From: Sphingobacteriales bacterium
Lineage (GTDB): Bacteria; Bacteroidota; Bacteroidia; Chitinophagales; Chitinophagaceae
DNA length: 64,000 bases
NCBI GenBank assembly: GCA_004144175.1
Contig: SEFT01000004.1
Location: 124,001-188,000, forward strand
Direction: 5' to 3'
Each line of letters begins with the position of its first letter. Position 1 is the first letter of the stretch. The position numbers and the translations under genes are program-made. Shown here one piece after another: positions 1 to 64,000 of this stretch. Below the pieces are notes generated by a model that saw only the letters and a list, made by a program, of their open reading frames with translations, had not been told where the DNA came from and did not search any database.

Positions 1-862
1 TAACCAGGTCGGCTGGCACCTGGCGGTATAGCTTCACTAGTTCGTCGGCATCTTTGGTGCTATCGTTAAAGTCTTTGAACAGGATGTATTCGAACGTGAT
101 CTCGTTCTTGGTCATCTTGTAAAAATGGTTCAGCGCATCTATCAGCTCATCTGTATTGTTGGTCTCATTTATCGGCATGATCTCGTCGCGCTTGCGGTCG
201 TTAGCTGCATGCAGCGATAGCGCCAGCTTGAATTTCACCTGGTCGTCGCCCAGCTGGCGTATCATCTTGGCAATACCGGCGGTAGATACCGTAATACGGC
301 GCGGGCTCATACCCAGACTATCGGGCGAGCTTATCTTCTCTATCGCCTTCATCACGTTCTTATAATTCAGCAACGGCTCGCCCATACCCATAAAAACGAT
401 ATTAGTAATACCCTTGCCATAGTGTTGCAGCGACTGTTCATTTGCCAGCACTACTTCGTCCACTATCTCATCAAAGTCCATATTGCGCTTGCGCGGCAAG
501 AAGCCCGTAGCGCAGAACTTACAACTCAGCGAGCACCCCACCTGCGACGACACACAAACCGTCATCCGCTTATCGGTAGGTATCAATACGCTCTCTACAT
601 AGTAGCCATCGTGCAGCTCCAGGCGGTTCTTGATAGTTCCGTCGCTGCTAAACTGGCTATGATGCACCTTTACTTTGGGTATGAAGTAAGCAGCAGCCAG
701 CTTTTCCCGCAGCGATTTCGACAGGTTGGTCATATCGTTGATATCCCCGGCAAAACGCTTCCATATCCACTCATATATCTGCTTCGCACGGAATGCAGGC
801 TCGCTCCACTCTTTCATCAGGGCTTCAAGATCCTGCAGGCTGCTATGTCTGATATTCTTCAT
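1..862 (-). CDS. rlmN: 23S rRNA (adenine2503-C2)-methyltransferase RlmN, C-terminus cut by window edge
   Basis: Radical-SAM enzyme that methylates A2503 of 23S rRNA (and A37 of some tRNAs), acting in the cytoplasm. The reverse-strand translation starts MKNIRHSSLQDLEALMKEW and contains the radical-SAM cluster motif CSLSCKFC (C-x3-C-x2-C, about residues 111-118), followed by NIVFMGMGEPLLNY, a block highly characteristic of RlmN/Cfr, then STAGI and KLALSLHA. About 287 codons are visible; the family is usually 340-350 residues, so roughly the last 60 lie outside the window. The start ATG at 862 is supported by a TAnnTTTG element ending only 5 nt upstream (868-875), which also implies a leaderless transcript. 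It could only otherwise be Cfr, but the context and the motif spelling favour the housekeeping RlmN. Confidence 0.95.
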   Translation of the reverse strand, partial: MKNIRHSSLQDLEALMKEWSEPAFRAKQIYEWIWKRFAGDINDMTNLSKSLREKLAAAYFIPKVKVHHSQFSSDGTIKNRLELHDGYYVESVLIPTDKRMTVCVSSQVGCSLSCKFCATGFLPRKRNMDFDEIVDEVVLANEQSLQHYGKGITNIVFMGMGEPLLNYKNVMKAIEKISSPDSLGMSPRRITVSTAGIAKMIRQLGDDQVKFKLALSLHAANDRKRDEIMPINETNNTDELIDALNHFYKMTKNEITFEYILFKDFNDSTKDADELVKLYRQVPADLV

Positions 863-867
863 AACGG

Positions 868-875
868 CAAAGGTA
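868..875 (-). promoter_or_regulatory. Bacteroidota -7 element of rlmN
   Basis: On the reverse strand the bases read TACCTTTG, an exact match to the TAnnTTTG -7 consensus. Only 5 nt separate it from the rlmN ATG, so transcription should start at or next to the start codon. No convincing -33 TTG partner is seen. Confidence 0.6.
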
Positions 876-992
876 CACCCATATATGCGTACTATATACT
901 CTTGATGAGCTATATCAGCAAGATTAACATAACAATTAGAGACTATATATAACTAAACAGATTTTATATCTTGTGCTCAAATTGACACAGCT

Positions 993-1988
993 ATGAAAAA
1001 ATTTTTCCTCATCCTTGGTTCGCTCCTGGTGCTGCTGATCGTAGTGGTTCTGGTAGCAGGCATGGTATCGCCTAAAGAAATGCGTGTAGAGCGCAATATT
1101 GTCATCAATGGCAATAAAGACGTAGTATACGATCAGGTCTCCAAATTCCACAACTGGCAAAACTGGACCGAATGGGCGCAGATAGACAGCACCATGCAGG
1201 TAGACTATACGGGCGAAGACGGCCAGCGCGGAAGCACCTACCACTGGAAAGGCGAAAAAACGGGTGAAGGCCGTGTAACCAACACGGGCGCGCAGCACCA
1301 CGAAATGAAGTACTCTATGGTATTCTTAGACTTCGATTCGCACTCCGACGGCTATATACGCGCCGAAGATGCCAGTAACGGTCAAACGAAAGCGGTATGG
1401 GGTTTTGTAACTAAATACAGCTTCCCGATGAATGGCATTATGGCGATGATGGGTATGAAGAAAATGCTGGAAAGCGACTTTGACAAGGGCCTTGCCCGCC
1501 TGAAAGGTGTGGTAGAAAGCGGCAAAGCGGGCGCACCTGCTGCTGCTATCAATGAAGTACAGTTCCCGGCCCATACCTACGCCACCATCCGCAAGCGCGT
1601 GCCGATGAGCGAATTTGAAAAATTCTTTGGCGATGCTTACGAGGTACTGGGCAAAGAAGCAGGCCAACGCATCAACGGCCATGCAGCAGGCCTCATATAC
1701 GAATGGGACGAAAAGACCATGACAAGCGATATTGCTGCGGCATTTCCCATAGCAGACAATAAGCCTGTGAACGGCGCAACGATTGTGGAAGTACCCGCAT
1801 TAAACGCCTATATGATGACCTATAACGGACCATACACAGGCTCGGAGAAAGCACATGCTGCCATCGGCGAGTTCCTGAAAGAAAAGGGATTGCAACAAAA
1901 ACTGGTGATAGAAGAGTACATCACCGGCCCCTTCAACGAGAAGGATGCGGCCAAATGGGAAACCAACATTTACTACCTGGTCAACTAA
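993..1988 (+). CDS. SRPBCC domain plus GyrI-like domain protein
   Basis: 331 residues. An N-terminal hydrophobic segment (about residues 4-24) looks like a membrane anchor or uncleaved signal. Residues about 31-165 match the pattern of the SRPBCC/polyketide-cyclase lipid-binding fold (VERNIVINGNKDVVYDQVS, HNWQNWTEW, DFDSHSDGYI). Residues about 184-331 look like a GyrI/SOUL-type small-molecule-binding domain (EVQFPAHTYATIRKRVPMSE, LNAYMMTYNGPY, EEYITGPFN). This two-domain arrangement is common in Bacteroidota and its ligand is not known. There is no clear ribosome-binding site; the ATG at 993 begins a good anchor sequence. An imperfect TATCTTG lies about 20 nt upstream. It is a single gene, not visibly in an operon. 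The domain calls are from sequence pattern only. Confidence 0.8.
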   Translation: MKKFFLILGSLLVLLIVVVLVAGMVSPKEMRVERNIVINGNKDVVYDQVSKFHNWQNWTEWAQIDSTMQVDYTGEDGQRGSTYHWKGEKTGEGRVTNTGAQHHEMKYSMVFLDFDSHSDGYIRAEDASNGQTKAVWGFVTKYSFPMNGIMAMMGMKKMLESDFDKGLARLKGVVESGKAGAPAAAINEVQFPAHTYATIRKRVPMSEFEKFFGDAYEVLGKEAGQRINGHAAGLIYEWDEKTMTSDIAAAFPIADNKPVNGATIVEVPALNAYMMTYNGPYTGSEKAHAAIGEFLKEKGLQQKLVIEEYITGPFNEKDAAKWETNIYYLVN

Positions 1989-2099
1989 CCGTCATTTCAC
2001 TATAACACATATAGCCGTTTGCACAATGTGCAGGCGGCTTTTTCGTTATTAGCATAGCTGCCCTTATATTCGCAACCTTACTGGTACCCAATCAGGTAA

Positions 2100-4073
2100 A
2101 TGAAGCTATCGGTTATTATTGTCAACTACAATGTCAAGTACTTTCTTGAGGTGTGCCTGCATTCGGTGTATAGGGCTATGCAGGACATTCCCGGGGAGGT
2201 CATTGTTGTTGATAATAATTCGGCAGATGATAGCTGCGCTATGGTGCGGCAGAAGTTCCCGCAGGTAGTCCTGATAGAGAATAAGGACAATACCGGCTTT
2301 TCCCGCGCCAACAACCAGGGGGTGGCCGTTGCTAAAGGCGAGTATATCCTCTTCCTGAACCCGGACACAGTGATGCCGGAGGACTTCCTGCAAAAGATGA
2401 TCGCCTACATGGACGCTCACCCTAAAGCAGGTGCCATAGGCCCGCGCCTGATAGACGGCAAAGGGCAATATGCGCCCGATGGCAAGAAGTCATTTCCTTC
2501 CCTATCGGTAGCCATCTTCAAGACCACAGGACTTAACCGCATCTTCAGCAAGTCGCCCTACTTCAACAAATACTACGCAGTACATATAGGCGAACACGAG
2601 ACCGCCGCTGTCGAGGGACTATCGGGCTGCTGCATGATGGTACGGTCGGCACTACTACCGCAGATAGGTGGGGCATTCGATGAGGACTACTTTATGTATT
2701 GCGAAGATGTAGACCTTTGCTATCGCATACAGCAGGCAGGGTACGAGAACATCTACTATCCTGAAGCCACATTGATACACTATAAAGGAGAAAGTACGAA
2801 GAAAGCCACGCTCTCCTACGTGCGTGTCTTCAACGAGGCACTGGTAACATTTGTAAAGAAACACTATAGCAAGCCGAACGCAAGACTGTTTGTATTGTTC
2901 ATCAATATCGGAATTGTATTGCGTGCCATACTGGGTGTGGTAAAGCAAGTACTGAAAGTACTGCGCATGCCGCTCTTCGATGCGCTGATACTCCTGGCTA
3001 CCCTCTGGTTCATGAAGGAGTTTTGGGTAGAGCAGGTAATGAGCATCGGCGCTATTCCATTCAGCTCCGTAGTGGCTACCTTCCCCGTATACATACTGCT
3101 CTGGATCGTAAGCCTGTACTTTAACGGCGCCTACGATGAGCCATACCGCGGCCTGCGTGTGATACGCGGCATGGCGATAGGTACAGTCATCATACTGGCC
3201 TACTACGGCCTGTTGCAACCAGGGCTGCGCTATTCGCGCGCCATCATCATATTTAGCGGTTTTATAGGCACGGTGGGTATGCTGGGGCTGCACGAGCTAT
3301 TGCATCGCCTGGGCATCCTCAAATTCGTCTCTTACGACAAGCTGCCTCGCAAGGCGGTTATCGTAGCATCACCGCAGGCATATTATGACACAGCCATAAC
3401 ACTACGCCGCGTACACTATGCGCCCGAGGTAGCAGGCCGCATTTCACCTGCTACAGATACAGAAGATACACTGGCAAGCTTACCTGCCATGAAGGAATTG
3501 ATGTACACCGCGGGCATACAGGAGGTCATCTTTTGTGTGAACGGGCTTACCTATGCCAACATCCTTAACCAAATGGAGCATTGCGGCCCTGCTTATGAAT
3601 ACAAAATACACCTGCCCGGTAGCGAAAGCTTTGTAGGCAGCAACTCGGCACACACCTCCGGCGACCTCTATACTGTCGACCGACGCTTTAACCTCTCTGT
3701 GTTTGCGCAGACACGTAATAAGCGCATATTAGATATAGCCATGGCGCTGGCGTTTCTTGTACTGAGCCCTATCATGTTGTTTGTAGTAAAACAGCCGGGC
3801 AGCTTTCTTTCCAATATAGCGCATGTGCTCTTTGGCAAGCGCACATGGGTGGGTTATGCACATGCAGCTGCAACGCCACCTTATCTACCCGTTATTCGCC
3901 CCGGAGTGCTGCCGCCGTACAATGTATTGCCCAGCTATACACCCGGCGCTAAAGTGCAGGAACAATTGAATTTCAACTACGCACAGAAGTACACACCGGC
4001 CACCGATCTGAACCTGATACTTAACAATTTAAAATATCTGGGAGATTTCTCTAAAAACATTTTGCAGAAATAA
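2100..4073 (+). CDS. Membrane-anchored family 2 glycosyltransferase with degenerate sugar-transferase-like C-terminus
   Basis: 657 residues. Residues 1 to about 240 form a GT-A family 2 domain (LSVIIVNYN, VVDNNSADDS, NTGFSRANNQG, the FLNPDT metal-binding region near residue 87, and FMYCEDVDLCYR near residue 202), typical of rhamnosyl/galactosyl-type transferases that use nucleotide sugars at the cytoplasmic face. Residues about 260-400 carry four or five hydrophobic segments. Residues about 410-540 resemble the nucleotide-binding-like region of WcaJ-type phosphosugar transferases, and near residue 540 KRILDIAMALAFLVLSP matches the membrane entry of that family. The catalytic KFRTM-type part does not follow; the chain ends in a Pro-rich tail. 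It may be a natural fusion with a decayed second half. Its role would be envelope or exopolysaccharide synthesis; the exact sugar cannot be told. The start ATG at 2100 begins the GT domain directly. Confidence 0.85.
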   Translation: MKLSVIIVNYNVKYFLEVCLHSVYRAMQDIPGEVIVVDNNSADDSCAMVRQKFPQVVLIENKDNTGFSRANNQGVAVAKGEYILFLNPDTVMPEDFLQKMIAYMDAHPKAGAIGPRLIDGKGQYAPDGKKSFPSLSVAIFKTTGLNRIFSKSPYFNKYYAVHIGEHETAAVEGLSGCCMMVRSALLPQIGGAFDEDYFMYCEDVDLCYRIQQAGYENIYYPEATLIHYKGESTKKATLSYVRVFNEALVTFVKKHYSKPNARLFVLFINIGIVLRAILGVVKQVLKVLRMPLFDALILLATLWFMKEFWVEQVMSIGAIPFSSVVATFPVYILLWIVSLYFNGAYDEPYRGLRVIRGMAIGTVIILAYYGLLQPGLRYSRAIIIFSGFIGTVGMLGLHELLHRLGILKFVSYDKLPRKAVIVASPQAYYDTAITLRRVHYAPEVAGRISPATDTEDTLASLPAMKELMYTAGIQEVIFCVNGLTYANILNQMEHCGPAYEYKIHLPGSESFVGSNSAHTSGDLYTVDRRFNLSVFAQTRNKRILDIAMALAFLVLSPIMLFVVKQPGSFLSNIAHVLFGKRTWVGYAHAAATPPYLPVIRPGVLPPYNVLPSYTPGAKVQEQLNFNYAQKYTPATDLNLILNNLKYLGDFSKNILQK

Positions 4074-4112
4074 TTTGTTGACTATTTTTGCAATCCCAAT
4101 CGAGGGAAACAC

Positions 4113-4186
4113 TCCTCCTTAGCTCAGTTGGTTAGAGCACCTGACTGTTAATCAGGGGGTCTCAGGTTCAAGTCCTGAAGGGGGAG
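4113..4186 (+). tRNA. tRNA-Asn (anticodon GTT)
   Basis: A full cloverleaf can be folded: acceptor TCCTCCT with AGGGGGA (one T-G pair) and discriminator G; D stem GCTC/GAGC; anticodon stem CCTGA/TCAGG with loop CTGTTAA, giving anticodon GTT; T stem TCAGG/CCTGA with loop TTCAAGT. CCA is not encoded. It is followed immediately by an intrinsic terminator. Confidence 0.97.
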
Positions 4187-4187
4187 C

Positions 4188-4215
4188 AAAAAGCCGCAGA
4201 TACTGCGGCTTTTTC
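4188..4215 (+). terminator. Intrinsic terminator of tRNA-Asn
   Basis: AAAAAGCCGCAG, a short ATA loop, then CTGCGGCTTTTT: a strong hairpin with a T tract directly after the tRNA. Confidence 0.9.
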
Positions 4216-4219
4216 TATT

Positions 4220-4363
4220 ATGTTCTATCTGTATATCCTTTATAGCCAATTTTCAGACATCTATTATGTAGGCCAGAGAGGACATCATCAAGACAAAAAT
4301 GTATGTTTAGAGGAAATTTACAGTTCTTCTTCAAGCTTAAATATACCTTATAATCACCCGTAG
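4220..4363 (+). pseudogene. Remnant of a GIY-YIG endonuclease-like gene
   Basis: An open stretch of 47 codons starts MFYLYILYSQFSDIYYVGQ. That is the typical beginning of the small GIY-YIG nuclease-like proteins of Bacteroidota (Y-I-L-Y...YYVGQ), which are about 80-95 residues and often sit near tRNA genes. After YVGQ the translation (RGHHQDKNV...) loses family resemblance and stops at 4363, and no other frame picks it up. I read it as a decayed or truncated copy. From 4364 to 4607 nothing further is recognisable. Confidence 0.55.
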
Positions 4364-4607
4364 CATTTACTTCACGATACATTGAATGAAAGGGTATGTA
4401 GTATTAATCACCAACAACCTTCTTAGTTGCCATCGACATATCAATGTAAGGCCGCAATTGCTTCCTTTGCTATGGGGAAGCGTGCTGTAGTAGCTATCCC
4501 ATGGGGTTTACATTTATATAAGCTAACAGTTAGTGCGTTGCACTGTTGTTGCTGCAGCGTATTGCACAACGGCACCCTTTTGCAGTACTACTACCAAATA
4601 TTAATTT

Positions 4608-4835
4608 ATGGGACAAAATCAGAATCCGAATCAAAACCAAAAGGGCAGCGATCGCGAACGTCAAGACAACAAGAAGGGTGAGCAACAAAAAACAGGTGGT
4701 AGCCACGAGCAAGGTAATCGCCAGGGTGTAGGCACCGGCCAAAAAGACCTGCAAAACGATGACCCTAGCAAAAAGCGCCAGGACCACCAGAGGAATAAGG
4801 GTAATGAAAACAAAGAGACCGGCAAAAAAAGCTAG
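4608..4835 (+). CDS. Disordered Gln/Asn/Lys-rich 75-residue protein, paralogue of the gene at 23579
   Basis: 75 residues, almost entirely polar (MGQNQNPNQNQKGSDRERQ...), with no hydrophobic core, so it should be intrinsically disordered and cytosolic. It aligns over its whole length with the 75-residue protein at 23579-23806: shared features are an N-P-N-Q start, DR-RQ, a central GTGQ..LQ.DD block and a Lys/Asn-rich end. Both genes are monocistronic, have the same length and are followed by strong hairpin terminators, suggesting abundant stand-alone transcripts. The function is unknown; such proteins are often stress-related, but that is inference. The ATG lies in an A/T-rich context without a Shine-Dalgarno sequence. 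Confidence 0.7.
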   Translation: MGQNQNPNQNQKGSDRERQDNKKGEQQKTGGSHEQGNRQGVGTGQKDLQNDDPSKKRQDHQRNKGNENKETGKKS

Positions 4836-4870
4836 GCTCTGCGAAGAACTTCTTAACAATTTCGATCTTC

Positions 4871-4907
4871 GTAAAAGAGCACCTGTCATGCGACAGGTGC
4901 TCTTTAC
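4871..4907 (+). terminator. Intrinsic terminator after the 4608 gene
   Basis: Inverted repeat AGAGCACCTGTC / GACAGGTGCTCT with A- and T-rich flanks; could work in both directions. Confidence 0.8.
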
Positions 4908-4948
4908 TTTAAGCAGCAGATATTTATCCTCTACTGTAAAACCAGCCT

Positions 4949-5245
4949 TTAAGAAGGGCGGTTGTCATCTATTTTACGTACTACCGGGTAAGACAAGATA
5001 CGCTCGCGGTGTTGTGACGATATCCTGAGCGCCCAAGGCCCCAGGCTGCCGCTGTTCTCGGGTGTATCTTTTCCAGGCTTAGGGGGATCGGCTTCGGGCC
5101 CAGCGTGTTGCCTGTTTTTCATCCTTTGTTCTCTATCTGAGCAATCATCGCCCTGGTTACCGCCTTCGTAGTCCATCCGCTCTGTAGCCTCGTCGTTATC
5201 TTCTCTGCATTTATCTTGCTTTGATTGATCTTCTCCGCGTGTCAT
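4949..5245 (-). CDS. Hypothetical hydrophilic protein
   Basis: About 98 residues from the ATG at 5245 (MTRGEDQSKQDKCRED...); a start 12 codons further upstream (5281) is also open. The first two thirds are highly charged and Gly/Pro-rich without hydrophobic segments; the last third (SLGPWALRISSQHRERILS) could be partly ordered. No family is recognised. It lies convergent to the disordered gene at 4608, whose terminator may serve both. Low complexity raises the risk of a chance open frame, but no competing frame is better. Confidence 0.45.
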   Translation of the reverse strand: MTRGEDQSKQDKCREDNDEATERMDYEGGNQGDDCSDREQRMKNRQHAGPEADPPKPGKDTPENSGSLGPWALRISSQHRERILSYPVVRKIDDNRPS

Positions 5246-5545
5246 AAGATTGAATTTATCTGAAAGAAGCAGTTCTCTCAACTGTCTAAATGGTTAAACA
5301 TCCATGCCCTAAACATACAACATGGTCACAATTCGTTTAGTCTGAATGTTAGCGCGGCAGAGGCAACCATCATAAAAAATGAAGCAGGATGATATGGGTA
5401 CACGAAAGCAATGAAGCAATACGTTACATAAGTTGAAGTTTAGTACAAAAAGTGTGAATAATACAAGCTTCTGCGAAATAAGTGTAATACATACCAGCTA
5501 AATAAAATTCAACTTTGTGTTAATACAAATCCTAATAGTTCGCCC

Positions 5546-6217
5546 ATGAAAACACAAATCACAGACATGCAGGGTGATATATCGGTTTCTTTCGACTTTA
5601 TCCCCGTTCTCGCACATGAGGTGAGAAATCCACTAACAAATATCAATCTTTCGGTAGAGATACTTGACTCTTTCCTCCACGACTCCGAAATGAAGGTGTA
5701 TACCGAAGTGATAAGAAGAAATGTAGGACGCATCAATCAATTGATCCTAGACCTGCTCAACCGTCAGAAATTTGCAGATATGATGCCGGTACAGTTATCG
5801 GTTCATGATTTGCTGAACGAAGTAGTAGCTATAACCCATGACCGATGCTCACTAAAGCATATAGAGATAGTAAAGAGCTTTGAGGAAGACCGCCTGGTAG
5901 TTTGGAACAGGTCGAACATGATCATTGCGCTTACAAACATCGTTATTAATGCCGTTGACGCTATGAGCAGCACAACCGGAGTATTGCAGCTAACAGCTAA
6001 GTGCGACGACGGAAAATATGTGCTGAGAATAAAAGACAATGGCTGCGGCATCAGCAAGCAGAACCTTAAAAACATTTTTAAAGCTTACTACACAAGTAAG
6101 GAAGGTGGCCTGGGCCTCGGGCTTTCTATTACGCTGGCCATTCTGAAGCAAAACGGTATCGATGTGGTTGTTGAATCATCAGCCGGATACGGCACTTGCT
6201 TCATTCTCTCTTTCTAG
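5546..6217 (+). CDS. Stand-alone histidine-kinase core (HisKA-HATPase, no sensor)
   Basis: 223 residues, containing only the dimerisation and catalytic parts of a sensor kinase. The H-box is LAHEVRNPLTNINLS with the phospho-acceptor His24; the N-box is NIVINAVDAM (about 131-140); G1 is DNGCGIS (about 164); G2 is GLGLGLSI (about 189), so all catalytic motifs are intact. There is no membrane segment, PAS or other input domain, so it must receive its signal through a partner. A degenerate relative of nearly the same length lies at 10402-11043 on the other strand. No response regulator is adjacent; the closest is at 16796. It should be a soluble cytoplasmic kinase; its partner is unknown. Confidence 0.88.
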   Translation: MKTQITDMQGDISVSFDFIPVLAHEVRNPLTNINLSVEILDSFLHDSEMKVYTEVIRRNVGRINQLILDLLNRQKFADMMPVQLSVHDLLNEVVAITHDRCSLKHIEIVKSFEEDRLVVWNRSNMIIALTNIVINAVDAMSSTTGVLQLTAKCDDGKYVLRIKDNGCGISKQNLKNIFKAYYTSKEGGLGLGLSITLAILKQNGIDVVVESSAGYGTCFILSF

Positions 6218-6409
6218 TGCCCGCGCCGCAAAACAATGATTGCCGGAATAGTTACCGGCAGGTCATACTTATTGTTGTACCTTGTTACTTAGCCTATTGT
6301 GTATAAAAACAATTCTATGGGCATAGTATTACAGGTATTATAGTTTACTCTCCTTCCCGAAGACATGCGATGACATGCTGCCGTTCGCTTACGAGTTCAA
6401 CTCATTGTT

Positions 6410-6970
6410 ATGAAGCTTTATATCAAGTTTATGGTTAGCCTGCGGTGTAAAATGATAGTAAAAGAAGAACTATACAAACTAGGAATAGAATATATATCTA
6501 TCAATCTTGGTGTTGTGGAAATACCAAATCGTATTACAGCCGAGCAGCGCGAAATGCTAAGTAGAAACCTGTCGAAATACAGGTTAGAGTTGCTAGATGA
6601 TAAGAAAAGCATCCTTATAGAAAAGATAAAGAAAGTGGCCATCGAAATGGTACACTATGAAGATGAAATGCCGAATATCAAATACTCGGAGTATCTTAAG
6701 CAAAAACTAGGTTACAGCTACACTTATCTGGCCAATATATTTTCCGAAGTACAGGGTATAACCATACAGCAGTATGTGATCATCCACAAGATAGAAAAAG
6801 TAAAAGAGCTGCTATTATACGATGAGCTGAGCCTTACCGAAATTGCGTACAAGATGAGCTATAGCAGCGTAGCACACCTTTCGAAGCAATTTAAGAAGGT
6901 TACAGGATTAACACCGGGATATTTCAAGAAGCTAAAAGATAAGAAGCGCCTCAACCTTGAGGATCTGTAA
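6410..6970 (+). CDS. Small AraC-type DNA-binding protein without sensor domain
   Basis: Up to 186 residues; starts at 6410, 6431 or 6452 (MIVKEELYKLG) are possible and the last best fits the start of the folded region. The C-terminal about 100 residues form an AraC/XylS double helix-turn-helix (YLANIFSEVQGITIQQYVI, LSLTEIAYKMSYSSVAHLSK, FKKVTGLTPGYFKK). The N-terminal part is short and is not the usual cupin ligand domain. A separate cupin-fold protein follows 36 bp downstream on the same strand (7007), which suggests the sensor and DNA-binding parts may act as two polypeptides; this is inference. Target genes are unknown. Confidence 0.8.
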   Translation: MKLYIKFMVSLRCKMIVKEELYKLGIEYISINLGVVEIPNRITAEQREMLSRNLSKYRLELLDDKKSILIEKIKKVAIEMVHYEDEMPNIKYSEYLKQKLGYSYTYLANIFSEVQGITIQQYVIIHKIEKVKELLLYDELSLTEIAYKMSYSSVAHLSKQFKKVTGLTPGYFKKLKDKKRLNLEDL

Positions 6971-7006
6971 ATTCATTATTATTATAAAATAAAAAGGAGC
7001 ACCTAT

Positions 7007-7378
7007 ATGTCACGAGCAGACTACAGCGGAATGGAAAAAGCGAAGACTTTTATAGTAGTTGAGATTATAGAATATGTACCAAACTCGGTAGTGATCAAGA
7101 CTATTATAAGGAAAACTACCGGTAATGTGAGTGCGGTATCATTTGACTCGGGCGAGTCGCTTGCTCACAGGCTGGTTCCGTTTGATACCTACATCCAGAT
7201 TATTGAAGGCAAAGCAGAGATTGTGATCGGTGAAGAAGTGAATAACCTCAATACGGGCCAGTCCATCATCGTACCGGCCAATGTACCAAATACCATCAAT
7301 GCCAATGAGCGGTTCAAAATGATATCTACCGTAATAAAGAGTGGCTATGATGATATACCTGATATGTCACTGCTGTAG
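7007..7378 (+). CDS. Small cupin-domain protein
   Basis: 123 residues with a single conserved-beta-barrel (cupin) pattern in the second half: VSFDSGESLAHRLVPFDTYI, IIEGKAEIVIGEE, NTGQSIIVPANVPNTINA. The classic metal-binding His residues are mostly absent (HRL is followed by D rather than HxH), so metal binding is doubtful. A rare good Shine-Dalgarno (AAGGAG) lies before the ATG. It is the second gene of a likely transcription unit with the AraC-like gene and is followed 35 bp later by the RRM gene. A sensory or stress role is possible; the function is not known. Confidence 0.75.
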   Translation: MSRADYSGMEKAKTFIVVEIIEYVPNSVVIKTIIRKTTGNVSAVSFDSGESLAHRLVPFDTYIQIIEGKAEIVIGEEVNNLNTGQSIIVPANVPNTINANERFKMISTVIKSGYDDIPDMSLL

Positions 7379-7413
7379 CTACCACATCTTTTAACGCCCC
7401 CCAAAATATCACT

Positions 7414-7656
7414 ATGGAGCTATTTGTTAGTAACCTACCCCAAACAACAACAGAGGCGCAGATATTGAATATATTCGCCCAATACGGTATAGTCCATTGC
7501 AGCCGCATAAGAACAGTATCGGACGTAAGCAAGAACAATATGAAAACCTTTGCGTATGTGCAGATACCTACCGCTGGCCTGGCAACAGAGGCCATTGCGA
7601 AGCTCGACAACAGTATATTCGCAGGAACATGCATCAGTGTGAAGCAGGCGAAGTAA
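7414..7656 (+). CDS. RNA-recognition-motif (RRM) protein
   Basis: 80 residues comprising one RRM fold: RNP2 is LFVSNLP at residues 3-9 and RNP1 is KTFAYVQI at about 44-51, with the typical helices between (TEAQILNIFAQYG; TEAIAKLDNSIFAG). Single-RRM proteins of this size occur in cyanobacteria and Bacteroidota and bind single-stranded RNA; several are abundant post-transcriptional regulators. It follows the cupin gene on the same strand and converges with the kinase gene at 7661, 4 bp from its end. Its RNA targets cannot be read from sequence. Confidence 0.88.
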   Translation: MELFVSNLPQTTTEAQILNIFAQYGIVHCSRIRTVSDVSKNNMKTFAYVQIPTAGLATEAIAKLDNSIFAGTCISVKQAK

Positions 7657-7660
7657 CTAC

Positions 7661-9145
7661 CTACCTCACATTGGTACATTCCAGCTTCGGTATACTGATG
7701 TAGAATGTGCTGCCCTGTCCGGGTACGGATTCAAACCATATCATCCCGCCATGCAGCTCCACTATCTTTTTGCAGATAGGCAATCCTATGCCTGTATTGT
7801 CGGTTCCAGAGTGCAGCTTCTGAAAAATATTAAAGATCTTATACTGATATTTTTTATCGATGCCGATACCGTTATCTTCTACTGAAAATATGTATTCGTC
7901 CACCTTGGTATCGCAACGGACGTGCACTGTCCTCTGGCTGCTTTTATTGAACCCGATCGCATTTACCAGTAGGCGCTGAAAAAGCATAAACATCATGCTG
8001 GCATCCGCCATAATCTCGGGAAGTGCATCTACCGTTATAGACGTTGCCGGGTTATGAATGTTATCGTTGAGCGAAAAGAGCACGCTCCTTAGTGTCATAT
8101 TCATGTTTACCGTTATCAGCTTCAGGTTGTGTTGTATATGCAGGTACAGCAAGAGGTCTTCCAGCTTTATGTGCATCATGTGTATGGAGCGATGAATGAC
8201 ACGGCTAAATTTTTTTCTCTTTCCGGGGTCATCCAGCGATCGTTCCAGCAAGCTATAGAACATAGTTATCTTCCGCAGGGGTTCGCTCAGGTCATGGGCA
8301 ATTATTTTTGTAAGTTCATCCAGTTCTTTATATGCCCGTACAAGCAGTTGGGAAGTGTCGTTTGAAAGATCGTTGGCAACCTTTCCTGTAATGTCAAGAA
8401 AAGTGATGATCACACTATCATTAAATTTCACTACAGAGTTTCTGATGCATTTCTTTAAGCCATGTGTACCACAATACTGTTTTAACTGTATACAACTATC
8501 ATGTTCCAGTACATCCACAAAATCCTGGAAGCAGTTACGGACCACATCGGGAGGCATCATCTGCATCAGCTTTTTCCCAATGGCAAACTTTGACGCAGCA
8601 TGTCGTTGGCTCGATCCATCCCGCACATACATCGTCTCAAAATCGACGATATTATTATCATTATCTCTAATGGCATTCTGCACTTCGATGGTAATCGAGG
8701 TCTGGTTTATCATTTCTCTTATAAGGTCCGAATCCGAGAGGTTCGTAAAAGTCACGATGACCTCATCGCCATGAGCTACACCTGCAATACTCCATATATT
8801 GCCGTCCGTTTTTCCTGTTGTAGTCCCAAGGTGTGCAGACGATTGACTGCCGACCAGTGCAATGAACTTCTGCAGGAAATGGTAGCCATCAGGCCCGGGA
8901 TACAGACTGAGCAACGTTTTGTGCATTACGTCTTCATAAGCTACGCCGGTTATTTGCCGACAGATGTAGTTCATCGCTTTAATGGAGAAGTCAGATATGT
9001 TTCCATATGCATCGTAATTACTTTTTACAATTGCAAGTCCGCAAAGACTGCTTTCCAACATTTCGCTAATGAGATAATTTTTTTCCGTATTGTAGCCTTC
9101 GGGGTCTTGCCTGTTGTTTGCAACGGGCGCGTTGATGAGTTCCAT
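7661..9145 (-). CDS. PAS-type hybrid-less sensor histidine kinase
   Basis: 494 residues from the ATG at 9145 (MELINAPVANN); a TTG at 9217 in the same frame would add 24 residues. Two PAS-like regions occupy about residues 20-250 (AMNYICRQITGVAYED, LLSLYPGPDG; later ETMYVRDGSSQRHAASKFAIGK). The H-box is IIAHDLSEPLRKI near residue 275; the N-box is LLVNAIGFNKS; G1 is EDNGIGID; then FQKLHSG and GIGLPICKKIVELHGG. It lacks membrane segments, so it is a cytoplasmic sensor kinase of the phytochrome-like HWE/HisKA type common in Bacteroidota. No receiver gene is adjacent, so it is an orphan. Convergent with the RRM gene. Confidence 0.88.
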   Translation of the reverse strand: MELINAPVANNRQDPEGYNTEKNYLISEMLESSLCGLAIVKSNYDAYGNISDFSIKAMNYICRQITGVAYEDVMHKTLLSLYPGPDGYHFLQKFIALVGSQSSAHLGTTTGKTDGNIWSIAGVAHGDEVIVTFTNLSDSDLIREMINQTSITIEVQNAIRDNDNNIVDFETMYVRDGSSQRHAASKFAIGKKLMQMMPPDVVRNCFQDFVDVLEHDSCIQLKQYCGTHGLKKCIRNSVVKFNDSVIITFLDITGKVANDLSNDTSQLLVRAYKELDELTKIIAHDLSEPLRKITMFYSLLERSLDDPGKRKKFSRVIHRSIHMMHIKLEDLLLYLHIQHNLKLITVNMNMTLRSVLFSLNDNIHNPATSITVDALPEIMADASMMFMLFQRLLVNAIGFNKSSQRTVHVRCDTKVDEYIFSVEDNGIGIDKKYQYKIFNIFQKLHSGTDNTGIGLPICKKIVELHGGMIWFESVPGQGSTFYISIPKLECTNVR

Positions 9146-9509
9146 AGGGTATTGTCGTTTAGCAATTCGCTGAAATTGGATAGAACCGTGCCGTCGTAAG
9201 CCTTTGCTAGCAATCAACAGGGTAATGCCATCAGCAGATAATGGTTATACTTTGATAGTAGTAAGCCTATGTATTTTGCAGCGCGATACTGGCACTGGTG
9301 GGATATAACATGAGCAAATAAGTACCCTAACTTTTCCCGACTCCCAGGCACATACTTACCATAACAAAAAGCATCATAAACAATGTAAGCAGATATAAAA
9401 TGTCGAGACCGCGGGTGCAAACGGTAAATCCTTGTTATCATAGGAAAGTATGGCAGCAAAGGCACCATTTTTACGCTTATAGTATGAACCTATTACTAAA
9501 TAGCAAACC
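9146..9509. other. Intergenic stretch between divergent genes
   Basis: About 360 bp between the kinase (reverse) and the lipoprotein (forward). It should hold both promoters, but I see no exact TAnnTTTG element, no hairpin and no credible small gene. Confidence 0.5.
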
Positions 9510-10100
9510 ATGAGGTCTCTCCGTATTTTTGCCAGCATATTACCTGTTATGTCTATCTTGTTGTTATTGGTCGCCTGCCAGAGTAGTAAGTCTGCAGACA
9601 AAAGAGAGCAAGAGGATATAAATGAAAGTGAGCGCGAAAGAGGTGTTCCGGAGACTACGATCGCAGTCCCACAAGCTCGCACGAGCGATCAGATATTTGT
9701 TACAAAAGTGATAGATGACATTGATTGGCTTGTTGTATGGATACATGCCGGCCTTATGAAGAGTACGGATACAAGGCACAAAGTGCATGCAGAGGCCATG
9801 CTAAAGGACCACCAGGCATTGCTGGGCAAGCTTGCAATGTATGCATATGGCGAAGGCTACAACATTCCGAAAATTGATACGGGCAATGTAATCAACATAA
9901 CCCGAAAAGTGGGTAAGGGTTGGGACAAAGATTGGGCAAGTACCATGGCCAGCAAGCAGCAGGAGTTAATAGCAGAACTGGAAGCAAGAAAATCGAAGGC
10001 AAATACGAAGGAACTGATCATGCTGATAGATGAAACCTTGCCCGTGTTGCGAACCCATCTTGAAATGACAAGACAGCTTATGGCTACACCAGCACACTAA
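9510..10100 (+). CDS. Putative lipoprotein, DUF4142-like
   Basis: 196 residues. A signal peptide with lipobox LLVAC (Cys near residue 23) predicts a lipoprotein; the next about 35 residues are a charged linker. The body (about 60-190) is all-helical with the layout of DUF4142 proteins (DQIFVTKVIDDIDWLVVWIH, HAEAMLKDHQALLGKLAMYA, ETLPVLRTHLEMTRQL), where the helices contain spaced His residues. Members are envelope proteins of unknown role. Family assignment is by pattern and is moderate. It is a single gene. Confidence 0.7.
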   Translation: MRSLRIFASILPVMSILLLLVACQSSKSADKREQEDINESERERGVPETTIAVPQARTSDQIFVTKVIDDIDWLVVWIHAGLMKSTDTRHKVHAEAMLKDHQALLGKLAMYAYGEGYNIPKIDTGNVINITRKVGKGWDKDWASTMASKQQELIAELEARKSKANTKELIMLIDETLPVLRTHLEMTRQLMATPAH

Positions 10101-10401
10101 TAACAACTCAGACTGCCATGTAATAAAACAAAAAGTACTACCGGAAGTACTCTAGGTGCAGTCATTAAAGCTAGTGTAGGCCCGGCAGACATTAAGAAAT
10201 AGATACGCAGCACCAATACAAATGTTTCGATGCGTATCGAGATACATCTGCCGTGCAGTTAGGGGTGTTCGCTAGTAAGTGCACGGAATACGAGTCTACT
10301 CCGATGAGGCCCTAGGTACTATAGCTACAGAGTACCAGTCTGACAAACCTGTCATATCGGTTGCTCACCACTTATCCAAATAGATGTCTATGGTCATTCT
10401 C
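10101..10401. other. Intergenic stretch with hairpins, no gene seen
   Basis: About 300 bp between two convergent genes. It has a small palindrome AGTACTACCGGAAGTACT (about 10135-10152) and the nested inverted repeat listed at 10183. No open frame of note. Confidence 0.5.
10183..10253. repeat. Nested inverted repeat, candidate structured RNA
   Basis: Outer arms CGGCAGA (10183-10189) and TCTGCCG (10247-10253); inner arms GATACGCA (10202-10209) and TGCGTATC (10231-10238) with a 21-nt loop. The two perfect stems are co-axial with an internal loop between them. No T tract follows, so it is not an ordinary terminator. Confidence 0.4.
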
Positions 10402-11043
10402 TTAGAAAGAAAGGATAAAGCATGCGCCTGTTGGAGCAGCTGTCTCAAAAAGCCTACCAGCACTGCTTGTCTTGAAAATATTCAAAGTAACAGGTAAGTA
10501 CGACCGGCATTTGCTATGATTGTTTGTAACAAATGCACTATAAACTTTTTCGAGCGATTGTGCGTTGTTTGCGCACACTTCGTCTTCTACCTTTACCATA
10601 TGCAAGTTATTGCTGAACTGTGCTGTAAGCTTTAGCAAACTACCGGCTGCGTTCATAGATCTGCATGCTTTGATCACAATATTTGCGAGTGTACTTATTA
10701 TGAATGCATGATTTCGTGTAATACAGCATTCGTCTTCATTTCCTCTTACCTGTTCTATATGTTTTAAATAAAAGCGGTCTTTATCATCGCCCATTACCTC
10801 ATCAAGCATTTGGTATACCGATAAGTATTGCGAATCTATCCTGGTCGAATTTGTACGGTTGAGCATCTCTATTATCATCTTATTGATCCGGGCGAAATGC
10901 ATTTCAGTATCATCAAAAAGGGACTTTCTCATTTCTATCGTTAGCCCGAAGTTCGCAGGCAGGTTTGGAACCTTATACCTAACCATTGATACATGTTGTG
11001 GTATACTACTCGCGATAATATTTTCGATATTCCGTTCTCCCAT
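10402..11043 (-). CDS. Degenerate histidine-kinase-like protein (pseudokinase), relative of the 5546 kinase
   Basis: 213 residues that align end to end with the 223-residue kinase core at 5546-6217. The best-kept block is LSVYQMLDEV...DRFYLKHIEQV versus LSVHDLLNEV...DRCSLKHIEIV, and both end in CFILSF. Every catalytic motif is lost: the H-box His24 is Tyr23 (VRYKVPNLPANFGL), the N-box NIVINAVDAM is NIVIKACRSM (metal-binding Asn to Lys), G1 DNGCGIS is DEVCANN, and G2 GLGLGLS is replaced by KCRSYLPV. The frame is nevertheless open over the full length with a normal start and stop. It may be a protein-binding adaptor or a gene early in decay. Confidence 0.65.
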   Translation of the reverse strand: MGERNIENIIASSIPQHVSMVRYKVPNLPANFGLTIEMRKSLFDDTEMHFARINKMIIEMLNRTNSTRIDSQYLSVYQMLDEVMGDDKDRFYLKHIEQVRGNEDECCITRNHAFIISTLANIVIKACRSMNAAGSLLKLTAQFSNNLHMVKVEDEVCANNAQSLEKVYSAFVTNNHSKCRSYLPVTLNIFKTSSAGRLFETAAPTGACFILSF

Positions 11044-11692
11044 TCTTCTAGTCAGTTTTCATCCTTGCAAAGATGGTATTACTTGTGCAGGCAGGTGTTA
11101 TACAATAAAGCCTCTTTTTTGCATTAATCCCACATTTGCAAAAAGATGCCCTGCGCGGAATAGTTTTTAAACATTCTAAGTACAACTCCTTATAAAATAT
11201 GACTTCCTTTCCAGGTCGTTATTGCCAGAATACAGAGACACCCGCGATACCTCATAGTTTATCTAGATCCGCCACCATGTCGCTCTCTATATTCTTGTCT
11301 GTAAACCCTATGATTCAGCCAGTAGCCCGGATATTTTATTCGGGCTACTTTTTATGAGCGGCGTCCTTAATTGAACGATTGCCTAACGGTAACTGTTGTA
11401 AATTCCCGATTGACATTAGCCAGGAAATTATAAGTTTCGTGTGCTTCCGCTTACATACTGCATATCAAATAATACTTTCGGGAAGCAGCCCCTTGCTATA
11501 CTTACAAGCAACAGATGGTCGCCTGCAATAAATAACGCTATAGAGGATTAGAGCAATCGATTGATATCCTAACGAAGAATATGGCGGGCAGGGGAAGTTG
11601 ATAGGAAAAAGTGAAGGCTGCACATAAGCCGTAATAGGTGGTTCTTTATTCTTGTACGCAGATTGTTATGATCTAACAAGCACTTGGTAAAA
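11044..11692. other. Long intergenic stretch with an orphan terminator
   Basis: About 650 bp without a credible protein gene. The only strong signal is the hairpin plus T tract at 11321-11354 on the forward strand. A 53-codon open frame from about 11200 runs into that hairpin and is not convincing. Confidence 0.5.
11321..11354 (+). terminator. Orphan intrinsic terminator (possible small RNA end)
   Basis: GTAGCCCG / CGGGCTAC stem followed by TTTTT on the forward strand. There is no upstream forward protein gene in the preceding 1.2 kb, so it may end an untranslated RNA. Confidence 0.6.
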
Positions 11693-11719
11693 TGCGCCGG
11701 GCAATTGTTGCCCGGCGCA
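11693..11719 (-). terminator. Terminator of the copper-storage gene
   Basis: Perfect 12-bp stem TGCGCCGGGCAA / TTGCCCGGCGCA with a 3-nt loop; TTTT follows on the reverse strand, just after the stop codon of the gene at 11731. Confidence 0.85.
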
Positions 11720-11730
11720 AATTGAGAGTC

Positions 11731-12072
11731 TTATACAGTCGCTTCAGTCAACTGCATACATTCTTCTGCACATTGATAGCAAGCCTCTGCACACAGTCTA
11801 CAGTGTTGTGAACTGTGTTTCGCACATTCGTCGCCACAGGCCTGGCAAATTTCCGCACACATACGGCAAAGCTGCTCGGCGTAACGTCCGTTCATGCACA
11901 TCACTTGTGCAGCTGCAGAGCAAATAACGGCACATTCAAGATTTAGTTGAATGCACAGCTTCAGTGACAGCGCATTGTCTTCAGACAAGCAGTTGTAAGC
12001 TGTTTGGTTGCAAATGGACACAGCACGCAGGCATGCATCAATACATTTTTTGTACTGTTGGTTTTGAGACAT
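11731..12072 (-). CDS. Cytosolic four-helix-bundle copper-storage protein (Csp/DUF326)
   Basis: 113 residues from the ATG at 12072 (MSQNQQYKKCIDACLRAVS); an in-frame upstream extension to 12165 has no family support. It contains 18 cysteines, mostly in C-x3-C and C-x2-C pairs facing one side of four helices (CIDACLRAVSIC, CIQLNLECAVIC, CRMCAEICQACGDEC, CRLCAEACYQCAEEC). This is the signature of Csp proteins, which bind many Cu(I) ions in the bundle core. There is no signal peptide, so it resembles the cytosolic Csp3 type, for copper storage or detoxification. It is a single gene with its own strong terminator. Confidence 0.9.
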   Translation of the reverse strand: MSQNQQYKKCIDACLRAVSICNQTAYNCLSEDNALSLKLCIQLNLECAVICSAAAQVMCMNGRYAEQLCRMCAEICQACGDECAKHSSQHCRLCAEACYQCAEECMQLTEATV

Positions 12073-12405
12073 GGTAAGATGGATTTTGTGTTCGATGGAA
12101 TTATCGAGTGCTATGCACACAGCAAAACCATACCCAGAGAGTGTTATAATCCGAACGCTCATCATAACAGGGAGCTCTTAGTTGATAATCTTGACGCACA
12201 CAATCAATAAAGCAGTATGAGGGATGAGCAATGTTTCGGTGTGCAGGAAACCAGCGGAAGAAAAGCGTTAATGCGTACTGTATAACAATCTGACCTTTCG
12301 TCAATGGAGAGGCACAGCTTTTATGGGTTCATATCAGCGATACGGATCCGACTGCATATCCATACATAAGCTTGCTAGGCGATCCGGATCACTAAAAGCA
12401 CCAAT
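12073..12405. other. Intergenic stretch between divergent genes
   Basis: About 330 bp upstream of the copper-storage gene and of the 12406 gene. No clear operator, TAnnTTTG element or hairpin was found. Confidence 0.4.
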
Positions 12406-12681
12406 ATGGAAAAGCAAAAAGATAGAATAACGGTTTTACAGGAGATGTCAAAACAAATAGCGATAGTGGTAGAGAAGCTACGTCACATGCAGGATAGCGA
12501 TAGATACGGTGTGCTAGCTCCAACACTTTATGCAGAGTATAAGGCAGAGCTGGATAAATATACCAACCTTGATAATGTACTTAAAGAACTCGGCGAAGAC
12601 ATTGACCATTCTGATAAAAGCGAAGTGCAAATGCAGCCAAAAATGGGCGGATTTCCACCTAATCAACTGCCACAGGAATAG
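12406..12681 (+). CDS. Hypothetical helical protein
   Basis: 91 residues, no family recognised. Residues 1-70 are predicted helical (RITVLQEMSKQIAIVVEKLR; YAEYKAELDKYTNLDNVLKE) with heptad-like spacing; the tail is Met/Pro/Gln-rich (MQPKMGGFPPNQLPQE). It is soluble. It precedes the PAS kinase at 12811 by 129 bp on the same strand and could share its transcript, though this is not shown. Confidence 0.6.
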   Translation: MEKQKDRITVLQEMSKQIAIVVEKLRHMQDSDRYGVLAPTLYAEYKAELDKYTNLDNVLKELGEDIDHSDKSEVQMQPKMGGFPPNQLPQE

Positions 12682-12810
12682 ACTTGCCACAGAGGCTAAG
12701 GCGTTAACCGATAACGATCAGGTGATAACTACTAGTGGTAGGCTCCAACAAACCGTAGTCATGCTGGTAAAATTATTGTATCAATCTAGTCAAACAGGAA
12801 ATCAGGTACT

Positions 12811-14268
12811 ATGATTGAAAATGAATACCATCTGCTGGTAGATGCAATTAGGGACCATGCAGTTTTCATGATAGACACTAAAGGGTATATAACAACCTGG
12901 AATTCTGCAGCAGAGCGACTCAAAGGGTATACTAAGGAGGAGGCTATTGGTCAACACTTTCGTATGCTCTTTATACCTGAGGACCGTAATGGCAAGCCCG
13001 AATACGAGATGCAGGAGTCGCTTTCGGTTGGAAAGTTTGAAGAGGAATGGTGGCGCATGAGAAAAAACGGAAGCAAGTTTTGGGCTCACGTAGTGTTGTC
13101 GCCAGTATACGACGTTGACAAGAAGCATGTGGGATTTGCAAAGCTAACAAGTGACAGAACTCAGCAAAAGCGTAGTGATGAACTCAACAGGTTCCTCATG
13201 AATTCGGTGGCTGATTATGCAATTTTCTTACTGGATAAGGAAGGAAAGATAGTAAGCTGGAGTAAAGCAGCAGAAGCCATAATTGGCTACGTAGAAACGG
13301 AGATAGTCGGTAAGCCTTTTTCAATTTTGCATACAACAGAAGACATCAACGCTGGTGTGCCCGAACAGGAGTTAAATGAGGCATGTGAAAACGGCACTTG
13401 CGAGGGGGAAGGGTGGAGAGTTGCCAAGGGTGGGGGAATATTCTGGTCGAGCTTTGTGATAACGCCTTTGCATGATGAGACTGGATTCGTTGCACTAACT
13501 TGGGGCCTTACAAGCAAAAAGGAGTTGGAGCAAGTAACTAAGGCCAATGCGATACTAAATGGCTCAAATAAAGAACTTGAGCGATTTGCTTACGTCGCCA
13601 GCCACGATCTGAAAGAGCCGGTAAGAAAAATCTCAGTTTATTGTAGCAGGCTTACCGCTGATAGCGATATACAAAAGGGCTACATTGACAGCATCATGGA
13701 ATCCTGTCGCCGGATACAAACGCTCATTGACAATGTGCTCAGGTACTCCACAATGACCAAGCGCCAGCCTTTCGAGCGTGTCAATCTTAACGATATTCTG
13801 AGCAGGGTGCTAGACTCACTAGGAGAGCTTCTGCAGAAAAGGAACGCTCTTGTGCGCTGTGACAAGTTACCTACAGCTTCTGTCATACCCGTACAGATGG
13901 AACAGCTATTTCAGAATCTGGTCACAAATGCAGTTAAGTTTTGCTGCAATAATAACAGGAGCCCGGAAGTGCATATTACCAGTCATGTATTGGGCAAAGA
14001 AAAGATAGATCAGCATCAACTTGAAAAGCTCTGGCCCGCTGAGGAATATTTGGTCCTTAGTGTAAAGGACAACGGCATTGGTTTTGATCAGAGGTACGCA
14101 ACAAATATCTTTGATTTGTTTCGTAGACTGCACGGGCAGGATAGATACGAAGGCACCGGACTTGGCTTGTCCATCTGCAAAAAAGTAGCAGAGAATCATG
14201 GTGGCACTATAAGCGCGGTGTCAGAAAATGGTTCGGGTGCAGAGTTTATCATTACGCTGCCGGCCTAA
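12811..14268 (+). CDS. PAS-PAS sensor histidine kinase
   Basis: 485 residues. PAS 1 spans about 5-120 (FMIDTKGYITTWNSAAERLK, GYTKEEAIGQHF, MRKNGSKFWAHVV) and PAS 2 about 130-245 (IFLLDKEGKIVSWSKAAEAI, GYVETEIVGK, VAKGGGIFWSSFVITPL). The H-box is YVASHDLKEPVRKI near residue 264; the N-box is NLVTNAVKFC; G1 is KDNGIGFD; then DLFRRLH and GTGLGLSICKKVAENHGG. All motifs are intact. No membrane helices, so it is a soluble sensor, probably for redox or light-type ligands. No adjacent receiver gene; the receiver at 16796 is the nearest candidate partner. Confidence 0.92.
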   Translation: MIENEYHLLVDAIRDHAVFMIDTKGYITTWNSAAERLKGYTKEEAIGQHFRMLFIPEDRNGKPEYEMQESLSVGKFEEEWWRMRKNGSKFWAHVVLSPVYDVDKKHVGFAKLTSDRTQQKRSDELNRFLMNSVADYAIFLLDKEGKIVSWSKAAEAIIGYVETEIVGKPFSILHTTEDINAGVPEQELNEACENGTCEGEGWRVAKGGGIFWSSFVITPLHDETGFVALTWGLTSKKELEQVTKANAILNGSNKELERFAYVASHDLKEPVRKISVYCSRLTADSDIQKGYIDSIMESCRRIQTLIDNVLRYSTMTKRQPFERVNLNDILSRVLDSLGELLQKRNALVRCDKLPTASVIPVQMEQLFQNLVTNAVKFCCNNNRSPEVHITSHVLGKEKIDQHQLEKLWPAEEYLVLSVKDNGIGFDQRYATNIFDLFRRLHGQDRYEGTGLGLSICKKVAENHGGTISAVSENGSGAEFIITLPA

Positions 14269-14330
14269 GTATGGATGCATGGTGCCGAAGTAATGAGGAT
14301 CTGTATGACAAGCTAATATATGCCTCAAAA

Positions 14331-14567
14331 CTATTCAGTTATCTGGTGCTCGTGTATGGTTACATAGGTATAATAGCCATCATACCATTCCATCTCATTC
14401 CTTTTGGTTAAAGTACTTGAGCTATACTCGTCACTGCTGTTCAATTCATTTACTTTCTGCAAGGCTTTTTCTTGTGCTTTATCCAGTTTCGTATAATAGC
14501 CCAAGTCGCCTACAGGCAGATCTCTATGTTGTTCAGTATGCCTGAATATCACTTGATATATCTTCAT
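14331..14567 (-). CDS. Hypothetical small protein
   Basis: 78 residues (MKIYQVIFRHTEQHRDLPVG...). Rich in Tyr, Glu and Lys with an amphipathic central helix (KAQEKALQKVNEL) and a Tyr-rich strand (WYDGYYTYVTIHEH). It looks like a genuine small folded protein, but I recognise no family. Convergent with the kinase gene at 12811. Confidence 0.55.
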   Translation of the reverse strand: MKIYQVIFRHTEQHRDLPVGDLGYYTKLDKAQEKALQKVNELNSSDEYSSSTLTKRNEMEWYDGYYTYVTIHEHQITE

Positions 14568-14897
14568 CTTTCCAGTTTGTGTCTAGTTAGCTTATACAAG
14601 TTTTTGTACAAAACTAGTGCCCTTAACTGTTGGCAAAGTGACTGGTCTTGGAATACATATTGTTATACACTTACAGAAAAACGGTCGTTGATCTTGTTTG
14701 CCCTTGGTTATTTACAAAGGCAGCTAATCTATACAGGTTTCAATGGAACAAATTGCTACCTAGGTTCTAAGGGTTGGCAAAGTATTTCAGTGTATTTGGC
14801 AGTAGTAGAGTACGGCGGCTTATTCAATCTGACTGTCAGCCACCACTGTAAGGAACTGTATGTGAATTGCTGCTGTAAGATGTATCTGTTACCAAAG
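14568..14897. other. Intergenic stretch, nothing recognised
   Basis: About 330 bp between two reverse-strand small genes; I see no gene, strong hairpin or promoter match. Confidence 0.4.
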
Positions 14898-15131
14898 CTA
14901 CTCGTCAATATAGAGCGTTATATGTGGCTTATTACCCGCCAGAACTGAAATTACCATTCCATCATGCAGGCCAAGGCAGCTAAAGCCTTGGCTTACGGGT
15001 ATTGCCTTAACCGGCTGAAGGATATAGCTGGCAGGAATAAACCCCTCAATCCTCTTCACATCTTTTAAAAGAAAGAATCTATATCCTTGCATAGACAATT
15101 CCATGTGCCTTTCTTTTGTTAATCTTTCCAT
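14898..15131 (-). CDS. Hypothetical small protein
   Basis: 77 residues from the second of two adjacent ATG codons (MERLTKERHMELSMQGYRFF). Balanced composition with alternating hydrophobics (GMVISVLAGNKPHITLYID) suggests a small beta-rich fold. No family recognised. It and the gene at 14331 are similar in length and orientation but not in sequence. Confidence 0.45.
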   Translation of the reverse strand: MERLTKERHMELSMQGYRFFLLKDVKRIEGFIPASYILQPVKAIPVSQGFSCLGLHDGMVISVLAGNKPHITLYIDE

Positions 15132-15134
15132 CAA

Positions 15135-15478
15135 TATATTGTCAATGCCCTTTATTGCCGGAACATGGCAAGGGACTGACGTTGTATAATATCTGTGATG
15201 CTTCGTTTAGTGAATGGCGTTAGAAGCGCTCCACTATCATTATTGTTCCTGTAAATGATGAACTAAGGCAGAAGCCTATTAAAAGAGATTTGCTGGAAAA
15301 CTTGGAATAGAAGTATGTCTTTCTGTGGCGAAGATACGCTTATGATATCAATTAAAGCAATCTAAAATGTGTATTCATTTATTGCCGAAAGGAAAATAAA
15401 AATAGTTTAGGTGCGATGGCTTGATTTTACTAAGTATTGGTTTTTAATATTAGTCATCGTAACAAATAAACCTTATCT
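15135..15478. other. Intergenic stretch, nothing recognised
   Basis: About 340 bp between divergent small ORFs; no gene or strong element seen. Confidence 0.4.
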
Positions 15479-15709
15479 ATGAAATATAATATTCGCGCAC
15501 TGGAGCTTAGTATCTTCAAAATAAGTTTTCAAAATAACATAGTTTCTTCCTGTGTCAAGATGCTTAGCGTCTATGCACTAGGCCGAAAGAATTGGTTTAT
15601 TCAAGATAACGGAAATTTGTTGTTTGCCTATATCGGTGCTGCCACAGCCCAGGAAGCGCTTAAGCTGGTCGGTATATATCACCATAATTATGGAAAGGGT
15701 ACGAAGTAA
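15479..15709 (+). CDS. Hypothetical small protein
   Basis: 76 residues. The second half (YALGRKNWFIQDNGNLLFAY, then a helix AATAQEALKLVGIYHHNYG) reads like a short folded domain; the first half is less convincing. No family recognised and no neighbours in the same direction close by. Confidence 0.4.
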   Translation: MKYNIRALELSIFKISFQNNIVSSCVKMLSVYALGRKNWFIQDNGNLLFAYIGAATAQEALKLVGIYHHNYGKGTK

Positions 15710-16316
15710 TGTTGAAACATACTGAGCATCGTCTGTTGCAAACATCTTTATTGCGTCTTTACTCTATAATTCCGGCTGCTGTCCTTACGAATATAGTTTT
15801 GAAAGAACATTTCGAAACATAGGTCAGACTTCTTACCAATGAGCAAGTACTGATACAAGTTAACAGCACCCAACTAGCATAATTATATGCCTTACATAGC
15901 CGTATTATAGCCCTTTGTTCTCCTGATTGTAAATCTCCGGTCGCCACTTTCTACCTCGTCTACCATTACAATAACTCTTAACTGCCTTTTTCTTATAAAC
16001 CATCATAATACGTCAAGATAGCCTCCAAAGAGTATTCAAAAACTTCTGTATCAAAATGCATACTAGTGTATCGTTAAGCGCTATTGCAACCAAGAGTAGC
16101 ATCTCAAATGCACGCTATAGACAAGACCATTTGCTGACGTATGTGGAGAGTGGCTTTTGATATCAGATGCTATTGTTTTATACAATAAAAACTATGTTTT
16201 GTATCATTCCCACTATTTGGAAGAAAAGGCTGGTGGAGGTATAACCTTTGAACATTAGATATGAGAAATTGAGAATAGCGATAATCTTTTTAGATTGTCG
16301 ATTAGTTAAAGCAGGA
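15710..16316. other. Gene-free stretch before the small RNA element
   Basis: About 600 bp with no credible gene. A near-promoter (TTG, about 16 nt, then TATGTTTTG) lies around 16170-16201 and could start a transcript ending at 16399. A short hairpin AATCTTTTTAGATT lies near 16283. Confidence 0.4.
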
Positions 16317-16399
16317 TAAAGCGCAGGCGTAATTGTAGCTGTAAAGGGTGCTTGGCCGTATCCTATCTCTCGGTTGCTAACCTGCGCTTTACATTTTTT
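16317..16399 (+). ncRNA. Structured small RNA element, copy 1
   Basis: An 11-bp terminal stem TAAAGCGCAGG (16317-16327) / CCTGCGCTTTA (16381-16391) is followed by six T residues, so it is itself an intrinsic terminator. Inside it lies an asymmetric bulge, a second stem GTAATTG pairing with CGGTTGC (G-T pairs allowed), and a hairpin GGGTGC-TTGGCC-GTATCC at 16346-16363. The same architecture with sequence changes that keep pairing occurs at 41318-41397. It lacks an open frame. The Rfam family, if any, is unknown to me; I considered 4.5S and 6S RNA but the diagnostic sequences are absent. Confidence 0.6.
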
Positions 16400-16543
16400 A
16401 CGATAATTCTTTAGTCAACACGAAAGTTCGATTGCAAATGCCGGCCCCTTTAGCCCTATCAATAGCCTGTTAATGTCTGGAAAAATCTGTTGCAAAAGCA
16501 ATCAAAGGCATGAATTTGCAGGTTTGTAAGAGATTTTCATCCT

Positions 16544-16747
16544 ATGCCGCACCCTGAGTTACCGCTTAAACAAAAAGAAGACCATGCACATCAGCGTGGC
16601 GGCGAAGATTATGAGGTTGACTATTTATCCCACCTTTTAAGCGTTTCTCCGTCACTCGTAACAGAAGCAATAGCTTCAGCCGGAACTAACAGGCACAAGG
16701 TGAAAGAATATATCAGGAAAGCTCGACAAAGAGATGGAAAACGATAG
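16544..16747 (+). CDS. DUF3606 protein
   Basis: 67 residues. The C-terminal about 50 residues (YEVDYLSHLLSVSPSLVTEA, IASAGTNRHKVKEYI) follow the DUF3606 pattern, a small helical domain in which a YEV..W/L segment is followed by a helix-turn-helix-like unit. Function is unknown. It lies 145 bp after RNA copy 1 and 48 bp before the receiver protein on the same strand, so it may form a transcript with it. Confidence 0.75.
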   Translation: MPHPELPLKQKEDHAHQRGGEDYEVDYLSHLLSVSPSLVTEAIASAGTNRHKVKEYIRKARQRDGKR

Positions 16748-16795
16748 CTTCATTCGTAGGTACTGATGAGTATTAGCTTAATAAAAAGAACAACC

Positions 16796-17221
16796 ATGAA
16801 CAAATCAGGACCGATAATAATCATAGAAGATGATATTGATGACCAGGAACTACTCGAAGAAGTATTTGGGAACCTCCGTTATAGAAACCAGGTCATTTAT
16901 TTTGTAGATGCAAATGAGGCATTGCAGTACCTAAACAGGAATGACACGCATCCATTTCTTATCCTGTCCGACCTCAACCTCCCTAAGATGAATGGGTTTG
17001 AACTGCGAAATGAGATATTTAGAAATTTGCAACTTCAGAACAAGTGTATTCCCTACCTATTCTTTACCTCAGGCGCTGATCGAAAAAGTGTGACAGATGC
17101 CTATGGACTATCGGTGCAAGGCTTTTTCATTAAACCAGCTTCTATACATGCCCTTCAAGATACGATAAGAAAGATTGTAGAGTACTGGCAGGAATGTATG
17201 GCTCCAAGTCAGTTTGAATAG
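16796..17221 (+). CDS. Single-domain response regulator (Rcp1-like receiver)
   Basis: 141 residues from the ATG at 16796 (MNKSGPIIIIEDDIDDQELL); an upstream in-frame ATG at 16766 adds 10 residues with no support. One receiver domain: acidic pair D12/D13, phospho-acceptor D59 (LILSDLNLPKMNG), Thr/Ser in FFTSGA, and the conserved Lys in FIKPAS (about 113). There is no output domain. Such Rcp1-type receivers work with PAS/phytochrome-type kinases, and three orphan kinases lie within 12 kb (5546, 7661, 12811), making it a likely common partner; this is inference. Confidence 0.9.
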   Translation: MNKSGPIIIIEDDIDDQELLEEVFGNLRYRNQVIYFVDANEALQYLNRNDTHPFLILSDLNLPKMNGFELRNEIFRNLQLQNKCIPYLFFTSGADRKSVTDAYGLSVQGFFIKPASIHALQDTIRKIVEYWQECMAPSQFE

Positions 17222-17527
17222 CATGAAATTCGATTAGTAGGCAGGCGAGGTACAATCTGTTTTATACATTCTTTATCCCTGATACTGCCGTCTGCCCTAT
17301 TTGAGGTTGACGCAAAGCTCTAAGAAATATAAAGACATTATGGCTGATTAGCCGATTGTCCCTGTCGAATGTAGAACTTGTCCATTCATCATATTTTCTA
17401 AACTCATTTTAGAAGCTAAAGCCTATTGTCACCGAATAATATTCGGAAAGTCTGATCGCGCGTCAAAACGATGATCTAAGTGGGCTTCTAAACAATATCT
17501 AGAGCAAAAACTTAGATAGCATAATGC
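17222..17527. other. Intergenic stretch between convergent genes
   Basis: About 300 bp; no gene, no convincing terminator. Confidence 0.4.
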
Positions 17528-17902
17528 CTACGCACACTCCCCGCAATAACCCGTCAATAAACAATTCACCCGTTCCACCTTATAGTTTTTAGGTGCAGCA
17601 TAGGTCACTTCATAGTTGAGACACTCGATCGTATCGCATTTGAGGCATCTGAAGTGAAAGTGGTTTTTGGGCAAGGGTTTAATTTTGCAGTCGAGGCAGG
17701 CAGCAAAGTATTGCTTACCATCATCGGCTACAATCTTGTGCACCAAACCGTCTTCACAAAATCGGTTCAGCACACGATATACCGTCACCCGGTCCATAGG
17801 TACTGTCACCTGCCGCTCTATCGCATCCTGGCTCATTGCTTTCCTAGTATTGGTCAGCAAATCCAGTACCGCATCTTTCGAAGCCGTATTTCTTCGTTTC
17901 AT
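17528..17902 (-). CDS. Fur-family metalloregulator
   Basis: 124 residues. The N-terminal winged helix (residues about 1-75: AVLDLLTNTRKAMSQDAIER, DRVTVYRVLNRFCEDGLVH) and the C-terminal metal and dimer domain (HFHFRCLKCDTIECL, ending GYCGECA) follow the Fur/Zur/PerR plan, including the two C-x2-C pairs that bind structural zinc. It is short for Fur, closer to Zur-type proteins. A near-perfect inverted repeat lies 9 bp before its start codon (17912-17934) and faces the flavoprotein gene at 18003, so autoregulation and control of that gene are likely. Which metal it senses cannot be decided; a Zur-like role is plausible from the operator core TGCAACATTGTTGCA. Confidence 0.88.
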   Translation of the reverse strand: MKRRNTASKDAVLDLLTNTRKAMSQDAIERQVTVPMDRVTVYRVLNRFCEDGLVHKIVADDGKQYFAACLDCKIKPLPKNHFHFRCLKCDTIECLNYEVTYAAPKNYKVERVNCLLTGYCGECA

Positions 17903-17911
17903 AGAAAATAA

Positions 17912-17934
17912 TTATTGCAACATTGTTGCAATAA
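17912..17934. promoter_or_regulatory. Operator of the Fur-family regulator
   Basis: Perfect inverted repeat of 11-bp arms (TTATTGCAACA and its complement) around a single central T. It starts 9 bp upstream of the regulator ATG and lies 68 bp upstream of the divergent flavoprotein gene. Symmetry, length and position fit a Fur/Zur box. Confidence 0.75.
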
Positions 17935-18002
17935 TAAACCAATCCGTTAGCTTCGCCAAATACTCAACTCAAACATTCGACCAAACACTTTTTGATAGCA
18001 AT

Positions 18003-18911
18003 ATGAAAACAGAATCGAGTTACGATGTCATTATTATCGGCGGCAGCTATGCAGGACTGTCCGCGGCCATGGCACTGGGCCGCTCTTTAAGGAACGTTCT
18101 TATAATCGACAGTGGCAATCCTTGCAATAAGCAAACACCCTACTCACATAATTTCATTACGCAAGATGGTACACCACCTGCGGAGATAGCACGAATAGCT
18201 AAGGAGCAGGTATTGAAGTACGATACTGTTACGTTCTATAACGGTCTGGCAACAGCGGCAAACAAAACAGAGCATGGCCTTGAGGTTGCTGCAAGTACAG
18301 AAGAAGTTTTTAAAGCTAAGAAACTAATTATAGCAACTGGCGTAAGAGATATAATGCCGGACATACGTGGCTTTGCGGAGTGCTGGGGTATTTCGGTAAT
18401 TCACTGCCCTTACTGCCATGGCTACGAGGTACGGAACGAGCGGACAGGATTGCTCGCGAATGGCGACGTAGCTTACGAGACCGCAAAACTGCTCACCAAC
18501 TGGACTATGGACCTGACCGTATTTACGAATGGCAAGTCCACATTAACACCTGAGCAGACAAATCATCTGAAGCAGCATAACATCGAAGTCATAGACAAAC
18601 ACATTGACCTTATAAAGCACAAAGACGGTTACTTGGAGCATATCAGGTTTGCAGACGGGCAAGTATTCCATCTGAAAGCAACGTATGCGAGGATTGGCTT
18701 TGAGCAACACAGCGGAATACCCATGCAGCTAGGCTGCCAATTAACAGAAATGGGACATCTGCAAACAGACATGTTTCAAAAAACAACAGTGCCCGGTGTA
18801 TTTGCTTGCGGAGATAGCACAACCATGATGCGCTCCGTTGCCAGCGTAGTAGCGTCGGGCAATATGGCAGGCGTAATGGCTAATAAGGAATTGATTGACG
18901 AGAGCTTCTAG
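18003..18911 (+). CDS. Thioredoxin-reductase-like FAD/NAD(P) oxidoreductase
   Basis: 302 residues from the ATG at 18003; the frame is open further upstream but that part overlaps the operator. N-terminal FAD-binding Rossmann motif (DVIIIGGSYAGLSAAMALG), redox-type CPYC in HCPYCHGYE near residue 140, and the C-terminal FAD motif GVFACGDST. The second nucleotide-binding motif is altered: GLLANGDVAYETA replaces the usual GxGxxA pattern, so NADPH binding is uncertain. Related proteins in Bacteroidota are small disulfide or dithiol oxidoreductases. The shared operator links it to the Fur-family regulator, suggesting a metal or redox stress role. Confidence 0.85.
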   Translation: MKTESSYDVIIIGGSYAGLSAAMALGRSLRNVLIIDSGNPCNKQTPYSHNFITQDGTPPAEIARIAKEQVLKYDTVTFYNGLATAANKTEHGLEVAASTEEVFKAKKLIIATGVRDIMPDIRGFAECWGISVIHCPYCHGYEVRNERTGLLANGDVAYETAKLLTNWTMDLTVFTNGKSTLTPEQTNHLKQHNIEVIDKHIDLIKHKDGYLEHIRFADGQVFHLKATYARIGFEQHSGIPMQLGCQLTEMGHLQTDMFQKTTVPGVFACGDSTTMMRSVASVVASGNMAGVMANKELIDESF

Positions 18912-18962
18912 CCTATTATAACAGCCGCAATACTGAATCAGCATCTTTATTGAGGATTGACA

Positions 18963-19010
18963 AAACGTACAAGGGCTTTAGACTTTCGCATCTAAAGCCC
19001 TTGTACGTTT
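18963..19010. terminator. Bidirectional terminator
   Basis: A perfect 20-bp stem (arms 18963-18982 and 18991-19010, 8-nt loop) between two convergent genes, with AAA/TTT ends on both sides; it can stop transcription from both. Confidence 0.92.
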
Positions 19011-19024
19011 GCACACTTATTCAC

Positions 19025-19366
19025 TCATATCAACTCCGCTTTTGCACTCTGTATCTTCCCTTCTCTATAAACTAAATCAAAAGTGCCGCCGATCTCACCT
19101 TGTGGAAACGTGCCTGTAAAAAGCACTTCTATGCGTACCTTGTTTTTACTGGTTGCATCCAGCTTTACCAGCTGTGTCTGCGTATTATACCCAATAAAAT
19201 AATCTTCAAAATATTCCTGTATCTCATTATGCCCTGCAAATTTGCGTCCCACACATGGGTCGTCAAGGACAGCATCTTTATGCCATTGCGCCATAAACAT
19301 TATTGTATCGAATGTATTAGCAGCAGCGAGGAAATCCCCGACACGTTTATCGATATCTGTAGTCAT
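19025..19366 (-). CDS. NTF2-like (SnoaL-type) protein
   Basis: 113 residues with the NTF2 cone fold pattern: an N-terminal helix (DKRVGDFLAAANTFD), W-H-x-D segment (MAQWHKDAVLDDPCVGRKFA), G-x-x-x-I-x-x-Y helix (GHNEIQEYFEDYF) and the closing beta strands. Members are small ligand-binding proteins or enzymes; the substrate here is unknown. The ATG overlaps the stop codon of the AraC gene (TAATG), so the two are translated together. Confidence 0.8.
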   Translation of the reverse strand: MTTDIDKRVGDFLAAANTFDTIMFMAQWHKDAVLDDPCVGRKFAGHNEIQEYFEDYFIGYNTQTQLVKLDATSKNKVRIEVLFTGTFPQGEIGGTFDLVYREGKIQSAKAELI

Positions 19367-20277
19367 TAGTTCAGCGACTGTTTGTACTCACCTGGGGTGA
19401 GGTTTGTTTTTCTTTTAAATAGCTTATTGAACGACTGCGAATGCTCGAAACCCAGATGGAAGGCGATCTCGGATACTGATAGTGGTGTAGCTGCCAGATA
19501 TTCTTTAGCCTTCTCTATCAGCTTTTCGTGGATGTGCTGCTGTGCATTCTGCCCCGTTAGCGAACGCAGCATATCGCTCAAGTAGCGTGGCGACATATTC
19601 AGTTTACCAGCCAAATATTCTACTGTAGGCAATCCCTTATTCAGACTATCATCCTGGTCGAAGTAGGAGTTAAACAATTGCTCCATGTTCGCCAATAGAT
19701 CATGATTGATAGCCTTGCGGGTAATGAATTGCCGCTTATAAAACCGACTGCTATAATTGAGCAATACTTCTATGTGCGATACGACTACATCCTGGCTAAA
19801 TTCGTCGATAGCATGCTCCAACTCTTGCCTTATATTTTCAAACACCGAAGTAATTGTTTGGCGTTCCTTATCGGATATAAACAGCCCCTCATTAGCCGCG
19901 TACGAGAAGAAGCCAAAGTTCTTCATCTTACCTGCCAGCGGATGCTGCCTGATAAAGTCAGGGTGAAACAACAGTGTATAGCCCGAGTAATCGATACCAT
20001 CTTCGGCACTGGCTATAGTTTGATTGGGTGAGTAAAAACACAGTCCGCCTTCATTAAAATCATAGTACCCCTGCCCATACCGTATCCTACCCGTAAAGTT
20101 GAACTTATAAGAAACTTTATAAAAGCCGAGCACCATCAGCTTGGGTATCTCCTCATCGGGCAGTTTGATGTCTGCGTAGTTCACAAGGCTCACCAGCGGA
20201 TGCAAAGGCTTGGGCAGTCCCAGCGCTTTATGTAGCTCAGATACAGAATTGAATTTTAACGGTGTTTGCGCCTTCAT
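19366..20277 (-). CDS. AraC-family transcriptional regulator
   Basis: 303 residues. The N-terminal about 190 residues form a cupin-like effector domain typical of Bacteroidota AraC proteins (YKFNFTGRIRYGQGYYDFNE, GGLCFYSPNQ, GYTLLFHPDFIRQHPLAGK). The C-terminal about 100 carry two helix-turn-helix units (TVEYLAGKLNMSPRYLSDML; LSVSEIAFHLGFEHSQSFNK, FKRKTNLTPGEYK). It probably controls its own operon with the overlapping NTF2-like gene, and perhaps the VOC gene upstream. The effector is unknown. Confidence 0.9.
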   Translation of the reverse strand: MKAQTPLKFNSVSELHKALGLPKPLHPLVSLVNYADIKLPDEEIPKLMVLGFYKVSYKFNFTGRIRYGQGYYDFNEGGLCFYSPNQTIASAEDGIDYSGYTLLFHPDFIRQHPLAGKMKNFGFFSYAANEGLFISDKERQTITSVFENIRQELEHAIDEFSQDVVVSHIEVLLNYSSRFYKRQFITRKAINHDLLANMEQLFNSYFDQDDSLNKGLPTVEYLAGKLNMSPRYLSDMLRSLTGQNAQQHIHEKLIEKAKEYLAATPLSVSEIAFHLGFEHSQSFNKLFKRKTNLTPGEYKQSLN

Positions 20278-20325
20278 CAGTATGGTATTGTAGCGTTACA
20301 AATTTATCAATTGCTGTTGACGCTG

Positions 20326-20793
20326 TTACTTTAAGGTTTCAGCCAGTTCTATTAGGTTGCCATCCAGGTCGGCAAAGAAGGCTAGGCGCTTACCGATAGC
20401 AGGCAGGCCAAACGGCTCATCTATTAGCTTCACACCGCGGCTTTGCAATTCGTGCAGCGTCTCATCTACACTATCTACATTCAGACAAAAGTGATGATAA
20501 CCTTCGGGGTGCAGGCTTTCATTGAGGTCAGTGAATTTTTCGCGTGGTGCAGGGTTTGCACCTGCCAGCAGTTCTATCCAAAATTTGTCATCATTGGCCG
20601 GCGCCAGGTAAGCAAGTTGCAAGTCGCCAAACGGCCATTCATGTACTACACGGAAGTCCAGCTTTTCTATATACCATTTTTTACTAGCCTCAAAATCGGG
20701 TACACGGAGTGCTATGTGCGCGCCTTTAATGCTGCTCAATTTACTTGCCGTCTTTCTTGCGGGAATTTGAATTGTTGTGTTCATAAGATCCAT
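20326..20793 (-). CDS. VOC-family (glyoxalase/dioxygenase-like) protein
   Basis: 155 residues from the ATG at 20793 (MDLMNTTIQIPARK); 20784 is also possible, with a GGAT just upstream. Two beta-alpha-beta-beta-beta modules: GAHIALRVPDFEASKKWYIE, FWIELLAGA in the first, and EGYHHFCLNVDSVDETLHEL, RLAFFADLDGNLIELAE in the second. Metal-site candidates are the first His (GAHIAL), Glu (IEL), His (HHFC) and the final Glu, as in glyoxalase I and extradiol enzymes. The substrate is unknown. It sits upstream of and parallel to the AraC gene with a 48-bp gap. Confidence 0.85.
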   Translation of the reverse strand: MDLMNTTIQIPARKTASKLSSIKGAHIALRVPDFEASKKWYIEKLDFRVVHEWPFGDLQLAYLAPANDDKFWIELLAGANPAPREKFTDLNESLHPEGYHHFCLNVDSVDETLHELQSRGVKLIDEPFGLPAIGKRLAFFADLDGNLIELAETLK

Positions 20794-20911
20794 TGCTTTT
20801 GATAACACAAAATTCAGGCAAGTGAACTTGCCACATGTAGCTATATTGATGAGAGTTGTAGCCAAAATGACGAAACGTTTGAATCAAAGCAGTCAAAAAA
20901 AGCGCAAACGA

Positions 20912-20936
20912 TAAAAGCCGCCAATATTAGCGGCTT
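20912..20936 (-). terminator. Terminator of the lytic transglycosylase gene
   Basis: AAGCCGC / GCGGCTT stem with TTTTAT following on the reverse strand, 44 bp after the stop codon at 20980. Confidence 0.75.
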
Positions 20937-20979
20937 CAACTATCACAATCCAAAATAAATTATTTTGATCACACAAATA

Positions 20980-21936
20980 CTAGCTCATCGGCAGTTGTAT
21001 TTGGTAGCTCTTGCCGGCTTTCACCGTCAGGCGCTCTTCGCGCAGCCATGGATTCAGTTCTTTCAGTTTCTTATAGCTCGTGCCCATTTTCTTGGCAAAT
21101 GATGCAAGGCTGGGTATCGAAGATGTCACAGCTACGATACGCGTCTTCAACGGCTCGTATACATCATGTTCTTCTATACGGAAACCATACTGTTCCGGAT
21201 TACCAATTAATAGCTTGAATGCAAGTATGCGATGCACATAGCGCATGGTTTCGTCGGAGAGCTGCAGGCTATAATAGTCTTTTGTTAATTGAGCTTTAGA
21301 CTTGCCATTCAAGCCACCCTGCCCCATGTTATAAGACGCAGCAGCTGCAGTCCATGAATTAAAGCGTTGGTATGCCTGCTTCAAATATTTTGCGGCTGCT
21401 TCTGTGCTCTTCGCTACATTATAGCGCTCATCCACCTCTGCTCTCACCTCCAGTCCATACTCAGGTGCGGTACGTGGCATTATCTGCCAGAACCCTACTG
21501 CCCCCACTGGTGATGTTTGGTTTTTCAAGGCGCTTTCTGCTACGCATAAATATTTAAAGTCGTCGGGCACGCCGTTGGCTGCCAGTATAGGTTCTATGAT
21601 CGGGAACCATCTATTGGCCATCTTCAGTACAAAGGCCGTGCTTGTTTGATTATAGTAATTATACATCAATTCACGGTCGAGTTGTTCTTTTACATCAGTT
21701 CGCTCCAGTGGTACTTTTTCACCTGCGAAGGTGAGGTTTTGAGGCATGTCCGGAGCATTCCACTTGTACTGTAGCTGGCCATGATTCTGATCTTCCATGT
21801 ACACCTTCTTTACTACTACTCTCTCTTTTACTGTTGCCTTATCATCAAGCCCCTTGAAGGAAAACATAGTAAGCGTAGATGCACCGATCATCATGCCGGC
21901 TACAAGCGTAGTCAGCGTCTTCACATTTCGTTTCAT
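20980..21936 (-). CDS. Lytic transglycosylase with C-terminal LysM
   Basis: 318 residues from the ATG at 21936; upstream in-frame codons overlap the TACCTTTG promoter element. A hydrophobic N-terminus serves as signal or anchor (LTTLVAGMMIGASTLTMFS). The SLT family 1 domain spans about 100-235: catalytic Glu in CVAESALK (about 134), then SPVGAVGFWQIMP, and AAASYNMGQGGLNG. A LysM-like peptidoglycan-binding domain ends the protein (SLASFAKKMGTSYKKLKELN). It resembles MltD and cleaves glycan strands of peptidoglycan in the periplasm. Single gene with its own promoter and terminator. Confidence 0.92.
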   Translation of the reverse strand: MKRNVKTLTTLVAGMMIGASTLTMFSFKGLDDKATVKERVVVKKVYMEDQNHGQLQYKWNAPDMPQNLTFAGEKVPLERTDVKEQLDRELMYNYYNQTSTAFVLKMANRWFPIIEPILAANGVPDDFKYLCVAESALKNQTSPVGAVGFWQIMPRTAPEYGLEVRAEVDERYNVAKSTEAAAKYLKQAYQRFNSWTAAAASYNMGQGGLNGKSKAQLTKDYYSLQLSDETMRYVHRILAFKLLIGNPEQYGFRIEEHDVYEPLKTRIVAVTSSIPSLASFAKKMGTSYKKLKELNPWLREERLTVKAGKSYQIQLPMS

Positions 21937-21957
21937 ATGTAATAGTTGGATAGAGTG

Positions 21958-21965
21958 CAAAGGTA
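21958..21965 (-). promoter_or_regulatory. -7 element of the lytic transglycosylase gene
   Basis: Reverse-strand TACCTTTG, an exact TAnnTTTG match, 21 nt before the ATG at 21936. It rules out the longer start. Confidence 0.6.
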
Positions 21966-22203
21966 AGGTCCACTGTCACGCTTCTGTCACAACATACAGC
22001 TAAAGAAATGTTCAATCTACGTTAAAGCTCATTTCTTAGTTACGTTTTCCTGTCACTCTTAAACTATAGCAACGCTTGTTTATCTAATACTCTTTATCCA
22101 GATTGTCGAGCCTATCAAAATGCACAAAGAACCTACATTCAACGCAAAACATAAACTTGTGCAAAAGCATTAAACTCCAGCATAACAAGCAACTGAGCAG
22201 CAA

Positions 22204-22211
22204 TAATTTTG
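22204..22211 (+). promoter_or_regulatory. Possible -7 element of fructokinase
   Basis: TAATTTTG matches TAnnTTTG. If used, the transcript has an about 230-nt 5' leader before the fructokinase ATG. No -33 partner is clear. Confidence 0.4.
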
Positions 22212-22335
22212 CCTCCTCTCGGTATAGTGTTTTATACATCGTTGTTGCATAGATGACGGCCATCCCCCACAGTACTGAGCCGCCGCGCCTGCCAGGGCAT
22301 GTACGTTGCAGTTAGGTTAGTGGAAGTAAAGCGTG

Positions 22336-22380
22336 CAAGGTTTACACACAGTTCCGTACCGGGGCCATTTGTAAACCTTG
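22336..22380 (+). repeat. Inverted repeat in fructokinase leader
   Basis: Arms CAAGGTTTACA (22336-22346) and TGTAAACCTTG (22370-22380), a perfect 11-bp stem with a 23-nt loop, followed by TGTGTTTTATG. It could be an attenuator-like hairpin or a protein-binding site. Confidence 0.4.
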
Positions 22381-22450
22381 TGTGTTTTATGCAGGGCCTG
22401 TATATATCGACAGCTTCATTACCTTCGACGATTACAATATCGATTCTTAG

Positions 22451-23389
22451 ATGAATATAGCGCAACCAACAGTCTATTGCTTTGGAGAAGCTCTTTGGGA
22501 CATATTTCCCGATGACGCAAAACCCGGCGGTGCCCCCATGAATGTAGCATACCACCTGAGCAAACTTGGCATCAATACAGGTATCATCACCAGCATAGGC
22601 AACGATAAACCGGGCCGCGATCTGCTAAACCTTCTGAAGGGATGGGATATTGATACGGAGGGATGCGGCATAGATGCTGAGCATGCAACGGGTACCGTAA
22701 TAGCTTCGTTTGATAGTAGCGGCGAGCCGAGGTATAATATTACCGGCGATGTCGCATGGGACTATATACGAGCTACACCACGCACAGAGCAGAAAGTTGC
22801 GAATGGCAATGCATTCGTATATGGCAGTCTTGCCGCACGCAGCGAAACATCGCGACATACACTGCAACGCTTGCTAAGTTTGTCAACCTATAATGTGTTC
22901 GACATTAACTTACGCAGTCCGCACTACACCATACCTGTGCTCAAAGAGCTCTTGCAAACTACTGATCTTCTAAAGCTGAGCGAAGCAGAGCTGACACTGC
23001 TCGCAGAGATGCACGATATCTTGCTATCCGATGAGGACGGCCTCATACAGTTTATAATGCAGCAATACAGCATAGGCGAAGTACTTTTAAGTAAAGGTAG
23101 CCGCGGGGCCGGCTATTATGCGAACTGCAATTGCTATGAAGTACCTGCATTGCCTGTTATAGTAGCAGATACCGTTGGCTGTGGCGACGCGTCTCTGGCT
23201 TGCTTCTTGTCAGCAAGGCTGAGCAACGCTGCGACGACACAAGCACTTATAAGCGCAGTTGCGATGGGGGCTTTTGTAGCCATGCATCATGGTGGATGTC
23301 CTCCTTATAATAATGATGATGTAGAGAAATTCATAGCTGATACGCACCACCAGCTTAGGTCACAGGTTACCTGTCGATCCATAACATAA
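22451..23389 (+). CDS. PfkB-family sugar kinase, probably fructokinase
   Basis: 312 residues of the ribokinase/PfkB fold. The substrate motif GGAPMNVAYHLSKLG (residues about 26-40) and CFGEALWDIFPD at the start are typical of bacterial fructokinases (fructose to fructose-6-phosphate, ATP). The second signature, usually DTVGAGDAF, reads DTVGCGDAS near residue 245; the catalytic Asp and the anion-hole glycines are kept, but Ala to Cys and Phe to Ser are unusual. No sugar transporter is adjacent. Sugar specificity is inferred from the N-terminal motif. Confidence 0.85.
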   Translation: MNIAQPTVYCFGEALWDIFPDDAKPGGAPMNVAYHLSKLGINTGIITSIGNDKPGRDLLNLLKGWDIDTEGCGIDAEHATGTVIASFDSSGEPRYNITGDVAWDYIRATPRTEQKVANGNAFVYGSLAARSETSRHTLQRLLSLSTYNVFDINLRSPHYTIPVLKELLQTTDLLKLSEAELTLLAEMHDILLSDEDGLIQFIMQQYSIGEVLLSKGSRGAGYYANCNCYEVPALPVIVADTVGCGDASLACFLSARLSNAATTQALISAVAMGAFVAMHHGGCPPYNNDDVEKFIADTHHQLRSQVTCRSIT

Positions 23390-23578
23390 GCATTTCCACA
23401 TGCCATGCTGTGTATCTGTGCAGCGTTTCACCCAGCTTGGGAAAGCATACCCTGCCATTGGCGATATACCTACAATTTTTCTTTTTATTGTGACCTAGTC
23501 ACTTATATTGTTGTTTCGGTTAGTATCGAGCTGCTGGCATTTTTTTAATAATCTCTCCTGTACAAATCTTTATATTCT

Positions 23579-23806
23579 ATGGCAACAAACAATCCAAACC
23601 AGCAAGGTAACGACCGTAACCGTCAGGGCAACCAAGGTGTTGAGCAGCAATCAACCGGCAACAAAGGTAACCAAAGCGGTCGCCAGGGTACTGGTCAGCA
23701 AGGTTTGCAAGACGATGACATGTCGCGCGAGCGCCGTCAGAACGACAAAGGCAGCAATCAGAACGATAGCAACCGTCGTAACCTTGACAAAGAGATTGAC
23801 GAGTAG
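23579..23806 (+). CDS. Disordered Gln/Asn/Arg-rich 75-residue protein, paralogue of the gene at 4608
   Basis: 75 residues with almost no hydrophobics (MATNNPNQQGNDRNRQGNQG...; QGTGQQGLQDDDMSRERRQN). It matches the 4608 protein in length, in the DR-RQ start, the GTGQ..LQ.DD centre and the polar tail, but uses Arg where the other uses Lys. It is followed by a perfect 40-bp palindromic terminator. Expected to be disordered and cytosolic. Function unknown; a role in desiccation or general stress is speculation. Confidence 0.72.
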   Translation: MATNNPNQQGNDRNRQGNQGVEQQSTGNKGNQSGRQGTGQQGLQDDDMSRERRQNDKGSNQNDSNRRNLDKEIDE

Positions 23807-23823
23807 TAGAAATGCAATTGAAC

Positions 23824-23863
23824 AACGATAAAGCCCGGGCAGTACTGCCCGGGCTTTATCGTT
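23824..23863. terminator. Perfect 40-bp palindromic bidirectional terminator
   Basis: A fully symmetric 40-bp inverted repeat centred on AGTACT with a GCCCGGGC core, flanked by A- and T-rich ends. It lies between the 23579 gene and the convergent T9SS cargo. Confidence 0.88.
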
Positions 23864-23938
23864 ACTCGCAACTTTATTTGTTCCTACTAGCTGCAATACG
23901 CTTGTCACCTTATTAGACTCTTGTCGAAAAGCTGGCTC

Positions 23939-26437
23939 TTATTCTAGCACAGTGAAACGCAAAGCAGCATGACCTATCCTGATGATGTACATACCTTTAC
24001 TCAACGTTGTTTCCAACCTAACGGATCCGTTTACAACCGGTATATGTTTTTGGTATACTACTTGCCCCAGGGCATTCGATATCTCGACATCTGTAGCGTC
24101 AAACGGAATACCCGTTATAACAAAATCCCCTTTGTTCGGATTAGGGTAGAGTTTCAAATTGCTGCTGTTCACATCGCTCATCCCTGCAGGAAACTGCATC
24201 CAAACCGTGTCTGATGCATTCTTTTGTTGCGCACAAGGGTCTTCGCTGATGATATCTACATGTATCATGTCCATATAAGAAAGCCCATACAGCTCAAGTG
24301 TAGCATACCGGGCACCAGGTAATATTACGCCATTCTTATACCACTGATACTTGGGCGTAGTACCTCCGTTCTTTACCACAGCGGTGAACTTTATTTTGTC
24401 GGCAGGGCGAACGTGCAGGCCAGGGTCAGCAGTTATTTCAACCGATGGCACCGTTACGATCGGCAGCACTATCATTTCAAAAGTGTCGGTACTAACTGTT
24501 ATCGGCACATTACAGACGTTATTGGCGGTCATAGCGCAATACACCTTATCGCCGGTAACCAGGCCAGTCGTCGCATAAATCAGTGCATTGGCTCCAGCTA
24601 CAGGTACATAGTTCTTATACCACTGGTACGAAGGAACGATGCCCGGCGTCTGCGGAAAAGCAACATAAGTAGCTGTGGCACCCAGGCAGATGGTATCGCC
24701 GGGGCTTATATATGCCCCTACTAATGGTTGCGTATTCACCACCACGTCTATCGTGTCCGCTTCCGACTCGCAATTATTCAATGTAGCTGTTACTGTGTAT
24801 TTGCCACCGTTTGGAAAAGCTACCCCCGGCAATATGTTGTTCCGGCTTGTTGAGGTGTAACCTTTTGGCCCGCTCCACTTATAAGTAGCATTGGGTACAG
24901 TAGAGGCCTGCAGATTTAAGTTTTCGCCGACGCACAGGGGCGTATTAGCCGATGCTACCGGCATAGGGGTAGCGGGTTGCACTGTCACATTCACTGTAGT
25001 GGTAGGCGAACTGCAGCCATTCACTATTACCTTTACGCCATATGCGCCGGACATGGCAATAGTCGCATTATTGCGTACCGTGTTTTGACCGCTGAAAGAA
25101 AATGCCGGGCCTGTCCAGATATAGATAGCGCCTGTAGAAGCCGAAGTAGCATTTAGATTGATTTGCCCATTAGTGCAAACCGGAGAATTAGAAGAAGCCG
25201 CGGGTGCGGTTGGTATCGGGTATACTTCAATATATGCTGTATCACTATCAGAACATCCATCCAGCGTACCGGTTACAATATAGCTGCCTGTCATAGCCAG
25301 CGTAGCAGGGCTACGGGATGGATTTTGCAGCGTCGAAGTAAACGACGCAGGGCCTGCCCAGCTAAAAGCAGTCCCTGCTAAAGATGCAGATCCCGACAGG
25401 TTCATAGTGAAGCCATCGCATACATGAGGATACGTTGCAAATGCAGTCCCCGGCTTTTGTTTAAGCCTTAGATCAGCGCTCATCACCCTGGAAGTGTCGG
25501 CAGGCGTTGTTGCTACAATACGCAGCTTATAGCCTGGTCCTGGCGTAATGGTAGAAGGTATAATGCCCTTTATTGTTCCACTGGTGGTACTTGCCCGTGT
25601 AGCCAGATTGGTGAATGTAGCAAAGCTGCCCGATGAATTGGACAGTTGCAGCGTAAAGACATTGCCGGCTGTAAAGTAGCCGGGGTTGGTTACTGTATAA
25701 GGTATCGATATGGTATCGCCGCGGCATATAGTAGTATCCGGCATGGTAAAAAATATAGGTGATGCCTGCCTTATCACTATCGAGTCGAGGTAATAATACG
25801 CGTAGCTCTGTGTTCCGCCAAACGGCACGGTCACAGTGCTTGTTGATGCATTATTATAAAAATTTCCGATAACGAACCGGTCGTAAGAGGAATCGGCCAC
25901 AAAATATTTGGATACTCTTACCCAGTTGGTTTGGTCGGTAATTGTCCCCAAGCTGTTATAGTCAACATGCGGCGGAATACCCAGCGGCCCGGTACCGGCA
26001 ACCGATGTGGGTGCATTCTTCAAAAAACGAACACCAATGTTATCAGATGCTATGGCGCACACATCGGCCAACGACAGCGACATGGAGATTTCATACATGA
26101 CACCTACCGTCATCGGCGTCGACAATGTAGTGCCTACATACTCTCTGTAATTACCAGTGTAGTGTGTGAGAAAGCCCATATAGCCATTGCCATGGGCAGC
26201 GGCCTGGTTACCAACAAAGTTTGCAGGCACACCTACAACGCCTCCAAAGTGGCAGGCATTAAAATAGTCCGGAGAACCGGCAGTATAGCTGATCCACCCG
26301 GTTGCATTCGGAACCTGGGCTGAAAAAGTGGGACAAGCGGTATAGCTTTCAAAACTACAGTTGGGTACCATATTTTGGCCAAGGGCTACAGATATACTGC
26401 CTGCAAGCAATACTAAAAACGTAAAGATCTTTTGCAT
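23939..26437 (-). CDS. T9SS-secreted multi-domain protein with Ig-like repeats
   Basis: 832 residues. A Sec signal peptide (about 1-20, ending ISVALGQ) is followed by an N-terminal module (VPNCSFESYTACP, WISYTAGSPDYFNACHFGG) seen in Bacteroidota surface proteins with gliding-related annotations. From about 320 to 740 there are repeated Ig-like units of PKD/CHU type (GTAFSWAGPASFTS, AIYIWTGPAFSFSG, ATYKWSGPKGYTS), each with a W-x-G-P core. The C-terminal about 75 residues form a type A T9SS sorting domain (LKLYPNPNKGDFVITG, NALGQVVYQ, LSKGMYIIRI). It is presumably displayed on or released from the cell surface; the ligand is unknown. Confidence 0.9.
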   Translation of the reverse strand: MQKIFTFLVLLAGSISVALGQNMVPNCSFESYTACPTFSAQVPNATGWISYTAGSPDYFNACHFGGVVGVPANFVGNQAAAHGNGYMGFLTHYTGNYREYVGTTLSTPMTVGVMYEISMSLSLADVCAIASDNIGVRFLKNAPTSVAGTGPLGIPPHVDYNSLGTITDQTNWVRVSKYFVADSSYDRFVIGNFYNNASTSTVTVPFGGTQSYAYYYLDSIVIRQASPIFFTMPDTTICRGDTISIPYTVTNPGYFTAGNVFTLQLSNSSGSFATFTNLATRASTTSGTIKGIIPSTITPGPGYKLRIVATTPADTSRVMSADLRLKQKPGTAFATYPHVCDGFTMNLSGSASLAGTAFSWAGPASFTSTLQNPSRSPATLAMTGSYIVTGTLDGCSDSDTAYIEVYPIPTAPAASSNSPVCTNGQINLNATSASTGAIYIWTGPAFSFSGQNTVRNNATIAMSGAYGVKVIVNGCSSPTTTVNVTVQPATPMPVASANTPLCVGENLNLQASTVPNATYKWSGPKGYTSTSRNNILPGVAFPNGGKYTVTATLNNCESEADTIDVVVNTQPLVGAYISPGDTICLGATATYVAFPQTPGIVPSYQWYKNYVPVAGANALIYATTGLVTGDKVYCAMTANNVCNVPITVSTDTFEMIVLPIVTVPSVEITADPGLHVRPADKIKFTAVVKNGGTTPKYQWYKNGVILPGARYATLELYGLSYMDMIHVDIISEDPCAQQKNASDTVWMQFPAGMSDVNSSNLKLYPNPNKGDFVITGIPFDATDVEISNALGQVVYQKHIPVVNGSVRLETTLSKGMYIIRIGHAALRFTVLE

Positions 26438-26672
26438 AGGAGTTAAGGTTATAAAAACACCCGAATATAATAATAATCTCTAAAGTCTCCTATTTATTGG
26501 CAACAAGTATTGTAATCCCGTTTGGTACGCCACAGCATTCTTTGTATTCGCAACATTTGAATGCTTGTCGCTAACAGGCAATCATCTACTTCAATAATAT
26601 TGCTTTTCAAACATTTACATCAACGATACAACGAACCAAAAATCAAATTCAATCTCACTAATAATTTTCATT
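26438..26672. other. Intergenic stretch upstream of the T9SS cargo
   Basis: A/T-rich, with no clear promoter match or hairpin. Confidence 0.35.
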
Positions 26673-26771
26673 ATGCTACTAGGATTTGGTCTGTTTACGG
26701 TGGCGGTTATTGAATTTGCCATAGCACGCGAAAAAGATGCTACAAATGAAAAAAGCAATTGGAATCAGTAG
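26673..26771 (+). CDS. Possible 32-residue membrane peptide
   Basis: A short open frame MLLGFGLFTVAVIEFAIARE followed by a charged tail (to SNWNQ). One hydrophobic segment of about 16 residues followed by positive and negative charges resembles small single-pass membrane proteins. There is no Shine-Dalgarno, and the assignment rests on composition only. Confidence 0.3.
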   Translation: MLLGFGLFTVAVIEFAIAREKDATNEKSNWNQ

Positions 26772-26842
26772 CCTATGTCCGTTGCCTGCACCCTTGGTAC
26801 GATTTTAAAAATAAGGTAATTGAGACCTAAGAATTAGTGAAG

Positions 26843-27109
26843 ATGGATACAACATTACTCTTTGAGCTGCCCGTAGCTGGCAAGGATATTAAGGCATTGG
26901 TCAACAGACATTGTATGAAAAATACAGTTTTCTATTCCGTAGAACTAATGGAAGAAAGCCATACAACCGCCTGTCATTTTATGGCTTACGACACCGTTGA
27001 GTGGATGTATAAGTTTATTGGCGACACCACGCCCATTGCTCTCCTTGAAAAGGAAGAAGAATTTTCAGAATTTATATTCAGGAGCTTCCACGACTACTGC
27101 CTTAGCTAA
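26843..27109 (+). CDS. Hypothetical protein
   Basis: 88 residues from the ATG at 26843 (MDTTLLFELPVAGKDIKALV). Balanced composition with beta strands and a helix (LLEKEEEFSEFIFRSFHDYC); looks folded and soluble. No family recognised. A strong bidirectional terminator follows at 27146. Confidence 0.55.
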   Translation: MDTTLLFELPVAGKDIKALVNRHCMKNTVFYSVELMEESHTTACHFMAYDTVEWMYKFIGDTTPIALLEKEEEFSEFIFRSFHDYCLS

Positions 27110-27145
27110 TATCGGTACCAACAGAAGGCATATACTATACAGCAT

Positions 27146-27185
27146 AAAACGACGATGCCGGCGTACATGCCGGCATCGTCGTTTT
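27146..27185. terminator. Bidirectional terminator
   Basis: GACGATGCCGGC / GCCGGCATCGTC with AAAAC and GTTTTT ends, between the convergent genes at 26843 and 27201. Confidence 0.9.
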
Positions 27186-27200
27186 TAGTTTATGCATCGC

Positions 27201-28974
27201 CTAATAACATTTACATACATTGAGGTCCCGAAGGGTATCTTTTATTTCATAGGTATTTACCTTGTATAGCACCGGTATTATTTTGCCACAAACATTTACC
27301 GACAGATCGATGGTGCTGCCCACCTTCACACTTCTCGTCTTCCATACACCGTTACGTACCTGCATAGCCAGATTATCATTGTAAAAATAATAACCCGAAG
27401 GCCTTATAATGCGCATCTCTTTGTCGGTAGCCTCGCCGCAATGTAGTGTCAGGTCTACAGTTACCACATCGTTCGGCTTTTCCGTCCATCCCGACACCTT
27501 GAACGGTTCATGTTTATACGAGGCATTTGTAGCTTCTGTGCTCCATACCTATGACGATCCGTAGTAGGAGGTTAGTTTCGTCTTTGACTGGAAAGACGCT
27601 TCGGACCCTGCATCATCGAACAATGCCCTGATGATAACTGCCTGCTTCAGATGTGCGCCCAGCATGCGCGTATAGGATTTTTGCACCGTATTGCCTGCTG
27701 CTGAAAAACTCATATCCAGTTTATACATAACCCGCAGGTTCTCCTCATCGGGTATCTGCGACTCCGGCGCCCCATCGAGCAAATGTGTATATTCTTTTAT
27801 AGATTTTGCCCTATGGAAAAAACCAATGTTGTTGCTCTGCATTTGTACGCGCAGCTGGCCATTACCGGCACGTTTTACGGTGGCCTGGACCGTTTTGTCT
27901 CCTTCTATACATCCTTCCAACATATCGCCTTCCTGTAGTGCTTTACTTGTCATGGGGTTATTTGCGCCATCCTTTACCACAAAGCTCGTAAACCAACCGC
28001 TTCCTTTGACCGGCGCAAGCAACACATCTTCGCCGCCGACACTTCCTACAAGCACCAGCGCTACAAGCGGCTCTTTTGCTACTGAGGACAACATTAAATC
28101 CCTTCGGTTTACTTTTTCGCCCGATAACGTAGATACGAGATCGTTATCAACTGCTCCGGGGCCCGGGTCTACTTCTGAAGTTGTAGCATGCTTCGTCTCA
28201 ACTGTTGTACGAGTGCTTCCAATATCTGATGCATTCGTGATGTAATATGCTCGTATAGAACCGGTATAGGTTGCTTGGGTCAGCTGTTTGCTTTTATTTA
28301 TATTCTCTTCAAACAGTTGATAGGTTTCATTCACACTGGCGCCACTTACATTAGAAACCGTGCGGTCAAGCGCGGAAATCGCGTTACCCTCTGCATCTTT
28401 GTAATAGTAGAACTGTGTTCCCGCGGGGAAAAAGACAGTGGTATTTTCTTTATCAAAGTAAACCGAATCTGTGGTTTTGGCTGCAGACAATGCACCCGTT
28501 TTGGTAAGACCAGATGCACCGGGCCTGCATCGAAAAGCTTCTGATCTTTGTACCTGCGGGCGGGTTCGATACGTTCATTATTTCGACCGAGGTCTCGTAA
28601 TGCGGATATTTCGTTGAAACGGATACTTCCGTAGTGACAGGAATAAAACCACTGCCATATATCAATACAGAGAATGTAGCATTGTCGCTGCTCATCGCAT
28701 GCGCTTTCAGCGTTAGTACGACCTTCCCGTTCTCGCATTCAAACGCTTTATCACCTGCATAGGTAAACACTTGGTCTGCATCCTGGCCCCGTACCTTCAC
28801 TTTGAGGTTAGAGGTAATAGCATCGCCGGTAGCCTGGTTGGCCACGTTTACAATTACGGTAGTGCTGGTTATGCTGGTATTCATATGCAGCCGTACGCCA
28901 TCATCTACTTTTTTGCAGGCAAAGGGAGAAACAGCAACAGCTGTCAAGAGTGCTGCGATAAGGAACTTTCTCAT
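27201..28974 (-). pseudogene. Interrupted lipoprotein gene (one frameshift, one in-frame TAG)
   Basis: The N-terminus at 28974 (MRKFLIAALLTAVAVSPFAC) is a lipoprotein signal with its Cys. The reading frame breaks in the AAAA/TTTT run at 28533-28536: one T too many on the coding strand; removing it lets SNPPAGTKIRSF continue into RCRPGASGLTKTGALSAAK. The frame then runs to an amber stop at 27549-27551 after LTSYYGSS and stays open beyond it (VWSTEATNASYKHEPFKVSG) to 27201. The intact protein would have been about 590 residues. It overlaps the upstream outer-membrane gene by ATGA, so the two formed an operon. Sequencing error could explain the frameshift but less easily the amber codon. No family recognised. 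Confidence 0.7.
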
Positions 28975-29701
28975 ATTGTTGACGCTAAGGGTTGTAATAT
29001 CTTTTTGCTTATTAATTTGTACGTAAAATTCAGCTGTACCTGAGGTAGCCACCTATACCCTTTCAAATTTTCGTAAAGAGGTTTCTGGTTTAGTTTATTT
29101 GGCTCCAGCAGATTAGTAGCATCTACTACCACCTCGGGCCTGCTCATATAGTATGTACCTACGTCAAACGTTACCCCGAATCGTTTTTTCGGGACAGGGC
29201 TACCTACGCTAAAACCGATGTACGGCGCAATGCCCGACCAGTTTGCAGTACCGGCAACCATACCTAGTTCTTCTTTGGTAACCGGCATTTTTGCAAAATA
29301 ATGGTCATCTACAGATGTTATCGTAGCTGTTATCCTGCTGCTGAAGAAGTAAGCCAGGCCGCCAACGATGGAAAACCGCCTTAAAGGCTTAGGCGTGTAC
29401 TCGGCCAATAAATGCACTTTGGAAAATCTTCCTTTTGCGTCTATCGCTATAAGCACTTCGTCCGCCTGTATATTATCCCTACTATATCCCGACGATATAA
29501 TGCTTGCGCCCAAACGCGCCGTGAGACGAGGCAGAATGCCCGCTTTACTTCAATACCAACACCGGTCATAAGACCCAGTGTAGCCGAAGCATTCAATGTA
29601 TTCTCAAAGGGCAAAGGCAGCCTTGTGTACATCGTGTCCTTCTGAGCTATGCATTTCAATGACATGAGAACGGACAAGATAGAGAGCAGGTATATACGCA
29701 T
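28971..29701 (-). pseudogene. Frameshifted outer-membrane beta-barrel-like gene
   Basis: The start at 29701 gives MRIYLLSILSVLMSLKCIAQ, a signal peptide, then MYTRLPLPFENTLNASATLG. The frame breaks at the TTT run 29544-29546: adding one base restores GIEV-KAGILPRLTARLGASI, which continues to 28971 with alternating-strand sequence (FGVTFDVGTYYMSRPEVVV; LPQVQLNFTYKLI) typical of a small outer-membrane barrel. The repaired product would be about 243 residues. The stop overlaps the start of the lipoprotein gene. Both genes of this pair carry lesions, which favours genuine decay over random error, though both frameshifts sit in homopolymers. Confidence 0.65.
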
Positions 29702-29878
29702 AGGAGAGCGTTTAGGTATCATTATTTGCGCTAATATAACACCTTAATGCGAACTTAAGTAACAAAATTAAATTTTATCACCCTTCGGCTGCACGCACCA
29801 AATTACAGTAAAACCCAAAGAGCCGTTCTATAGCCATGAGCGCCATTATCAGCATCGTAAGGGCACACCAGCAACGAA

Positions 29879-30622
29879 TCAGAGTAATAGTACGGAAAGC
29901 AAATAGTCGGCAAATAAGATGAGAATGCAACTCACCACTACAGCGGTAGTGGATGCACGACCAATCTCTAATGCGCCACCCTCTACATGGTAACCGTAGT
30001 ATGCAGGGATAATAGAAATAATAAGAGAAAATGTAAATGCCTTTACCATAGCAAAGAACAGATTATACGGCATAAAGCCCTGTGTAAGGCCTTGCTGGAA
30101 CTGCTCTTGAGTAAGAATGCTCGAGAACATACCGGCTACATAACCACCCCATATCGTAATAGCGATAGAAAGCGCTATCAGGCACGGAACCATAATAGCG
30201 GCCGCTATGATCTTAGGCAGCACGAGGTAAGTGCGAGAGTTAATACCCATAATCTCCAGTGCATCTATTTGCTCGCTTACGCGCATATTACCGAGCTCCG
30301 ATGCTATTTTGGAACCTACTACACCTGCCAGTACAATGCAGATAACCGTAGGCGAAAGCTCCAGGATGGCCGAGTCGCGGATGATCTGCGCTACCACAGG
30401 CTTTGGTACCAATGGGCTTATCAGCTGATAGGCTGTCTGGATGGTAAGTACTGCACCAAGGAAGAAAGAGATAATAACTACGATGGGCAACGAGCGTATA
30501 CCGATATCGTTGCACTGCTCCATAAATTCTTTCCAATACACCTTAGCATTTTCGGGCCGGCTAATAGAGCCTTTCAGCATAATGGCGATACGGCCAAAGT
30601 GCGTAAAGAATTTTTCAAACAT
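29879..30622 (-). CDS. mlaE: MlaE-type ABC transporter permease
   Basis: 247 residues of the MlaE/YrbE family: an N-terminal amphipathic helix, then about five membrane helices with the family blocks IVVIISFFLGAVLTIQTAYQ, ELSPTVICIVLAGVVGSKIA, ELGNMRVSEQIDALEIMGIN and FSLIISIIPAYYGYHVEGGA. In the Mla pathway this inner-membrane permease moves phospholipids between membranes with the MlaF ATPase and an MCE (MlaD) protein. The ATPase and MCE genes are not directly downstream here (the next genes are 150 bp away and unrelated); in Bacteroidota they may lie elsewhere. A TACATTTG element ends 5 nt before the ATG. Confidence 0.92.
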   Translation of the reverse strand: MFEKFFTHFGRIAIMLKGSISRPENAKVYWKEFMEQCNDIGIRSLPIVVIISFFLGAVLTIQTAYQLISPLVPKPVVAQIIRDSAILELSPTVICIVLAGVVGSKIASELGNMRVSEQIDALEIMGINSRTYLVLPKIIAAAIMVPCLIALSIAITIWGGYVAGMFSSILTQEQFQQGLTQGFMPYNLFFAMVKAFTFSLIISIIPAYYGYHVEGGALEIGRASTTAVVVSCILILFADYLLSVLLL

Positions 30623-30627
30623 AGTTG

Positions 30628-30635
30628 CAAATGTA
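30628..30635 (-). promoter_or_regulatory. -7 element of mlaE
   Basis: Reverse-strand TACATTTG (TAnnTTTG), 5 nt from the mlaE ATG, implying a leaderless transcript. Confidence 0.6.
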
Positions 30636-30650
30636 AGTATTCAATCAAAT

Positions 30651-30678
30651 AAAAATCCCGTACCAAGAGGTACGGGAT
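30651..30678 (-). terminator. Terminator of secDF
   Basis: ATCCCGTACC / GGTACGGGAT with a 4-nt loop and TTTTT on the reverse strand, 29 bp after the secDF stop. Confidence 0.9.
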
Positions 30679-30706
30679 CTTATTTATCGTCTTAAAAATT
30701 AATTGC

Positions 30707-33700
30707 TTACGCCAGCTTTTTCAGCTCTTCGATGCGTGCTTCACGATCTACCTCGTTCTTCAGCGCGTCGTTCTTATCCATATCTACCAATACCGGCGCA
30801 GCCACAAAGATAGATGAGTAAGTACCGGTGATAACACCCACAAGCATTGCAAAGGCAAAACCACGCGTCACCTCACCACCAAATACAAACAGGATAAGGA
30901 TAGTCAGGAACACGGTAAGCGATGTCATGATCGTACGACTCAGTGTATCGTTGATAGCGCGGTTGATAACGCTTTCTTTTCCTTCATTCGGATTTTTACG
31001 GAAGTACTCACGGATACGGTCGAATACGATAACGGTATCGTTCATCGAGAAACCGATAACGGTAAGTACTGCGGCAATGAAGTGCTGGTCTATCTCCAGG
31101 GCAAATGGTACGATGCCTTTGAAGAACGAGAACACTGCAAGTGTGATACATACGTCGTGCAACAGGGCAATGATAGTACCCACTGAGTACTGCCACTTGC
31201 GGAAGCGCAACAGGATGTAAACGAAGATGGCTGCCAGCGAGAACAATGTAGCCTGGATAGCGCCTTTCTTCAGGTCATCAGATATAGTAGGCAGTACTGT
31301 TTGAGAGCTCTGCAAATATTTCCTTTCAAAATCGTCCATGGATGTACCTGCGGGTACCATACCACCTGCCATCAATCCTTCGTGCAATTTAGTGCGAACC
31401 TGGCCTTCTACCTGCTGTCCTTGTTGCTCTATCAGGTAGCCGGTAGTGATATTCATTTGATTATCGCTACCGATTGTTTTCACGATAGGGTACTCACCAA
31501 ATACAGGTTTCAGTTTTTCACGTATCTCCGTTACCTGGTGTGGCTTGTCAAACTTAATAGTATAGCTACGGCCACCCGAGAACTCAACACCATAGTGGAA
31601 ACCGTTGAAGAACGAACCGATACCTGCCAGCAGCACCACGATAGATACAGCATAAGCTATTTTACGTGCACCGATGAAGTTGAAATGTGCCTTTTGGAAG
31701 ATTGACTTTGAAAGACCGGTAAAATATTTAAAGTGGCGGCCACGCTTCATGTACATATCGGTTACCAGGCGAGATACCAGGATACCGCAGAACAATGAAA
31801 GCAGGATACTGATGATCTGCGTAGTAGCAAAACCCAGTACCGGGCCAAGACCAAAGATAAACAGGATAACCGATGTGATAAGGATGGTAACGTGACCATC
31901 CAGTACAGGCGCCAGCGAGTTGTTATAACCTTTGCGGATCGCTTCCTCATACGATGCCCCCCCAGCCAGTTCCTCTTTTATGCGCTCAAATATGATAACA
32001 TTGGTATCTACCGCCATACCGATGCCCAGTACCAGACCCGCAATACCAGGCATAGTAAGTGTAGCATGCAATGCAGACAGGATACCAATTGTAAACAGTA
32101 CGTTCAGTACCAGCGAAATATTGGCAACCATACCACCGGTATTATAATATACCAGCATCAGTATGAATATAACCACAAAAGAAATAAGCAGCGAGTTCAT
32201 ACCGGCTGCAATAGACTCAGCACCCAGTGTAGGGCCTACGACTTGCTCTTGCACAATGCGTGCAGGCGCAGGCAGTTTACCAGATTTCAAGATGTTTGCA
32301 AGGTCAGTGGCATCTTCTACGGTAAAGTTACCGCTGATAGAAGTGTTACCATTAGGTATCTCACCGTTTACAAGTGGTGCAGAATAAACTTTATCATCCA
32401 GTACTACTGCTACGTAACGGCCTGCGTTATCGCCGGTCATTTTCTTCCATACACGCGCACCTGTTATATCCATCGACATAGCTACTTCAGGCTTACCGTT
32501 CAGCGGGTTATAGTCCATACGTGCATCCGTTACACGGTCGCCTTCTAGTTTTGACTCTCCACCCGGCGCTGTTCTGATAGCGTACAGATAAAGAGGAGCA
32601 TTCGCATTGCGCGCGCTTTTCTTATCTTCTGCACCGTAGAAGAAGCGGATGTTATTAGGAAACTTGTTTCTTACTACATCCAGGTTCAGGTATTGGTTCA
32701 GCTTTGCAGTGTCTTTTTTCAACACCATACCTACCACAGGGCCTTCGTTTACATTGCCCTGCTGGGTAATATTAGGGTACCATACGGCAAACAGCGGATT
32801 TTTCTTTTGTTGCTCCGCCAGTTGCAGAGAAGCAGAATCACCACCTTTAGCGGTAGTCGCTTCGGGCTTATTGCCCAGCAGCGATGTAAGGCTGGCTGTA
32901 TCATTACCTGCTACAGCAGCAGTGCCCGTAGTATCGCCGGCAGTAGTTGTTGCGCTGTCGGTAGTTGTTGTAGTAGTTTCTGTAGTGCCCGAGAGGTATG
33001 CAGCAAGTGCATCGTTGGCAGGTTGCAGCGCACTGATAACTTCGTTATTAGAATAAGTTTCGAAGAACTGAAGTTTTGCGGTCGACTGCAGGTACGTACG
33101 TACACGCTCCGGGTCGCGCACACCGGCCAGTTCTACGGTAATGATCCCTTTGTTCTCATCAAGGTTGATGTTAGGTGAAGCAACACCGAATTTATCGATA
33201 CGGGTAAGGAGTACATTATAAGTACGCTTAATGGCATCACTACCTTCTTTATTGATCTTTGCCAGTACTTGCTCATTAGTGCTTGCCAGTGTCAGGTCTT
33301 TTTCGCTTGGCTTAGTAAACAGGTAGGCAAGCTTACCATTGGGGTTGTTCTTTTTGAAAGCTTCACCAAATAGTGTAACAAAATTTGCCTGGCTGTTTGC
33401 CTTAGCCTTATTAGCATCAGCAATCGCCTTGTTCAAAGCAGCATCTTTCGGGTTGTTCGACATAGAACGTACCAGGTCGTCCAGGCTCACTTCCAGTGTC
33501 ACGTTCATACCACCTTGCAAGTCAAGGCCAAGGTTCAGTTCCTGCTCTTTAGCCTCCATGTAGGTGTACTTCTTCAGTAGCGGTACACTTACCACGGTTT
33601 CACCCTGCAAGCTGTCAATAATAGCATGATACTGTGCTTCGGATAATTTCTCCAGTTCTGCACCTTTCGCTTCCGGATGTTGTGCCTGTGCGAGACGTTC

Positions 33701-33817
33701 TGCCTTGCTGCGCGCCTTCTGCTCTACATTACGAACGATGAACGTAAATGATAACTGATACAGTGAAATAAGGATGAGCGCAACGGTGAAAAACTTCACC
33801 AACCCTTTTAATTGCAT
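30707..33817 (-). CDS. secDF: Single-chain protein translocase subunit SecDF
   Basis: 1036 residues: SecD (about 1-690) fused to SecF (about 700-1036). SecDF uses the proton gradient to pull exported proteins out of the SecYEG channel. Visible marks are DLQGGMNVTLEV near residue 100, AGVRDPERVRTYL in the P1 domain, GMAVDTNVIIFERIKEEL in the SecD membrane part, and GGRSYTIKF plus GFSMNDTVIVFDRIREYF in SecF. About residues 270-325 of the periplasmic domain are a Thr/Ala/Gly-rich low-complexity insertion (ETTTTTTDSATTTAGD). The fusion is the usual form in Bacteroidota. It has its own promoter (33877) and terminator. Confidence 0.97.
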   Translation of the reverse strand: MQLKGLVKFFTVALILISLYQLSFTFIVRNVEQKARSKAERLAQAQHPEAKGAELEKLSEAQYHAIIDSLQGETVVSVPLLKKYTYMEAKEQELNLGLDLQGGMNVTLEVSLDDLVRSMSNNPKDAALNKAIADANKAKANSQANFVTLFGEAFKKNNPNGKLAYLFTKPSEKDLTLASTNEQVLAKINKEGSDAIKRTYNVLLTRIDKFGVASPNINLDENKGIITVELAGVRDPERVRTYLQSTAKLQFFETYSNNEVISALQPANDALAAYLSGTTETTTTTTDSATTTAGDTTGTAAVAGNDTASLTSLLGNKPEATTAKGGDSASLQLAEQQKKNPLFAVWYPNITQQGNVNEGPVVGMVLKKDTAKLNQYLNLDVVRNKFPNNIRFFYGAEDKKSARNANAPLYLYAIRTAPGGESKLEGDRVTDARMDYNPLNGKPEVAMSMDITGARVWKKMTGDNAGRYVAVVLDDKVYSAPLVNGEIPNGNTSISGNFTVEDATDLANILKSGKLPAPARIVQEQVVGPTLGAESIAAGMNSLLISFVVIFILMLVYYNTGGMVANISLVLNVLFTIGILSALHATLTMPGIAGLVLGIGMAVDTNVIIFERIKEELAGGASYEEAIRKGYNNSLAPVLDGHVTILITSVILFIFGLGPVLGFATTQIISILLSLFCGILVSRLVTDMYMKRGRHFKYFTGLSKSIFQKAHFNFIGARKIAYAVSIVVLLAGIGSFFNGFHYGVEFSGGRSYTIKFDKPHQVTEIREKLKPVFGEYPIVKTIGSDNQMNITTGYLIEQQGQQVEGQVRTKLHEGLMAGGMVPAGTSMDDFERKYLQSSQTVLPTISDDLKKGAIQATLFSLAAIFVYILLRFRKWQYSVGTIIALLHDVCITLAVFSFFKGIVPFALEIDQHFIAAVLTVIGFSMNDTVIVFDRIREYFRKNPNEGKESVINRAINDTLSRTIMTSLTVFLTILILFVFGGEVTRGFAFAMLVGVITGTYSSIFVAAPVLVDMDKNDALKNEVDREARIEELKKLA

Positions 33818-33876
33818 AGGTTTATTTTATGATAACTATTATGATTACTATATGGTTGTATTGAAAACAGAGTGGG

Positions 33877-33884
33877 CAAAGATA
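33877..33884 (-). promoter_or_regulatory. -7 element of secDF
   Basis: Reverse-strand TATCTTTG, an exact TAnnTTTG match, giving a leader of about 55 nt before the secDF ATG. Confidence 0.55.
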
Positions 33885-34033
33885 GGATTTAATATAAAAA
33901 AATAAAGATTTGCGCGAAGTTTAAAGTTTTTTCGACAAAATCTTTCACAACGTAAGAATCTTTTAGCATTTTTTTAATGAATATGCTATTTTTACGAAGA
34001 GTTCCCTGTTTCTAAATAAAATTAGTAACCAAC

Positions 34034-37000
34034 ATGATAAGAAAAATTACGCTATTCTTTCTGGCGTGTCTTGGCTTTGCTGCAACCTATGCTCAACCCC
34101 TTTGCGGCAGCGATCTGTATCGTCAAAAGCTAATGACCGACCCCAACTACGCTGCACTGCAAAGTGCGGACAGAACGGCATGGTCAAACTACATGAGTTC
34201 GATAGGTTCGGGTCTTATTAGCTCTAAGATAAGACTGACCGGCGGCGATTCGGTTTATGAGATACCAACGGTAGTGCACATAATACACGACGGCGGTGCA
34301 GTAGGTAGCAACTTTAACCCTACCGATGCCCAGATAGCCAGCATGATCGACTACCTGAACAAGTCCCTCGAAGCAACATGGACAGGTTACCCGACAACAA
34401 GTACCGGTGGTACGCGTGTACCAATACGTTTCACGCTCGCGAAGCGTAGCCCATCCTGTGGTACTACCACCGGCATCATTCGTATAAATGGCGCTACTTC
34501 GGCTACGCTTGGTACTACGTATGTAAACAATGGCGTTAACGCATCAGGTTCCAGCGGGGTATCTGATGGTACGCTAAAGGCCGTTTCTTATTGGCCCAGC
34601 AGCGACTATTATAATATATGGCTGGTGAATAAGATAGATGGCCAGGACGGTATACCGCCGCTTTCGGGCCCTATTACTACAGGGTATGCCTATATGCCTC
34701 CGGTATCCAACCCTGCTATTGATGGAATGCTGATGTTGGCTTATTTGTTCAACCCCTCTTCTTACGGTGCTTCTACGCTGCCGCATGAGGTTGGCCACTC
34801 ATTTAGCCTGTTCCATACATTTGAGGGGTCTTTTTCTCCTGCGAATGCATGCCCTGCTAACACCAACTGTACTCTTGATGGCGACCTGATATGCGATACA
34901 GAGCCTGAAAAAGCTGGTGGCGTTAGCTCTTGCCCTACCGCACTTGCAATAAACTCTTGTACAGGTAGCCCCTACGGCAGCCCCGGCATACAGAATAACT
35001 TCATGACCTACTCAAACTGTACAGCGCGGAAATTCACACCAGGTCAACGCAACAGGATGATGTATAGCCTTAAAATGCTCCGCGGATCGCTCATCACATC
35101 ACTTGGTGCCACGAATCCGTCTACCATTACAGCCGCAGCTTGTACACCATCACATACAGGTACATCAGGTTCTGGTCCAGGCCGCATCGTTATTACCCAG
35201 GGTACATTTACCCCGCAGGATACGTTGATGCATATGGTATCGGCAGGGTATACAGGCGACGGCAACCTTGCCTATATAGATAAGACATGTAAACACAGAA
35301 TAGAACTTACTGCCGGTGTAACTTACAGGATTAGGGTATACCGCGGTAGCACTTTCACCACCGACAGGGTAAAAGCATACATCGACTGGAATAACGATGG
35401 CGACTTTGTTGACGCAGGCGAACAGATCTGGCACAATGGTTTCCCTTCGCCAACATCAAACAACTATGTAGACACTTCAATTGTACCACCACTTACCGGC
35501 ATTACCAATTGCGTACCGATCCGTATGCGCATTGTAGCCGAACCTGCAGGTACACCAATAAACAACTTTAACTCATGCTCGCTCGTAAACGGTCAGGCCG
35601 AGGACTACGAAGTGATCATCAAAGGCGTAGGTACATCTTCGAGTGTAACCGGCGCAGTAACCCTGACCAAACCGCCGGTTGGTGGCAACCCATCTTGCTT
35701 CAATACTTCTCTTACGATACAAAGCAATGTAAGCACGGCTATACTACCCGTTGGCTACCGCTGGTATAAGAAGAGCAGCACAGGCTTTATTACAGCCGGA
35801 CCTGCAAGCGGTACCGCTACAGAGTGGACCAGCACTGCCTTCCAGGATCGTGATACAGTGTATTTGAAAGTTGCATTCTCCGGCCCATGCGGTATAGACA
35901 CGGCTATTTCAGACTCACTGGTAATTTTCCGTGTGCTCTCAGTAAATCCCGCTGTAACCATTGGCCAGACATGGGGAACTAATCCGGGCTGCCCTGATGA
36001 CTCGGTAGTATACTCAGTAGTTAGTAATGTTAACCCCGGCGGCTCGCCGACATACTCCTGGTATCTGAATGGCTCTGCTACACCAATACAAACAGGCAGC
36101 CAGACATACCTGAGCATGAAGAACGTGCCGAGCGGAACTACCGTACAGGTTGTGATGCAGTCGAGTGCATCTGCCCCTTGCGCACCACCGCCAGGCCGTG
36201 CCACTTCTAATACGCTGACTTATACACACGGCTTCCAGAACCCATCAGCGCAAATTGCGCTTACTATGGGTACTAACCCGGGCTGCCAGGGACAGACGCT
36301 GACATTTACGGCTTTAACGACCTATGGCGGCACTGCTCCAACTTATCAATGGAGAGTAAATGGTGTAAATGCAGGTACGAACAGCCCGACATTCTCTGGC
36401 GTGTTCAATCATAACGATGTGATCGACTATATCTTCACATCCAACTCTACCTGCGTACAGCCTGCTGACAGAACCAAAACATCTACATCGATAAAGGTGG
36501 AGCATGTATTGATCACGGCAAACATCACTATCGCTGTGGTAGCCGGAAACCATATAGCATGCCAGGGCAAACCGGTACTATACGCTGCCAATACTACAAA
36601 TGCAGGTTCTAACCCAGGCTTTGAATGGATGATCAATGGCGTACCTGTACCAAACAGTAACAGCCCGTTGTTCCAATCATCAACCATGTCGAATGGAGAT
36701 GCGGTATCGTGCATCCTGCACGCAACAGATCCTTGCGTAGCAAATCCTGATGATACATCTAATGCCATTACCATGGTAATAAGGCCTAGCGCTACACCAC
36801 AGGTTACGATCGCTATCACGGCAGGTAAAAACCCATGGTGTCTCGACTCGATGGTAGAGTTTACTGCCACTGCTATCAATGCTACCAGCGCAGGTACTAC
36901 GCCGCCGCACTTCGAGTGGTTGGTAAATGGCTTTGAATCATACACAGGTGCGGTATTCCAGAATGCTGCATACCTGAATGGCGACGTGGTAGTATGCCGC

Positions 37001-37546
37001 GTGAACCCGACAGACGGAGAGTGCTACCTGCCTGATACGGTATTCTCAGCTCCTTACACAATGATACGCTCTACCCTGCCTGATCCTCCGATCATTCACC
37101 TGGTAGGCAATATGCTGATAACAAACAAAGCGGGTACTTACAAATGGTGGGGACCAGCCGGTCTTTATAGCACCGGTACCAATGGCACCTTCCACCCAAC
37201 CGAGAAAGGACAGTATATGGCTGTAACTGACAACAATGGTTGCTGGTCACTGGCTTCGAACTATCTGATCATAACCTTGCTGGATGTAAGCACGGTAGAC
37301 CTGGCACCGGTAAACATTTATCCTAACCCGACGAATGGGGAACTGGTATTGGATTGGGGTACACAAAATGTGAACGTGGATATTATGGTACACAATACCC
37401 TTGGCCAGCAAATAATACACGACGAAGTGAAAGGCCTGTCGCGCAAAGTGATGGACCTGTCGAAGCTGACACCGGGCATTTACTACATAGTAATGAAAGA
37501 CGATAATGGTAATAGCGGTACCGCTAAGATCACCGTTAGCAGATAA
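34034..37546 (+). CDS. T9SS-secreted M43 (pappalysin-like) zinc metalloprotease
   Basis: 1170 residues. A signal peptide (LFFLACLGFAATYAQ) precedes the protease domain: zinc motif HEVGHSFSLFHTF (HExxHxxxxxH, near residue 250), Cys-rich segment and the Met-turn region NNFMTYSNC with GQRNRM near residue 320. These are the marks of M43 cytophagalysins. Residues about 445-533 form a GEVED-type domain (VKAYIDWNNDGDFVDAGEQI, GQAEDYEVII). Repeated Ig-like units with a GTNPGC..D/Q..TFTA pattern fill about 535-1010. A type A T9SS sorting domain ends the protein (VNIYPNPTNGELVLDWG, NTLGQQIIHD, LTPGIYYIVM). It is an extracellular protease; the substrate is unknown. Confidence 0.95.
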   Translation: MIRKITLFFLACLGFAATYAQPLCGSDLYRQKLMTDPNYAALQSADRTAWSNYMSSIGSGLISSKIRLTGGDSVYEIPTVVHIIHDGGAVGSNFNPTDAQIASMIDYLNKSLEATWTGYPTTSTGGTRVPIRFTLAKRSPSCGTTTGIIRINGATSATLGTTYVNNGVNASGSSGVSDGTLKAVSYWPSSDYYNIWLVNKIDGQDGIPPLSGPITTGYAYMPPVSNPAIDGMLMLAYLFNPSSYGASTLPHEVGHSFSLFHTFEGSFSPANACPANTNCTLDGDLICDTEPEKAGGVSSCPTALAINSCTGSPYGSPGIQNNFMTYSNCTARKFTPGQRNRMMYSLKMLRGSLITSLGATNPSTITAAACTPSHTGTSGSGPGRIVITQGTFTPQDTLMHMVSAGYTGDGNLAYIDKTCKHRIELTAGVTYRIRVYRGSTFTTDRVKAYIDWNNDGDFVDAGEQIWHNGFPSPTSNNYVDTSIVPPLTGITNCVPIRMRIVAEPAGTPINNFNSCSLVNGQAEDYEVIIKGVGTSSSVTGAVTLTKPPVGGNPSCFNTSLTIQSNVSTAILPVGYRWYKKSSTGFITAGPASGTATEWTSTAFQDRDTVYLKVAFSGPCGIDTAISDSLVIFRVLSVNPAVTIGQTWGTNPGCPDDSVVYSVVSNVNPGGSPTYSWYLNGSATPIQTGSQTYLSMKNVPSGTTVQVVMQSSASAPCAPPPGRATSNTLTYTHGFQNPSAQIALTMGTNPGCQGQTLTFTALTTYGGTAPTYQWRVNGVNAGTNSPTFSGVFNHNDVIDYIFTSNSTCVQPADRTKTSTSIKVEHVLITANITIAVVAGNHIACQGKPVLYAANTTNAGSNPGFEWMINGVPVPNSNSPLFQSSTMSNGDAVSCILHATDPCVANPDDTSNAITMVIRPSATPQVTIAITAGKNPWCLDSMVEFTATAINATSAGTTPPHFEWLVNGFESYTGAVFQNAAYLNGDVVVCRVNPTDGECYLPDTVFSAPYTMIRSTLPDPPIIHLVGNMLITNKAGTYKWWGPAGLYSTGTNGTFHPTEKGQYMAVTDNNGCWSLASNYLIITLLDVSTVDLAPVNIYPNPTNGELVLDWGTQNVNVDIMVHNTLGQQIIHDEVKGLSRKVMDLSKLTPGIYYIVMKDDNGNSGTAKITVSR

Positions 37547-37572
37547 GTTGACACAAACAGATAACAAACGAG

Positions 37573-37599
37573 AAAGACCGCTTTTTAGCGGTCTTTTTT
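37573..37599 (+). terminator. Terminator of the M43 protease gene
   Basis: AAAGACCGCT / AGCGGTCTTT hairpin with TTTTTT, 26 bp after the stop. Confidence 0.92.
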
Positions 37600-37628
37600 G
37601 TTGCTTTGTGTTATCAGGTGGAAACGCC

Positions 37629-37736
37629 GTGACAACACGGAAAGATAGACCTTACGCGGACCAGCGCGAGCTTGATGGTGAAGAACACCAACAAGGGCGT
37701 GAAAAGCCTGATGATGCCATCAAGGGTTTCATTTAA
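37629..37736 (+). CDS. Possible 35-residue hydrophilic peptide
   Basis: A GTG-started frame (MTTRKDRPYADQRELDGEEH...DDAIKGFI) of 35 residues, highly charged, sitting after the M43 terminator and ending 3 bp inside the end of the convergent DUF922 gene. No promoter match was seen. It may be a real small protein or the leftover of one. Confidence 0.3.
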   Translation: MTTRKDRPYADQRELDGEEHQQGREKPDDAIKGFI

Positions 37737-38281
37737 AACGACAACGTATCAGTAATTGATTCATACCTCCCATAGGCCTTTAGCAAAGATGAAATTCTCG
37801 TATCCCATTGCCGCTGTGTTACGCTATCTATGGCGTATTCGGTTTCATTGTCATATTGCTGTTGTAGCAACATATATTCCTTCATTAAACTATCTATACC
37901 TAAGCGGATTTTTGCTCTTGTAGGTTGAGACAAATTGCTTGCATATTGACGAAGTTTTCTTGCGCATACTTCAGAAAGGTCAAAGTGCCCTTGTTCATGC
38001 TTTATTGTATAACTATCCAGACATTGACTACTGAGCCAAGATTCATCTTTTTCAAAGTAGGCATACACATTATACCTGATTGTCCTATTCTCCAGTAAGA
38101 TTATTGGTCTAACGCCAGCATATGTCATTGCACAATGTGGACCTCCTATGACTGGCGTACCCTGAAAATCGCCCGCTTTCAGTTTATAGTTCGGAATCCA
38201 AATTATTTGATTGTCATCCTGAAAACTCGTCAGTGTTGTAATGAGCAAAAGTAGGCTCACAAAGCACAAGGTTTGTTTCAT
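37733..38281 (-). CDS. Secreted DUF922-type putative zinc protease
   Basis: 182 residues from the ATG at 38281 (MKQTLCFVSLLLLITTLTSF), with a signal peptide. The core has AGDFQGTPVIGG near residue 35 and the zinc motif HEQGHFD (HExxH, about 93), with a downstream helix. This is the DUF922 layout (family of predicted Zn-dependent proteases, about 180-200 residues). It is likely periplasmic; the substrate is unknown. Single gene, between the M43 protease and murF-alr. Confidence 0.8.
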   Translation of the reverse strand: MKQTLCFVSLLLLITTLTSFQDDNQIIWIPNYKLKAGDFQGTPVIGGPHCAMTYAGVRPIILLENRTIRYNVYAYFEKDESWLSSQCLDSYTIKHEQGHFDLSEVCARKLRQYASNLSQPTRAKIRLGIDSLMKEYMLLQQQYDNETEYAIDSVTQRQWDTRISSLLKAYGRYESITDTLSF

Positions 38282-38360
38282 CAATAGCAATAATTGTGTA
38301 AAATCATAGTAGAATCACAGATTTCGATATAGTCAGATGTTTCCACCTGACTACATTTCC

Positions 38361-40868
38361 TTACCCTTCATTCACATACACCCGCTTCACACGCTGGGAT
38401 ACGCCTGTCATTATCTCGTAAGGGATGGTGCCGGCCCATGTGGCTAGTTGGGTTACCGGTAGCTCGGGGCTAAAGACGATCACCTCATCGCCTTCGGTAG
38501 CCTCGGGTATGTCCGTTACATCTACCATGCACATATCCATACATACTACGCCCGTTATCTTTGCCGGCTTGCCATGTATCAGCACATGTGCCTTGCCATT
38601 ACCAAGGCTGCGCGGGTAGCCGTCGGCATAGCCAATGCTGATGGTGGCTATACGCATTTTTTCGTTAGCCATCGCTCTACGGCTATAGCCTATCGTTTCT
38701 CCTTGGGGTATCTCTTTTATCTGTGCAATAGTAGTTTTGAGCGTGCCAACCTGCATCAGCTTCTGCTGCATATCGCCCGAGCTATCTATGCCGTAGAGGC
38801 CAAGGCCCAGCCTTATCATATCGTAGTGCAGCTTCGGGTGGCGCTTGATGGCCGCCGAGTTGCAAAGGTGCAGTATGGGCTTATGCGGCAACTGATCCAT
38901 GATGCGCTCGCTCATATCGTCGAACAATGCCGCCTGCGCATTGGTAAACTCATCCTGCGCGGCATCGTCGCTAGCAGCCAGGTGGCTGAAGATGCTGGCA
39001 ATATGCACGTAGGGATTGTATTGCAAATCTTCCAGTAGTTCATCTATTTCAAACCGCTGGAAGCCCAGGCGGTGCATACCCGTATCCAGCTTTATGTGTA
39101 CGGGATAGCCACGTACTTCAAGCGTCTGCGCTATGCCTGTAAATGCCTGTAGCGACCGCAGGTTGAATATCTCGGGCTCCAGCTTCCAGGCTATCATCCG
39201 GTCAAACGATTCCATGTCTGGGCTCATCACCATGATGGGCATCGTGATACCCGCCTTGCGCAGGGCGATGCCTTCATCGGTATAGGCGACCGCCAGGTAG
39301 TCTACACCCGCATATTGCAGCAGGTTGGCTATCTCAAAGCTGCCCGCTCCGTATGAGAACGCCTTTACCATAGCCATGGTCTTTACATGCGGTTGCAGGC
39401 TTTTCCTGAATACATTGAGGTTGCTGGTAATGGCCGATAGGTCGATAGAAAGTACCGTCTGGTGTATCTTCTGCTCCAACAGCATGCCTATCTTCTCGAA
39501 GGTAAAATTACGTGCCCCCTTCAGCAGTATAGCTTCCTTATCGAAGGTGATCAGGTGTATCTTCTTCAGGAACTCCTCGGTCGATTTAAAGAAGATGCTG
39601 CGTAGCTTTTTATGCGTCCTGAAGGCCGATTTGTGCTTGTACAATGCCGGCCCGATGCCGATAAACCTGTATATATTCTTCCGGCTCACCATTTCAGCTA
39701 CTTCTTCGTACAGCTCACCGTCCGACTTGGCTATCTGCAGCATATCCGACAGAATCACCGTATGGTTCTTGTGCTGCTTCTGCTGCTCCAGGAAATCGAG
39801 CGCTATCAGCAGCGATGTAATGTCGGAGTTGTAGCTATCATTGATGATCGTGCAGTCGTTAATGCCGTGCCTCAATTCCAGCCGCATCGATACGGGCTGC
39901 AAATGCCCCATACGCTCCTGTATCTTATCTGCACCCATTTGCAGCAATAGCATCACACACCAGCAGTGTATGGCATTCTCTATCGATGCAGGGTCGCTGA
40001 AAGGTATGGTGATACCGATCTGCTGCCCCTTATATAGCGCTTCAATTTTAGTATTCCCCGGTTGCTTGTCGATCTTCGTTATACGTAGGTCGCTGTCCGT
40101 ACGCTGGCTCCAGGTAAAGAGTTGTAGGTGCGGCGTACCGTCGGGGCTTTTAAATTGGTTGATGTATTGTATGATGCACTGGTTCAGCTCGGGGTAGTCC
40201 TTGCAATACACCAATTGTTTGGCATAGCGGAACAGGATCAGCTTCTCATTTATCTTCTGCCTTATATTGAGGAAGCCTTCACTGTGCGCCTCGCCAATGT
40301 TTGTAAACACGCCTATCTCCGGGTGTATCATTTTCTCCAGTTGCTCCATCTCGCCCGGCTGCGATATGCCTGCCTCAAAGATGCCCAGTGTATGCTGTGG
40401 CTCCAGCAGCCAAACCGATAGCGGTACACCTATCTGTGAGTTGTAGCTCTTTGGGCTGCGCACCGCTTTATAGTCTTCGCTCAGCAGCTGGTATAGCCAT
40501 TCCTTTACAATGGTCTTACCATTGCTGCCGGTAATGCCAATGATCGGTATCTTAAATTGCTTCCGATGCCCGGCGGCTATTTGCTGCAAGGCAGTGAGGG
40601 TATCTCTTACAGTAACAAAAGATGCATCAGGGTACGCCGAAGCATCCACAGGATTGCTTACCAGGAAATTTCTGATTCCTTTCTGGTAGGCGTCGGAGAT
40701 GAAGCTATGGCCATCCCGGCGTTGGGTTTTCAGCGCTACGAACAAGGCCGACGATGGTGTTGCTACCTTGCGTGTATCTATTACCAGTTCTCCTATAACT
40801 GTATCCGATCCTTCCTGTACCTGCCATTCGCCATGGCACCATTTAGCTATCTGCGATATGGTGGGCAT
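38361..40868 (-). CDS. murF-alr: Bifunctional MurF ligase - alanine racemase fusion
   Basis: 835 residues from the ATG at 40868 (MPTISQIAKWCHGEWQ); 40886 is also possible. The N-terminal half (about 1-455) is MurF, UDP-MurNAc-tripeptide:D-Ala-D-Ala ligase, with the ATP loop GITGSNGKT near residue 108, EAGISQPGEM and the NDSYNSD motif. The C-terminal half (about 465-835) is alanine racemase: PLP Lys in MVKAFSYGAG near 500, KLDTGMHRLGF, and the catalytic Tyr region GYADGYPRSLGNG near 743. One enzyme makes D-Ala and the other uses the D-Ala-D-Ala product. This fusion is typical of Bacteroidota. Cytoplasmic and presumably essential. Confidence 0.96.
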   Translation of the reverse strand: MPTISQIAKWCHGEWQVQEGSDTVIGELVIDTRKVATPSSALFVALKTQRRDGHSFISDAYQKGIRNFLVSNPVDASAYPDASFVTVRDTLTALQQIAAGHRKQFKIPIIGITGSNGKTIVKEWLYQLLSEDYKAVRSPKSYNSQIGVPLSVWLLEPQHTLGIFEAGISQPGEMEQLEKMIHPEIGVFTNIGEAHSEGFLNIRQKINEKLILFRYAKQLVYCKDYPELNQCIIQYINQFKSPDGTPHLQLFTWSQRTDSDLRITKIDKQPGNTKIEALYKGQQIGITIPFSDPASIENAIHCWCVMLLLQMGADKIQERMGHLQPVSMRLELRHGINDCTIINDSYNSDITSLLIALDFLEQQKQHKNHTVILSDMLQIAKSDGELYEEVAEMVSRKNIYRFIGIGPALYKHKSAFRTHKKLRSIFFKSTEEFLKKIHLITFDKEAILLKGARNFTFEKIGMLLEQKIHQTVLSIDLSAITSNLNVFRKSLQPHVKTMAMVKAFSYGAGSFEIANLLQYAGVDYLAVAYTDEGIALRKAGITMPIMVMSPDMESFDRMIAWKLEPEIFNLRSLQAFTGIAQTLEVRGYPVHIKLDTGMHRLGFQRFEIDELLEDLQYNPYVHIASIFSHLAASDDAAQDEFTNAQAALFDDMSERIMDQLPHKPILHLCNSAAIKRHPKLHYDMIRLGLGLYGIDSSGDMQQKLMQVGTLKTTIAQIKEIPQGETIGYSRRAMANEKMRIATISIGYADGYPRSLGNGKAHVLIHGKPAKITGVVCMDMCMVDVTDIPEATEGDEVIVFSPELPVTQLATWAGTIPYEIMTGVSQRVKRVYVNEG

Positions 40869-41109
40869 TGTGTCTGTTATTACCATTCCTATTGTGCTGA
40901 GATAAAGCAATTTCCGGCCGGAAAGTTACCAAGAAAACCAGCTATTCATGCCATAGATAACAATGAAGAATGAAAATGAAGGTGTATAAAAAAATTATTC
41001 AAAAAAACTTTTATAGCCGCTTAAACACCAAATCCTTGCCAGTGTTATAACATGCTATAAACCATGATATATGACCGTTAGTATTATATAGTTTTTTGCG
41101 ACTTCGTTC
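40869..41109. other. Gene-free A/T-rich stretch
   Basis: Between murF-alr (reverse) and the promoter at 41110. No coding signal or strong hairpin. Confidence 0.4.
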
Positions 41110-41140
41110 TTGGTTTGTAATTTTTTAGTCTCTATTTTTG
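41110..41140 (+). promoter_or_regulatory. Promoter upstream of small RNA copy 2
   Basis: TTG (41110-41112), 20 nt, then TATTTTTG (41133-41140). Both Bacteroidota promoter elements are present at a normal spacing. No open frame follows; the next forward-strand signal is the structured element ending at 41397, so an about 250-nt untranslated RNA is predicted. Confidence 0.55.
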
Positions 41141-41317
41141 CTCACTCTTAAACAGAGCCTCAAGTATTAATATACTCCATCGTTATATTCAATATTTGGT
41201 CAAGTTTAAATAGTTATGCAGCATCTGCTGCAAAAGACATATTAGCGAGCCAATCCTGAGTTCTCGTAAACCGGCCATTAACAAATCACATCAGGGGAGA
41301 AAGCTTCTGCTTGCAAT

Positions 41318-41397
41318 AAAGCGCAGGCGTAGTTATCTGATGTGGGGTGCATGGCCGTACCTTGAGAGTCAATAGCTACTAACCTGCGCCCTTTTTT
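41318..41397 (+). ncRNA. Structured small RNA element, copy 2
   Basis: Terminal stem GCGCAGG (41321-41327) / CCTGCGC (41383-41389) followed by seven T residues (41392-41398), then a one-sided bulge, a second stem GTAGTTAT pairing with ATAGCTAC, and a hairpin with loop ATGGCC (41345-41362). Compared with copy 1 at 16317, the terminal stem is identical, the second stem keeps pairing while bases change (A-T to G-C, G-C to A-T), and the hairpin core GGGTGC-WTGGCC-GTAYC is kept. There is no open frame. It sits between murF-alr and the DUF4340 gene, both on the other strand. Confidence 0.62.
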
Positions 41398-41505
41398 TGC
41401 CCCCCGACTGTAACTTTCCAACCACTTTTTTACTACAGCTGTTTAGTACACATTCATGAATCGAGCCGTGCTATTTTATCTACGCTGTTGCTTATTATAG
41501 CTCAT

Positions 41506-41530
41506 AAAAAAACAGGGCAATCTGCCCTGC
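41506..41530 (-). terminator. Terminator of the gldF-gldG-DUF4340 operon
   Basis: CAGGGCA / TGCCCTG stem with TTTTTTT on the reverse strand, 25 bp after the last stop codon. Confidence 0.88.
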
Positions 41531-41554
41531 TCTATATCTCTTAAAAAGCTAAAA

Positions 41555-42610
41555 CTATTTAGCGAGTTCCATCGCCTGTGGGTTGATCGTTTGCTGCACG
41601 GGATCCGCTTCAAAAAACTCATACCCTTTACGAAACAGCTTATCGAATGTAAAGTGCTGTATGAGCATTGTATCCCTGAAGTTATTCATCACCGCATATG
41701 AGCGGTCGGCATCAAAACCGTCCGGTATATTCTGACTAGGTATCGATTGGTTCTTACTACGCTGGTTCACCGCCATCCAGTAGATATCTATATGCTGCAC
41801 TTTACCTGTTACGCTTTCCACCTCTATGGCGGCACGCTTGGGCGCATTGCTTATCAGTGAGTCAAGTTTATGTGTTCCGTTCAGATAGCCCTCCGCGTAT
41901 ATTTCAGTAAAGAATCCCGCATATGCCTCTGCACGTCGTACGTTCACAGGCTTTCCTTTCATCAGCTCTTCGTGCGCCTTTACGTCTATCTTGCCACCAT
42001 TGTTTGTTAGTGTAAAAGAATTGAGCGGCTCGGTAGCATACTGCAGGTCTATTCTCTTTATTTGATCTCGGCTAAAGTTAAAGACCGTACGGTCGCGCCA
42101 TGTTTTTATATCGGTACTGTAGCGCGGAGTCAGATAACCCTCGAAGCCCGGTATCTGCACTACGTAAGGGCGCTTTGCCCCGTCCATCAGCATAAACGTA
42201 CCAAACTGGCCTACCTGCCCGCCTACATAAAATACTTTGATTTTCTTATTACCCTTACCATACAACTCTACCTTGATGCCGCTTGCAGCCAGCCCAGTAA
42301 TAGCATTATTATGCTGATTCTTTGGTGCAGGGTACTGCGCCTGCTGATCGTTAAGGGTACGCAGGAAACTGCTGACAACCCTGGGTATAGCGGGGTATCT
42401 GTCATTGATCACCCAGCCGCTATCGGTGCGCTTCAGGTCTACCTGCTGGCCCATCTTATCGGCCATAAAGATATGCGTGATGCTGCCGGTATCTTTTATG
42501 GTAAAGTTTGAGTCGTCGCCGCTAAATGGGTCATTCTCCTTAAAGACAAAAAAGTACACACCTACGCCCAGTAATGCCAGCAACACTAAGTATATAACAG
42601 TCTTATTCAT
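41555..42610 (-). CDS. DUF4340 membrane-anchored protein of the gld operon
   Basis: 351 residues: an N-terminal membrane helix (VIYLVLLALLGVGVYFFVF), then a long periplasmic part. The DUF4340 features are a repeated beta pattern with DLKRTDSGWVINDRYPAIP and KVFYVGGQVGQFGTFMLMDG. Proteins of this family commonly follow the GldG-type auxiliary ABC component, and here it is 30 bp downstream of gldG. The role is unproved; it likely works with the GldF/GldG complex at the inner membrane. It is the last gene of the operon. Confidence 0.85.
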   Translation of the reverse strand: MNKTVIYLVLLALLGVGVYFFVFKENDPFSGDDSNFTIKDTGSITHIFMADKMGQQVDLKRTDSGWVINDRYPAIPRVVSSFLRTLNDQQAQYPAPKNQHNNAITGLAASGIKVELYGKGNKKIKVFYVGGQVGQFGTFMLMDGAKRPYVVQIPGFEGYLTPRYSTDIKTWRDRTVFNFSRDQIKRIDLQYATEPLNSFTLTNNGGKIDVKAHEELMKGKPVNVRRAEAYAGFFTEIYAEGYLNGTHKLDSLISNAPKRAAIEVESVTGKVQHIDIYWMAVNQRSKNQSIPSQNIPDGFDADRSYAVMNNFRDTMLIQHFTFDKLFRKGYEFFEADPVQQTINPQAMELAK

Positions 42611-42640
42611 TACTTCGTTCTCCTTGTTTTTTTAAAAACA

Positions 42641-44383
42641 CTATTTAGCCTTCACCGCGTACTTCCGCTTGCGGAAGAATATGTATGCCGATGCAAATAC
42701 CAGCACCAGTGCAAGCGGTATGCCTATGTTCACTACCTGCCAGGTCGTTCTTTCCTTTTTAGCTCTTGCCACATCCAGCAGGCGCAGGCGCACATCTTTC
42801 GATCTTGCTTCTATCAACCCGCTGTTGTCGGTCAGGTACTCCAGGCAGTTCAGTATAAATTCTTTGTTGGCAAAACGGTCGCCCGTAAACTGCCAGTAGC
42901 CCATCTCCATAGGACCGGTGCGCTGGGTATAGTCGTTCAGCAGCATATCGCCATCGCTTATCACAATCATACGTGTAGCGCTGTCGGCTTCCTCTTTAAA
43001 AGCCATATGCAACGAGTCGCGCAGGGTTATCAGGAAAGAAGGATCGAGCCTGTTCTTGAATACCGAAATGAACTTACCCTCTAGCAATACTGCCACTGGC
43101 TGGTGCGGCTTATTGAACAGTTCTGCCTTTGGGGGATACATCAGCATACTAATGCTTACACGCGTAGGCGATGCAGTTGTACGGCTATATTTTGAAGACT
43201 CCAGCAGAATGGTCTTTTTGATCTCGGGGTTGGCTACTGTATCGATACTATTTACAAACTGCCCCATCACCGCATCCATATTCTTTACTATAGGGTGCGA
43301 AGAGGATGGAACGAAGAATGGGAAGTATATCCAGGGGCGCAGCTGGAACTGGGGCCTGCCGCCGCTCTCGCCTACCGTTACCGGCATTTGCAGGCATTGC
43401 TGCATATCCTCTACCAGGTTGGTATTGATACGTACACCGTACTTGAAGAGTTGGTCGTCCAGATTGAGCGCGTAGTCGGTAGTGATGAACTGCTTATTGC
43501 GTTGCAGGCTATCCATTGGCGTGCGCAGCATATCTACCGCCCACAGTACACGGCCGCCTTTCATTACATACTGGTCTATCTTAAACTTGTCCTTATCGTT
43601 TATAGGCTGCGTAGGCTTATTTACGATGATGGCCTTGTAATAAGATGGTATTTGCAGGCTACTGCTAAGGTCTATGGTATCTACCTTATAGTGCATTGAC
43701 AGTGTAGTAAGCAGGTCGAATGTATGGATGCCCAGGCTCTCGCCATGGCCCATGATGTAGGCGATCTCGGTACGTACAGGGTATTGTAGCTTGTTGATGG
43801 CGCTGGCGATCTTATACTCCAGCAGTGCTTCAGAGTAGTTGAGGTTATCGAATGCCGATAGCGATGGATTGGTCTCTAGCAGCTTCACCGGGTATTCTTT
43901 GCCATTATACTTTACCAGCGCATAAGGCATTACGTATTGCTCCGAATAGCCTTCGTCGCCTTTCTGTTGCAGGTTCACGGCCATCATGCCTTTCTCAGCC
44001 ATCTGATCGTATATCTTCAGCTTTTCCTGCTGGCCTTTACCAGCTACAGGGTCTGTAAAGCGGAATACCAGGTTGCCGCCGGAGTACTCACGCAATGCCT
44101 GTAGCTTTTCGCGGGTAGATGCACGGAGGCGTTGAAAACCCGCGGGGAAGTCACCACCTTCGAGGTACACCTCTACCACGGCCACATCCTTCATGCCCGA
44201 AAGCAGGCGTTTAGTGGCATTAGAGAGGGTAAAGCGTTTTTCTTTCGTCAGGTCGAGGCCATAGTGAAACCTCCCTGCCAGCAGGTTGACACAAATAAGA
44301 ATGGCCACCATGACAAGCAGGCGTATCACGGCCGTACGTTGTTGCGATTTTCTTTTAGTCTTGTTGGGGGTACTAGTTGCCAT
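42641..44383 (-). CDS. gldG: Gliding-associated ABC component GldG
   Basis: 580 residues. An N-terminal membrane helix (LLVMVAILICVNLLA), a long extracytoplasmic ABC-type-uncharacterised domain (KRFTLSNATKRLLSGMKDVA, VEVYLEGGDFPAGFQRLRA, AYIMGHGESLG, ALNLDDQLFKYGVRIN) and a C-terminal membrane helix (VVNIGIPLALVLVFASAYIF) match GldG. With GldF it forms the membrane part of an ABC complex; in Flavobacterium it was linked to gliding, but many non-gliding Bacteroidota carry it too. It begins 11 bp after gldF. The ATPase GldA is not in this window. Confidence 0.93.
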   Translation of the reverse strand: MATSTPNKTKRKSQQRTAVIRLLVMVAILICVNLLAGRFHYGLDLTKEKRFTLSNATKRLLSGMKDVAVVEVYLEGGDFPAGFQRLRASTREKLQALREYSGGNLVFRFTDPVAGKGQQEKLKIYDQMAEKGMMAVNLQQKGDEGYSEQYVMPYALVKYNGKEYPVKLLETNPSLSAFDNLNYSEALLEYKIASAINKLQYPVRTEIAYIMGHGESLGIHTFDLLTTLSMHYKVDTIDLSSSLQIPSYYKAIIVNKPTQPINDKDKFKIDQYVMKGGRVLWAVDMLRTPMDSLQRNKQFITTDYALNLDDQLFKYGVRINTNLVEDMQQCLQMPVTVGESGGRPQFQLRPWIYFPFFVPSSSHPIVKNMDAVMGQFVNSIDTVANPEIKKTILLESSKYSRTTASPTRVSISMLMYPPKAELFNKPHQPVAVLLEGKFISVFKNRLDPSFLITLRDSLHMAFKEEADSATRMIVISDGDMLLNDYTQRTGPMEMGYWQFTGDRFANKEFILNCLEYLTDNSGLIEARSKDVRLRLLDVARAKKERTTWQVVNIGIPLALVLVFASAYIFFRKRKYAVKAK

Positions 44384-44394
44384 AGATTATTGTC

Positions 44395-45144
44395 TCAGTC
44401 TTGCGTAGCGGTATCCCATGTACGGCGGTTAAGCGATAAGCGCGTAAGAGAAACGAATAAAACGATTACAGATAAAAAATAGATGACATCGCGGCTGTCG
44501 ACCAGTCCGCGGCTGATGGAATTGTAATGGAATGCCATACCTACCATGCCCAGGTAATAGTCGATACCACCTGTAAATGCAGGTATCTTGGCCAGCGACT
44601 CGAAACCACTGTACAGCAGGTAACAGGCAAACAGCGCTACCAGGAAACCCACGATCTGGTTGTTGGTAAGCGACGAGCAGAAAACGCCTATCGCTGTAAA
44701 ACCCGTAGCCAAAAAGATAAGTCCTATATAGGAGCCTATGATACCACCCGTGTCTATATTATTCTCTATCAGCGAAAGACTATCGATGGTATAAACGTAA
44801 ATGACAGTGGGGATAAGCGCAAAAATCACCAAAGCCAGCGATGCAAAGTATTTGCCCAGGATGATATCAAGGTCGGTAAGTGGCTTGGTAGACAGCCACT
44901 CGATAGTACCACCTCGAAACTCATCGGCAAAGGAACGCATGGTAACTGCCGGTATCAGCAGCATCAGGAACCAGGGAGCCATTTCAAAGAAACGGTCGAG
45001 CGTGGCATAGCCATATTCGAGTATGCTGGAGTCGGGGATGATCCATAGGAATAGCCCTGTGGCTATCAGGAAAACCAAAATTGCTACGTAACCGACAATA
45101 GAACTAAAGAAAGAGTTGATCTCTTTAATGAAAATACTGCGCAT
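44395..45144 (-). CDS. gldF: Gliding-associated ABC permease GldF
   Basis: 249 residues with six membrane helices of the ABC-2 permease type. The start MRSIFIKEINSFFSSIVGYV, the loop MRSFADEFRGGTIEWLSTKP and LTDLDIILGKYFASL are the typical GldF blocks. First gene of the gldF-gldG-DUF4340 operon; a TATATTTG promoter element lies 32 bp upstream. Confidence 0.94.
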   Translation of the reverse strand: MRSIFIKEINSFFSSIVGYVAILVFLIATGLFLWIIPDSSILEYGYATLDRFFEMAPWFLMLLIPAVTMRSFADEFRGGTIEWLSTKPLTDLDIILGKYFASLALVIFALIPTVIYVYTIDSLSLIENNIDTGGIIGSYIGLIFLATGFTAIGVFCSSLTNNQIVGFLVALFACYLLYSGFESLAKIPAFTGGIDYYLGMVGMAFHYNSISRGLVDSRDVIYFLSVIVLFVSLTRLSLNRRTWDTATQD

Positions 45145-45176
45145 GAATGCTAAAGTCGCTTTTCTACAGAAGAAGG

Positions 45177-45184
45177 CAAATATA
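45177..45184 (-). promoter_or_regulatory. -7 element of the gldFG operon
   Basis: Reverse-strand TATATTTG (TAnnTTTG), 32 nt upstream of the gldF ATG. Confidence 0.5.
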
Positions 45185-45264
45185 ATAAAACAGGCGCGGT
45201 TTATCCGTCACACTAATGTGTTAAAGGTTTCGACATAACTGATTATAAAAATTTGCTACTCTTG

Positions 45265-45296
45265 TTTGGTTTATAATATAAACCAGTTTATCTTTG
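45265..45296 (+). promoter_or_regulatory. Promoter of the small-peptide/membrane-protein/regulator operon
   Basis: TTTG (45265-45268), 20 nt, TATCTTTG (45289-45296): both promoter elements are present. The next ATG (45315) is 18 nt downstream. Confidence 0.7.
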
Positions 45297-45314
45297 TGAC
45301 AAATTTATAGACAC

Positions 45315-45398
45315 ATGGTAAAAAGAGTACGCGATATATACACTACGCTTTTCTGGCTGGCCATTGTATTCATCCTGCATTACATGCAGTCAAACTAA
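45315..45398 (+). CDS. 27-residue single-pass membrane peptide
   Basis: MVKRVRDIYTTLFWLAIVFI followed by LHYMQSN. A basic N-terminus and a 14-15 residue hydrophobic stretch fit a tiny membrane protein (N-in). It starts 18 nt after a two-element promoter and is 29 bp before the 190-residue membrane protein, so it is the first gene of the operon. Small single-pass peptides often regulate the membrane protein next to them; that is inference. No family recognised. Confidence 0.5.
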   Translation: MVKRVRDIYTTLFWLAIVFILHYMQSN

Positions 45399-45427
45399 TT
45401 CATCAATAAAAATATTATAACACAATT

Positions 45428-46000
45428 ATGGAACAACACAAACCACTCGATCAGCTGGCCATCATCAGCGAAATGATACAGACGGCACGTAAACAATTCA
45501 ACGAAAAAGGCACCATTTTCCTGATGTGGGGCTGGGCAGTGACCATTGCAGCCGTAGCGCAGTTTATATTGATACAAATGGATGTGGAGGAAAATGCCTG
45601 GCCTTGGCTACTGATGCCTTTGACCGCTATAGCGCAGTTTTTCGTGATGCGTAAAGAAAGCAAAGAGGAAAAAGTAAAGACACATGTGGGAACGATCATG
45701 GGCAGGCTATGGCTCATCATCGGACTTTCCATCGGGCTTACGCTGGTAATGTCCTACTTCTTGGGTAAGAACACCTACCCCATACTGCTAATGCTATATG
45801 CCATAGGTACTTTTGTTACCGGCAGTGCCCTGCGGGTGAATGCGCTGGTATATGGCGCCATTGCCTGCTGGCTGATGTCGATAGCGAGTTACTTTATAGA
45901 TCTCGAATATCAGCTACTTTTGCTGGCCGCAGCTATGGTGGTATCGTACATCATACCCGGATACGTGTTGAATGCCCGGTACAAAAAAGCGAATAGATGA
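45428..46000 (+). CDS. Multi-pass membrane protein of unknown function
   Basis: 190 residues with about six membrane helices (FLMWGWAVTIAAVAQFILIQ, PWLLMPLTAIAQFFVM, LWLIIGLSIGLTLVMSYFL, ILLMLYAIGTFVTGSAL, VYGAIACWLMSIASYF, LLLLAAAMVVSYIIPGYVL) and a short cytoplasmic N-terminus. This size and the partner (a winged-helix protein 4 bp later) form a gene pair often seen in Bacteroidota. It could be a sensor that controls the regulator. No catalytic motif is visible. Confidence 0.75.
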   Translation: MEQHKPLDQLAIISEMIQTARKQFNEKGTIFLMWGWAVTIAAVAQFILIQMDVEENAWPWLLMPLTAIAQFFVMRKESKEEKVKTHVGTIMGRLWLIIGLSIGLTLVMSYFLGKNTYPILLMLYAIGTFVTGSALRVNALVYGAIACWLMSIASYFIDLEYQLLLLAAAMVVSYIIPGYVLNARYKKANR

Positions 46001-46004
46001 GACT

Positions 46005-46292
46005 ATGTTTAAACAACTGGATCCGATACTGCACTCGCAGCTAAGGCTGGCCATAATGTCGCTGCTGATATCGGTAGAGGAGGCAGAGTTTACTTTCATT
46101 AAGGAAAAGACCGGCGCCACTGCAGGCAACCTCAGTGTGCAGGTAGATAAGCTAAAGCAGGCAGGTTATATAGAAGTAAACAAGTCGTTCCGCAACAATT
46201 ATCCCCTTACTATGTGCAAGGTGGCGCCTAAGGGTATAGAGGCTTTTGATAACTATGTGCAGGCATTGAAGGAGTATTTGGCCCCTAAGTAA
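46005..46292 (+). CDS. Winged-helix transcriptional regulator
   Basis: 95 residues from the ATG at 46005 (MFKQLDPILHSQLRLAIMSL). A compact winged-helix domain of the ArsR/MarR-like 'transcriptional regulator' type: helix-turn-helix at about 38-58 (FIKEKTGATAGNLSVQVDKL), wing with NNYPLTMCKVAPKGIEAFDN. No metal-binding cysteines. It starts 4 bp after the membrane protein stop and is the last gene of the operon; it likely controls that operon. DNA target unknown. Confidence 0.85.
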   Translation: MFKQLDPILHSQLRLAIMSLLISVEEAEFTFIKEKTGATAGNLSVQVDKLKQAGYIEVNKSFRNNYPLTMCKVAPKGIEAFDNYVQALKEYLAPK

Positions 46293-46298
46293 AAGAAT

Positions 46299-46321
46299 AA
46301 CGCCTGCATATCGCAGGCGTT
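46299..46321. terminator. Terminator between convergent genes
   Basis: AACGCCTGC / GCAGGCGTT stem with a 5-nt loop; placed between the regulator and the PNPOx-like gene. Confidence 0.7.
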
Positions 46322-46352
46322 CCGGTTTTCATGGTTCTATATCTTGCTGCTA

Positions 46353-46778
46353 TTACGCTTTGTACTCTCCACTTTCTTCATTGTGCCAAAACCGCACACG
46401 GCTGGCGCTTACTTTCAGCATACAGATGCCCGGCGTATCCAGCCCTTGCGGGAACCACATATTTAGCTCGTCCATCCATTTCTCTTCCATCATGCTGCGC
46501 TGCCTGATAATAGAGGCATGACCATAACATTCAATAAACATAGCCTTCGGCGTCTGAAAGATCAAGCTCACTTTCGGGTCAGCTTCTATTTGTTTTACCT
46601 TATGGGTATCCTCGTAGGTAAAGAACCATGAATCACCATCATACTCCACCTCACCGTTATTGCTCATGGGGCGCGAGTGCAGGCTGCCACGGCCATCCTG
46701 CGTTACCAGCATGCACAGGTCCAGCGATTTCATTTTTTCGGCGATGGCTTTGAGCGAGGCCTTTTTCATTGTTTCCAT
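46353..46778 (-). CDS. Pyridoxamine 5'-phosphate oxidase-like FMN-binding protein
   Basis: 141 residues of the split-barrel flavin-binding fold, general-stress-protein-26 type: MLVTQDGRGSLHSRPMSNNG, DSWFFTYEDTHKVKQIEADP, VSLIFQTPKAMFIECYGHA and the C-terminal strand VRFWHNEESG. These proteins bind FMN (or related cofactors) and are stress-related in several bacteria; enzymatic activity is not predictable. It is a single gene. The ATG at 46778 is supported by the usual N-terminal helix (LKAIAEKMKSLDLC). Confidence 0.88.
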   Translation of the reverse strand: METMKKASLKAIAEKMKSLDLCMLVTQDGRGSLHSRPMSNNGEVEYDGDSWFFTYEDTHKVKQIEADPKVSLIFQTPKAMFIECYGHASIIRQRSMMEEKWMDELNMWFPQGLDTPGICMLKVSASRVRFWHNEESGEYKA

Positions 46779-46895
46779 AGCAGTTGCCTATATATAATTC
46801 TACACGCTCACCTGTAAAATCTTGCCATTACCAAATGAGCATGAACCAAATATGCCAAAGCGAAGGCAAACGTTAAACAAAATCATCCGTAGTAC

Positions 46896-47789
46896 TTACA
46901 TAATATAGAACCTTTGCGGCTCTATCGGTTTGGGCACATCCTGCTCACCCAGTAGCTGCCTTATATTAATGTCGATGGTACGTGCGATGGAAGTGACCGG
47001 CACATCACTGGGCCTGTTGCTGAAAGGGTCTTGCAAATGCAGTGCGCTCTTTTCTATCAGGAAAAAGGCTACCGCAATAACGATGAGCAGCGCTATGATA
47101 AACAGCCTGTGTATATCCTTCAGCGCAATGGACAGTGTGATGATGAACAGGTAAATGATAAAATGCAGAAACCTGCGGTACGTGGACGGGAATATGGTAT
47201 TGTTGATACGCTCTGCCCGACCCATAGCATCTACCATCCGCACGCAGGTATCATTAAGCTGCATCAGGCCGATACTGTCGAGCGTACCGCTTTCTTTATG
47301 TTGTCTTATCTCCTGGCTATTCAACTGCTGTAGGGCCAGCGGCTTATTGGTATGGGTCGATATGTAGTTATAGTCCTGTTGCGACAACAGATTATTAATA
47401 CCATCCAAGGCATCCAGCCCGCGCAGGCTCTGCCCCAGCGAATAGCACCAGGCTATCTGTCGGTAGGCAATGCGCTTGATACTCTCGCTATGGGTGCTAC
47501 CCAGCAGCGACTGCATCTGCAATACAAGGCTGCGCGAATCATTTACGATAGCGCCCCAAACCTTGCGCGCCTCCCACCAGCGGTCGTACGACTGGTTCAT
47601 CTTAAAAGACAGCAGCACCGATATAGCGGTACCCAGGAAGGTGGGTATCGTAATGGGCATCTCCGGCAGGAAGCTTTCAAACTCAATAGTGACCAGGTTG
47701 ACCACAGCAGCGATCACCAGCACCTGAACAATATCGCACTTCACTTTGTTCAGTACATACTTCACCGAAAGCATTCTTTCCAGAATCAT
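46896..47789 (-). CDS. Bestrophin-like (UPF0187) membrane protein
   Basis: 297 residues. The family blocks are IPTFLGTAISVLLSFKMNQS, YDRWWEARKVWGAIVNDSRS and RQIAWCYSLGQSLRGLD, and two strong hydrophobic pairs (VLVIAAVVNLVTIE; FIIYLFIITLSIAL, LFIIALLIVIAVAFFLI). Bestrophins are pentameric chloride/anion channels; bacterial ones conduct cations or anions. Complete in length for bacterial members. The reverse-strand gene is alone. Confidence 0.9.
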   Translation of the reverse strand: MILERMLSVKYVLNKVKCDIVQVLVIAAVVNLVTIEFESFLPEMPITIPTFLGTAISVLLSFKMNQSYDRWWEARKVWGAIVNDSRSLVLQMQSLLGSTHSESIKRIAYRQIAWCYSLGQSLRGLDALDGINNLLSQQDYNYISTHTNKPLALQQLNSQEIRQHKESGTLDSIGLMQLNDTCVRMVDAMGRAERINNTIFPSTYRRFLHFIIYLFIITLSIALKDIHRLFIIALLIVIAVAFFLIEKSALHLQDPFSNRPSDVPVTSIARTIDINIRQLLGEQDVPKPIEPQRFYIM

Positions 47790-47933
47790 AAAATAACCAG
47801 CAGTAAATTTTTTAAGTGTTATCGCTTCAAAAACAACCCGCTGATGTACGGGCTCTTGAATACCTGAAAAACATATAAAAACTTCACGCCACGCATCACC
47901 CCGGTTTTAGCGGCCTTTAAAAGCAAATACCCT

Positions 47934-47941
47934 TACTTTTG
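47934..47941 (+). promoter_or_regulatory. -7 element of the M23 peptidase gene
   Basis: TACTTTTG, an exact TAnnTTTG match, 8 nt before the TTG start codon at 47950, implying a (near-)leaderless message. Confidence 0.6.
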
Positions 47942-47949
47942 TTGCCACT

Positions 47950-48921
47950 TTGAAGAAGGTCAAGAAATATTACTACAACACTCATACGCACAAGTTTGAG
48001 CGGCTGGAGACTACCTGGCAGCAAAAGGCTGTGCGGGTGCTGGGTTTTATTTCTGCAGCGCTGGTTACTGCGGCTATCATTGTAGCCATTGCCTTTCGCT
48101 TCCTCGACTCGCCTAAAGAAAAACAGCTCCGTACCGACCTGCGCGTACTCGAAGAAAAATATGCTTCGCTGCAAAAGCAGATAGACGACGTGAACCGCTC
48201 GGTAGCCGTGCTCGAGAACCGCGACAACCGCATCTACCGTTCCATATTTGAATCGGCACCGCTGCCGGATAGCATACGCGAGGGTAAGCAATACACTATA
48301 GACCCGAAACAATACCGCTACACCGCTACCGACGAACTGATAACAACCGTGCAGCAAGGCATAGAAAGGCTACGGAACCGGATAAATACGCAAAACCAAT
48401 CGTTCGATACGCTGGAGCGGCTGATAGCTAAGAAGGAAGATATGCTGAGTGCCATACCTGCCATACAACCCGTATCGAACAAGAATCTGGATATGGTAGC
48501 ATCGGGCTTTGGCTATCGTATAGACCCCATATATAAGACAGTAAAAATGCACGCAGGCCTCGACTTCGCGGCGGCCATGGGCACCCCTATATATGCCACC
48601 GGCGATGGTACGATAGCTACTACTGCCTACGACGATGGTGGCTATGGCAATCACGTAGTCATCAATCATGGCTATGGTTACCAAACGCTATACGGCCATA
48701 TGATAAAGATCAAGGTAAAGCGTGGCCAGCGCATCCAGCGCGGGCAGGTCATAGGCTGGGTAGGCAGTACCGGTAAGAGCACGGGACCACATTGCCACTA
48801 TGAGGTAATTAAGAAAGGAGAAAAGATAGACCCGGTACACTTCTTCTTCAACGATCTATCCGCCGCCGACTACGAGCGCCTGGTACGAATGGCTGCTGCC
48901 AATAATCAGTCTTTCGACTAA
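47950..48921 (+). CDS. M23-family peptidoglycan endopeptidase
   Basis: 323 residues starting at a TTG codon; no ATG exists before the folded region and the N-terminus KKVKKYYYNTHTHKFERLET is typical of Bacteroidota M23 proteins. A membrane helix (about 33-54) anchors it; about 55-145 is coiled coil (RTDLRVLEEKYASLQKQIDD). The LytM domain has the zinc ligands H-x3-D (HAGLDFAAAMG) and HxH (GPHCHYEV), with NHVVINHGYGYQTLYGHMIK between. It cuts stem-peptide cross-links in the periplasm and likely acts in cell-wall remodelling or division. Confidence 0.94.
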   Translation: MKKVKKYYYNTHTHKFERLETTWQQKAVRVLGFISAALVTAAIIVAIAFRFLDSPKEKQLRTDLRVLEEKYASLQKQIDDVNRSVAVLENRDNRIYRSIFESAPLPDSIREGKQYTIDPKQYRYTATDELITTVQQGIERLRNRINTQNQSFDTLERLIAKKEDMLSAIPAIQPVSNKNLDMVASGFGYRIDPIYKTVKMHAGLDFAAAMGTPIYATGDGTIATTAYDDGGYGNHVVINHGYGYQTLYGHMIKIKVKRGQRIQRGQVIGWVGSTGKSTGPHCHYEVIKKGEKIDPVHFFFNDLSAADYERLVRMAAANNQSFD

Positions 48922-48933
48922 GCATAATACTTA

Positions 48934-49449
48934 TTACTCAAACAATCGCCCCTGCACCAGCTTAGGCGCGGTCATTACATGCGGCTCGCTTTTGTCTTTG
49001 CCTTTGATGTGTATCACTTTCCATTCAGCCGTTTTTAGGTAGTCCGACATCAGGGAGCGATGACATTGCCGCCAGTTGGCTTCAGCACACATATAGGCTA
49101 CCGGGGTGGTTTGCGCCAGTTGCTGTAGTTCTGCTATTGCAGTTACAAAGGCATCGGTAGCCATATGCTCTTTATACCCGCTGAACGGCGGGTGCTTCTT
49201 TGCATTGGCATCGGCAGGAGGCTCTCGCTTGCCCCCTAAATCAGGAAAGTGCAGGTACTGTATACCTGCACTTTCGAGCGTTTGGCGTAAAGCCTCTTTA
49301 TTATAATGCGGATACCTTTTGGAACCGGGATAGCTGCGGATATCAGCCAGCACCTTTATACCAAAGGACTGAAGCATATCTATCAGTACACCTACAGGAT
49401 GCGTTGAATGGCCTATGGTGTAGATAGCTTTATGCTGCACCGGTTGCAT
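48934..49449 (-). CDS. DUF488 family protein
   Basis: 171 residues with the DUF488 marks: TIGHSTHPVGVLIDMLQS near the start, VLADIRSYPGSKRYPHYNKE, then LPDLGGKREPP and YMCAEANWRQCHRSLMSDYL, where the Cys and CHR residues are conserved. The function is not established; it may act on nucleic acid or nucleotide-related substrates. It lies 15 bp after the desaturase stop and in the same direction, so the two may share a transcript. Confidence 0.9.
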   Translation of the reverse strand: MQPVQHKAIYTIGHSTHPVGVLIDMLQSFGIKVLADIRSYPGSKRYPHYNKEALRQTLESAGIQYLHFPDLGGKREPPADANAKKHPPFSGYKEHMATDAFVTAIAELQQLAQTTPVAYMCAEANWRQCHRSLMSDYLKTAEWKVIHIKGKDKSEPHVMTAPKLVQGRLFE

Positions 49450-49464
49450 TACGGAAGAATGATA

Positions 49465-50295
49465 TTATTTATGCATTGCACCTTCTGCTTCCAGCTCAGC
49501 CATCTCTTCCTCAGCTACCAGGTCATCAAGCAAGCGGTTGTGGCCTGATATAGCAGTATGCGGTACGTTCTTGGTTATGTGAATAATGCCCAGTTTATCG
49601 AACAGCAGGATGAATGGATATACCGGATCGAGCTCGTGCCATTTTACACCAAAGTTGGGGCTTGACGCATGCTTGTGGTGGTTGTTGTGGTAAGATTCGC
49701 CCAGCATCAGAAAATCCACGTGCAAGAGGTTTTCAGAAGTGTTCTTCATCTTGTAGTTCTCATAACCATACTTGTGTGCAAACCAGTTGATGATAGCACC
49801 ATGCACCGGGCTTAGCAGTATATGTATCGGCAGCAACAGGTACATCCACCATGCCGTAGCAAAGTAAGCATAGAATGCTACATAAGCAGCTACGTGTATA
49901 AGGCGTGCAGGCAGCTCATGCGCAAAGCGGTCGAATGCAGGCCAATCGGGTACATTCTTGGTAAAGCGCGGATCTATCTGCCTTGTTTTGGTATAGATGC
50001 TGGAGTAATATCTCCATGTCTTGATCATCATATCCATCAGGCCTGTTGAGTACGATGGAGAATGCGGATCTTTATCGGTATCGGTATAGGCGTGGTGTAT
50101 GCGGTGCATTACAGCATACGCACGCGGGCTCAGGTAAGATGAACCTTGCGCCAGCCACGTCATCACATAAAATGCACGCTCCCAGCCCTTGCTCATCTTA
50201 AACGCACCATGCGCCGCGTAGCGGTGCTGGAAAAACGTTTGGAAGAACAGGGAAATGTAGTGGTGAGCAAAAAAGAAAATCAAAACCGCCATCAA
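49465..50295 (-). CDS. Acyl-lipid/acyl-CoA fatty-acid desaturase
   Basis: 276 residues, multi-pass membrane enzyme with the three His boxes of delta-9-type desaturases: HRYAAH (about 23-28), HRIHHAYTD (about 65) and HNNHHKHASSPN (about 205), which bind the di-iron centre. It introduces a double bond into acyl chains using O2 and electrons, adjusting membrane fluidity. The reverse-strand gene is followed by DUF488. A TATCTTTG element lies about 77 nt upstream. Confidence 0.93.
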   Translation of the reverse strand: MMAVLIFFFAHHYISLFFQTFFQHRYAAHGAFKMSKGWERAFYVMTWLAQGSSYLSPRAYAVMHRIHHAYTDTDKDPHSPSYSTGLMDMMIKTWRYYSSIYTKTRQIDPRFTKNVPDWPAFDRFAHELPARLIHVAAYVAFYAYFATAWWMYLLLPIHILLSPVHGAIINWFAHKYGYENYKMKNTSENLLHVDFLMLGESYHNNHHKHASSPNFGVKWHELDPVYPFILLFDKLGIIHITKNVPHTAISGHNRLLDDLVAEEEMAELEAEGAMHK

Positions 50296-50371
50296 AAAAT
50301 ATTTTACGTTATCACGCTGGTCAACTGTAGAACCCTAACAGAAGATAGCCTTCTTTTGTTTGATATGGACG

Positions 50372-50379
50372 CAAAGATA
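50372..50379 (-). promoter_or_regulatory. Possible -7 element of the desaturase gene
   Basis: Reverse-strand TATCTTTG, exact TAnnTTTG; leader of about 70 nt. Confidence 0.5.
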
Positions 50380-50537
50380 ACCTGTTTTTCGATAGAAAAA
50401 TCGGGAAGGCGATGATTGAAATCATAAAAGAATCATATTAAAAACCCTAGCTGCCAGCAAGAAGCATCGCAAACAGGTTGTAAACGAGCATATTACTATA
50501 TGTGTTGCACTGCTGCCTGTCTTTGCCTGTACTTAGC

Positions 50538-50545
50538 TACCTTTG
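50538..50545 (+). promoter_or_regulatory. -7 element of the class D beta-lactamase gene
   Basis: TACCTTTG (TAnnTTTG), 21 nt before the ATG at 50567; it overlaps an earlier in-frame start and so supports 50567. Confidence 0.55.
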
Positions 50546-50566
50546 CGCCATTATTTCGATACACAC

Positions 50567-51421
50567 ATGCAATTCAGGTTCTTATTCCTTGCTTTTCCCG
50601 TTCTGTTTATGGCATCTTGCCGCGAATCGCGCCTGCACGACGAAAAAGACTGGGGCAAACATTTTGAGCAGCGCGGCATCAAGAACGCCTGCTTCATACT
50701 CCGCGACAACAACCACGAGGCCGTACACTATTATAATAAAGATCGTTGCCTGGAGCGTTTCAGCCCGGCTTCTACTTTTAAGATATTCAACTCGCTGATA
50801 GCGCTGGAAACTGCCATTGCACCCGATGAGCAGCTACTGATAAAATGGGATAGCGTACAGCGCCCAATCGCCGACTGGAACAGGAACCTGACCATGCGCG
50901 AGGCATTTAAGGCAAGCGCCGTACCCTACTACCAGGAGCTGGCCCGCCGCATAGGCCCCGACTATATGCAACATTACCTGGACACAGCTAACTATGGCAA
51001 CAAAAGCATAGGCGGTGGCATAGACACATTTTGGCTCAACGATAGCCTGCAAATATCGGCTGATGAGCAGGTGGGCCTGATGAAGAAACTGTATTTTAAC
51101 GAGCTGCCGTTCTCAGAGCGTACGCAACGCATTGTAAAAAGCATGATGCTGCAGGAAGACAATGCACAATATAAGCTATACTACAAGACCGGCTGGGCAC
51201 AGCTGGCACAAAAAGAAACCCTGTGGGTAGTAGGCTTTATCGAAAAGCTGGAGCATGTAAAAGAGCACGAGAACTCGATGAACAAAAGCGACGTGCGCAT
51301 GTACCCCTACTTCTTCGCGCAGAACTTCGACATACCCAAAGGCGACAAATCGCAAGACTGGATAAAGCTGCGGATAGATATACTGAAGGGTATATTAAAA
51401 GACTTTGGAGCGATAAAGTAG
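50567..51421 (+). CDS. Class D (OXA-type) beta-lactamase, lipoprotein
   Basis: 284 residues. The N-terminus MQFRFLFLAFPVLFMASC is a lipoprotein signal with lipobox MASC. Serine beta-lactamase motifs of class D: PASTFKIFNS with Ser69 and Lys72 (Lys is carbamylated in this class), SAV in KASAVPYYQEL, YGN in TANYGNKSIGG, and KTGW near residue 208. It should open beta-lactam rings in the periplasm, or act as a penicillin-interacting protein; hydrolysis spectrum cannot be predicted. No mobile element borders it and codon use looks like its neighbours, so it appears to be a resident chromosomal gene. Intact length for the family. Confidence 0.9.
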   Translation: MQFRFLFLAFPVLFMASCRESRLHDEKDWGKHFEQRGIKNACFILRDNNHEAVHYYNKDRCLERFSPASTFKIFNSLIALETAIAPDEQLLIKWDSVQRPIADWNRNLTMREAFKASAVPYYQELARRIGPDYMQHYLDTANYGNKSIGGGIDTFWLNDSLQISADEQVGLMKKLYFNELPFSERTQRIVKSMMLQEDNAQYKLYYKTGWAQLAQKETLWVVGFIEKLEHVKEHENSMNKSDVRMYPYFFAQNFDIPKGDKSQDWIKLRIDILKGILKDFGAIK

Positions 51422-51460
51422 TACGCCTTTTATCCATATCTGGTCCTTATCAAAAGAAAA

Positions 51461-51643
51461 ATCAAGGCCGTCATTCCCGTGACCAATGCTTTAGCATTGG
51501 CTCACACGGGAATCTCCTGAGAGGTAACGGTGTGGTTTAATCAAGGCCTGTCGCGAACAGCTTCAGTCGTCTGATGTTTTTCACCGCAGCATTTCAGGAG
51601 ATTCTCACGCTTCGTTTCACTTCGCTCAGAATGACGCCTTGAT
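51461..51643. repeat. Intergenic inverted-repeat element (REP/MITE-like)
   Basis: Ends are near-perfect inverted copies: ATCAAGGCCGTCATTC (51461-51476) and GAATGACGCCTTGAT (51629-51643). An inner hairpin ATTCCCGTG...CACGGGAAT brackets AATGCTTTAGCATT, and TCTCCTGA / TCAGGAGA is repeated inverted. A second AATCAAGGCC sits at 51539. The unit lies between two convergent genes and has no coding frame; it resembles the CATTC...GAATG intergenic repeats seen in many genomes. Confidence 0.65.
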
Positions 51644-51674
51644 TATTTTGGAGTTGCCCTCTCTCACTATTCCC

Positions 51675-52628
51675 TTAAAACAGCCGCTTCAGCACATTGT
51701 ACACCACATGTGGCTTGCCCAGAGTGTAGAAGTGTAGCACAGGTACATTGTTCTTCAGCAGGTCGCGGCACTGTTGCAGCAGCCACTCTTCGCCTACTTT
51801 CTCACATTCCTGCTCTGTTTTTGCTTTCATCATTGCATTGCACAGGTCTACAGGTATCTCTACATTGAAGATGCTCGGTATCATGGTTAGCTGGCGCTTG
51901 CCGGTCAGTGGCTTCAGCCCCGGTACCACAGGCACATTCAGGCCATGCTGCCTGCAGCGGTCCATATAGTTGTAGAAGTGTTTGTTCTCAAAGAACATCT
52001 GCGTGGTCACATAATCGGCACCCAGTTCTACCTTGCGTTTCAGGTAGTCTATATCCACATCCAGGTTGGGCGCTTCAAAATGTTTTTCAGGATAGCCCGC
52101 CACACCTATACAGAAGTCGGTCTTCACACCATCAATGATATCCTGCTCGAGGTACTGCCCTTTATTCAGCGATACGATCTGTTTTACCAGGTCCTCCGCA
52201 TAGCGGTGCCCGTTCGGGTGCGCCGAGAAGAATTTCTCATTCGCGGCAGCATCACCTCTCAGCGCCAGTACATTCTTCACACCCAGGAAGTGCAGGTCTA
52301 TCAGTGCGTTCTCTGTTTCGTCTTTGCTAAAGCCGCCACATATAAGGTGCGGTATGGCCTCTACCTTATACTTATTCATAATAGCCGCACAAATACCTAC
52401 CGTACCCGGGCGCTTCCTGATCTCTACACGCTCAAAAGTGCCATCCGTCCGTTTTTTATACACCTGCTCTGCACGATGGTATGTAACGTTTACAAATGCA
52501 GGCTTAAACTCCATCAGGGGATCCAGATGGCTGTATATAGAATCGATGCTTTTACCTTTTGTGGGCGGTAATATTTCGAGAGAAATTATGGGGCCATTTG
52601 CCTCAGCCAGATATTGTGTGACTTTCAT
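51675..52628 (-). CDS. metF: Methylenetetrahydrofolate reductase
   Basis: 317 residues from the ATG at 52628 (MKVTQYLAEANGPIISLEIL). A TIM-barrel flavoenzyme that reduces 5,10-methylene-THF to 5-methyl-THF for methionine synthesis. Family marks are SLEILPPTKGKSI (catalytic Glu), FVNVTYHRAE, VLALRGDAAANE, CIGVAGYPEKHFEAPNLDVD and GADYVTTQMFFEN, with VPVVPGLKPLT. Complete. A TATATTTG element lies 11 nt upstream. Single gene. Confidence 0.95.
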   Translation of the reverse strand: MKVTQYLAEANGPIISLEILPPTKGKSIDSIYSHLDPLMEFKPAFVNVTYHRAEQVYKKRTDGTFERVEIRKRPGTVGICAAIMNKYKVEAIPHLICGGFSKDETENALIDLHFLGVKNVLALRGDAAANEKFFSAHPNGHRYAEDLVKQIVSLNKGQYLEQDIIDGVKTDFCIGVAGYPEKHFEAPNLDVDIDYLKRKVELGADYVTTQMFFENKHFYNYMDRCRQHGLNVPVVPGLKPLTGKRQLTMIPSIFNVEIPVDLCNAMMKAKTEQECEKVGEEWLLQQCRDLLKNNVPVLHFYTLGKPHVVYNVLKRLF

Positions 52629-52639
52629 AAGTTGAAGCA

Positions 52640-52647
52640 CAAATATA
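52640..52647 (-). promoter_or_regulatory. -7 element of metF
   Basis: Reverse-strand TATATTTG, 11 nt before the metF ATG; it overlaps a longer in-frame start, which it rules out. Confidence 0.55.
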
Positions 52648-52807
52648 TATACTCTGCAACTAGTTTGTCATTAGCTTCTCTATACAAAATAATTTCAATA
52701 ATACATCTTGCATGACACTGACCCATATATTCAGTATTTTGTCAGTAGAATTGAACAATTAAAATAAGGGCCTTACAATACAGAACTATTTGCTAAAGCA
52801 TACCCAA

Positions 52808-53110
52808 ATGGCTAGTCCAGATAATAGTACACTCGCTGCTGCTAAAGACTTCATACACTCTGCTACACAACAGATAAGTGATTCTTTAGGCTCAGATACT
52901 GTCAATACAATATTTCATTATCTAGATCATGCAGAATACGAAATGGCATTTGAAATACTATTTATTGAATTAATGAAGTTGAACATGGCGGCTCCAATTG
53001 ACATTGCAAAAAGCAGGGAGCTCGGAGTATTATTACGACTGAATGAGCAATCAGTATTTGATAGCAACTTCTGGGAAAAGTTTGATAGATACACAGGCAA
53101 ATATTTATAA
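52808..53110 (+). CDS. MafI/CdiI-like immunity-type protein without visible toxin
   Basis: 100 residues from the ATG at 52808 (MASPDNSTLAAAKDFIHSAT). All-helical, with the layout of MafI-family immunity proteins (HYLDHAEYEMAFEILFIELM, then PIDIAKSRELGVLLRLNEQ). Immunity proteins of this group protect from polymorphic toxins. No toxin gene lies on either side (metF upstream, lptB downstream), so if the reading is right it is an orphan. It is noticeably more A/T-rich than the flanking genes, consistent with acquisition. Family assignment is tentative. Confidence 0.55.
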   Translation: MASPDNSTLAAAKDFIHSATQQISDSLGSDTVNTIFHYLDHAEYEMAFEILFIELMKLNMAAPIDIAKSRELGVLLRLNEQSVFDSNFWEKFDRYTGKYL

Positions 53111-53190
53111 TGCCTTGTTCTGCTGCAAATGATTGGCACCGCAAATTCGCATACTAAGTAGGACAATGATGCCGTTTACATCCTGTTTGC

Positions 53191-53198
53191 TATTTTTG
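53191..53198 (+). promoter_or_regulatory. -7 element of lptB
   Basis: TATTTTTG, exact TAnnTTTG, 17 nt before the TTG start of lptB. Confidence 0.5.
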
Positions 53199-53215
53199 TT
53201 GCAAACACTGGCAAA

Positions 53216-53971
53216 TTGAGTAACCCCATTAAGATACATACGAAGGGATTGGTGAAACGTTACCGCAGCCGTACGGTTGTGAATAACGTATCGTTCGAGG
53301 TGAACCAGGGGGAAATCGTAGGTCTGCTGGGGCCGAATGGAGCAGGCAAGACTACCTCCTTCTATATGGTAGTGGGCCTTGTAAAGCCCGACGAAGGCGA
53401 GGTTTACCTCAATGACCAGAACATTACTAAACTACCCATGTACAAAAGGGCGCAGATGGGCATCGGCTACCTGCCGCAGGAGGCCTCTATCTTCCGCAAG
53501 CTGTCGGTAGAGGATAATATCACGGCAGTGCTGGAGATGACCAAACTGACCCGCGGCGAGCAAAAGAAGAAGCTGGAGCTGCTGCTGGAAGAATTCCACC
53601 TGACGCACGTACGCAAAAGCCCCGGCGATGTACTGAGCGGCGGGGAACGCCGCCGTACCGAGATAGCCCGTGCACTGGCAGTTGACCCGAAATTCATACT
53701 GCTGGATGAGCCCTTTGCAGGCATCGACCCGATAGCGGTAGAAGATATACAGACCATTGTAGCCAAGCTGAAATACAAGAACATCGGCATCCTGATAACC
53801 GACCACAATGTGCAGGAGACCCTATCGATCACCGACCGTGCCTACCTGCTGTTTGAAGGCAAAATACTGAAGGCCGGCGTGGCCGAAGACCTGGCCGGTG
53901 ACGAACAAGTAAGAAAAGTGTATCTTGGACAGCATTTTGAGCTGAAACGTAAGAATTATACACAACATTAA
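53216..53971 (+). CDS. lptB: LPS export ABC transporter ATP-binding protein LptB
   Basis: 251 residues starting at a TTG codon; no ATG is available before the Walker A region. Walker [11 protein letters not shown] (about 39-48), signature [15 protein letters not shown], Walker [14 protein letters not shown], and the LptB hallmark sequence [20 protein letters not shown]. It powers the LptBFG extractor that pulls lipopolysaccharide from the inner membrane. Partners LptF/G are not in this window. It precedes the GH3-type gene by 88 bp. Confidence 0.95.
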
Positions 53972-54059
53972 TATCTTTAAAAAGGATATTTCACACAGAC
54001 TGGAACGGATTTTTTGACAGGGATTTCAAAAGCGTAAAATCGCATTAGTTAATAAGAGC

Positions 54060-55574
54060 ATGAGTATCATTAGCCCGGCCATAAAAGGATTTATGATGTT
54101 GCGCCAGAGCGCAATAGATAACTACATGCACACGCCTGTTGAAACACAGCAACAGGTTTTCAACGACCTGATAGGCTCGGCGCAGTTTACCGAGTATGGC
54201 AAAAAATATGAGTTCGAGAAGATCAATAGCATTGCCGAGTACAAGAGATATGTGCCCATCAGCGACTACGATACCTTCAAGCCTTATATACATCGAATGC
54301 TCGAAGGCCAGCAAAATGTGCTTTGGCCATCGCCTATCAACTGGTTTGCCAAGTCGAGCGGCACTACCAGCGATAAAAGTAAGTTTATACCCATAAGCAA
54401 GGAAGCGCTGGACGATAACCACTACAAGAGCGGTAAAGACGTACTGACACTATACCTCAACCAATTTCCGCAATCGGGTGTACTATCGGGCAAGTGCCTG
54501 ACCATAGGCGGCAGCCACCAGATAAACCAGATGAGCGCCGACTCGTTCTTTGGCGACCTCTCGGCGGTAATGCTGCAGAATATGCCCGGCTATGCGCAGC
54601 TCATCCGCACCCCCGACCTTTCCATTGCACTGATGGATGAGTGGGAGCAGAAGATAGAGATGATAGCGCATACGACCATACAGGAAGACGTAACCCAGAT
54701 AGCGGGTGTACCTACCTGGACGATCGTGCTGATAAAACGTATACTGGAAATAGCAGGGGCCAGCGACCTGAAAGAGGTATGGCCCAACCTGGAGCTATAT
54801 ATACACGGCGGTGTAAGCTTTAAGCCTTACCGCAAGCAGTTCGAGCAGTTTATACCATCGGGCACCATGCGCTATATGGAAACCTATAACGCATCGGAAG
54901 GCTTCTTTGCAGCGCAGGACGACCTTACACAAGAAGGCATGCTGCTGTTCCTCAATCATGGCATTTTCTACGAGTTCATGCCGACGGAAGAATACGGAAA
55001 GGATGACCCTAAAACATTAACACTAAACGAAGTAGAGCTTAATAAGAACTACGGCCTTATCATTACCACCAATACAGGCCTTTGGCGCTACCAGGTGGGC
55101 GATACCGTACAGTTTACCTCACTCGATCCGTTCCGCATACGCGTAAGCGGCCGCCTCAAGCATTTCATCAATGCATTTGGTGAAGAGGTGATCATCGATA
55201 ACTCCGACCATGCCATAGCTGAAGCCAGCAAGCAGACCGGTGCCATCGTGAATGACTATACGGCTGCTCCGGTGTACATGACGGGCGATAGCAACGGCGC
55301 ACACGAGTGGATCATCGAATTTGACCACCTACCCTGCCCGCTCGAGCAGTTTGTGACCATCATGGACAAAGAACTGCAAAAGGTAAACTCTGACTACGAA
55401 GCCAAGCGCCATAAAGACATTGCCCTCCGTATGCCCATAGTACATGTAATGCCCAAAGATGGCTTTAAAGCATGGCTAAAAGACAAAGGCAAACTTGGAG
55501 GACAGCACAAAGTGCCGCGCCTGAGCAATGAGCGCAACTATCTGGAAGAGATACTCCCTTATACGAAGCGATAG
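54060..55574 (+). CDS. GH3-family acyl-adenylate/amide synthetase-like protein
   Basis: 504 residues related to plant GH3 auxin-conjugating enzymes and their bacterial homologues. Blocks include WFAKSSGTTSDKSKFIPIS (ATP-binding loop near residue 100), METYNASEGFFAAQDD (about 278), and GLWRYQVGDTVQFTS (about 343), all placed as in GH3 enzymes, which form an acyl-adenylate and transfer it to an amine. The bacterial substrates are not known. It follows lptB in the same direction, as if in one unit. Length is normal for bacterial members. Confidence 0.9.
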   Translation: MSIISPAIKGFMMLRQSAIDNYMHTPVETQQQVFNDLIGSAQFTEYGKKYEFEKINSIAEYKRYVPISDYDTFKPYIHRMLEGQQNVLWPSPINWFAKSSGTTSDKSKFIPISKEALDDNHYKSGKDVLTLYLNQFPQSGVLSGKCLTIGGSHQINQMSADSFFGDLSAVMLQNMPGYAQLIRTPDLSIALMDEWEQKIEMIAHTTIQEDVTQIAGVPTWTIVLIKRILEIAGASDLKEVWPNLELYIHGGVSFKPYRKQFEQFIPSGTMRYMETYNASEGFFAAQDDLTQEGMLLFLNHGIFYEFMPTEEYGKDDPKTLTLNEVELNKNYGLIITTNTGLWRYQVGDTVQFTSLDPFRIRVSGRLKHFINAFGEEVIIDNSDHAIAEASKQTGAIVNDYTAAPVYMTGDSNGAHEWIIEFDHLPCPLEQFVTIMDKELQKVNSDYEAKRHKDIALRMPIVHVMPKDGFKAWLKDKGKLGGQHKVPRLSNERNYLEEILPYTKR

Positions 55575-55705
55575 ACGACGCATATTCTGCCATTCGCCAC
55601 AGTTATTTTTCCGGCCCTTATCCCAGTTATAATTTTGTAACACATGTTTTACCTGTGCTAATCAGCACGATGTAAGACAACAGTACATTCATTAAACTAT
55701 GGGAT

Positions 55706-56068
55706 ATGAGACTAAGTCTTATTAGCATTACGGACGAGCACAATAACTGGCTGCTGGCGCTGGACGAGAAAAAACATCTTATCGAGAAATCGGCTACACA
55801 GCTACATTTCGCATCCGAAAGGGAAACAAACATTATTACCACCGGCAGTCTGCAAAGCCGCGTTTACTCTACTACCGAGACCATAGACCGCCTATGGAAC
55901 GAAATAAATGACAACCTGCTGGATATTGCCCGCCAGGCCGAGGAAACAGACGGGCAAATGACCGAAGCTATGGTGCAGCAGCACGAAAAGATGAAAACAA
56001 GGTTTTTGTCGGCCGATGATAGCCTGCAGGCTTTTTGTGCCGAGCTATCCAATATCAGCCTGAATTAA
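55706..56068 (+). CDS. Hypothetical helical protein
   Basis: 120 residues, no family recognised. Strongly helical and acidic with two coiled-coil-like stretches (TIDRLWNEINDNLLDIARQA; EAMVQQHEKMKTRFLSADDS). It is cytosolic. It lies 131 bp after the GH3-like gene and converges with engB. Balanced composition suggests a real protein. Confidence 0.65.
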   Translation: MRLSLISITDEHNNWLLALDEKKHLIEKSATQLHFASERETNIITTGSLQSRVYSTTETIDRLWNEINDNLLDIARQAEETDGQMTEAMVQQHEKMKTRFLSADDSLQAFCAELSNISLN

Positions 56069-56096
56069 TATCCCCTTATTGAAATAACCGGCCGGG

Positions 56097-56723
56097 CTAC
56101 TGTTGTGGTCCGGCCTTTTTTTCTTCCCAGTATTCCTGGTTCAGTTCATCTATATAGGACAGTATCTGCTTACGCCCGGTAAACTTTACCGTGCTGGTAA
56201 TGAAGCTGCGTGGTATAAACTCCCACTCCTCCTTCATCTTTTCTATAAAGTTGCGCACGTTCTTTGCCGTCTCCCGTTGCGTATTCTTATCGGCCTTGGT
56301 AAATATCATATTGAAGGCAATCCCCTCTTCGGCCAGCCTGCCCATAAATTCCAGGTCCAGCTTTTGGGGTTCTATACGGCTGTCTATCAGTACAAATATG
56401 GTCAGCAGGTTCTCGCGCTGCTTCAGGTAGTTCCATATCATTTTTTCCCACGCGGCACGCTGCGTCTGCGATACCTTGGCATAACCATAGCCCGGCAGAT
56501 CCACTATATACCAGTCATCGTTTATCAAAAAGTGGTTGATAAGCTGCGTTTTACCGGGGCTGGCCGATGTCTTGGCCAGTTTGGTCTGATTGGTCAGCAT
56601 ATTTATCAGCGACGACTTGCCCACATTCGACCTGCCGATGAAGGCATATTCCGGTTTATCGGGCTTCGGGCATAGTTCCAGCTTGGTATTACTTATCAAA
56701 AATTTGGCAGAGCGTATTTCCAT
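56097..56723 (-). CDS. engB: Ribosome-biogenesis GTPase EngB (YsxC/YihA)
   Basis: 208 residues. G1 is GRSNVGKSSL, G3 is DLPGYGYA and G4 is TKADK; the family-typical KTQLINHFLIND follows. EngB assists large-subunit assembly and is essential in many bacteria. It is divergent from ubiE with only 28 bp between start codons, so the two promoters overlap or lie in the opposite genes. Confidence 0.96.
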   Translation of the reverse strand: MEIRSAKFLISNTKLELCPKPDKPEYAFIGRSNVGKSSLINMLTNQTKLAKTSASPGKTQLINHFLINDDWYIVDLPGYGYAKVSQTQRAAWEKMIWNYLKQRENLLTIFVLIDSRIEPQKLDLEFMGRLAEEGIAFNMIFTKADKNTQRETAKNVRNFIEKMKEEWEFIPRSFITSTVKFTGRKQILSYIDELNQEYWEEKKAGPQQ

Positions 56724-56737
56724 TACTAGTGTTACTG

Positions 56738-56745
56738 TACTTTTG
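56738..56745 (+). promoter_or_regulatory. -7 element of ubiE/menG
   Basis: TACTTTTG, exact TAnnTTTG, 6 nt before the ATG at 56752. With only 28 bp between the divergent genes, transcription should start at or next to the ATG. Confidence 0.6.
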
Positions 56746-56751
56746 CAAACA

Positions 56752-57504
56752 ATGCAGTCAGAAAATCAGGTGAATCCGGCCAGCAAAGTACTTCCGGATG
56801 CGACGTCAAATTTAAGTAAGAAAGCGCAGGTTGCGGAGATGTTCAATAATATTGCCGGCCGCTACGATTTTCTCAACCATTTTTTGTCCCTCGGCATCGA
56901 CCGTGGCTGGCGGGCAAAAGCCATCAAGGAGATCAGCAAGGTTAATCCCAAAGCTATCCTGGATGTAGCCACGGGCACGGGCGACCTGGCCCTGGCGGCA
57001 GCCAAACTGAACCCCAGTAAAATAATGGGTATAGACATTGCCGACCAGATGCTGGCCATTGGCCGCGAAAAAGTGGCAAAAGAGAATTTGTCAGGCGTCA
57101 TTACTTTACAGTCGGGCGATAGCGAAGCGCTGGTATTCGATACAAATAGCTTTGATGCAGTTACCTGCGCCTATGGCGTGCGCAACTTCGAAAACCTGGA
57201 AGTGGGGCTAAAAGAGATGAACCGCGTGATGCGCCCCGGCGGCAAATTGGCCATACTGGAGTTCTCGCACCCCAAGTCTTTTCCTATCAAACAGCTTTAC
57301 CAATTTTACTTCCGCTACATCCTGCCAACCCTCGGCAAGATGGTATCGAAGCACAGTACGGCCTATACCTACCTGCCCGAATCAGTAAAAGCCTTCCCTG
57401 AAGGAAGTGTTTTTTGCACAACACTGGAGCGGTGTGGCTTTAAAGAAGCCAAGGCAAGGCCGCTGGCATTTGGGATAACTACGCTGTATACGGCTACCAA
57501 GTAG
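56752..57504 (+). CDS. ubiE: Demethylmenaquinone methyltransferase (UbiE/MenG)
   Basis: 250 residues from the ATG at 56752; the frame is open upstream but that part lies inside engB. SAM-dependent methyltransferase with motif I ILDVATGTGDLALAA, then DIADQMLAIG, CAYGVRNFENLEVGLKEM and the PGGKLAILEFSHPKSFPIKQ block specific to UbiE/MenG. It methylates demethylmenaquinone, the last step of menaquinone synthesis. In many Bacteroidota porT follows directly; here a T9SS cargo gene on the opposite strand separates them. Confidence 0.95.
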   Translation: MQSENQVNPASKVLPDATSNLSKKAQVAEMFNNIAGRYDFLNHFLSLGIDRGWRAKAIKEISKVNPKAILDVATGTGDLALAAAKLNPSKIMGIDIADQMLAIGREKVAKENLSGVITLQSGDSEALVFDTNSFDAVTCAYGVRNFENLEVGLKEMNRVMRPGGKLAILEFSHPKSFPIKQLYQFYFRYILPTLGKMVSKHSTAYTYLPESVKAFPEGSVFCTTLERCGFKEAKARPLAFGITTLYTATK

Positions 57505-57524
57505 TATAAATGATATGAAAACAG

Positions 57525-57546
57525 GAAAGGGCGTTACCGCCCTTTC
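57525..57546. terminator. Bidirectional terminator after ubiE
   Basis: GAAAGGGCG / CGCCCTTTC stem with a 4-nt loop, then TTTATT, between convergent genes. Confidence 0.8.
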
Positions 57547-57571
57547 TTTATTATTTCTCTTAGGTATTCCC

Positions 57572-59515
57572 TTATTGTTTTAATACTCGCAACCCTACTG
57601 ATTTGCCATCATCTGCTACGATGTTAATAAAGTAAAGCCCGGCAGCACCTTTAATGTCCATCTTTATATCGGCCAGATCATTATAGTTATCTGTGGACAT
57701 CAATTGTCCTATCTCATTTCTCAGCTCTACGGTTATAAGTTCATACTTCTTGCCAAGCGCAATGGTAATGACACCCGTAGTCGGATTAGGGAAAGCTTTA
57801 ACAGACGCCAACGATGACTTATCATTGACTCCAAGGCCTGTTATACTATAACACTCAGAGCTATCCACACAAGCTCCATCAGTAATCACGACACGATAAT
57901 TGCCATTGGAAGCAGGTGTAAACGACTGGGTTGTTGCGCCTGCCAAGCTTGCACCGGTAGCACAATCCTTCCACTGATAGGCTGCTCCACTCAGGTTGGC
58001 AGTTAGCATCTTCATAGGGCCTGATATAGTTAAACCTGTATCTACACTGCAGTTGTTGAGGCTCACAAAAAATGCATGACTTACATCATTTAAGCTGGCA
58101 CCCAGGCTTAAGGAATTGGGAAGTCCCCAATCTACCTTTAACGTGTCCATAAAAGTACCTGCTGCCACAATACGGTCTTGTGTAACAGCAAGAGAAGAAC
58201 CTACTGTATTGTGATCCCTGTCGCCACCCATTTGCTTTACCCACTCAGTTGCTCCGAGTTGATCCAGTTTCAAGACGAACATATGCTGCGACCTGCCCGG
58301 AGCCGTAAGCTTAAGCGACGGTGTTCTTTTACGGTTGAATTCCATTGCAGATTGGAACGATCCTGTTGCATATACATTGCCTGTTGGGTCAACAGCCATT
58401 TGATTGAGCCAGAAAAGCCAGCCATTGGCATTCATATATGTGCGAACCCACGATAAAGTACCTGAAGGTGTTAGCTTCAATATGAAAAAACAATAATCCT
58501 CATTAGGCCCGGTATCACTATTTACACCCGGGCCGGGATCAAAGTCGACATTCCCCATAAACCACCCCATTACGTAGATATTGTTTGCGCCGTCGACAGA
58601 TGGTTGAAGTGCGCCAGTTGCGTGGGTGCCAGAAGGAGATGCAGACGCCTTAAATTGTTTTACCCATTGGAAATCCAGACTGCCATTCATTTTTAACAGG
58701 AACCCGTTATAGTGAGATACTGCGGTCACGCTATTGATGGCTACACCCGGGTCGAAATCAACTGTCCCTGAAAAAGCCCCCGCAAGATATACGCTACCTG
58801 TATTGTCGAAAGCAAGCCGGCCATCCAGGTATCCATTGATCGCCGCCACATCTTTCGTTAGCAATATGCCTCCTGAACTACTATACTTTGTGATGCGGCA
58901 GATCGCTCCCAGATCAAGATAACGTGCTTCCCATAAATTGCCGGACGGATCTACTGCGATGCTTGTGTTGCTTTCCTGGGTGCCTGAAGGATTGCCTGTA
59001 TATGGCGACGCCGCGGTAGCCCATAAAAAATTACCGTTCGCATCCAGCTTCACAATATAGTAAGCATTAAAGCTATAAGGGTCATGCCTTAGTATGTGTG
59101 TCCCCGGGCCCGGGTCTGCATCCATACTATCAGTAAAGTAACCCGCGACAAATACATTGCCTGCCAAATCGGTTTTCACATCGGTTGCATAGTCATTCCA
59201 CCAGCAATTAAATGTTTTTGCCCATATAAAGTTACCTGAAGGGTCAAGCTTTACGATGTAACTGTCGAAGATTTCCGTAAGGTGAGAAGCAGTCGAAGAC
59301 ACATTCACAACTCCGGGCCCCGGGTCCATATCCATAGTCCCCTTAAATCTACCTGCCGATATTATATTACCAGTGGCGTCTACATGAACTTTAGGATTTC
59401 TTACCTCATTGCCGGTTCCATTTCCAGGTAGTGATTTGGCCCATTGTGTAGCCTGGCTCTTTGCATTTAAAAAGGACAGTAGCAAAAGGACAAGGACAGT
59501 ATATGTTTTTTGCAT
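57572..59515 (-). CDS. T9SS-secreted beta-propeller-like (SBBP repeat) protein
   Basis: 647 residues. A signal peptide (YTVLVLLLLSFLNAKSQ) precedes about seven repeats with the pattern D.(T/S)GNVYA.G.F.G.(M/V)D(M/F)DPGPG, each followed by YIVKLD..GNFLWA: these SBBP-type repeats probably form a beta-propeller. The C-terminus is a T9SS type A sorting domain (VKAFPNPTTGVITIALG, NEIGQLMST, AAGLYFINI). Predicted cell-surface or released protein; function unknown. It sits on the reverse strand between ubiE and porT. Confidence 0.9.
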   Translation of the reverse strand: MQKTYTVLVLLLLSFLNAKSQATQWAKSLPGNGTGNEVRNPKVHVDATGNIISAGRFKGTMDMDPGPGVVNVSSTASHLTEIFDSYIVKLDPSGNFIWAKTFNCWWNDYATDVKTDLAGNVFVAGYFTDSMDADPGPGTHILRHDPYSFNAYYIVKLDANGNFLWATAASPYTGNPSGTQESNTSIAVDPSGNLWEARYLDLGAICRITKYSSSGGILLTKDVAAINGYLDGRLAFDNTGSVYLAGAFSGTVDFDPGVAINSVTAVSHYNGFLLKMNGSLDFQWVKQFKASASPSGTHATGALQPSVDGANNIYVMGWFMGNVDFDPGPGVNSDTGPNEDYCFFILKLTPSGTLSWVRTYMNANGWLFWLNQMAVDPTGNVYATGSFQSAMEFNRKRTPSLKLTAPGRSQHMFVLKLDQLGATEWVKQMGGDRDHNTVGSSLAVTQDRIVAAGTFMDTLKVDWGLPNSLSLGASLNDVSHAFFVSLNNCSVDTGLTISGPMKMLTANLSGAAYQWKDCATGASLAGATTQSFTPASNGNYRVVITDGACVDSSECYSITGLGVNDKSSLASVKAFPNPTTGVITIALGKKYELITVELRNEIGQLMSTDNYNDLADIKMDIKGAAGLYFINIVADDGKSVGLRVLKQ

Positions 59516-59821
59516 AGGGATATTTATGAGGCTGCAATTTAGATCGTTTGTCTAATTAATCAGGGATTATTGAGATTCATGAGGTAGACCCCAAAAAGGA
59601 TCCCGCCTCTTCGCAAAGGCGGGATCTTCGTTTTCATACTGATAGGAAAATATTATTTAAAACAACAAAACGGCAATTATTTGTATAAGAGTCCACAAAT
59701 ATATGGCATGTATGTAAACAAGTTGTTAAAGAATATCTATACCTCCTATAAGTTGTCCACTTGTATAAGACTTCACATACCTTATCTTCGTACTTTGCGT
59801 TAAAAGAGTCATTTAGCCAGC
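59516..59821. other. Intergenic stretch with one hairpin
   Basis: About 300 bp between divergent genes. A terminator-like hairpin is at 59593-59626, and an approximate promoter (TACTTTG) lies about 30 nt before porT. Otherwise A/T-rich. Confidence 0.5.
59593..59626 (-). terminator. Terminator-like hairpin upstream of the SBBP protein
   Basis: GATCCCGCC / GGCGGGATC with a 10-nt loop; on the reverse strand it is followed by TTTTT. No gene ends here, so it may be an attenuator in the leader of the 57572 gene or a leftover from a lost gene. Confidence 0.55.
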
Positions 59822-60535
59822 ATGCGCATACGCCACCTGTTTAGTTTATTGATCGCCGGCACTATGCTGTCGTCAGCCGCCTATGCGCAACGCCGTCCGC
59901 TCAACATGCCCGAGCACGACGATAAGAAGTACTATTTTGGCCTTAGTTTCGGCACCAATTTCTCTACCTACCGCATCCGTTATACCCAGTCTTTTGCCGA
60001 AAACGATACGTTTATGCGTATCCAGCCCGGCTTTGGGCCCGGCGCTTTGCTGGGCATCATGGGCAACCTGCGGCTTACCAAGTTTGTAGATGCACGCTTT
60101 ATCCCCTCGCTTGTCTTTTGCGAGAAAAGGATAAAAATACTGGCTAACGACAGTACAGGCATCGAAAAAGCCATCGGCGATAAGTCGGTCGAGTCTATTT
60201 ATATGCACCTTCCCCTTCAGCTCAAGTTCAAGAGCGACCGTATACGCAACTTCCGCTTCTATGGCATGGTGGGGTACAAATTTGATATAGACCTTGCCGC
60301 TAACGCCCGCTCGCGCCGTACCGACGAGTTCCTGAAGGTAAAGCCAATAGATATGGGTTACGAGGTAGGTGCAGGCTTTGAGTTTTTCTACCCTAACTTC
60401 ATTTTCTCGCCCGAGATAAAGATCAGCCAGGGACTAATGAACCAGCAGTTCAAAGACTCGAAGATACCGCTGAGCAATGCCATAGACGCCCTTAGCACGC
60501 GCATGATCGTTATATCGGTACACCTGGAAGGGTAG
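59822..60535 (+). CDS. porT: PorT-like outer-membrane protein of the type IX secretion system
   Basis: 237 residues with a signal peptide (LFSLLIAGTMLSSAAYAQ). It is an eight-strand-type barrel with the PorT pattern (KYYFGLSFGTNFSTYRIRYT, GFGPGALLGIMGNLRLTKFV, DARFIPSLVFCEKRI, SIYMHLPLQLKFKS, GYEVGAGFEFFYPNFIFSPE, IKISQGLMN). PorT is needed for T9SS function in the outer membrane. Synteny supports this: ubiE then porT is a recurrent order in Bacteroidota. The match is by pattern; other porin-like barrels of this size are a weaker alternative. Confidence 0.85.
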   Translation: MRIRHLFSLLIAGTMLSSAAYAQRRPLNMPEHDDKKYYFGLSFGTNFSTYRIRYTQSFAENDTFMRIQPGFGPGALLGIMGNLRLTKFVDARFIPSLVFCEKRIKILANDSTGIEKAIGDKSVESIYMHLPLQLKFKSDRIRNFRFYGMVGYKFDIDLAANARSRRTDEFLKVKPIDMGYEVGAGFEFFYPNFIFSPEIKISQGLMNQQFKDSKIPLSNAIDALSTRMIVISVHLEG

Positions 60536-60542
60536 TAACTGC

Positions 60543-60878
60543 TTATTCCCGATTCTGCAAATTCATTTCCTGTTTTAGCAAATACATCGTACTGCCGTAG
60601 CGTACTTTTGTTTCATCAGCAGCAGCGTAGCGATAGTGTCTGACTCTTCTCGTAACAGATTGTTCTAAGTTAGATAAAGCAACTCCTTCGACATTCTGTA
60701 CTGCGCAACAGCTGCCCGCCTGGTACTTTCGGGATACTTTATCACGAGATAACAATGTATAAGTGTCTTTTATTTTAGTTGAATGGCTCCAATCAGGGAG
60801 CCATTTGGCTTTATACCCTATTCTATTGACCATCACCAACCTGTGCCATATGGCATAATTTTTTACCCTTTTTTCCAT
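60543..60878 (-). CDS. Hypothetical protein
   Basis: 111 residues, basic, rich in Arg, Tyr and Val. No signal peptide, family or repeat is seen. It is head to head with the AI-2E-type gene, and its stop lies 7 bp after porT. No better frame exists, but its composition is not strongly protein-like, so it may be chance. Confidence 0.35.
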   Translation of the reverse strand: MEKRVKNYAIWHRLVMVNRIGYKAKWLPDWSHSTKIKDTYTLLSRDKVSRKYQAGSCCAVQNVEGVALSNLEQSVTRRVRHYRYAAADETKVRYGSTMYLLKQEMNLQNRE

Positions 60879-60880
60879 TG

Positions 60881-61966
60881 ATGACTACGGCAAAACTTAC
60901 CGACGCGATAAAGTTCCTATTGTTCATGTTCCTCTTTTGGGGGGCGTTGTATTATGCAAAAGGCGTACTGGTGCCGCTTGCCTTTGCAGGCTTGCTCAGC
61001 ATGTTGCTGCTGCCTGTTAGCGAGTGGCTGGAAGGCAAGGGTTTGCCGAGGGCATTAGCCATTGTCCTATCGCTGCTGCTGATGCTGGCCATAGCAGGTG
61101 GGCTCATATGGCTCATTGGCTGGCAGATGTCATCCATAGCAGGCGACATAGGCAAGTCGGAGCAGGAAGTGCGTAAGACAATCGATGAAGCGCGAAACTA
61201 TGTCAGCACTAAGTTTGGTATATCTCCTCAAAAACAGCAAGAGCTTTTATCCAAGCAGCAGTCATCGTCATCGGGCCAGATGAGCAGTATTGTAATGTCG
61301 TTCTTCAGCGGCCTGTCGGGCTTCCTTACCAATCTGATACTGGTATTGGTCTATATATTCCTGCTCACCTTCTACCGCGGGCGGTTAAAGACATTTGTAC
61401 TGAAGCTGGTGTCGGATGAGGACCGCGAAAACGCCATCAAGACCATAAAGGAAGCACGTACCGTAGCGCAGAAGTATCTATCGGGTATGGGTATGATGAT
61501 CGTTTGCCTATGGGTGCTATATGGCATCGGCTTTAGCATAGTCGGTGTAAAGCATGCTATCTTCTTTGCCATACTATGCGGCGTGCTGGAGATCGTACCC
61601 TTCGTAGGTAACCTTACCGGTACGGCGCTTACCGTCATCATGTCGCTGACGCAGGGCGGTGGGGCCAACATGGCTATTAGTATAATAGTGGTGTATGCGG
61701 TAGTGCAGTTTGTACAGACCTACCTGCTTGAGCCATTGGTAGTAGGTGCCGAGGTAAATATCAATCCCCTTTTTACCATATTGGCCATAGTAGTAGGCGA
61801 AACCGTATGGGGCATACCCGGTATGATACTGGCCATACCGCTTACCGGCATTGCCAAGATCATTTGCGACCATGTAGGCCCGCTAAAGCCCTATGGCTAC
61901 CTGATGGGCGAAGACAAGAAGGAAGAAAGCAGCTGGAAGAAAAAGCTGAAAGGCCTCTTTAAATAA
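60881..61966 (+). CDS. AI-2E/TqsA-family membrane transporter
   Basis: 361 residues from the ATG at 60881. Seven or eight membrane helices with the family blocks LLFMFLFWGALYYAKGVLVP, LAFAGLLSMLLLPVSEWLEG, the central soluble loop (about 95-140) and GVLEIVPFVGNLTGTALTVI plus EPLVVGAEVNINPLFTILAI. Family members export autoinducer-2 in E. coli or are Na+/H+-type antiporters elsewhere, so the substrate is uncertain. C-terminal tail charged (KEESSWKKKLKGL). Single gene. Confidence 0.92.
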   Translation: MTTAKLTDAIKFLLFMFLFWGALYYAKGVLVPLAFAGLLSMLLLPVSEWLEGKGLPRALAIVLSLLLMLAIAGGLIWLIGWQMSSIAGDIGKSEQEVRKTIDEARNYVSTKFGISPQKQQELLSKQQSSSSGQMSSIVMSFFSGLSGFLTNLILVLVYIFLLTFYRGRLKTFVLKLVSDEDRENAIKTIKEARTVAQKYLSGMGMMIVCLWVLYGIGFSIVGVKHAIFFAILCGVLEIVPFVGNLTGTALTVIMSLTQGGGANMAISIIVVYAVVQFVQTYLLEPLVVGAEVNINPLFTILAIVVGETVWGIPGMILAIPLTGIAKIICDHVGPLKPYGYLMGEDKKEESSWKKKLKGLFK

Positions 61967-62278
61967 GCATTCCGTCGGTTTACAGCCTTATTTGCGTGTA
62001 GCTTTTTCTACATCAGTTATATTGTTATTGCATAACGCCATACAGCAGTATAGGCTCGCAGGTAATTGTTTTTGTGATTTAACAACAAAAATAAAATTAT
62101 TAATATGGATTAGTTTCATATATAACTAACAACATCACATAAAATAACCTAACAAGCTGGTAGTTCAGCTGGCAAATATGCGCCTGTAGTGCTTTTGCGC
62201 TGATACAGATTTATTTGCCCGTGGCATATTCCTTTAGCTAATGCAGCAAGTAAATAAGAAAACAAAAACTAAACTACT
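61967..62278. other. Intergenic stretch with a hairpin leader
   Basis: About 310 bp, A/T-rich. It holds the nested inverted repeat at 62171-62219 about 60 nt before the KGG-protein gene. No protein gene or exact TAnnTTTG element was found. Confidence 0.45.
62171..62219 (+). repeat. Nested hairpin in the KGG-protein leader
   Basis: Outer arms GGCAAAT / ATTTGCC; inner hairpin CTGTAGTGC-TTTT-GCGCT...ACAG. No T tract follows, so it is not a terminator; it may be a leader structure. Confidence 0.4.
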
Positions 62279-62764
62279 ATGGCAGAAAACAACAAACGCG
62301 GTACAGGCAGCAGCCGCAGTAACTCAGGCAGCTCATCACGTAGCAACAGCAGCAGCACCAACAGCGGTAGCCGCAGCAACACAAGCAGCAGCAAAGGCAC
62401 ATCTAAGCGTGGCTTCGCATCGATGGACGAAGACAAGCAGCGCGAGATAGCTAAGAAAGGCGGTGAAGCGTCGCATGGCGGTGGCCGTCGCAGCAATGCC
62501 AGCACTGGCCGTAGCAGCAGCTCTGACAGCAGCAGCCGTGGCAAGTCTGAAAGCAGCCGCAGTAGCACGGGCAGCAGCCGTAGCAACACCAGCACAGGCC
62601 GCGGAAGCAGCTCAGAGAGCAGCCGTAGCAACACCAGCACAGGCCGTGGTAGCAGCTCAGAAGGCAGCAGCCGTAGCTCAAGCAGCCGTGGAGGCTCTAG
62701 TAGCAGCAGCCGTAGTTCAAGCACAGGCCGTGGCAGTAGCAGCCGTAGCCGTGGTGAAGAATAG
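62279..62764 (+). CDS. KGG-motif Ser/Arg-rich disordered protein
   Basis: 161 residues. One KGG module (general-stress YciG type) is seen at about 44-66: GFASMDEDKQREIAKKGGEA. Everything else is low-complexity Ser/Arg/Gly (SNTSTGRGSSSE and similar, repeated from about 75 to 158), so it is disordered and positively charged, and may bind nucleic acid. KGG proteins are stress-linked in enterics and Bacteroidota. The repeats are imperfect tandem copies. It has a strong terminator at 62801. Confidence 0.8.
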   Translation: MAENNKRGTGSSRSNSGSSSRSNSSSTNSGSRSNTSSSKGTSKRGFASMDEDKQREIAKKGGEASHGGGRRSNASTGRSSSSDSSSRGKSESSRSSTGSSRSNTSTGRGSSSESSRSNTSTGRGSSSEGSSRSSSSRGGSSSSSRSSSTGRGSSSRSRGEE

Positions 62765-62800
62765 TTTAACGAAACATAGGTATCAAACAACCTGTATAAA

Positions 62801-62828
62801 TAAGCCCTTTGCAGCAGCAAAGGGCTTA
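62801..62828. terminator. Terminator after the KGG-protein gene
   Basis: Perfect 12-bp stem TAAGCCCTTTGC / GCAAAGGGCTTA with a 4-nt loop, then ATTTG; between convergent genes. Confidence 0.88.
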
Positions 62829-62839
62829 TTTGTTTATCA

Positions 62840-63403
62840 TCAGTGCAGGCAATAGTTACGCACTACCGCTGTTTTCATACCCGCGCCCACAAAGTTGGCA
62901 AACACCTGGAGGTCGGCAGTATCGTCATGATACATTACCTCACAGGCGCGGCTTTCACCGTCTACCTGTTGCTGTGCCAGCGATGCTATCCAGTAAGGAG
63001 CTGTGTTCTCCTTGCCGGCTACTTCATTATCTCCATGGCCGAAGTAATGCTGCCGGTGCCTGTTGTTGATAGCATGTATACACTGGTGCATCAGCGTGTT
63101 GGCCAGGCTGCCTGCCGTGCGGTTGAGGTTCCACTTGTTCAGCCAGATGGTTTGCGGGTTGGTCTCATCGTCGAACGACAAGGCTTTGCTAAAGGGATAG
63201 AGCGAATAGTAAAACTCTATTTTCATGTCCATCCGCGTACTGCGGATGAGTAACGACAAGTTCAAGGGGCTGATATCAGCCAGGTCAAAATCGCGGTGGC
63301 GGCTGATCGTGTTATAAAAATCGGTATCGAGGAACAATGCGTTTACGCTTGCTACTGCTTGTTGTAGTGCTTCATCGGAGCCTTTATAAATGATCCGGAC
63401 CAT
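62840..63403 (-). CDS. Hypothetical protein with a His-rich centre
   Basis: 187 residues. No family recognised with confidence. The centre reads LANTLMHQCIHAINN, then HYFGHGDNEVAGKENTAPYW: H-x3-H on a helix with Leu/Met before it, followed by GH and a Glu, resembles a degenerate HExxH-type metal site (Gln in place of the catalytic Glu). It may be an inactive metalloprotease-like fold. No signal peptide; convergent with the KGG gene. Confidence 0.6.
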   Translation of the reverse strand: MVRIIYKGSDEALQQAVASVNALFLDTDFYNTISRHRDFDLADISPLNLSLLIRSTRMDMKIEFYYSLYPFSKALSFDDETNPQTIWLNKWNLNRTAGSLANTLMHQCIHAINNRHRQHYFGHGDNEVAGKENTAPYWIASLAQQQVDGESRACEVMYHDDTADLQVFANFVGAGMKTAVVRNYCLH

Positions 63404-63681
63404 AATTCACGTTTTGAGATGGAGTGTGTGTGTTTAAAAATGTTTTCATGGTGATAGTGCGGTGCGACAACCAATATCTGAAAGAGGGTGCAGGCCTGCG
63501 TTTTCCTCACTCATCTATTTCGGGAGGCAGTATGAATGCCTGATACAAAGCTGCAACAAACCCTTTTACCGCAACAGGGTACTATATGTACGGGCAAGGG
63601 GGTATTTTTCACGGTATCATAATGCGGGTATTATTGGGAGGCTGGCTTTCTCTATGTATCTTGTAATCAAATCTTTATACC

Positions 63682-64000
63682 ATGCCAGTAAAAATCTCAG
63701 CGAATCCTGCCGGCGAACCAGACAAAAGAGCCATCACACAAGATGAGTACGACCAGGGCCGTACTAACTTTAACGAGCACTACACCTCAGCGCAAACCGG
63801 CGAGGTACAAGGGCAGATCATCCCGGTAAGCTGGGCTGCCTTTACCAATATGATAAACAGCTATATAGCCACCTACCCTGCCGAGGTAAATGCCGGCAAC
63901 ATAGCCGTGTCTTTTATCCATTGCTACGATACACTGGAAGAGATCCTTTACTACCGTGTAAAGCTAAGCGTCCTACAGCCCACCGAAGACCCAAGTGTAT
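63682..64000 (+). CDS. Hypothetical protein, 3' end cut by the window
   Basis: 106 codons visible from the ATG at 63682 (MPVKISANPAGEPDKRAITQ). Contains YDQGRTNFNEHYTSAQTG and a folded-looking stretch (WAAFTNMINSYIATYPAEVN, AVSFIHCYDTLEEILYYRVK). No family recognised; the frame runs off the right edge. Only the start can be described. Confidence 0.6.
   Translation, partial: MPVKISANPAGEPDKRAITQDEYDQGRTNFNEHYTSAQTGEVQGQIIPVSWAAFTNMINSYIATYPAEVNAGNIAVSFIHCYDTLEEILYYRVKLSVLQPTEDPSV

Follow-up and report, generated by a model that had tools for sequence, protein, structure and literature searches.

Two look-alike hairpins in the window, by which we mean the whole 64,000-nucleotide stretch of DNA that was analysed, were confirmed as real, and both are part of a family of folded RNAs that is found in many families of Bacteroidota and is absent from Rfam 15. 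Members of this family are built from covarying helices in which two partner strands compete for one middle strand, and many of them lie as leaders before same-strand genes, with recurrent kinds of neighbour. We consider it slightly better than an even bet (probability of about 0.5) that the family works as rod-versus-terminator attenuator leaders that operate by strand exchange. Bacteroidota are a phylum known for the breakdown of polysaccharides, and such leaders would give SusC-type receptors and regulator genes a further layer of control. They would also provide testable switch sites in many species, together with covariance models for annotating them.

A sequence-only reading had placed the two copies at 16317-16399 (copy 1) and at about 41318-41398 (copy 2), both on the forward strand, and these places proved to be right. 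As that reading also held, the copies have in common the P1 stem GCGCAGG/CCTGCGC, a T tract after it and the P3 hairpin GGTGC-WTGGCC-GTAYC (Table 1). Their second stem is GTAATTG/CGGTTGC in copy 1 and GTAGTTAT/ATAGCTAC in copy 2; the compensation that had been proposed for it is there, and consists of two double changes (A-T to G-C and G-C to A-T) and two one-sided changes. The two places were said to be unlike outside the element, and alignment with MAFFT indeed gave a common core with mostly dissimilar flanks. Both cores fold better than their dinucleotide shuffles (z of -3.88 and -4.40), with none of 200 shuffles reaching as low an energy for either core. The 4.34-Mb genome has three occurrences of the 14-base loop pattern GGTGCNTGGCCGTA, always on the forward strand, and none of its reversed control. 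A model of eight sequences that contains copy 2 and not copy 1 matches copy 2 with E=2.6e-21 and copy 1 with E=4.1e-7. The element as first described corresponds to the 3' half of the unit; the unit is about twice as long, and its 5' arm and its two competing folds had been overlooked, as had its place before a same-strand gene in most order-level relatives. In RNA letters, the stem of the P3 hairpin of copy 2 is GGUGC/GUACC, and one G-U pair in it is identical in all eight aligned sequences.

Table 1. Features of copies 1 and 2 and of their surroundings, in positions of the window
Feature	Position	Strand	Basis
Copy 1, arm-less member: terminator hairpin with P3	16317-16399	+	R1, R2, fold; T tract 16394-16399
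Copy 1, local hairpin at the place of the 5' arm of other members	16279-16300	+	MFE of 16255-16399
Copy 1, P1 strands	16321-16327/16381-16387	+
Copy 1, second stem	16329-16335/16371-16377	+
Copy 1, P3 hairpin	16347-16363	+
Response regulator gene downstream of copy 1	16766-17221	+	Pfam Response_reg, E=9.2e-14
MurF-alanine racemase fusion, divergent, upstream of copy 2	38361-40910	-
Copy 2, complete RNA element (5' arm, hairpin H region, core, terminator)	41250-41398	+	model matches, fold
Copy 2, gamma strand of 5' arm	41257-41266	+	MFE: 41257-41259 and 41261-41266 pair with 41363-41371
Copy 2, alpha strand CGGCCAT	41272-41278	+	MFE: pairs with hairpin-loop ATGGCCG, 41351-41357
Copy 2, beta strand TCACATCAGG	41286-41295	+	MFE: pairs with TCTGATGTGG, 41336-41345
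Copy 2, H 5' strand	41303-41312	+	MFE: 41303-41306/41325-41328, 41308-41312/41319-41323
Copy 2, P1 5' strand GCGCAGG, the shared middle strand	41321-41327	+	letters, fold
Copy 2, second stem	41329-41336/41372-41379	+
Copy 2, P3 hairpin GGTGC-ATGGCC-GTACC	41346-41361	+	letters, fold
Copy 2, P1 3' strand CCTGCGC (terminator)	41383-41389	+	letters, fold
Copy 2, T tract	41392-41398	+	letters
DUF4340 gene, convergent, downstream of copy 2	41555-42610	-

Copy 2 is matched over its whole length by two models: R2, a full-length model that contains it (41252-41396, E=4.9e-23), and R3, which was built from 48 order-level sequences and does not contain it (41251-41396, E=3.1e-9). The predicted fold of 41215-41400 is a rod, in which the 5' arm (41257-41295) pairs with the apical part of the element. 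When the arm is left out, the predicted fold becomes the terminator, and the H 5' strand and the terminator are predicted to compete for 41319-41328. Copy 2 is complete but adjoins no gene on its own strand, so it would act as a stand-alone RNA. In the two relatives from the genus that were examined (L091 and L144), a MurF-racemase homologue is again upstream, and a 109-aa gene then lies on the strand of the RNA.

Copy 1 represents an arm-less form. It is matched by the core model R1 (E=4.1e-7) and by R2 (E=4.7e-6), and R3 does not match it at E<=1. Its predicted fold is the terminator, the arm is missing, and termination should be constitutive. A response regulator gene begins about 370 bases further on, on the same strand. 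R1 finds six places in the genome of the window, the weakest of which (E=0.03) is matched by R3 with E=1.5e-22. One of the six, copy 3 (L146), lies on the same contig about 71 kb before copy 1; it is also arm-less and stands about 30 bases before a same-strand response-regulator gene (E=1.3e-14). A copy of the order type on contig C32 (L190) precedes a further such gene (E=1.8e-17), so that three of the six places in this genome are before response-regulator genes. More generally, genes for PAS histidine kinases or response regulators were seen beside several copies in the genus (window positions 12811-17221, L131, L143, L146 and L190). We also observed the word TGGCAC upstream of copy 3, and words of the form TGGCAY...TTTTT 40-50 bases before the core of arm-less copies, found by script for L145:2998-3070, L084:1478-1550, L134:2991-3068 and L142:3045-3123 and by eye for L146:2989-3063. 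These words resemble what we take to be the consensus of sigma-54 promoters.

The family extends far beyond this genome. R1 found it in 24 of 394 genomes of the family at E<=0.1, with 19 places in ten genomes at E below 1e-6; R2 in 50 of 396 genomes of the order at E<=0.01, in 30 of 164 genera and with other families included; and R3 in 36 of 296 genomes of the phylum at E<=0.001, where the genome counts of these large searches are lower bounds because strict filters were used. The best R3 match in other families of the class has E=5.9e-28, and seven genomes of other classes gave matches of 4e-10 to 3e-13. A set of 20 genomes was chosen for their matches to earlier models; R3 recognises the family in 18 of these, at up to six places per genome, and the two exceptions, G094 and G203, carry the form of the genus. 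A scan of named genomes with the loop pattern gave five stretches, three with the element, in MAGs named Flavipsychrobacter, and two without it, in Massilia, where the 3' strand is missing. When one mismatch was allowed in 15 genomes of the genus, 23 places were found, six with the element (L077, L080, L084, L087, L089 and L091) and 17 without it. Two matches in the pattern search of the family (G131 and G141) were discarded, as the element is not present there. In viral contigs the loop pattern gave 59 stretches, none of which has the rest of the element within 90 bases before or 75 bases after, so we took them as chance, and a narrow pattern for the rod form matched no viral contig. One locus, L130:2866-3039 on the reverse strand, holds a tandem pair separated by 11 bases, of which the second copy is weak (R1 E=0.046).

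The sequence-only reading, which took the copies for a conserved structured RNA ending in a terminator, was to be given up if no further homologues with covariation could be found. A covariance search of Bacteroidota genomes, which it had proposed, turned up homologues with covariation at the level of family, order and phylum; the objection therefore falls away, and the reading is supported. Its statement that the element is neither 4.5S nor 6S RNA also agrees with our scans, in that no family of Rfam 15 reaches its cut-off on it. With the gathering score, Rfam 15 matched only tRNA in the whole window. Laxer scans around copies 1 and 2 gave four matches, all under their cut-offs, and a scan at E<=1 of the loci of 22 relatives gave a single match of 32.2 bits, against a cut-off of 67, outside the element of that locus. 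In searches of open-licence literature we did not recognise the family, so it is possible that it has been described elsewhere.

Several copies per genome might suggest that these hairpins are mobile, i.e., REP or MITE-like sequences that have no function as RNA. Copies also occur on a plasmid of Rhizosphaericola mali (R3 E=9.2e-22) and on one of Chryseobacterium shandongense (R3 E=8.5e-24). However, copies in the same genome have diverged strongly and have nevertheless kept their folds, the orientation of order-level members relative to the next gene is fixed, and near-identical dispersed copies tied to a transposase were not found among the copies. A transposase domain occurs in at least two of 77 upstream and at least one of 76 downstream neighbours, among the 25 families listed for each side. 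We regard this explanation as highly improbable. In a search by DNA similarity, no phage record was returned, and plasmid records were returned for one query (two records) and not for another.

In one group of matches, to which copy 2 belongs, segments upstream are complementary to the loop of the hairpin and to both of its flanks. Together with delta and H, these segments define a rod of five helices (gamma, alpha, beta, delta and H), in which 90.9% of 1611 cells are paired across the 48 order-level RNAs. Double changes occur in 24 of the 34 pairs of the rod (260 cells), and none of 500 shuffles, which ignore the relatedness of the sequences, reaches either the pairing or the double-change measure; further pair types of the rod were reached by 45 of the 500. 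Pairing falls to 35-43% when the partner strand is slid. The three helices of the arm covary, namely gamma (90.5% paired, double changes in seven of eight pairs), alpha (96.7%, seven of seven) and beta (75.6%, six of seven). There is little variation in H (99.1% paired, double changes in three of seven pairs) or in delta (double changes in one of five).

We also compared each arm with its own 3' partner and with swapped ones. For 12 nearer RNAs, the mean energies are -33.3 kcal/mol for own and -22.1 kcal/mol for swapped partners, and none of 100000 permutations, which again ignore relatedness, was as good. The own 3' partner is the best one for nine of the 12 (it is eighth for G156, sixth for G069a and second for G094a); viewed from the 3' side, the own arm is best for seven of the 12 (eighth for G042). 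An alignment-free version of the test was applied to 28 RNAs of class and phylum level that are not in the model, and gave -35.05 kcal/mol for own versus -18.61 kcal/mol for swapped partners, with none of 100000 permutations as good and the own partner best in 25 of the 28. Individual RNAs have matched changes of loop and arm, e.g., UUGGCU with AGCCAA (G069a) and UCCGAC with GUCGGA (G045).

These results bear on the suggestion that the RNA is a scaffold that binds a protein, or just an unregulated terminator conserved by chance. The sequence of P1 and P3 is indeed well conserved in near relatives, and copy 1 folds simply as a terminator; however, a plain terminator has no need for an upstream arm with three covarying helices. 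We consider this suggestion improbable. Kink-turn, hammerhead, retron, guide-RNA and tRNA-like readings were also considered and dropped, on judgement from the letters.

The terminator set (P0, P1, P2 and P3) has 89.6% of its cells paired in the same 48 RNAs, with P3 at 92.4% and P1 at 100%. P1 varies little (double changes in one of seven pairs). Double changes in the whole terminator set occur in 10 of 25 pairs, a level that 45 of 500 shuffles reached. The middle strand that pairs in H is the one that pairs in P1, and likewise for delta and P2. The middle strand can pair with either partner in 286 of 288 triplet cells, and it retains both partners in all six departures from its usual sequence. 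Two members from other classes, L246 and L247, have GGACGCG as their middle strand, with a matching partner strand on either side. Runs of six or more contiguous pairs are present on both sides in 27 of the 28 RNAs outside the model; the remaining one, L241, has five on the terminator side. Since gamma, alpha and beta can coexist with P1 and P2 as a pseudoknot, strict exclusion applies only to H versus P1 and to delta versus P2. A terminator and an alternative helix that use one strand, as in an attenuator, are thus found in this family; for copy 2 they are found in predicted folds.

It is important to note that the predicted energies are uneven between the two folds. The MFE of the full RNA contains H in all 48 cases (46 fully and two in part) and pairs of P1 in none, and when helix energies are summed, the rod comes out ahead in 43 of the 48 and the terminator set in five (L158, L172, L202, L204 and L212). 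In full-length members, whose MFE never includes P1 and in which the rod is mostly favoured, the terminator may therefore not form, which counts against the attenuator.

We propose the following model. The 5' half, which is transcribed first, would form the long rod. At its tip, the rod holds the middle strand (typically GGCGUGGGC plus CUUAUU, and GCGCAGG in copy 2), which would then have an alternative partner on the 3' side; these two strands, with the U residues that follow, would make up an intrinsic terminator (P1 and P2). The two folds would be alternative working states, where the rod would permit read-through into the next gene and the terminator would yield a short RNA, i.e., termination would be regulated. 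The downstream gene might be turned off by a signal that loosens the rod, for which the conserved joining segments are a possible binding site. At many loci a divergent regulator of the Cro/C1 type, sometimes with a palindrome beside the promoter of the RNA, might set the amount of leader that is made.

In the wider family, the positions of neighbouring genes are consistent with a leader. Neighbours were called mechanically as the nearest ORF of at least 70 aa within 2.5 kb, and lay between 0 and about 1400 bases away. Among the 48 order-level loci of the alignment, 47 have their downstream ORF on the strand of the RNA and 36 have their upstream ORF on the other strand, counts for which there is no background rate. 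With no locus dropped, the downstream ORF at 66 order-level loci is on the same strand in 60, on the opposite strand in four and absent in two, again with no background rate. The class set has a same-strand downstream ORF in 28 of 31 loci, three of these loci being also among the 48. Near the genus of the window, the proportion is only seven of 15, and copy 2 is among the misses.

Downstream proteins carry sigma-70 region 4 (eight of 76), TonB plug (five), HEPN (four) and response regulator (four) domains. In the class set, a SusC-type receptor is encoded by the nearest downstream ORF in 13 of the 31 loci and by the second one in three more. Upstream proteins often have the domains HTH_26 (21 of 77) and HTH_3 (20 of 77) at E<=0.001; in the class set, which overlaps with the 77, HTH_3 was found in 11 and HTH_26 in 10 of 31 at the laxer E<=0.01. 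Several loci have a palindrome of their own between regulator and RNA, and 16 of 107 loci have palindromes above all of 20 shuffles, where about five would be expected; clear palindromes are a minority. The word TAnnTTTG, presumably the Bacteroidota promoter word, occurs 30-110 bases upstream of the RNA in 59 of 107 loci, a count without a control. Between the RNA and the start of SusC this word is absent in all of 20 loci, also without a control, and promoters for ECF sigma factors may still lie there. We dropped the idea of an anti-phage role, as PADLOC matched one of the 76 downstream proteins (DrmC) at E<=1e-5.

The diversity of these downstream genes is unusual for a leader with a single ligand, and thus counts against the attenuator leader as well. 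It also counts against a strict riboswitch, in which the joints GAAA (between gamma and alpha) and AAUUU (between alpha and beta), with the pseudoknot, would bind a small molecule and so select rod or terminator. The unpaired residues of these joints are invariant or nearly so (A14-A16 and T26-T27 of the first sequence of alignment A10), and the leader position and the two competing folds likewise speak for a riboswitch. However, the helices around the joints vary freely, and SusC, sigma factors, HEPN proteins, response regulators and unknown proteins suggest no obvious common pathway. We therefore think a strict riboswitch unlikely.

The strongest rival of the attenuator is a small RNA that acts in trans. 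According to this idea, the apical region (beta', the P3 loop alpha' and gamma') would be the seed that recognises target RNAs, the transcript would end at the terminator, and the 5' arm would mask the seed as an internal antisense; paralogues without an arm would then be active because they are unmasked, or would be titrated by a sibling's arm. The family is multi-copy, and copy 2, with no same-strand gene adjoining, fits this idea. Moreover, for six of ten arm-less copies the arm from the same genome comes first or second among 12, with energies (in kcal/mol) of -37.8 for copy 3, -41.9 for G094b, -38.1 for G203b, -31.9 for G188b, -31.3 for G069b and -28.4 for G000d. In copy 3, G094b, G203b and G069b this pairing is stronger than that of the arm in cis (-35.0, -32.8, -36.5 and -24.8, respectively), whereas in G188b and G000d it is weaker (-40.5 and -35.0 in cis). 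The other four copies, namely copy 1, G000e, G094c and G094d, rank the arm of their own genome 4, 4, 9 and 10 of 12. It should also be considered that like seeds are expected from shared descent alone, which may explain the good ranks. The pairing of 20 RNAs with the leader of their own SusC gene is scarcely better than with swapped ones (-56.2 versus -53.7; 185 of 20000 permutations), a slight effect, and the leader position at 47 of 48 order-level loci is unexpected for an RNA that acts purely in trans. On balance we doubt that this idea is correct, and we prefer the strand-exchange attenuator.

An attenuator of this kind has recognisable relatives. As in known attenuators and terminator-type riboswitch leaders, two pairings compete for one strand, one of them is an intrinsic terminator, and the element, at most loci of the wider family, precedes a same-strand gene. 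Unlike them, the present family has a rod of five helices that is mostly favoured thermodynamically, diverse downstream genes, a frequent divergent Cro/C1 regulator and no match in Rfam at cut-off. FopS and GibS of Bacteroides thetaiotaomicron are also multi-copy paralogous RNAs of Bacteroidota with a terminator and a link to SusC-type receptors, according to PMC11697453. In that account, FopS has a single-stranded 5' stretch and a terminator hairpin and is highly conserved within Bacteroidaceae; its structure is said to have been deposited in Rfam, of which release 15, whether or not it includes FopS, gave no match at cut-off to the present family. The present family differs from that description, since in complete members the 5' part is not a single-stranded seed as in FopS but a covarying arm paired with the apical region; in addition, some loci have the RNA next to a receptor gene.

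6S-Flavo (RF01685), Flavo-1 (RF01705) and Bacteroidales-1 (RF01693), with which the first reading had wished to see a comparison, are structured RNAs of Bacteroidota too (PMC2864571), and none of them was matched in our scans with all Rfam families. Rfp18 of Flavobacterium psychrophilum resembles the present family as a Flavobacterium RNA that is conserved beyond the species and has a strong predicted structure; its described targets are metalloproteases, and the comparison was made by description, not by sequence (PMC9723704). For RagAB of P. gingivalis, the text available from PMC11817032 shows no small RNA at ragA. A palindromic candidate from Bacteroidetes near TonB is also on record, namely HMP2_1032 (PMC8040213).

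The observations on neighbours and on arm-less copies could be combined into a more elaborate proposal, which is speculative and in our estimation rather unlikely. In this cassette, a dedicated small Cro/C1 repressor with its own operator would control the strand-exchange leader, which would in turn gate an operon for a surface receptor, a sigma factor or a response regulator, an arrangement that would be Bacteroidota-wide and yet locus-specific. In some genera, arm-less paralogues, one group of which has the sigma-54-like promoter words, might capture the arm of a full-length member in trans and so flip it between rod and terminator.

Some further features of the loci were observed in passing. 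Six loci (L191, L201, L207, L209, L211 and L217) have related same-strand proteins upstream of the RNA, and six upstream neighbours contain the excisionase-like domain HTH_17; with the two plasmid finds, these are hints of carriage on mobile elements. Downstream of the RNA, nine loci encode members of a family of small proteins of 71-95 aa (L178:1214-1468 and eight homologues), and three of the nine, scanned singly, had no Pfam match above cut-off. Finally, in L220, L221, L223 and L241 there is a second hairpin, with CCAAACTA in its loop, after the RNA and about 60 bases before the start of SusC, which is possibly a translational element.
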